Of a stretch of 23,010 nucleotides of DNA, positions 1-23,010 are shown one piece after another; the first letter of the stretch is position 1; every line of letters begins with the position of its first letter. Both the position numbers and the translations under genes were made by a program. Under the pieces are notes generated by a model. It did no database searches. It was given only the letters and a program-made list of their open reading frames with translations, and had not been told where the DNA came from. Source of the stretch: a virus. The stretch covers positions 1 through 23,010 of the IMG/VR virus record IMGVR_UViG_3300001533_001634. The stretch is one strand, 5' to 3'.

Positions 1-3000
1 GATGTATTAGTATTATTGATCGTATTCCACAATGATAGATCAACCGACGATGGTATATCCACATAAGAAAACATACCAAGCATCGATTCAACATTTTGTG
101 TATCCCAACCATCAAGCTCAAATCCATCAGGCAGGTTAGCATACGTAAACATATTCTGCATCGTAGTACCTGGAGGGGAGTCAATCAACTGCCATCCATT
201 CAAGCTCATACCCGATGGTATATTAACCAAGTAAAACATACTAGAGAATGATGAACAGTTTTCTAGATTCCAGTTTGTTATAGAAATATCATCAGCAATA
301 AATGCTCTATCAAACATACCGGTCATAGTTTCAACATAACGTGTATTCCATCCTGATAAATCTAACCCGGCTTGGATGGAGGCACGCTCAAACATATTCA
401 TCATATTAATAGGTGATCCACTAGTATTTAATGCCCAACCCAAGGTAACACCAGTTGGTATAACTGATGAGTAGAACATACGATTAAAGTTTGTTACCGA
501 AGAGACATCCCAACTTCCAATACCCATTGTTGTAGTTAAATCTTTATTGTAAAACATTAAACTCATATTAGTTGCTGATGATGTATCCCAAGTAGATAAG
601 TCCTGATCAAATGCAGTAGCTTGTCTAAACATACCACTGAAATTTGTTACACTAGAAACATCCCAATCGGCAAGAGGTTGATTAAATTGATTGTTTAACA
701 TAAAACAATCAACCATATTGGTAACACCAGAAGTGTCCCAGTGTGATATATCTGAATTCATCTTGCTAGTTGAGAAAGCTTTCTCCATATCGGTAACACC
801 AGTCATATCTGGAGTATCTGGAGCTGCAGGTAGAGTAGTTAGATTTGATGTAAAGTATAATTGATATTTATTTGCAAGACCAATCTGATGACCATCAGCT
901 ACTGAACCCCATCTAGTTATTGATAATAATTTATATTTGTCTTCACCCAAAGGACCAAATCCAAATCCTTTCAATGTCCCAGAAGTCATAATATCATATA
1001 TACCCTCAGTAGCATAAGTGTGAGTAACTTCCGCTTGATTATATGTTGTTATATGATCTGATGTCCCATCACCCCAATAAACAGTAAAGTCGTATGTTCC
1101 AGTTGAGTCCAGTGGCAACTTAACTTGATTTGAAGTAGTTGAACCACCAGTATAGGTCTTAGTTGTATCCCAAGTAGATAATGAGTAAGTAAGAGTTATA
1201 TCGTTTAAGATTGTTAGGTTGAATACCTTATCCTGTGTTGCTCCCTCTAATGATATAGTTGCAGTCATAGTTAGTGACTCATCATCATAAGGATTACGTT
1301 GTAAAACCTCACCATCACTATTCATATAAGTTGGTTTTGAACTTACCCAACTGACTGTTGAACCGTGTAAGCTTGTAGCTGGTAGAATAACATCATCCTC
1401 TATTTCTAATAATGAAGCATTACCATTTAAGTCAATTTCAACATTATCAATTGCTTCTTGTAATCTCATATCTTGTAATATAGTTAGATTAAATTGTTTA
1501 CTAGCAGTATCACTTAAGTAAGTCGCTGAGACCGTTAGAGTAATATTAACATCATCATAGAAGCTTCTTTCTTCAAGAACTCCAGTTTTTGTCATATAGA
1601 AAGAATTGGACGTTGTCCAGTTTAATTCGGTATTATAAAGTCCTATTGTTGGCAATAATACATCTCCTGTAATTTCACTCAATGATGCATTACTTAATAA
1701 TCCAATTTCAACATCATCAATGATTTCTTCAGCAAGATTTAATCTCTCTATAAATCTTGCTGTTATAGTCATCTCACCCTTAAGAAGATTTGACTGTAAT
1801 CCAATTACTTCAAGTTTATAGAGACGTATTCTATCATTTCCAAAATAAACATAAGCATTAATATTGTCTTCCAGCACAAGATTCATAAACTTTGTTGTCG
1901 TCTTGAATGTAAATGTTGGAAATATACCACCAAATGAGTTATATATCTCTGTTGCAAATGCTTCGGCATCTGTTGATTCAACAAGAAGTGTTTTAATCTC
2001 TCTTAATTTCTTTCTTCTATATTTATTGAAGAGTTCTTGTTCTTGACTGTCATCAATTATGAATGAGTGTTTTCCAGTTGACCACGCTCTATTGTATCCA
2101 ACTCTAACCTTTGATGTATATTCTTCCTGCGGCTGACTCTCTTTTGTGTAGTCAAGTTGGTCTAAAACTTCAATTGTATCAACAATTGCTTTATCTGGAT
2201 CTCTATATCTGAATGTAATCCTACCATCACCTTGTATAAATAAGATTCCTTGCAGAGTGGTTGAAATCTCTCCAATGACATCAATTAATTTTTTACTTTC
2301 AGTTATTGCCAGGCAAATATCTGGTGCAAGTAGAGTGGCAGCTTCCCACTCATCTGTGTTAAATGTATCTGAGTTATAATCTATATCTGTATATGTAATT
2401 ATTAAATCTTTGATAATATCAAGTGCATTGGTTATATCATATCCCTGATATGTAACAGTAACGGCTTGTCCCGGACTATAACTGGCGGTACTTATTCTAA
2501 ATGTTGCATCATTAAGCAATACATTGCTAAATATAACCTCAATTCCCTCAACATAAACCTTTTCAATTGATTGTATTGAATACTTTGTTGTGTCAGCAAT
2601 CTTAAATTGATAATATGACGCTGATGCCTCTTGATTTGTGCAAACTGCTTGTTGTTTATTAATACTTCCATATGCGATCGGAATAACTTCTCCGTCATTT
2701 CCTTCATTCAAGTCAATATAATTTGATTTACTGTATATATTACTTGGAACATCAACTGAGATGTTTTTTCTTGGATCTCTTATTTTAATTACTGTTTTTT
2801 GTTCAGAGTTACTAAATGATTCAAAATATCCGACATAAACAGTTTGATATTCATCAAATGGCAGATCATCAAGTCCAAATTTTATGCTTACTTTCTGTCC
2901 ATAAACATCATCTTCAGCTAATCTGTCAAAGTATCCATCAGTGTTATCTAAAGTAACCACACCCGAGTCAAATGATATAGTTCCAAAATAAAGAGGATCT

Positions 3001-3506
3001 TTTGTAAAGTTTATAGTTGGTATTGTTTGAACTCTTCCTTCTAAGAAGAAGTCATCAAAAAATACTTCTTTGTTTGAGTATCCTTCAACTATGCCCAAAA
3101 TAATTGTTTGAAACTCTAAGTTTAGATCTTTTTTATTATCTAATTTTACATATAATTCCTGATTTGCATAATCCCAATAAAAGCCCTTTGATGATAATCT
3201 AAGATTATTCAGAGTTGATGCTTCACTAAATAAATTATCATCAATAAACACCGATGATATTCTATATGCTGTGGTATACCCCGTATAAAATGCAGGTAAA
3301 GTATCATTTCCTGAAGAACCATATGAAAAATATCCCCAGCCACCAGATCCATATGAAAAATCAGTGGTTCTTTCTAGATTAGAATATACTGTCTTCCAAA
3401 TATATGGTTCTTCTTTTATCCATAGTTTATCGTATTTAACTCCCCTGCTAAGTTCAAACACAACAACTTTTTCTGTTATGGGCTTATTAAGTAAATCTTC
3501 TATCAT
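1..3506 (-). CDS. Tail hub / tail-tip adhesin with Ig-like and BspA (DUF285) repeats, 3' end outside window
   Basis: The frame is open for at least 1168 codons and runs off the window at base 1. It starts at ATG 3506..3504 behind AAGGAA, 16 nt after the fibre gene stop. Residues 1 to about 585 look like a siphophage tail-hub or baseplate protein: they are beta-rich, with the motif VVTLDNTDGYFD and a later FRYRDPDKAIVDT stretch, and the position after tape measure and distal tail protein fits. Residues about 590-675 and 680-768 are two related atrophied bacterial Ig domains (LP...W.S....G.L.R pattern). Residues about 770-850 form a BspA-type domain with WGDG at 811-814 followed by a THTY motif. 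From residue about 892 onward there are about ten BspA/DUF285 repeats (W-D-T-S-x-V-T-x-M-x-x-M-F type). By family knowledge such repeats are surface-exposed adhesion modules. I infer that the N-terminus closes the tail tip and the C-terminus contacts the cell. The exact hub family and the C-terminal end are unknown. Confidence 0.85.
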   Translation of the reverse strand, partial: MIEDLLNKPITEKVVVFELSRGVKYDKLWIKEEPYIWKTVYSNLERTTDFSYGSGGWGYFSYGSSGNDTLPAFYTGYTTAYRISSVFIDDNLFSEASTLNNLRLSSKGFYWDYANQELYVKLDNKKDLNLEFQTIILGIVEGYSNKEVFFDDFFLEGRVQTIPTINFTKDPLYFGTISFDSGVVTLDNTDGYFDRLAEDDVYGQKVSIKFGLDDLPFDEYQTVYVGYFESFSNSEQKTVIKIRDPRKNISVDVPSNIYSKSNYIDLNEGNDGEVIPIAYGSINKQQAVCTNQEASASYYQFKIADTTKYSIQSIEKVYVEGIEVIFSNVLLNDATFRISTASYSPGQAVTVTYQGYDITNALDIIKDLIITYTDIDYNSDTFNTDEWEAATLLAPDICLAITESKKLIDVIGEISTTLQGILFIQGDGRITFRYRDPDKAIVDTIEVLDQLDYTKESQPQEEYTSKVRVGYNRAWSTGKHSFIIDDSQEQELFNKYRRKKLREIKTLLVESTDAEAFATEIYNSFGGIFPTFTFKTTTKFMNLVLEDNINAYVYFGNDRIRLYKLEVIGLQSNLLKGEMTITARFIERLNLAEEIIDDVEIGLLSNASLSEITGDVLLPTIGLYNTELNWTTSNSFYMTKTGVLEERSFYDDVNITLTVSATYLSDTASKQFNLTILQDMRLQEAIDNVEIDLNGNASLLEIEDDVILPATSLHGSTVSWVSSKPTYMNSDGEVLQRNPYDDESLTMTATISLEGATQDKVFNLTILNDITLTYSLSTWDTTKTYTGGSTTSNQVKLPLDSTGTYDFTVYWGDGTSDHITTYNQAEVTHTYATEGIYDIMTSGTLKGFGFGPLGEDKYKLLSITRWGSVADGHQIGLANKYQLYFTSNLTTLPAAPDTPDMTGVTDMEKAFSTSKMNSDISHWDTSGVTNMVDCFMLNNQFNQPLADWDVSSVTNFSGMFRQATAFDQDLSTWDTSSATNMSLMFYNKDLTTTMGIGSWDVSSVTNFNRMFYSSVIPTGVTLGWALNTSGSPINMMNMFERASIQAGLDLSGWNTRYVETMTGMFDRAFIADDISITNWNLENCSSFSSMFYLVNIPSGMSLNGWQLIDSPPGTTMQNMFTYANLPDGFELDGWDTQNVESMLGMFSYVDIPSSVDLSLWNTINNTNT

Positions 3507-3522
3507 TCTAATTCCTTATCGG

Positions 3523-4911
3523 CTATGAGAGTACATTTAATGTCCTCAAGTTTCCCACAAAAATTTTATTGTCTGATATTTCAGTTCGTCTAAATCCGTA
3601 ATTCACAGTACCATTGGTGATATTTAATTGATCAATCGCCCTACTAGAAAAATTCACTCCATCATTTGAAACTAGCAACCTGCTTTTATTTGCAATAATC
3701 ATAATGTTTTCATATATGGTGCCTCCTGAGATACCTTGGCCGTGAGCAATCGTTTTTGTATTCCAGGTAGAACCATTGTTTGAGGTGTATAGAATTTTTA
3801 TTAGAAATGATTCAGAACCAGGAGTTATGATAAATTCAAATTCAGCAAACACGCACTGTTGATCATAAGTTCCCCCAACTATATACCAAGCGGGATTTAA
3901 TTCAGAATCACTTGATCCTGCCAATGCCCAGCTTAGACCTGCATTGCTAGAAAAATAAGCATTTTCCTGAATTGTAAGTGCTGCTGTGCAACCTGATTCT
4001 GAACCTGATTCTGATCCTGATTCATTGATTTTAATCGCTGCGATCCGGTCGAGCGGCTCTACTGATATTGTTGAAAAACTTGTACCTCCGTCTGTTGATC
4101 TATACACCTTGCCATCGCTGCCTCCGACCAATATAATATCATCAAGTTTATCAAAACAATAACTAGTATTACCGACATCTGCGAAGTCAGTCCAGGTTCT
4201 TCCACCATTATCTGATTCTTTAATCACACCGTCAGACATTAATAAATAATAATTATGAGAATTCTTCTCATAAACCAGGTCTGTAGCAGTTGGAGAAGTA
4301 AATACATCAGTTTCAGATAAAGAGTTGTTCGAATATCTTAATATTCGACTACTGGAGGAAGATACAGTCAATACTAGAACGTCACCGTATTTACTACACT
4401 GGATTGATTTAATTTGACCACTGGTACTGAACACAGAGGTTGAAAATTCTTGCAAAGTAAGTAAATTTTTATTTATTTTTTCTACCAATGAAACAGTGGA
4501 TTCATTACTTTCAATCTGACTGTCATTAAATATCTTATCAAAAATCCAAATTGAGCCCTTTTTAATAAATCTAGCTATATATCTATTATCAGACCCATCA
4601 TAGTATCCTTTATGCAATTCACTATACTGAGGTATATCAGTATTTGTAAAATGTGCTTCTCCCGAAGCACCACCAGCTACATATACATAAACAACTCCAT
4701 CACTCACACCAGAGTCAGTTATAGCTTGATCAGCATCAACTTGATATAATACACCATCAATATCAACTGCACTTCCTGCTGCCAATTGTGGAGGATTTGT
4801 ATCAGTAAAATCTATAGCTATATATCCCTTTTTCAAAAGATTCTTACTTACAATCTCACTCTGCCAATCTGTGTCTAAATAACTAGCATTATCAATCTTG
4901 TTAAAAGCCAT
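3523..4911 (-). CDS. Tail fibre-like protein with Asp-box (BNR) repeats
   Basis: This is a 462-residue protein between the distal tail protein and the hub, with AAGGAG 5 nt before its ATG. Residues 1-125 resemble the N-terminal attachment part of tail fibres (a compact beta-rich segment with VDIDGVLYQVD). A short Asn/Ser-rich linker follows. The rest has five Asp-box-like motifs, at about 232-240 (ESDNGGRTW), 272-279 (STDGGTSF), 321-328, 376-383 (TSNNGSTW) and 415-421, which suggests a beta-propeller of the BNR type. Residues 297-307 are a low-complexity ESGS repeat encoded by a 12-nt tandem repeat. Asp boxes are folding motifs found in sialidases and many non-enzymatic propellers, and I see no basis for claiming catalysis. 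A receptor- or glycan-contacting tail protein is inferred from domain type and position. Confidence 0.75.
   Translation of the reverse strand: MAFNKIDNASYLDTDWQSEIVSKNLLKKGYIAIDFTDTNPPQLAAGSAVDIDGVLYQVDADQAITDSGVSDGVVYVYVAGGASGEAHFTNTDIPQYSELHKGYYDGSDNRYIARFIKKGSIWIFDKIFNDSQIESNESTVSLVEKINKNLLTLQEFSTSVFSTSGQIKSIQCSKYGDVLVLTVSSSSSRILRYSNNSLSETDVFTSPTATDLVYEKNSHNYYLLMSDGVIKESDNGGRTWTDFADVGNTSYCFDKLDDIILVGGSDGKVYRSTDGGTSFSTISVEPLDRIAAIKINESGSESGSESGCTAALTIQENAYFSSNAGLSWALAGSSDSELNPAWYIVGGTYDQQCVFAEFEFIITPGSESFLIKILYTSNNGSTWNTKTIAHGQGISGGTIYENIMIIANKSRLLVSNDGVNFSSRAIDQLNITNGTVNYGFRRTEISDNKIFVGNLRTLNVLS
3991..4023 (-). repeat. 12-nt tandem repeat encoding ESGS in the fibre gene
   Basis: On the plus strand the unit CTGATTCTGAAC is repeated about 2.7 times, with one change in the last unit. 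It encodes the residues ESGSESGSESG on the minus strand. The unit is four codons long, so gain or loss of copies would lengthen or shorten a linker in the fibre without changing the reading frame. Confidence 0.75.
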
Positions 4912-4920
4912 ATACTCTCC

Positions 4921-5655
4921 TTAAAATACTTGTCTGACAGTAATATCACAACTATAATAACTGCCCCATTCCACTTTTTTAAAGCTTATACTATTATCTT
5001 CTATAACCGCAAAAATTGGTTCAAAGTCATTCAGATTATTAGCCCACAACATAACCCAAACTGGAGTAAGATTTTCAATATCTTCCCACATAGCAAGTAG
5101 CTTCTTTCTTGTTTCATTATCAAACTGAGGGAAGCTGAATGTAGTTTCAAGATATCTGTAGCCACGGTTCCCAAAAACTTGTCCGCTTACACTTATACTT
5201 CTTTGACTTGTTGTATTGTATTGAAGATCAACTTCTGGATCAATTCCTGGCATTTGAATATATTCGTCTCCAATGACTATGTATCCAATTGAGATTTTAA
5301 CAATACTGGAGTCCTCAATAACCAATCTCCACCATTGATAGGTTTCATCCAAATCGGTATAGTACATTGAGTCGGTCTCGGTTAATACTTGACTGTACTC
5401 AGGAGCAGTCCAACTATCAGTTGTATTAGCTTGAAGTGTGACGGTTGCAGTTGATGTTAAGTTTCCTCTATCAACTATGAATGATTTAATATCCATAGAT
5501 TCACCCAGATTTATTTTTATCCACTCATCATTTCCATCGAATCTAAATGTTTGAGCAAGATGAGCAATTTTAACTCTTTCTAAATCTTGATTTATATCAC
5601 TGCTTGATGCCGTTAATGTTGCTTCATTAATATGATTTGATGAATATATTCTCAT
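4921..5655 (-). CDS. Distal tail protein (Dit-like) with discoidin-like N-terminal domain
   Basis: The protein has 244 residues, directly follows the tape measure gene (the tape measure stop and this ATG are adjacent) and precedes the fibre and hub genes, the usual place of the distal tail protein. The N-terminal 125 residues read like an F5/8 type C (discoidin-like) carbohydrate-binding fold, with WIKINLGESMDIKSFIVDRG, then TVTLQAN and WWRLVIED. The C-terminal part, with YRYLETTFSFPQFD and WVMLWANNLNDFEP and ending in a beta strand, resembles small tail-tip ring proteins. The ribosome site GAGGGG lies inside the end of the tape measure gene, implying coupled translation. Tail-ring function is inferred mainly from synteny. 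The discoidin-like fold is a pattern-level call without a search. Confidence 0.65.
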   Translation of the reverse strand: MRIYSSNHINEATLTASSSDINQDLERVKIAHLAQTFRFDGNDEWIKINLGESMDIKSFIVDRGNLTSTATVTLQANTTDSWTAPEYSQVLTETDSMYYTDLDETYQWWRLVIEDSSIVKISIGYIVIGDEYIQMPGIDPEVDLQYNTTSQRSISVSGQVFGNRGYRYLETTFSFPQFDNETRKKLLAMWEDIENLTPVWVMLWANNLNDFEPIFAVIEDNSISFKKVEWGSYYSCDITVRQVF

Positions 5656-8600
5656 TTACATCCCCTCTACAATTGCTGTTGCTGGCACTCTTATTTCACC
5701 ATTATTTAGAGCATCTTGAGTGACATTAATTGTTCCAACCGCAACACCATCAATAAATATGTTTAATACCATATTGTCGTCTGTTTGTGTTTCAGCAACT
5801 GTTGCCTGCTGTGAATCCGATATGGCTTGACCCAGTGCTGAGTATGTATTATCATTAAGAGGTAAGATTGCTTCTGGTCCGGCTTCTCCAACTAGAGCAT
5901 CCATTGGTCCAGTTACAACACCACCCTCGGCAAATGCTGGCTTAGGTGGTGGTGGCTGACTTGCTACAACAGCAATTTGAGCTGCACCAATGGCACCTAA
6001 TATAACCGCAGCTATTGCTCCACCAATTGGTCCTAATTCTGCAAATCCTTTCATAATGGCTGTGGCCGTATTAACAACAATCTGTGCTATATTGAATGCT
6101 TTACTGGCATTGAATGCCTTCCTCTCAATATCCCACTTCTTCAATGCAGCTTCTCTTTCTAGTTTTTCAACTTCTTCTTGATATTTCTCCTCACCTAAAG
6201 CTTCTTTATCAAGTGCTGCAATTTTTGTTGCAAGTTCTGAGTCAATAATGTCCATTCTAACATCAAATGAATCTTCAACAAGCTGAGCTATTGAAGTATA
6301 GACATCCATAGCATAATCGCCAACAGTTTTCCAATACTCTTTTTCAATTTCTATTCTTTCTTCATTTTCTTCTTCAAGCCGCTCTGTTTTTTCTTCTTCA
6401 ATATCAGCCAATTTATTATCATAATAGGTATTTATTGCAAGTATAGATTTAGCAGTTAAGTTTTCTTGTTTTAAAGCTTCCTTTCTTTCCTGCTCAATTA
6501 AATAAGCTCTATTTCCAGCTTGTTGAGCAATTTTATTCAACCACTGTTGTTCAATGGCTACTTTCTGTGCTGCTTCATCTCTTATGATTGCAATTCTTTC
6601 TGCTGCTGCTGCTTGTTCAGCATCTTCTCTTTCTTTAACTGCAGCTTCTCTTTCTGCTTCATAGAATGCTCTAATATTGGTAGTGTCGGCTCCAATCTTG
6701 TTGGCAAGGGCTAATTCTTCTTGATAATTTCTTTCTATAACATCAAGCTTATCGGCTTCAAGTCTGAATACAAGGTCAGCATATTGTCGTTCAAGATTTG
6801 ATTTTTCTTCTAATCTTTGAAGTTCAAGTTGAGCTGCTTTTTCAGCATTAAGTGCTGCTTGTTGTCTTTGAGCAGCTGATTCTTCAGCTTCTTTGTCCAA
6901 TCCTTCCAACTGACTCTCAAGTTGAGTTATAAGAGCTTGCATTTCATTGATTGTTTGAACACCAAGAGTTTCTTCCCAAGCTTCGGTTGATCTATAATCA
7001 GCATTAATTAAATCTTGTATTTGCTGTCTTGCAGCTGCTAAGTTTTCTTCCAATAAACCACGAGCATCAATAAGTCCAAAGTCAAACCTTGCTTGTGCCT
7101 GGTCCTGTGCTTGTTCAAATTTTTCCAATGCCGCAAGTCGAGAATTAATTCTTCCTTGAATAATCTCCTCTCTTCTTTTAGCTTGCTCTTCCAATTCTTG
7201 ATTGATTCTTTCTTCTTCATCGGCTTCATCCGAAGATAGTTGAGTTTGTTGTTCCTGCTGAGCAGTTATTTGAGCATTAATTAATGAGGTTCTACTTGCA
7301 GCCGATACTCTTTCAAGTTCTGATCTTGCTTGTTGCTGTTGAGTGTCATATTGATCTTTTAATGTTTCAAGTGCTTCACGATAATAACCATTAACATTTT
7401 CATTAGCAAGTCCAATTTCAATAACGGTTCCATAAGCCACATCAAGATTATCACTTAAAGCAGCAACTTGTTCCCTTGCTGCATCCAATGCTAATTCCGA
7501 GTTGGTTGCTTCATCGGCTATATTGAACATTCCCATAGCTCCACGACCTATGGCATCTCCAATCATCTCATTGACTTCTAAGTTTTGTTTTAATGTTCTA
7601 CCATTTTGAGATATGGCTTGATTTGCAGTTTTGAGGGTTTCAACCTGAGTACGAACTTCATCAGTAATGAGACCTTGCTCTTCGGCTACTTGTATAGATT
7701 GCTCGACTGTTAGTCCAGTTTGATTTGCAAATTCGGTTATAGTTTCAACAACACTTTCGGCATTGCTGTTTATTTCAAGCATCTTATCAGCAGCTGCTTG
7801 ATATTGCTCTTCAAATCTTGCTTCTTTATTCTTTTCAATTAGAGTTGCAATTCCAATGGTCAGAGCTGCTACACCAGCCACTGCTGCAACAATTGGATTA
7901 GCTGCTAAGAATGCAATGGCTTTACTTATTCCACCAATTCCAGCAATAACTGGTCCAGATGCCGCCGCAACAGCACCGAGGGTTAATATGAGTTTTTGTT
8001 GGTCTTCATCCAGTGCTGCAAACTTCTCTGCAACATCCGAAACCACATCAACAACATCTTCGGCTATTGGTATTAGTTGCTCTCCTAATGATGCTGCAAC
8101 ATTAATTAATTCGGCTTTTAGTATTCTTGACTTGTTTGCAAGCTGATCAGATGTATTGGCAAAATCACCTTGAACTCTTTGTGTCTGCTCAAGTATAACT
8201 GCCAATCTTGCCGACACCATTGCTTGAGCACTTATCTCACCATTTGCATCGGCTAATCCCATCTCCATAGCTTTTGCTTGAACAGTAGCAGCATTCATTG
8301 TAACACCGAATCTTTCAAGAGGATCAATTTCACCTCTTAATCCGGATTGTATTGCTGCCAGTGCATCATTAACATCAGTATTAAAAACGGATGCTAAATC
8401 AGCTGCTCTTGTGGTTAAAGCTATAGTTGATTCTGCAGCTTCATCAGTTGCAATACCAGCATTAAGTAGAGCTGCTCCAGTTTTTGTTGAGAGTTCTTGA
8501 AATGCTGCTGTAGAAAGTCCAGCTGATTCGGCACTTATTTGACCAAATTCAAATATGGTATCAGCTGCTTCTCCAAAAACAACATTAACAGCATTAACAC

Positions 8601-8835
8601 TCTCTTGACCATCAACGGCAAACTTCAACATTGCTCCACCAGCCGCAGCAAGTGGTAGTGTTAGAGATTTTGTTAATGTTCCACCCAGTTTAATTGCTTT
8701 ATCACCAAAGGTATTTAGTGATTTTGAAAGTCCAGCCATTCTTGAATCAACAAGTGTGGCTTCAGTTTGAAATTCTTTAAAACCTTTTGTAGTCAGCTCG
8801 GCTTGTATTTGTCCAATTGTCATTGGTATAGCCAT
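5656..8835 (-). CDS. Tail tape measure protein
   Basis: At 1059 residues this is the longest complete gene in the window. It belongs to the tape measure type: it scaffolds tail-tube polymerisation, sets tail length and is usually ejected with the DNA. Residues about 95-250 carry the TP901-like core (GLSTAAFQELSTKTG, then GLRGEIDPLERFGV). Two strongly hydrophobic stretches lie at about 282-334 and 914-960. A long charged, Gln/Glu/Ala-rich coiled coil fills roughly residues 490-890. The typical C-terminal motif GGVVTGPMDALVGEAGPEA begins at about 971. The start follows GGGGAG at 8-nt spacing and lies 5 nt after the chaperone stop. I see no lysozyme or peptidase motif. If the usual 0.15 nm per residue holds, the tail would be about 150-160 nm long, which is a rule-of-thumb inference. 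Confidence 0.95.
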   Translation of the reverse strand: MAIPMTIGQIQAELTTKGFKEFQTEATLVDSRMAGLSKSLNTFGDKAIKLGGTLTKSLTLPLAAAGGAMLKFAVDGQESVNAVNVVFGEAADTIFEFGQISAESAGLSTAAFQELSTKTGAALLNAGIATDEAAESTIALTTRAADLASVFNTDVNDALAAIQSGLRGEIDPLERFGVTMNAATVQAKAMEMGLADANGEISAQAMVSARLAVILEQTQRVQGDFANTSDQLANKSRILKAELINVAASLGEQLIPIAEDVVDVVSDVAEKFAALDEDQQKLILTLGAVAAASGPVIAGIGGISKAIAFLAANPIVAAVAGVAALTIGIATLIEKNKEARFEEQYQAAADKMLEINSNAESVVETITEFANQTGLTVEQSIQVAEEQGLITDEVRTQVETLKTANQAISQNGRTLKQNLEVNEMIGDAIGRGAMGMFNIADEATNSELALDAAREQVAALSDNLDVAYGTVIEIGLANENVNGYYREALETLKDQYDTQQQQARSELERVSAASRTSLINAQITAQQEQQTQLSSDEADEEERINQELEEQAKRREEIIQGRINSRLAALEKFEQAQDQAQARFDFGLIDARGLLEENLAAARQQIQDLINADYRSTEAWEETLGVQTINEMQALITQLESQLEGLDKEAEESAAQRQQAALNAEKAAQLELQRLEEKSNLERQYADLVFRLEADKLDVIERNYQEELALANKIGADTTNIRAFYEAEREAAVKEREDAEQAAAAERIAIIRDEAAQKVAIEQQWLNKIAQQAGNRAYLIEQERKEALKQENLTAKSILAINTYYDNKLADIEEEKTERLEEENEERIEIEKEYWKTVGDYAMDVYTSIAQLVEDSFDVRMDIIDSELATKIAALDKEALGEEKYQEEVEKLEREAALKKWDIERKAFNASKAFNIAQIVVNTATAIMKGFAELGPIGGAIAAVILGAIGAAQIAVVASQPPPPKPAFAEGGVVTGPMDALVGEAGPEAILPLNDNTYSALGQAISDSQQATVAETQTDDNMVLNIFIDGVAVGTINVTQDALNNGEIRVPATAIVEGM

Positions 8836-8840
8836 CTAAA

Positions 8841-9116
8841 TTATCTCCCCATTCTTTGCTTTTTTCTTAACTCCCACAGCTCATATTGCCTTTTCAATTC
8901 TTCAATTGCTGTAGTTGTTCTATCACAAAGAGCTTGTAAATATAATTCTTTATACTTGCCTTTATCGAAGGTTAGATTTTTTCCCTTCTTAACCATAGCA
9001 TAATCAGTGGGGACTATTCTTTCTTGCGGTAGCCAGTGAATCTTATTTTGTAACTCCTCCCAGGTATAGGAGGACATCAGCTGATCTCTGGGGATGTGGT
9101 ATTCTCTTTCAACCAA
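8841..9116 (-). CDS. Tail assembly chaperone, C-terminal part reached by -1 frameshift (T of G/GT)
   Basis: This 91-residue stretch can be counted from a TTG codon at 9116, but the same frame is open without a stop up to the A9 run at 9186..9178 of the preceding gene. The TTG has no good ribosome site. The arrangement matches the lambda G/GT class: a small upstream protein and a -1 frameshift fusion, both needed for tail assembly chaperoning of the tape measure. Slippage on A-AAA-AAA gives a fusion of about 259 residues: 147 from the upstream frame, 21 from the region between (starting KQITEDNTLPGW) and these 91. The segment is basic and helical at its end (ALCDRTTTAIEELKRQYELWELRKKQRMGR region). 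It stops 5 nt before the tape measure start. The bases support the frameshift strongly. The chaperone role is inferred from position. Confidence 0.8.
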   Translation of the reverse strand: MVEREYHIPRDQLMSSYTWEELQNKIHWLPQERIVPTDYAMVKKGKNLTFDKGKYKELYLQALCDRTTTAIEELKRQYELWELRKKQRMGR

Positions 9117-9140
9117 ACTGATGTATTTATCTTTATTAGG

Positions 9141-9156
9141 TCTCCACCCAGGGAGA
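9141..9156 (-). other. Small hairpin downstream of the frameshift site
   Basis: In minus-strand RNA, UCUCC and GGAGA pair around a 6-nt loop. It starts about 21 nt after the slippery run and beyond the zero-frame stop codon. That is farther than typical frameshift-stimulating structures, so a role in slippage is only possible, not likely. Confidence 0.3.
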
Positions 9157-9169
9157 GTATTGTCTTCAG

Positions 9170-9619
9170 TTATTTGCTTTTTTTTTCAATCAAATCTTCA
9201 ATGGTATAAACTGGTCTTTTAAGATTAACACTATATAGATAAAAAACCATATCATCTTGAGTAAAATTGTTTTTGATCCATTCGATATCAATTTCATAAC
9301 CTTGAAATTCAATAACTGTTTTAATAATGTCATAAGCAAGCTCAATATACTGATTGGCAACTTTTGCATATTCATCATAGTCAAAATCTTCATTCTTTAT
9401 AGCAAACTCTCTTCTTTCTTTCTCAAGTTTTACAACTTCATCATTCTTTTCCAAGAATTCCTTATAAAGATCGGTAAAAACCATTGGTGCCTGCATAATT
9501 GGTAGTTTTTCACCACTGAATGTCTCATAACATTGTCCGTCATTAATTGGTACAACTCTTGTTCTATTTTTTCTTCTCTTAAAAATCATATTCTTCTCTT
9601 GATTAAAAGAGAGGGTCAT
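9170..9619 (-). CDS. Tail assembly chaperone (G-like)
   Basis: The protein has 149 residues, lies between the tail tube and tape measure genes, and is acidic and helical in the middle (DLYKEFLEKNDEVVKLEKERREFAIKN region, then EYAKVANQYIELAYDIIKTV). Position, size and the frameshift at its 3' end identify it as the short form of the tail assembly chaperone, which in related phages binds the tape measure before tube assembly. The zero frame ends IEKKSK-stop right after the A9 run. The chosen ATG at 9619 has GAGG at suitable spacing, but both lie in the stem and loop of the hairpin at 9606..9635. An alternative ATG at 9589 (MIFKRRKN) would give 139 residues with only a weak purine-rich leader. 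The start is therefore uncertain and the gene otherwise well supported. Confidence 0.8.
   Translation of the reverse strand: MTLSFNQEKNMIFKRRKNRTRVVPINDGQCYETFSGEKLPIMQAPMVFTDLYKEFLEKNDEVVKLEKERREFAIKNEDFDYDEYAKVANQYIELAYDIIKTVIEFQGYEIDIEWIKNNFTQDDMVFYLYSVNLKRPVYTIEDLIEKKSK
9178..9186 (-). promoter_or_regulatory. Slippery A9 run for -1 programmed ribosomal frameshift
   Basis: In minus-strand mRNA the sequence reads GAA AAA AAA AGC AAA TAA in the zero frame, so A-AAA-AAA allows both tRNAs to slip back by one base. After slipping, the frame is open through the downstream chaperone segment to 8841. The zero-frame stop follows within two codons. This matches the tail-chaperone frameshift of lambda-type siphophages. 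Confidence 0.85.
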
Positions 9620-9635
9620 TTAAGACCCTCTCTTT
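9606..9635 (-). terminator. Hairpin after the tail tube gene (terminator or processing site)
   Basis: AAAGAGAGGGTC pairs perfectly with its complement over 12 bp around a 6-nt AT-rich loop, and in the minus-strand RNA the second arm runs on into UUUUAA. It lies 6 nt after the tube gene stop, as expected for an intrinsic terminator or an RNA 3'-end stabiliser behind a highly expressed gene. The ATG of the downstream chaperone (9619) lies in the loop. Because the hairpin is perfect it could also form on the other strand. Confidence 0.7.
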
Positions 9636-9640
9636 AGTTA

Positions 9641-10477
9641 TTATTTAACTATTTGCACTCTGTAAAGCTGACTTCCAACGGGTCTTGTTGTATCAAGTTT
9701 AATGTTGAATGTAAATGTTGAAGCAGCGGCTTCTGGTGAGTTTTCACTTCCAAATGATGGAGCAAAGTTTGCATTCCAATATGCTTTGTGTAGTGAGATT
9801 ATGATGTCTTCTCCACCTCGGTTTTGTGTTTCAATGTAACCTTCAAGTGGTGAGTAGTTTTTAATTCCACCAAAGTCAATTGCTTCACTTTCTAATACAG
9901 CAGGACTGTTATAAACAATCGTGATTGATTCGGTTGTTTCAACTTCAGCTGTTCCAGCAGTATTGAATACTATTGAGTATCCACTGATTGAATTACCATC
10001 TGGTACGATTGTGTAATCATCATTTGCAGCCAAAACTCCACTATCAATTGCTGTAACTGAAGTAATTGCTGGTTCTCCGTCAGCAACCATATAATCACCA
10101 TCAGCATTTACAAGATTTAATACATTGAGTGCCTTATCTGTCCAATCTGCAGCAATCACTTGATTTGAAGTAACTGTTGGTCCAGCACTCACGGTTGATC
10201 TTGTCATCAATCCACCTGAAATCATTTCCAGATATGGTAGATTGAATATATAAGCGGTGTCAAAAGTCATCTCTGCTGATTCATTTCCAATTGCTTCCCA
10301 GGAATCACCAGTGTCATCAAATTGTTGTGCGAATTGCTCTGGTGAAGATGCGAATGAGAATGAAGTTGTGAAGATTGACTTTACATAACTATCACTTGTT
10401 CCCTTTCTTCTTAGATAAGCGACAGCAGGACTATTAACGACCTGTAGTGCTTGTGCTTCTGTAAAACTATTTGCCAT
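9641..10477 (-). CDS. Major tail tube protein
   Basis: The protein has 278 residues and lies between the tail terminator and chaperone genes, the standard place of the tube protein that polymerises into hexameric rings around the tape measure. It is beta-rich (VETTESITIVYNS, ASTFTFNIKLDTTRPVG) and shows no membrane segment or signal peptide. The first 20 residues (MANSFTEAQALQVVNSPAVA) are helical, and an insert around residues 110-185 looks Ig-like. The ribosome site AAGGAG lies 8 nt before ATG. It is flanked by a 16-bp palindrome upstream and a 12-bp hairpin downstream, unlike its neighbours, which overlap. That suggests separate control of its mRNA. Assignment rests on synteny and fold appearance. 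Confidence 0.8.
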   Translation of the reverse strand: MANSFTEAQALQVVNSPAVAYLRRKGTSDSYVKSIFTTSFSFASSPEQFAQQFDDTGDSWEAIGNESAEMTFDTAYIFNLPYLEMISGGLMTRSTVSAGPTVTSNQVIAADWTDKALNVLNLVNADGDYMVADGEPAITSVTAIDSGVLAANDDYTIVPDGNSISGYSIVFNTAGTAEVETTESITIVYNSPAVLESEAIDFGGIKNYSPLEGYIETQNRGGEDIIISLHKAYWNANFAPSFGSENSPEAAASTFTFNIKLDTTRPVGSQLYRVQIVK

Positions 10478-10503
10478 AGTTTATCTCCTTATTAATCTTT
10501 AGT

Positions 10504-10519
10504 ACGTTATGCATAACGT
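10504..10519. promoter_or_regulatory. 16-bp perfect palindrome upstream of the tail tube gene
   Basis: ACGTTATGCATAACGT is its own reverse complement. It lies between the tail terminator stop and the tube gene ribosome site. As RNA it could fold as a 6-bp stem with UGCA loop. As DNA it could be a dyad protein site. The function is unknown. Confidence 0.6.
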
Positions 10520-10538
10520 CCTCCAATAACATTAGAGG
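10520..10538 (-). other. Imperfect hairpin over the tail terminator stop codon
   Basis: CCTC and GAGG, then AAT and ATT, pair around AAC with one mismatch. It directly abuts the 16-bp palindrome and contains the stop codon of the upstream gene, so the two may form a stacked RNA element between the two genes. The stem is weak. Confidence 0.35.
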
Positions 10539-10909
10539 AGAGAGTATTTCACTCCCATTTGAAGAGGAATGTGTACTATATCTTCCTCTTCATAGATTGT
10601 CCCGAGATTGTCAATTGACGTAACCCAAGCTTGATAATCTCCCATATGTCCCGAGAATAAATGAAAGAGATTTATTATTTCATTTGCAACAGTAGAGGCG
10701 GAATCTACATAGTTGCAACGAATTGATATTTGAAATAAGTCCAAATAACTCGGACTCATTATTGCTGACCTTGAAGGTGATTTGAAGAAATTGATAACAA
10801 CATCACCATTTCTTGGATCAGCATTATCACGGTCAATCTTACCCCAGTATATCTTATATGATGAGCTTAAGTTTGACACCAAGTATGTGTATATTGACTC
10901 TTCAATCAT
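10532..10909 (-). CDS. Tail terminator / tail completion protein
   Basis: This is a 125-residue protein of the DUF3168 / lambda gpU-like size class. An N-terminal helix (MIEESIYTYLVSNL) is followed by beta strands with GDVVINFF, LFQISIRCNY and a C-terminal strand HIPLQMGVKYSLL, a typical alpha-beta layout. It lies between the neck gene and the tube gene, where tail terminators that cap the tube and join it to the head are encoded. The ATG is preceded by AAGGAT. The specific family is inferred from size, secondary-structure pattern and synteny. Confidence 0.75.
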   Translation of the reverse strand: MIEESIYTYLVSNLSSSYKIYWGKIDRDNADPRNGDVVINFFKSPSRSAIMSPSYLDLFQISIRCNYVDSASTVANEIINLFHLFSGHMGDYQAWVTSIDNLGTIYEEEDIVHIPLQMGVKYSLL

Positions 10910-10921
10910 AAATAATCCTTC

Positions 10922-11233
10922 TTAAAACTTCTGTTGTTTTAATAATGCTACAAATTCTGGTATTGACTTCATTAGGCCCTTTCTCATAAAAGCACGAGGG
11001 TACATATACATTGTACCAAACTCAACAAATGGCGCATACTCTCTCGGATTAAGCCATATAATCTTAAAGGGCTCTTTTTCAACCTGATTTGCTTTCTTTA
11101 ATTCTCCACTTTTTACTGGAGTATTATTCTTTATATTCTCAAGTCCAACATCAGCACATTTTTCAAGCCAAGATTGTATATTTCTATCATAGTGAGATAA
11201 TACTTTATTCAAATTTGATGTATATTTAACCAT
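10922..11233 (-). CDS. Neck / tail completion protein, HK97 gp10-like
   Basis: The 103-residue protein carries the recognisable HK97-gp10 signature: NTPVKSGELKKA at about 39-50 and YAPFVEFGTMYMYPRAFM at about 67-84, a conserved pattern of P-x-x-S/T-G-x-L followed by Y-A-x-x-x-E-F-G-T. The family acts at the head-tail junction or tail completion. The start overlaps the upstream head-closure gene by 8 nt, indicating translational coupling. No unusual features are seen. Confidence 0.88.
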   Translation of the reverse strand: MVKYTSNLNKVLSHYDRNIQSWLEKCADVGLENIKNNTPVKSGELKKANQVEKEPFKIIWLNPREYAPFVEFGTMYMYPRAFMRKGLMKSIPEFVALLKQQKF

Positions 11234-11537
11234 TTCTGTTTATTAACACCTCAAGATGATGCTGTCTGTATAATGGATCAATAACCGATATGACATCATA
11301 TGTCTTACCATCAAATGTTAAGACATCATCTTCCCTAATGTCCAATATAGGACAAAATAATATGTCAGAGAATTCAAATTCTTCTCTTAAATTATTAAAC
11401 TTATATGAAGTTGTTTCCTTATCCAGAATACCCTGAAATGTAAATTGCTCAGTCAATGATTCTTTAACAACTCCACTTGTTCTGGTTCTTGTCTTTCTTG
11501 ATAATATAAATGTTTGAGTAAAGTAATCTTCAATCAC
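11226..11537 (-). CDS. Head closure / head-tail joining protein (SPP1 gp16-like)
   Basis: This is a 103-residue small beta-barrel protein. The C-terminal half, DDVLTFDGKTYDVISVIDP then HHLEVLI, is typical of phage head-tail joining (head closure) proteins, which seal the connector after packaging. The start is GTG at 11537, overlapping the stop of the connector gene by 4 nt (GTGA). It in turn overlaps the neck gene, so connector, closure and neck proteins are translated as a coupled block. Confidence 0.83.
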   Translation of the reverse strand: MIEDYFTQTFILSRKTRTRTSGVVKESLTEQFTFQGILDKETTSYKFNNLREEFEFSDILFCPILDIREDDVLTFDGKTYDVISVIDPLYRQHHLEVLINRNG

Positions 11538-12187
11538 ATTAACCTCACAAACTTCCTTATTTGACTTGTTATTGATTTAGGGTATCCAAAGTATCCTTGT
11601 CCATCACTTGATCTTGAGAATGAAACCGAGTATGAGCCAATCTTCTCGGCTTCAACTTCTTGACCATCGTTATCAAATGTCTTTTTCCAGTGAGCATACA
11701 TTTGTGCTATAACTGCTTCAAGACCTGGAGGGTAATGAAAGTTTCCTCTATGATCGGTGTCCCAAGGGACATTTCTAATTGTTCTATATTGCTCAATAAA
11801 AACTGGTATCATTCCATCAATCTTACTATCCTGCGTTGAGTCGGTTATTCCTAAGAATGACTTAATTCTATCTCTTGAGACGGGGTAGTTTCCCTCGGTT
11901 GAAATGATTTCTTGCCAAGGATTTCCAAAATATACATTGTTATTACTATAAGTAACTTTAGTCCAGAAAGTCCAAATTACTTGAGCAGGGATAATCTTAT
12001 CTGTCTTAAAGAAATCATTCGGCACATCAATATAGTATTCATCATTTTGAACAACTGTAGGAACTTGTGTGAATGTGTCTTCACGTCCGATGTTGTCTCT
12101 GTATTTTAGTCGAACTTCTTCTACAAAAAAGTCTTTGACTCCAGTAGTGAAGTTTATTCTAATTGCTTGATTTTCATATATAATCAT
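11534..12187 (-). CDS. Head-tail connector (adaptor) protein with extra N-terminal beta domain
   Basis: The protein has 217 residues. The C-terminal part (about 100-217) looks like the gp6/gp15 adaptor family: helices around VSRDRIKSFLGITDSTQDSKI and GLEAVIAQMYAHWKK, then IGSYSVSF, with which such proteins bind under the portal. The first 100 residues are an added beta-rich domain (VRLKYRDNIGRED, PAQVIWTFWTKVTYS) that would make this protein roughly twice the usual 90-120 residue adaptor. GAGG precedes the ATG at a long spacing of about 10 nt. Connector function is well supported by motif and by position before the closure gene. The role of the extra domain is unknown. Confidence 0.78.
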   Translation of the reverse strand: MIIYENQAIRINFTTGVKDFFVEEVRLKYRDNIGREDTFTQVPTVVQNDEYYIDVPNDFFKTDKIIPAQVIWTFWTKVTYSNNNVYFGNPWQEIISTEGNYPVSRDRIKSFLGITDSTQDSKIDGMIPVFIEQYRTIRNVPWDTDHRGNFHYPPGLEAVIAQMYAHWKKTFDNDGQEVEAEKIGSYSVSFSRSSDGQGYFGYPKSITSQIRKFVRLM

Positions 12188-12228
12188 ATTGTGTTATCCT
12201 CAAGAGTTAATATGAGATTTGCTGCTTA

Positions 12229-13647
12229 TTACATTGTTATCTTGCTGCTATTACCAATTGTTGTTGTGATTTGTGAGTCGGAATAAAGAGTTGGTATTTC
12301 TCCTAAAATGACTACTTCTAAATCATCAATGTATGAATACACACTATCAATGTCTATAAGCATAGTGGAGACAATTGATAAGTCATCAATATAAATATAT
12401 TTTTCATTTAATGAAACATTGAATAAAAATGATTGTTGTAAATCAGGAGTATAGATATAAGAGTTGTCTAAAGATAGCAGTGAAGAAAATGATTGAGTTA
12501 AGTCACTAATGTATAAATATTGTGAATCAATATTGCTTATAAGAGAACTATCTGCGAATGTAATACTTCTAGAAACATCATATTCTTGAGTTATATCCTT
12601 ATATGTTAGAACCACATTATTATTTGCTATTTTTGATATATTTGCATATCTATTATTCCCAAAAACAAGATTATGAGTTGAAGATGTTACTCCAGCGAGT
12701 TTTACTTCTTCAGCCTCAACTGTGTTATTATTTATTCTAAAAAAAGTTCCAGCTATAAGATCTCCTGAAGAGTATGAAGAGGTGGTTACGTTCATATATA
12801 TATCGTGATATTTAATACTTCTTATCAATCTAGCAGTAATAGAAAACGAATATTTTGCTCCTAAATCAAGAGTGTCAGATATTACACGATAAGGAACAAT
12901 ATTAATTTGACCGCCGTGAGTAAATGTCACACAACCATCAATCAGATTTTCATTAGCTATACCGCTGTGAGTATATGTAGATAGTTCTTTTTCATCTAAA
13001 ATAGACAGAGGATGATTCTTACTAGTAAGAATCATATTTAGAAAAAGAGGAGTGCTATTAGAATATAAAATGTAATTGTAATTATCATCACTCCTTGCAC
13101 GAAGTAAATGACAATTTTCATAATTTCCAGCCAAATCTTGGCTTATACTTGTACCAGAAATATCTTTAGTTGAAAAATCAAATGAAGCATTTCTAATCTC
13201 TAAGTTGTGGTTTTTAACATGTATTGAGAAGAAGATCACATCAAACCCAGTTGTTTGAACACTCTTTATAATAGGAATAAAGCTGGAAGAGAAAAATCCA
13301 AGTGATGCTCCTACTGTGTTAACAGGACCCTTAACAATAGTATCCCCAACAACCTCACATACTATGAATTCGTGTGCACTAGGATTTAAAGAGTTATAAT
13401 ATAAGAACCAGTTTTCTTTTATTTTAATAATATCAGAAGTGGCTGCCCAATTGGAACTCAACTCAACTGATATTCCATAACTTTTAGTGTCTTGATTGAC
13501 ATCAACTACTGTTACGTAAGGAAGAAGGGTGGTTGGTTCTCTGTAGTATTTTACAATCTTATTGTCTGAGATCTCTATTGTTGATATTATGTCTCCAGAA
13601 GAGTAAGAATAAGGATATGCGTCTTTTACAGCTATGCTATAGCTCAT
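12229..13647 (-). CDS. Unknown virion-associated protein with C-terminal 20-residue repeats
   Basis: I do not recognise this 472-residue protein. It is Ser/Tyr/Ile/Asn-rich and almost wholly beta-predicted, with no signal peptide or membrane span. Two SYSSGDxI-type stretches (about 14-20 and 301-308) hint at internal duplication or propeller-like blades. Residues 371-450 are four consecutive 20-residue repeats with the pattern [IL]-[DN]-x-x-Y-x-Y-x-x-D-L. The start overlaps the previous stop as ATGA. It is the last gene of the cassette between capsid and connector. An appendage on the head or a fibre-like protein is a reasonable inference, but no function can be assigned. Confidence 0.7.
   Translation of the reverse strand: MSYSIAVKDAYPYSYSSGDIISTIEISDNKIVKYYREPTTLLPYVTVVDVNQDTKSYGISVELSSNWAATSDIIKIKENWFLYYNSLNPSAHEFIVCEVVGDTIVKGPVNTVGASLGFFSSSFIPIIKSVQTTGFDVIFFSIHVKNHNLEIRNASFDFSTKDISGTSISQDLAGNYENCHLLRARSDDNYNYILYSNSTPLFLNMILTSKNHPLSILDEKELSTYTHSGIANENLIDGCVTFTHGGQINIVPYRVISDTLDLGAKYSFSITARLIRSIKYHDIYMNVTTSSYSSGDLIAGTFFRINNNTVEAEEVKLAGVTSSTHNLVFGNNRYANISKIANNNVVLTYKDITQEYDVSRSITFADSSLISNIDSQYLYISDLTQSFSSLLSLDNSYIYTPDLQQSFLFNVSLNEKYIYIDDLSIVSTMLIDIDSVYSYIDDLEVVILGEIPTLYSDSQITTTIGNSSKITM
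12298..12537 (-). repeat. Four tandem 20-residue (60-nt) protein repeats
   Basis: The repeats begin SNIDSQYLYISDL, LSLDNSYIYTPDL, VSLNEKYIYIDDL and IDIDSVYSYIDDL, each exactly 20 residues long. Asp/Asn, two tyrosines and Asp-Leu are kept, while the DNA has diverged. The exact length suggests a structural repeat such as a beta-hairpin or beta-helix coil. Confidence 0.8.
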
Positions 13648-13877
13648 TTTTGTTGTAAGTCTCCATTAATAAATGAATAGCTTCTTATAATATAAGATTC
13701 CGGAACAATGTCAGAATATTCTACAGTGTCAACAGATGAATTTGAATTGTTTATGTCAACATAAACAGTTATCAGTTGCTCTTTAGAGTCAACAACAACC
13801 ACTGAGTTTTTTAAGACAATATAATTGTATCCAATACTAACTACATCATTATTTCTTGTATCAATTAAAATATTCAC
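13644..13877 (-). CDS. Small unknown protein in the capsid-adjacent cassette
   Basis: The protein has 77 residues and is beta-rich (YNYIVLKNSVVVVDS, QLITVYVDINNS). It starts with GTG, which shares one base with the TAG stop of the gene before it (TAGTG), and its own stop overlaps the next start as ATGA. Coupling on both sides shows that it is a real translated gene. I recognise no family. It may be a small subunit working with its two partners. Confidence 0.65.
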   Translation of the reverse strand: MNILIDTRNNDVVSIGYNYIVLKNSVVVVDSKEQLITVYVDINNSNSSVDTVEYSDIVPESYIIRSYSFINGDLQQK

Positions 13878-14281
13878 TATTGCACTCTCACAGTTAGTGT
13901 TATATTCAATGTCTCACTTCCACTTGGTAATCTTGGTGCATCATCTAATCTCTCTACTTGATAAAACTCTTCACCATTACCTCTATCTAATGTTACTCCT
14001 GCCAAATAAACATCAGTCGCGCCAGTATAATTGAAAACCACTGGACTTGCTGCTGTCATATATACATCGTCTCCATCTTCTGTAACTGCTCCAAACTCTA
14101 TGTCTTGACCAGTCCCAATGGTTAAAACTTGCGCTGAATAACCAGCATCAACAATCTCAGTCAATGCAGATCCATCAGTAGCAAATGTTGGAGTAATGTC
14201 ATCAGAATATAATCTAACTCTCCAGACCCAACCCTTCTTTTCTGTCAAATCCGTGACTTGAACACTATTTAATATAGGCAT
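13877..14281 (-). CDS. Unknown small virion-associated protein
   Basis: The protein has 134 residues, is acidic and beta-rich (FNYTGATDVYLAGVTLDRG, ETLNITLTVRVQ at the end), and has no signal peptide. A strong AAAGGAGG ribosome site precedes the ATG. Length, composition and place after the capsid and 843-residue genes are compatible with a head decoration or tail-completion-like protein, but I do not recognise the family. Confidence 0.65.
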   Translation of the reverse strand: MPILNSVQVTDLTEKKGWVWRVRLYSDDITPTFATDGSALTEIVDAGYSAQVLTIGTGQDIEFGAVTEDGDDVYMTAASPVVFNYTGATDVYLAGVTLDRGNGEEFYQVERLDDAPRLPSGSETLNITLTVRVQ

Positions 14282-14301
14282 ATTGCCTCCTTTAATAATG
14301 A

Positions 14302-14320
14302 GAGGGCCATTGAAGCCCTC
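14302..14320 (-). terminator. Short hairpin after the 843-residue gene
   Basis: GAGGGC and GCCCTC pair over 6 bp around a 7-nt loop, 11 nt downstream of the gene stop on the minus strand. It is GC-rich for this sequence but followed by UCAUUAUU rather than a clean U-run. It is a weak terminator or 3'-end stabiliser. Confidence 0.45.
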
Positions 14321-14330
14321 CCAATTTAAT

Positions 14331-16862
14331 TTAGCTTAAAAATCCTGCCACCACTGGTGAATTAGCTGGAGATGATTCAAGTGTAAATGTTGGCTCATTG
14401 TATGAGTATATTGCTCCATTTGTAAATGAGTCATCATCAGCATAGAATATAACTTCGCTTCCAGTACCAAAGACACAGAATCCCATTGCTGCCGGTGGTG
14501 TATCGGCTACCCAGCTGATTGTTGTTGGATCGGTATGTTTAATTTCACTTCCAGTGTAATCAGCCGTTACTGCTGCAAATATGTAAGTTCCATCATAGCC
14601 GAGTGATCCATATCCTCCAGTTAAATCAGTGGCTGTAAATCCAACCGATGTATCAGTCCAGGTGTCACCGTCGTCCGTATAATGAACTGTTGCATCATCA
14701 TCGATTCGGAATATTCTGGTTCCAACTTGTAGGAACTGAACTGCTTCCTGACCAGCTGATGGTTGATCTGAAGATGCTGTCCAAGTTTCACCACTATCTG
14801 ATGAGTAAGCTACATTACCATCAGCAAGTTGTGTTACAATAACTGTTCCATTTCCTGCTACAAGAACACCATTGGTATTGTCAGGTTCATCAGTACCAGT
14901 ATTCATTGTATAGGTACTGGTTGATGCATTAAATTCACCCCAGTTTGTTTCGTCCCAAACAATATAACGATCTCCAACCCAGCTGTGAGTGGCTAACACT
15001 CCTCCTAATGTCATATCGGGCCAAGTGGTTCCATCGGTTGTTTTATAAAGACCAACGTAGGAAGTTGTAGCATCAACAAGAGTTGCAATGATTTCACTTC
15101 CTGATTGAGGACTCTTAGGTAATGTTCCAACATAGAATGCCTTACCAGGTGGTCCGATTATATTATCAGTTGTCCAGGTATCACCCGAGTCGGTTGATAG
15201 TGAGTATAGACCATTCAATGATCCAATATCATCTGGATTAAGCTGTCCTATAATAAATGTTGATCCAGTAGCTGCTGTTGGAGTTGCATCCTCTTCATTT
15301 GAATTGACTGATTCAAATTCACCATCCGATGCAGTTACAACATAGTAATATGTGGTATCATTAACTACGGTATTATCGGCGTAGGTTGATGTGCTATTAT
15401 CTTCAATTGTATGAAGGAGTGTATAAACACCAGTTACGGTTCCTCTATAAATCTTCTGCTCGGTTGCTAATGATGATTCAATTGTCCAACTAAGGTCAAC
15501 AGTTCCATCACCAGCCGTAGCAGTTAGTGTCGAAGGTGCTAATGGTAGGTAGGCAACAACTTCGGCTGTAGTCCAAGGAGATGACTCACTACCTGCCACC
15601 GCTCTTACTCTATATGAGTAAGTTGATCCAAAACTTATATCATCATCAGTATAGGACTCAACATCTTCATCAGTAGTGTGAATAAGTATATCATCTCTTT
15701 CAATCTCAAATGCTAACTCTTTAGTTGATTCATCGGTCCAAGCCAGGTCAATTCCTGCACTCTCAGTATTTGTGGCTGTAAAACCAGTTGGTACTTCAAG
15801 TCCAACTTCAAGCTCTGTTTCTTCCAGAGCATTACTTAAACCACTTCCAAAGAATGATTGTACTTGAACTGTATAAGTATGTCCATCAAGAAGTTTATTC
15901 AATATGAATGACGTGGCTGATGATTGAGCAGTATAAGCTGCAGTCCAGCCAGTGTCTTCATCAATAACTGTAATCTTATATCCATTCAAGAAGTTTGTGT
16001 TATCAACACTATCCCACGCAACAGTAAATCCTTTATCTGTATAATCTGATATAGTGAGTGATCCCGTCATTGAGGATGCAACATCTTCAACTCTATCTAA
16101 TACTAAATCAAACTTAGCTGTAACAGCTGTATCACCGGTATCTACTGCTCCAGTAACATCGATATCAGTTAATTCTGTAAATAAGGGCTCAGTTTGATCG
16201 GTATAATCTATTGAGTGTGAAGTGCCCTCACCTAACAGTGTATTCTCTCTAATTCTCCAAACTTGATTATCTGCTATAGATTTTGTCTTGAAATATACAA
16301 CACAATCTCCAACATTTCCACCTTCATCTTCTCTTGCATAATCAATACCATATATTCTTCCTTGATAACCTTTAGGAATTGTGAAGCAAGCTTGTTGAGT
16401 TTGATTCTTTGCAGCAACTCCATCAGCTGAGGTTGCACCATCAATTGAAATCTTAGCATAGATTGTTTCTGGTACTCCAGAGGTTACTGTTCCAGATCCA
16501 ATGAAGATATTTCCATCTTGTCCAGTAACGGAATCGGCGGTTTCAACCCAACTCCTGCAAACACGAGTGTATGAATGGACTGTCTCAACTGCTGTTTGTC
16601 CGTTTAGTGTAACAGTTTCCTGCTGTGGAAGAAAGTCGGTATCAAGTCCATTGACCACAACTGTCCAAGCACCCGTGCCCTCATTTGTATCATTGGCGGA
16701 GTCCGAACTTACCTTGAGTTTAACTCCAGTGTCTGGAGGAAGTGATTTAAGCCCTGAAACTGCTGTCGATCCAGTTGAGCCAGACCAAATCGAGGTTTCT
16801 GCAGTGGTAACTAAACCAATACCAAACTTATTAACAATTTGTTTCTTATCATTTAATGACAT
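14331..16862 (-). CDS. Large capsid-adjacent protein with three FN3 domains and an Asp-box C-terminus
   Basis: This is an 843-residue acidic protein immediately downstream of the capsid gene. Residues 1 to about 262 form a beta-rich domain (DTDFLPQQETVTLNGQTAVET) that resembles virion proteins of other phages and probably docks it on the particle. Three fibronectin type III domains follow at about 265-352, 356-440 and 441-530 (YKITVIDEDTG, SYRVRAVAGSESSPWTTAEV, YYYVVTASDGEFES). The C-terminal third has four Asp boxes at about 556-563 (STDSGDTW), 608-614, 688-694 (SSDSGETW) and 729-735, suggesting a BNR propeller. There is no signal peptide or membrane segment. AAGGAG precedes the ATG, which follows a strong terminator behind the capsid gene. 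FN3 and propeller domains on virions often serve weak surface adhesion. A head fibre or decoration role is inferred. Confidence 0.75.
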   Translation of the reverse strand: MSLNDKKQIVNKFGIGLVTTAETSIWSGSTGSTAVSGLKSLPPDTGVKLKVSSDSANDTNEGTGAWTVVVNGLDTDFLPQQETVTLNGQTAVETVHSYTRVCRSWVETADSVTGQDGNIFIGSGTVTSGVPETIYAKISIDGATSADGVAAKNQTQQACFTIPKGYQGRIYGIDYAREDEGGNVGDCVVYFKTKSIADNQVWRIRENTLLGEGTSHSIDYTDQTEPLFTELTDIDVTGAVDTGDTAVTAKFDLVLDRVEDVASSMTGSLTISDYTDKGFTVAWDSVDNTNFLNGYKITVIDEDTGWTAAYTAQSSATSFILNKLLDGHTYTVQVQSFFGSGLSNALEETELEVGLEVPTGFTATNTESAGIDLAWTDESTKELAFEIERDDILIHTTDEDVESYTDDDISFGSTYSYRVRAVAGSESSPWTTAEVVAYLPLAPSTLTATAGDGTVDLSWTIESSLATEQKIYRGTVTGVYTLLHTIEDNSTSTYADNTVVNDTTYYYVVTASDGEFESVNSNEEDATPTAATGSTFIIGQLNPDDIGSLNGLYSLSTDSGDTWTTDNIIGPPGKAFYVGTLPKSPQSGSEIIATLVDATTSYVGLYKTTDGTTWPDMTLGGVLATHSWVGDRYIVWDETNWGEFNASTSTYTMNTGTDEPDNTNGVLVAGNGTVIVTQLADGNVAYSSDSGETWTASSDQPSAGQEAVQFLQVGTRIFRIDDDATVHYTDDGDTWTDTSVGFTATDLTGGYGSLGYDGTYIFAAVTADYTGSEIKHTDPTTISWVADTPPAAMGFCVFGTGSEVIFYADDDSFTNGAIYSYNEPTFTLESSPANSPVVAGFLS

Positions 16863-16932
16863 AGTGTGTCTCCTTTGTGGTTGCTGACTATCTCTTACTC
16901 AGTCGTAGAACAATAATCAACACCTTAAAAAA

Positions 16933-16966
16933 GGGAGTGAGAGTATTTCATCTCACTCCCAAGAAA
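16933..16966 (-). terminator. Intrinsic terminator after the major capsid gene
   Basis: On the minus strand GGGAGTGAGA and TCTCACTCCC pair over 10 bp around an 8-nt loop, and six T follow at 16932..16927. It lies 36 nt beyond the capsid stop. This has the complete form of a Rho-independent terminator. Partial read-through would supply the downstream genes with less mRNA than the capsid gene. Confidence 0.85.
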
Positions 16967-16995
16967 GAATGAGACCCCTTAAAGGGGGAATTATT

Positions 16996-17853
16996 TTAAG
17001 TTTCTACTCCTTCCTCGGCTGACATAACAACAACTTCATCAGGGTAAAGTACTGTTGCACCAAAGACATAGAGACCTCTTACAAGTTCGCCGAAGTCGGT
17101 TGGATTCATTAATGACTCAACCTTCTGAACCGTTGCTGCAAAAGGAATTGCTCTCTGTGAGAAAGCAAGGATTTGATATTCATCATCACCGGTTCCAGCT
17201 GCTACAACTTCGGTTGATTCAACAATGTTTAGTCCAGCATACTTGAAGACAGTTCCAAACTCAAAGACCTGCATATTGTCTTGTAATCTCTGACCGGCTG
17301 CTTCAGCAATCTTCTGCATATACCAAGGCGGTACAACCATCCACGCTTGATCTCTTTGTACGTGTTGCTCTCTCAACTTCCTTGCAGCTGTTGATGTGTA
17401 TCTTAGAACATTAACTTCAAGAATTTCTTCTGAGGAACCAATTGATCCAATCTTATTTTCTGCTGGTATGTCAGCATTTCCATAAACGTCCGAGCCCAAG
17501 AAGTAAGCATCGGCAGTACGACCAAGTGCTCGACCTGACTTAACAATGGCTGGAGGAACATAGTCCGGAGCTGATTGCATTTTCTCAACTTCATTAACTC
17601 TGAATGAGAACTCATTCATTTGATCTAAGTTTAGATCGGTTTCATTGTCGGTTAGGTCTTCATAGGTCAGTGTTCCACCAGGTGTGTAGGGAGCAATCGT
17701 TGGAGTTGAAACTCCAATAATCTTAACTGTCTTAGCACCTGCTGACTCGACCTGATATTCCATATTTGCAACTGTAGCAATGATTGAATTCTCTTGTGCT
17801 TCAACCTTTACTCTTGCAGCATATTTAACGGTTTCGCTATAACTGATTGCCAT
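16996..17853 (-). CDS. Major capsid protein (HK97 fold)
   Basis: This 285-residue coat protein directly follows the scaffold gene (11-nt gap, AAGGAG site). Features of the HK97-fold coat family include an N-terminal helix, an early loop with TIAPYTPGGTLTYEDLTDNETDL (about 52-74), a spine-helix region ending VPPAIVKSGRALGRTADAYFLG, the WMVVPPWYMQKIAEAAGQR stretch at about 171-189, and the beta-rich C-terminus QRAIPFAATVQKVESLMNP. It reads closest to P22-like or related coat proteins. Scaffold upstream and terminator downstream fit the most abundant virion protein. There is no N-terminal protease or delta domain. Confidence 0.9.
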   Translation of the reverse strand: MAISYSETVKYAARVKVEAQENSIIATVANMEYQVESAGAKTVKIIGVSTPTIAPYTPGGTLTYEDLTDNETDLNLDQMNEFSFRVNEVEKMQSAPDYVPPAIVKSGRALGRTADAYFLGSDVYGNADIPAENKIGSIGSSEEILEVNVLRYTSTAARKLREQHVQRDQAWMVVPPWYMQKIAEAAGQRLQDNMQVFEFGTVFKYAGLNIVESTEVVAAGTGDDEYQILAFSQRAIPFAATVQKVESLMNPTDFGELVRGLYVFGATVLYPDEVVVMSAEEGVET

Positions 17854-17864
17854 AGGTAATCTCC

Positions 17865-18455
17865 TTATCTATTTTTTTTGTAGTATGCTTCCCATTCCGC
17901 CTGAGATGCATCTTTGCCTGGCACACTGCCAGACGATTGACTTGAAGTCCCTTCCGCCGGAACCTCAACATTGTTTCCTTTCAATATCTGTTGCTTCAAC
18001 TTTTGAGTGTAATTCTCAATTGATGATGCAAACTTATCTAAATTAGCTTGAGTTTTTTCCTTTTCATCCGAGATTAAATAATCAACCAAATCGGTTGGAA
18101 GTTTCCTCTCACTTAGAGTTTGAACAGCAAATGCTTTATTTTCAGCCCTTAATTCTGCTCTCTCTTTTTCAAGAAGTTTTTCATTCAACCCATTGGTCTT
18201 TCTTTCCATCTCTTCAAGTTTAATCTGCCAAGGTTCTTTGTGTTCTCTGGCTTTCATTCTATTATCAACCTCTTCATCCAGAATTGAAGGTAATTTCTCC
18301 TTCTTAAACTTATTGACTGCTTCACCCTGTTTTGCATTCAATAAATCAATAAAATCCTTGGATTGTAAGAATTCGTTGATAACCTCTTCCTTGTTGATTG
18401 ATGCATCAGCTGATGCATCAATCTGATCTGCATTGCTTTCGTTAAATTGACCCAT
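17865..18455 (-). CDS. Capsid scaffolding protein (DUF4355/gp20-like)
   Basis: This is a 196-residue, highly charged, coiled-coil protein (KLEEMERKTNGLNEKLLEKERAELRAENKAF region, about 82-110) with an acidic, low-complexity N-terminus (about 4-21, including DASADAS) and a Ser/Gly-rich tail before a C-terminal AEWEAYYKKNR. This is the typical layout of siphophage scaffolds encoded just before the coat gene, which guide procapsid assembly and are then lost. GGAGG precedes the ATG. The leader carries three small hairpins, and a 28-bp perfect palindrome covers codons about 11-20. Translation may therefore be restrained or tuned by RNA structure. Confidence 0.88.
   Translation of the reverse strand: MGQFNESNADQIDASADASINKEEVINEFLQSKDFIDLLNAKQGEAVNKFKKEKLPSILDEEVDNRMKAREHKEPWQIKLEEMERKTNGLNEKLLEKERAELRAENKAFAVQTLSERKLPTDLVDYLISDEKEKTQANLDKFASSIENYTQKLKQQILKGNNVEVPAEGTSSQSSGSVPGKDASQAEWEAYYKKNR
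18396..18423 (-). repeat. 28-bp perfect palindrome inside the 5' end of the scaffold gene
   Basis: The half GATTGATGCATCAG is followed by its exact reverse complement CTGATGCATCAATC. The same bases contain two direct copies of TGATGCATCA, which encode the repeated DASADAS. In mRNA it can fold as a 12-bp stem with an AGCU loop, starting 32 nt after the A of the ATG. Confidence 0.85.
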
Positions 18456-18472
18456 AGTAACCTCCAGTAGTC

Positions 18473-18486
18473 ATCCTCGTAAGGAT
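18473..18486 (-). other. UACG-loop hairpin 1 in the scaffold leader
   Basis: Minus-strand RNA AUCCU-UACG-AGGAU forms a 5-bp perfect stem with a UACG loop. It lies 18 nt upstream of the scaffold ATG, just before the GGAGG ribosome site. It shares the 8-nt apex CUUACGAG with two further hairpins upstream. Confidence 0.65.
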
Positions 18487-18510
18487 TGTCACTTTTGTTT
18501 TTATTTTTTC

Positions 18511-18526
18511 TTGACTCGTAAGTCAA
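18511..18526 (-). other. UACG-loop hairpin 2 in the scaffold leader
   Basis: Minus-strand RNA UUGACU-UACG-AGUCAA forms a 6-bp perfect stem with a UACG loop. An A-rich 24-nt spacer without obvious pairing separates it from hairpin 1. No U-run follows it, so it is not a terminator. Confidence 0.65.
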
Positions 18527-18527
18527 T

Positions 18528-18543
18528 GGATCTCGTAAGACCC
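18528..18543 (-). other. UACG-loop hairpin 3 in the scaffold leader
   Basis: Minus-strand RNA GGGUCU-UACG-AGAUCC forms a 6-bp stem including one G-U pair, with a UACG loop. The wobble pair works only in minus-strand RNA, not in DNA or the other strand, pointing to an RNA element. It is one base from hairpin 2. Confidence 0.65.
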
Positions 18544-18571
18544 TCGGTATATATTATCTTACATTTATTGT

Positions 18572-18865
18572 CTAATAATTACACAGTTCTTCTTCAGTGT
18601 AAAACTGTCTTAATATATCTAAATCATATGATGTGTATGTATTGATTTCAATTTTATCGACACTCATCTTAAAATCAATGCTTGTTTTTTCACCTCTGTT
18701 TTTATACACAAGTCCTTCAATCATATGACTCTCTCTATTGTAATATAAGTCAAATGTAAGTAGTGGTTCCTTTTCTAATTTTCTAAAAAGTCCCGTATTG
18801 TTTCTTGTATTCAACCAAGTTGCAATCTTTAATTCTTTAATCTCTGATTTTAGCTTTCCAAACAT
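18572..18865 (-). CDS. Small unknown protein between minor head and scaffold genes
   Basis: This is a 97-residue soluble protein with a basic, helical start (MFGKLKSEIKELKIATWL) followed by beta strands (LLTFDLYYNRESHMIEGLVY) and an acidic end (YTEEELCNY). It has an excellent ribosome site, AAAAGGAG, which lies inside the final codons of the minor head gene, with one base between stop and ATG. The gene is real by coupling and spacing, but I recognise no family. Location suggests a virion or assembly role. Confidence 0.65.
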   Translation of the reverse strand: MFGKLKSEIKELKIATWLNTRNNTGLFRKLEKEPLLTFDLYYNRESHMIEGLVYKNRGEKTSIDFKMSVDKIEINTYTSYDLDILRQFYTEEELCNY

Positions 18866-18866
18866 A

Positions 18867-19592
18867 TTAACTCCTTTTCTTTAATACACTTTTACATCTA
18901 CATCCAAAAGGATCAGATGGTGGTGCTGGATATAAAAACTTTCTTCCTTCCCAGTCAGTAAAATAACCATCATCATCAGCAACTTGTCCATCAAGTGATT
19001 GATGAGTTGGTCTTGCATCAGAAAGGGCACTATACACTTTCATCCAATTCTCTTTTACACCAGGTTGCTGATATAGTGCGTCCTGTGCTCCAAATTCTAA
19101 TCGTTGCGTTTCCATCCTTGCAAGTACCAATGATCTATTCTTTGTTAGATTAACATCAGCCCTTAGTTGTGCTGCAAGCTCTCTATCGGTTTGTCCAGTA
19201 TATTTTGCTCTTAGAATACTCTTCTTAATTCTTGTTATCTCTTTAGAAGAGAACTCCTGCTTATAATCTCTATCATAAAATCCTTGAAAGACACTATTCT
19301 CATTCAGCGAGTCAAGCAGTGATCTATCATATCTAAAAGGTGTATTAACCATATCGACATATCGGAGTACTTCTCTTTGAAAGAGTTTATTTGATTCAAG
19401 TACTCCATTTGAGAAGAACCTTTCAACCACAGGAGTCAGCATAGTATTTGATAGTGTTTCAAGTTGCTGTCGTGGATTAAGCTGACTATTCAAAACTATT
19501 GAACCAGTTGCTATCGATTCACTTGCAAACTCTTTAATAAACTGACTCATTATGATTAGAAATGATCTTGCAACACCACTACTTATTGCCAT
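18867..19592 (-). CDS. MuF-like minor head protein
   Basis: The protein has 241 residues. Its C-terminal part shows the Mu gpF / SPP1 gp7 signature: YSALSDARPTHQSLDGQV at about 190-207 and PPSDPFGCRCKSVL at about 223-236, with conserved R, H, DG and a CRC motif. The family sits on the portal or head vertex and may enter the cell with DNA. The N-terminal region is helical. The start shares one base with the portal stop (TAATG). There is no toxin-like C-terminal extension as in some MuF polymorphic proteins, so it is the plain short form. Confidence 0.9.
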   Translation of the reverse strand: MAISSGVARSFLIIMSQFIKEFASESIATGSIVLNSQLNPRQQLETLSNTMLTPVVERFFSNGVLESNKLFQREVLRYVDMVNTPFRYDRSLLDSLNENSVFQGFYDRDYKQEFSSKEITRIKKSILRAKYTGQTDRELAAQLRADVNLTKNRSLVLARMETQRLEFGAQDALYQQPGVKENWMKVYSALSDARPTHQSLDGQVADDDGYFTDWEGRKFLYPAPPSDPFGCRCKSVLKKRS

Positions 19593-20995
19593 TATTCACC
19601 TTCAGTTTGAATTGGAGGCATTAATAATCCTCCTAACTCCTCAAATCTAATTGCAATCTGTTCTGGATTTTCAAATCCTGCTATTCTAAATGCATCCTCT
19701 GGAGCCATAACACTCGATAATATAGTAGCAGTCCTTGCCATCGATTCTATATCGATGGGGAATGTTCTATCAATCTTAATGGTAAAGTCCCACTCATTCA
19801 CTCCACTTACTCCCTCATATTCTCTTAACCAATATGTCCAGAGTCGAAGTAGTTTTTCAATACCCAGCCGTAGATATGACTCAGTTGTTTTAGCATTACT
19901 TTCAAATCTCATCATTGATGCCTTCACACTGAATACTCTCTGACTATTTGACTCGGTTAGTTCTCTTAAATCAATTGAACCCGATGACTCATAAATGTGT
20001 GTTCTTAATCTATCAAGCATCTTCTCAATTGCATCACTATTAAGATTCTTTTCCAAGAATGCAGCATCACCCAATTTGTGTCCATTTTCATCCTGAGGGA
20101 ATGCCATAGTTCCAAACTCACGTAACCAGATTGGTAATGGTATCTGCTCACCGTGAGCATCAATACCGGTATAGATGTCTCCAAACACCTTTAGATAGGC
20201 CAATCTTGCTGCTTTAATCTCTCCAGTTGTATCACTTATTATTTCATCATAAGCATTCATTGCATCAAGTGCATCCGAGCAATCTGGCTCCCAGTTTGAA
20301 TTATTCTGAAACGGTGCAATCGGTACTTCCTGGAAATTGTGTGCTTGCTGTCCTCTGAGTATATATCCCCACTTCTTCTTTCTAATCTCAACCTTATCAT
20401 AATAATAAACCATTTCGGTATCATATACATTACAGTGTTGAGTTTTAACACCTTCGATTGATTCTTCTTCCCAGTAGTAAAATGCTCTCTTAGGTTTAAA
20501 TATATCAAGGTCAAATTCATATACAACATCACTTCCGTGTATATTTTTCATCTTAAACTGTCCATCTTCGGTATAACAAAGTGTGTGACTGAGTCCTTCG
20601 ACTGATGTATATTCAGTTGTTTGAGTTAAAAGTGTTTGTAGTTTTGACTCAATCATCCATTGTTTTAGAAAGGGTTCAAGTGATTCACTGTCGGGTATGA
20701 TTGAAATCTTTTCACCCAGATATCCTGTTTTTATTGATATGATGTCTCCAAAAAAATCGATGTGCATATTAGTATGGCTTGACTCTTTCAATGGACTTAC
20801 CGAGCGTCTTTGATAAACTGGTATAACCGCTTTATCTCCTGAGTAGTATTGCCACATATATTTCTGATTTCCACCAACTCGGGAGTCATATATTGCTTTC
20901 ACCTTTGCTATTGGATCTTCAATATTTGATTGTTTGTCCAGGTAGGCATTCAAACTTTCACTTGAGAGTATATTTTTATTATTAATAAAATACAT
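19592..20995 (-). CDS. Portal protein (SPP1 gp6-like)
   Basis: The 467-residue portal subunit would form the 12-fold ring through which DNA is packaged and ejected. It has the layout of the SPP1/DUF1483-type portals: an N-terminal region with NIEDPIAKVKAIYDSRVGG, the clip/wing beta part (FYYWEEE, VYDTEMVYYYD, KKKWGYILRG) and a long stem-crown helix after SNSQRVFSVKASMMRFESNAKTTES. It lies between large terminase and the MuF gene, the standard order. AAGGAG precedes the ATG 11 nt after the terminase stop. Length is normal for the family. Confidence 0.92.
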   Translation of the reverse strand: MYFINNKNILSSESLNAYLDKQSNIEDPIAKVKAIYDSRVGGNQKYMWQYYSGDKAVIPVYQRRSVSPLKESSHTNMHIDFFGDIISIKTGYLGEKISIIPDSESLEPFLKQWMIESKLQTLLTQTTEYTSVEGLSHTLCYTEDGQFKMKNIHGSDVVYEFDLDIFKPKRAFYYWEEESIEGVKTQHCNVYDTEMVYYYDKVEIRKKKWGYILRGQQAHNFQEVPIAPFQNNSNWEPDCSDALDAMNAYDEIISDTTGEIKAARLAYLKVFGDIYTGIDAHGEQIPLPIWLREFGTMAFPQDENGHKLGDAAFLEKNLNSDAIEKMLDRLRTHIYESSGSIDLRELTESNSQRVFSVKASMMRFESNAKTTESYLRLGIEKLLRLWTYWLREYEGVSGVNEWDFTIKIDRTFPIDIESMARTATILSSVMAPEDAFRIAGFENPEQIAIRFEELGGLLMPPIQTEGE

Positions 20996-21006
20996 TCTGT
21001 CTCCTT

Positions 21007-22278
21007 TTAATGGCGTGGTCTCATTATTGCAACATTAGTCAGCTGTTGAGTTGCACGAACCATACCAGATGGGGCTAAACTTATCTTACTCAGATCTGTT
21101 AATGCATACACCATAGCATCCAAAGCATTCGGTGATTTATCATTTTGATCACCAGTAAATGTCACCATTTCATATTCAAGCGTAGGAAATCGTTTTAGGT
21201 GTTTAACCTTTCCTTGCTCATATAAGTGAAGAACTGGTTCGGCTCGAAGGTACTTTCCTCTTGTTGCGTGTATTAATCTCACTCTAATCAGTTTATCAAT
21301 TCTATGTATGATTGTTTTAATCATATCACCACCTTGATTTGACTCGACTATCAGTCCATCGGCTTTATAATAATGGTATAACTCCACTGCTTTTGTTGCC
21401 CATTGATCTGGAGACATAATCTTTGTCTGGTCCTCAATGACAGTTAAATGTCCATTATCCAACTCACCTGCTACAACTAAACCACAAGCATCACTGGTTT
21501 GTTTTGATGTTATTGAAGGGTCTATAGCAACAATTATTCTTTTAAACTGATTAAAATTATCTTGCAAGTAAGCATTATATTCTTCCGTTGTGCAATGTCG
21601 TATTAAATCGGTAGTCCAGAGTGCTCCTTCTACTTCACTTCGGCACTCACCTTCCCAAATCCAGTTGTATTTTAGTAGGTCTTTCTCTTTGTCTAGTAAT
21701 CTCTCTTCAACGAGGGAACCAACATACTTTGCTTTAAAAAATGGATTATCACTCCAGTTAATCTTAATAACCATTGCCATTGGATCGCTATTTAAAACAA
21801 ATCTCTTATAGACATAATCAGTTTCAAGATTAGGATTAAATATCACATATATTTGAGCATCTGGTACTCTAATTGTCTTAGATAGTGTTTCAAATGAATA
21901 TTCACTAATATCATTGGACTCTTCAAGCCAAACATATTTCACGCCTTGTAAGGATTTAATATCCTCAATATGCTGTAGGCCCATAAAGATGAATTCACTA
22001 CCAGTATCAATGCAACGGATTCGGTCTCGGAGGACTTCGAATCGATCCTTAAACTCTGGGTATGTGTTAATCAGACCAACTAATACGGTATAAACCGAGT
22101 CGGAAATCTTGTTTTGATATTTTCGAGTACAGAGGATTCGACAGGTTTCCTGTAGTGATTTAGCCAGAAGGATAATACCGGTCGATAAGGTCTTACCCCC
22201 AGATCTTCCCCCATAAGCAACAATAAACTTCTTCTTACTTCTATAGGCTCTCTGGAAGTATTTGTGAAGATAGATCAC
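21007..22278 (-). CDS. terL: Large terminase subunit (PBSX-type)
   Basis: This is a 423-residue ATP-driven packaging motor and nuclease. The Walker A motif GGRSGGKT is at 23-30, Walker B VKYVWLEES at 113-121 with the catalytic Glu, and a coupling motif IYVIFNPN at about 143-150. The C-terminal RNase H-like nuclease has the expected acidic residues: D253 in VAIDPSIT, E312 in LIVESNQGGD and D387 in SPNALDAMVYAL. All catalytic elements appear intact. It starts with GTG at 22278, overlapping the small terminase stop by 4 nt (GTGA). The sequence pattern fits the Terminase_3 / PBSX family. The packaging mode (cos or pac) cannot be decided from sequence alone. Confidence 0.96.
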   Translation of the reverse strand: MIYLHKYFQRAYRSKKKFIVAYGGRSGGKTLSTGIILLAKSLQETCRILCTRKYQNKISDSVYTVLVGLINTYPEFKDRFEVLRDRIRCIDTGSEFIFMGLQHIEDIKSLQGVKYVWLEESNDISEYSFETLSKTIRVPDAQIYVIFNPNLETDYVYKRFVLNSDPMAMVIKINWSDNPFFKAKYVGSLVEERLLDKEKDLLKYNWIWEGECRSEVEGALWTTDLIRHCTTEEYNAYLQDNFNQFKRIIVAIDPSITSKQTSDACGLVVAGELDNGHLTVIEDQTKIMSPDQWATKAVELYHYYKADGLIVESNQGGDMIKTIIHRIDKLIRVRLIHATRGKYLRAEPVLHLYEQGKVKHLKRFPTLEYEMVTFTGDQNDKSPNALDAMVYALTDLSKISLAPSGMVRATQQLTNVAIMRPRH

Positions 22279-22610
22279 TTGCCCTCATCATCTTCTACAT
22301 CATCGGTGAAGTTTATTTCAGCAGGTTGATTGATTTGAATATCCTGCTCCACAACTTGCTTAGGTCTACCATATCCGTGATCAATCAAAAGTTTAAGTGC
22401 TGAAGTATCACCATTCATTGAGAGGTCAAACAACTTCTTGAACAGTGCTTCCTTACGAGTAATGAATTCACCCTCTTTACCCTTAACTGGATAGTCCTTA
22501 ACAGAAAGCATCTTCTCAATTATTTCGCTGGCTGATGTCTTAGCTTTGGGACGCCCTCCTCTATTAATACGTGGATCACCCTTCTTAAATGACCCTCCTG
22601 ATGCTGCCAT
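22275..22610 (-). CDS. Small terminase subunit
   Basis: The protein has 111 residues. Its N-terminus, FKKGDPRINRGGRPKAKTS, matches the F-x-K-G-x-x-x-N-x-x-G-R-P-K pattern of phage DUF5681-type DNA-binding or small terminase proteins. A helical core (EALFKKLFDLSMNGDTSALKLLIDHGYGRP) and a very acidic tail (DDVEDDEG) follow. It directly precedes and overlaps the large terminase gene, which supports a role in recognising viral DNA for packaging. A strong AAGGAGG site lies 5 nt before ATG. It is the first recognised gene of the transcription unit. Confidence 0.85.
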   Translation of the reverse strand: MAASGGSFKKGDPRINRGGRPKAKTSASEIIEKMLSVKDYPVKGKEGEFITRKEALFKKLFDLSMNGDTSALKLLIDHGYGRPKQVVEQDIQINQPAEINFTDDVEDDEGK

Positions 22611-22644
22611 GATGTCCTCCTTTTATGACGCTGTTTTTTACAGT

Positions 22645-22657
22645 TTAGCAGTGCTAA
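22645..22657. promoter_or_regulatory. TTAGCA-G-TGCTAA dyad upstream of small terminase
   Basis: This is a 6-bp perfect inverted repeat around one base, 35 nt before the small terminase ATG on the minus strand. It could be an operator or a packaging-protein site. No known consensus is recognised. Confidence 0.35.
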
Positions 22658-22713
22658 TATACATTATCTTAAAGATTTGCAGCGCTATGATTAAAAAAGT
22701 GAGGAGAGGACTC

Positions 22714-22748
22714 ATGTCTTCTATGTCCACAGGACATGAACAGGACAC
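22714..22748. promoter_or_regulatory. Cluster of ATGTCC / GGACAT half-sites
   Basis: A perfect dyad ATGTCC-ACA-GGACAT (22723..22737) is flanked by ATGTCT on the left (22714) and AGGACAC on the right (22742), giving four half-sites that point toward the centre. This is the arrangement expected of a multi-site operator. It could also fold as a hairpin. Confidence 0.4.
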
Positions 22749-22859
22749 GGGAGTTAGTATACAACATCACTTTTCATCAACTTGAGATAGTGCAGAGCTA
22801 TCCATCGTCACGGAGGAGAATTAGCGTTCACATACTCCTCTATAAAATCTAATCACGTA

Positions 22860-22940
22860 TAAACACAACTAAACACGGGTCTAAACATCGTCTAAATTCA
22901 TACACTATATATATATCTATTCTATGTTTAATATGTTTAA
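22860..22940. repeat. TAAACA-box array in AT-rich DNA
   Basis: TAAACA occurs at 22860, 22870 and 22882 with a degenerate copy at 22893 (TAAATT). These are about one helical turn apart (10, 12, 11 nt). Two inverted copies, TGTTTA, are at 22925 and 22934. The layout is iteron-like and next to long TATATA tracts. Confidence 0.4.
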
Positions 22941-22987
22941 ATTCTATATATAGATATAGAAAATGAAAATATATTATACATATATTT

Positions 22988-23003
22988 GCACTTAGAAAAG
23001 TGC
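22988..23003. other. Small hairpin at the right edge
   Basis: GCACTT and AAGTGC pair over 6 bp around AGAA, followed directly by the palindrome TGCTGCAGCA (23001..23010). There is no U-run on either side, so a terminator is unlikely. The structure may continue beyond the window. Confidence 0.3.
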
Positions 23004-23010
23004 TGCAGCA

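Follow-up and report, generated by a model that had tools for sequence, protein, structure and literature searches.

In phage Mu, translation of mom is activated when Com binds to a hairpin beside an inhibitory structure. Its natural target, GAAUGCCUGCGAGCAUCCC, folds as AUGC-CUGCGA-GCAU, with the hexaloop CUGCGA on a short stem, and its SELEX motif is CC(N)2-3GAG in a loop closed by a C-G pair (PMC6483171). The NusG paralogue LoaP depends on a UNCG hairpin located in terminator-containing leaders (PMC12691694), and ANTAR proteins (EutV and others) bind dual hexaloops in which A1 and G4 are required and the second hairpin overlaps a terminator (PMC8934654). In cyanobacteria, the psaA RNA motif comprises three 5' UTR hairpins, often with UNCG tetraloops (PMC2864571). 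We found no description of UACG hairpin arrays in phage leaders in the open-access literature. Here, we analyze such an array in the leader of a phage scaffold gene.

The window, as we call the whole 23,010-nucleotide stretch of viral DNA that was analyzed, carries the array immediately ahead of its scaffold and major coat protein genes (Table 1). In minus-strand RNA the three hairpins have a common UACG apex and differing lower stems, as the sequence-only reading had described, and the single G-U pair of hairpin 1 does favor that strand. The A-rich spacer between hairpins was likewise found at the length originally given. In all three, the loop is closed by a U-A pair, and written out to the next, closing C-G pair each hairpin reads C-UUACGA-G. 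The window contains four copies of CTTACGAG against 0.21 expected; three of them are the hairpin apices, and the fourth lies on the opposite strand at 22452, within the gene preceding TerL. Of 20,000 dinucleotide-shuffled versions of the 116-nt gap that holds the array, none had three hairpins with the same loop and six had two, and no second 120-nt segment elsewhere in the window has three same-loop hairpins. The hairpin region folds with z = -2.1, and Rfam 15 covariance models gave no match at the gathering threshold over the whole window. We conclude that the UACG array in the scaffold leader is a real RNA element absent from Rfam, and, given the arrays ahead of genes in unrelated phages described below, that it is very probably a control element rather than a chance pattern.

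Table 1. Features of the array and its surroundings in the window, and zinc-ribbon ORFs in related phage loci.
Feature	Position	Strand	Sequence or description	Evidence
Hairpin 1	18528..18543	-	GGGUCU-UACG-AGAUCC, 6 bp, one G-U pair	sequence; model R1 match 20.7 bits
Hairpin 2	18511..18526	-	UUGACU-UACG-AGUCAA, 6 bp	sequence; model R1 match 19.2 bits
Hairpin 3	18473..18486	-	AUCCU-UACG-AGGAU, 5 bp	sequence; model R1 match 18.9 bits
Spacer	18487..18510	-	GAAAAAATAAAAACAAAAGTGACA, A-rich, unpaired, 24 nt	sequence
Shine-Dalgarno-like site	18461..18465	-	GGAGG, 7 nt past hairpin 3	sequence
Scaffold gene	17865..18455	-	first gene behind array	phrog_172 2e-13; PF14265 2e-11
Major coat protein gene	16996..17853	-	second gene behind array	phrog_267 4e-42
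Intrinsic terminator	16933..16960	-	3' of coat gene	terminator scan: 10 pairs then TTTTTT
Zinc-ribbon ORF, L425	1866-2090
Zinc-ribbon ORF, L426	771-1010
Zinc-ribbon ORF, L427	370-609
Zinc-ribbon ORF, L428	315-509
Zinc-ribbon ORF, L431	2136-2318
Zinc-ribbon ORF, L433	2107-2301
Zinc-ribbon ORF, L434	2050-2253
Zinc-ribbon ORF, L440	1934-2122
Zinc-ribbon ORF, L007	757-993
Zinc-ribbon ORF, L416	9141-9368
Zinc-ribbon ORF, L400	6892-7083

Relative to the scaffold start codon, hairpin 3 occupies positions -18 to -31. On its far side from the scaffold gene, the hairpin gap is bounded by a 97-aa ORF (18572-18865), which we considered as a regulator and set aside after family searches gave no match. The gap had been taken for the only long one in the head operon, which proved wrong, as the 133-nt gap that follows the coat gene (16863-16995) is longer. 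That second gap, which leads up to the next structural gene, contains a small palindrome, CCCCTTTAAGGGG, and a strong terminator, GGGAGTGAGATGAAATACTCTCACTCCC followed by TTTTTT. The terminator 3' of the coat gene possibly marks the end of the scaffold-coat unit. A terminator scan identified none within the window's own leader; the strong one after the coat gene lies 1.5 kb downstream of it. The 5' arm of hairpin 2 can form a 9-bp pairing that would occlude the start codon, but 16% of shuffled start regions match it; because this is no better than chance, we make no claim of start-codon occlusion in the window.

Searches with the coat and scaffold proteins returned no close relatives of the window phage. 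Relatives identified through TerL, which are 39-48% identical over the aligned parts, have no such array in the loci examined, and no UACG array precedes the scaffold gene in about 80 IMG/VR loci with distant coat-protein relatives or in five annotated phages. Because these distant relatives have no array, the element is sporadic, coming and going among phages. Aeribacillus phage AP45 and deep-sea phage D6E have, in their scaffold leaders (L299:1588-1748, L300:1622-1782), a hairpin-like stretch with a common RCGUUAAA (GGCGUUAAAG, GACGUUAAAC), perhaps another scaffold-leader RNA.

Scanning IMG/VR for three closely spaced copies of CTTACGAG gave 26 stretches, most of which were coding or tandem repeats. 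Hairpins with unrelated stems were present in the contigs L017 and L025 and in a group of five contigs (L007, L009, L022, L028, L029). The search for CTTACGAG hairpin arrays that the sequence-only reading had recommended led to unrelated jumbo phages and to phages with arrays in portal-gene leaders. In bacterial genomes, we inspected 80 of at least 118 stretches with triple CTTACGAG matches and rejected them, the stem-bearing ones resembling tandem repeats. Another contig has at least five tandem 22-nt repeats of GTTAGACTTACGAGTTTGGTAA (L010:9519-9630), each one a CTTACGAG hairpin, an arrangement that resembles iterons.

Erwinia phage pEa_SNUABM_48 and Salmonella phage SA002, to which L017 and L025 are related, are jumbo phages in which two to four UACG hairpins precede one gene of about 330 aa whose function is unknown. 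The stems around UACG are GACU/AGUC, GCGGA/UCCGC and GCUCU/AGAGC in pEa_SNUABM_48 and GUCU/AGAC, GCGGA/UCCGC and GCCCU/AGGGC in SA002, and five Agricanviruses have two hairpins in the same place, GGCU/AGCC and GGUGU/ACACC. We compared the leaders of the Erwinia phages pEa_SNUABM_48 and 37, Salmonella SA002 and the two IMG/VR contigs. In a four-sequence alignment, both sides had changed at 5 pairs, 97% of cells pair and UACG is constant, and slid controls of the same alignment gave no double change. With a single-hairpin covariance model, the best matches in the jumbo genomes fell at one gene, and elsewhere there were only scattered singles. No terminator accompanies the jumbo-phage hairpins. 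The gene behind the array (L229:6498-7487, pEaSNUABM48_00218, and its homologues) has a conserved N-terminal domain of 80 aa. Caulobacter phage CcrBL10, in a protein of 99 aa, and Proteus phage 10 also have this domain (L270:1201-1500; L269:1198-1917), but neither has the UACG hairpins.

In the five-contig group and in a further locus, L416, UACG hairpins lie upstream of the portal gene (phrog_2662) of HK97-type phages, and their leaders fold with z of about -6 (L007 and L416). Additional portal leaders were picked by homology of the portal protein, not by the motif. Clean UACG hairpins were present in those of L425, L428/L429 and L433, weaker ones with two G-U pairs in L426 and L427, and CACG in L440, while GBK2 and Silence, named relatives by portal, have no leader gap. 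Under a strict test, three of the eight homology-found leaders carry 8 UACG hairpins, whereas random segments of these loci would be expected to give 0.18 leaders. At hairpin 1 of the portal leaders, both sides had changed at 8 of 9 pairs and 98% of cells are paired; L428 and L433, which are clear homologues, differ by several double changes with no break. Our covariation evidence consists of these alignments of homologous jumbo and portal leaders only, as pair counts over a wider set of 15 hairpins are circular, those hairpins having been chosen for pairing. Selection on RNA pairing in the homologous jumbo and portal leaders is well supported, and the earlier suggestion of a selected RNA element is supported by the combination of covarying stems and a fixed UACG. 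On the companion proposal, to compare the hairpin gap among relatives, covariation appeared in other phages; in the window's own lineage the searches gave distant coat relatives only, and these have no hairpins.

The last UACG hairpin of the portal leaders has one arm in common with the intrinsic terminator that follows. In L425, for example, GUCU can pair in GUCU(UACG)AGAC or in AUGCUUAGUCU...AGACUAAGCAU-UUUUU. On sequence grounds, this sharing of an arm points to a terminator/antiterminator switch in the portal leaders. Taken together, at least two UACG hairpins with unrelated stems in a phage gene leader are found in the window and in the jumbo and portal phages, so that such arrays occur in at least three unrelated phage lineages, every time in coding orientation. 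This recurrence points to a shared function or a shared reader, rather than to common descent of the neighboring genes.

The portal-gene arrays also suggested a candidate reader, as a zinc-ribbon ORF usually precedes them and is absent from relatives whose leaders have no hairpins. Directly upstream of the portal gene, or of its leader terminator, a group of low-GC phages has an ORF for a small zinc-ribbon protein (Table 1), a fast-evolving family with the consensus YIWHCP..C..G.ILFKTE.PFL..GKIKCP.CGKLY. Its matches to Com families are weak (phrog_6417, 1e-4; phrog_13819, 0.008) and below the PF10122 cut-off, and in the PDB only generic zinc fingers match it by sequence. Strict hairpins were present in 5 of 10 leaders with the zinc ribbon and 0 of 10 without it (p = 0.03), and TTACG in 9 of 10 and 0 of 10, respectively, although both comparisons are confounded by relatedness. 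Because of this, we treat the co-occurrence of zinc ribbon and hairpins as a lead suggested by gene order and sequence. A clean UACG hairpin is missing from three of the ten leaders with a zinc ribbon (L431, L434, L440). We found neither a zinc ribbon of this family nor a Com-type one (PF10122) in the window, which is a 23-kb fragment, and none in the jumbo genomes beyond one weak sub-threshold match. In L430, a DUF559-like endonuclease gene (120-552) apparently replaces the zinc-ribbon gene of the sister locus L431, with the portal leader unchanged.

Our main reading, to which we give a probability of about 0.5, is that scaffold and coat expression in the window is controlled by a cis-acting array of RNA hairpins to which a protein binds. 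A putative RNA-binding protein would read the UACG apex (CUUACGAG) and require a stem below it, the sequence of which would be free, and once bound to the leader it would act on the mRNA downstream. Translation initiation is the step likely to be affected in the window, given that hairpin 3 lies so close to the start codon; its end is 7 nt away from GGAGG, so that an initiating ribosome would run into a protein bound there. Alternatively, the protein might help transcription to pass the post-coat terminator. The likeliest class of reader would be a small phage zinc-ribbon protein resembling Mu Com, because a zinc-ribbon gene just precedes the portal-gene arrays. From these arrangements we infer that a protein binds, what protein it is, and in which direction and at which step it acts in the window. 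Among the ideas offered by the sequence-only reading, a protein-binding array or translational operator is the best supported.

The same reading had also suggested that the hairpins stabilize the mRNA. They would then keep nucleases away from the 5' part of the scaffold-coat mRNA and increase yield with no dedicated reader. Much scaffold and coat protein is required, a run of three leader hairpins would suit this role, and the stems are free to vary in homologous leaders. Stability, however, requires no single loop, and UACG closed by U-A recurs, in 13 of 15 hairpins (hairpins chosen for pairing), although it is predicted to gain nothing in stability over other loops and to fall 3.8 kcal/mol short of the C-G-closed form. 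Additionally, the portal-leader hairpins overlap terminators. We favor a reader over stability because the U-A closure forfeits the stability bonus predicted for UACG, the loop recurs in unrelated phages and each jumbo genome has a single gene with an array; a pure stabilizer is less likely. We hold a similarly low opinion of antitermination, in which the array would recruit a factor to RNA polymerase, as with the LoaP UNCG hairpin or lambda N/boxB, allowing it to pass the post-coat terminator and others further downstream. Such a role fits the LoaP requirement for a UNCG hairpin in terminator-bearing leaders (PMC12691694), the joining of UACG hairpins with terminators in the portal leaders and the strong terminator downstream in the window. 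Against it, there is no terminator in the window leader and none beside the jumbo-phage hairpins, and a NusG paralogue (PF02357) is absent from 12 phage records including the window, in a search that covered phage genes.

Two further explanations would dispense with an RNA function, and we regard both as very improbable. Every unit is also an inverted repeat in DNA and could serve a dimeric DNA-binding protein or act as a replication or recombination site, but the arms vary around a constant TACG spacer, the orientation is always coding, and some of the covarying pairs are G-U, which can pair in the mRNA strand alone. The array might otherwise be due to chance or be a functionless by-product of local duplication, an idea helped by having no conservation from close relatives in the window's own lineage. 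The shuffles and the covarying recurrence in unrelated phages argue against chance, and simple duplication fails to explain hairpins whose lower stems have no common sequence.

A broader view is conceivable, which we advance more tentatively than the reading of the window itself. The UACG arrays may form an undescribed class of phage riboregulator that arose in, or moved between, unrelated phages, mainly at virion genes (scaffold, portal), and that is read by Com-like zinc ribbons or by a shared host factor; it would work as a terminator/antiterminator switch at portal genes and as a translation switch at scaffold genes. Apart from a few models, little is known of the RNA-level control by which phages adjust the relative amounts and the timing of scaffold, coat and portal. 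The fixed-loop hairpin, recurring as it does, provides a search signature for such control, as well as a candidate partner in the zinc-ribbon ORF before portal genes. Should the zinc ribbon be the reader, control of the Com type would no longer be confined to a single gene of Mu but would reach head assembly in many phages.

We compared the array with the four systems outlined above. The psaA motif likewise has three hairpins, often with UNCG-class loops, in a 5' UTR, but it belongs to cyanobacterial photosystem genes, and the window gave no Rfam match at the gathering score. ANTAR attenuators also consist of tandem hairpins in which certain loop positions are constant and the stems may vary, and their terminator overlap recurs in the portal leaders and not in the window, the leader of which has no terminator; unlike the A1 and G4 of their hexaloops, the window loop UUACGA has U1 and C4. 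The LoaP dfn/mln leaders combine a UNCG-type tetraloop and an intrinsic terminator, as the portal leaders do, and UACG in all three window hairpins is a loop of this type, whereas LoaP itself is a NusG paralogue that uses a single hairpin in host biosynthetic operons. The Com motif CC(N)2-3GAG is not matched in the hairpin loops, CUUACGAG differing from it at the second C and the jumbo hairpin GGAUACGUCC having no GAG. The arrays further depart from Mu in having several hairpins rather than one, with UACG as the constant part, and in the genes controlled, which are scaffold, portal and one with no known function, the portal leaders also having a terminator. In other respects the arrays resemble the Com and mom system: a short RNA hairpin lies upstream of the controlled gene, the Mu loop CUGCGA resembles UUACGA (pattern YURCGA), a C-G pair closes the loop in Com SELEX and in 12 of 15 UACG hairpins (hairpins chosen for pairing), and a small zinc-ribbon gene precedes the portal-phage arrays, just as com precedes mom. 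We conclude that the window element works like the hairpins of these systems but did not fully match any of them, its general kind, protein-binding leader hairpins, being already known.
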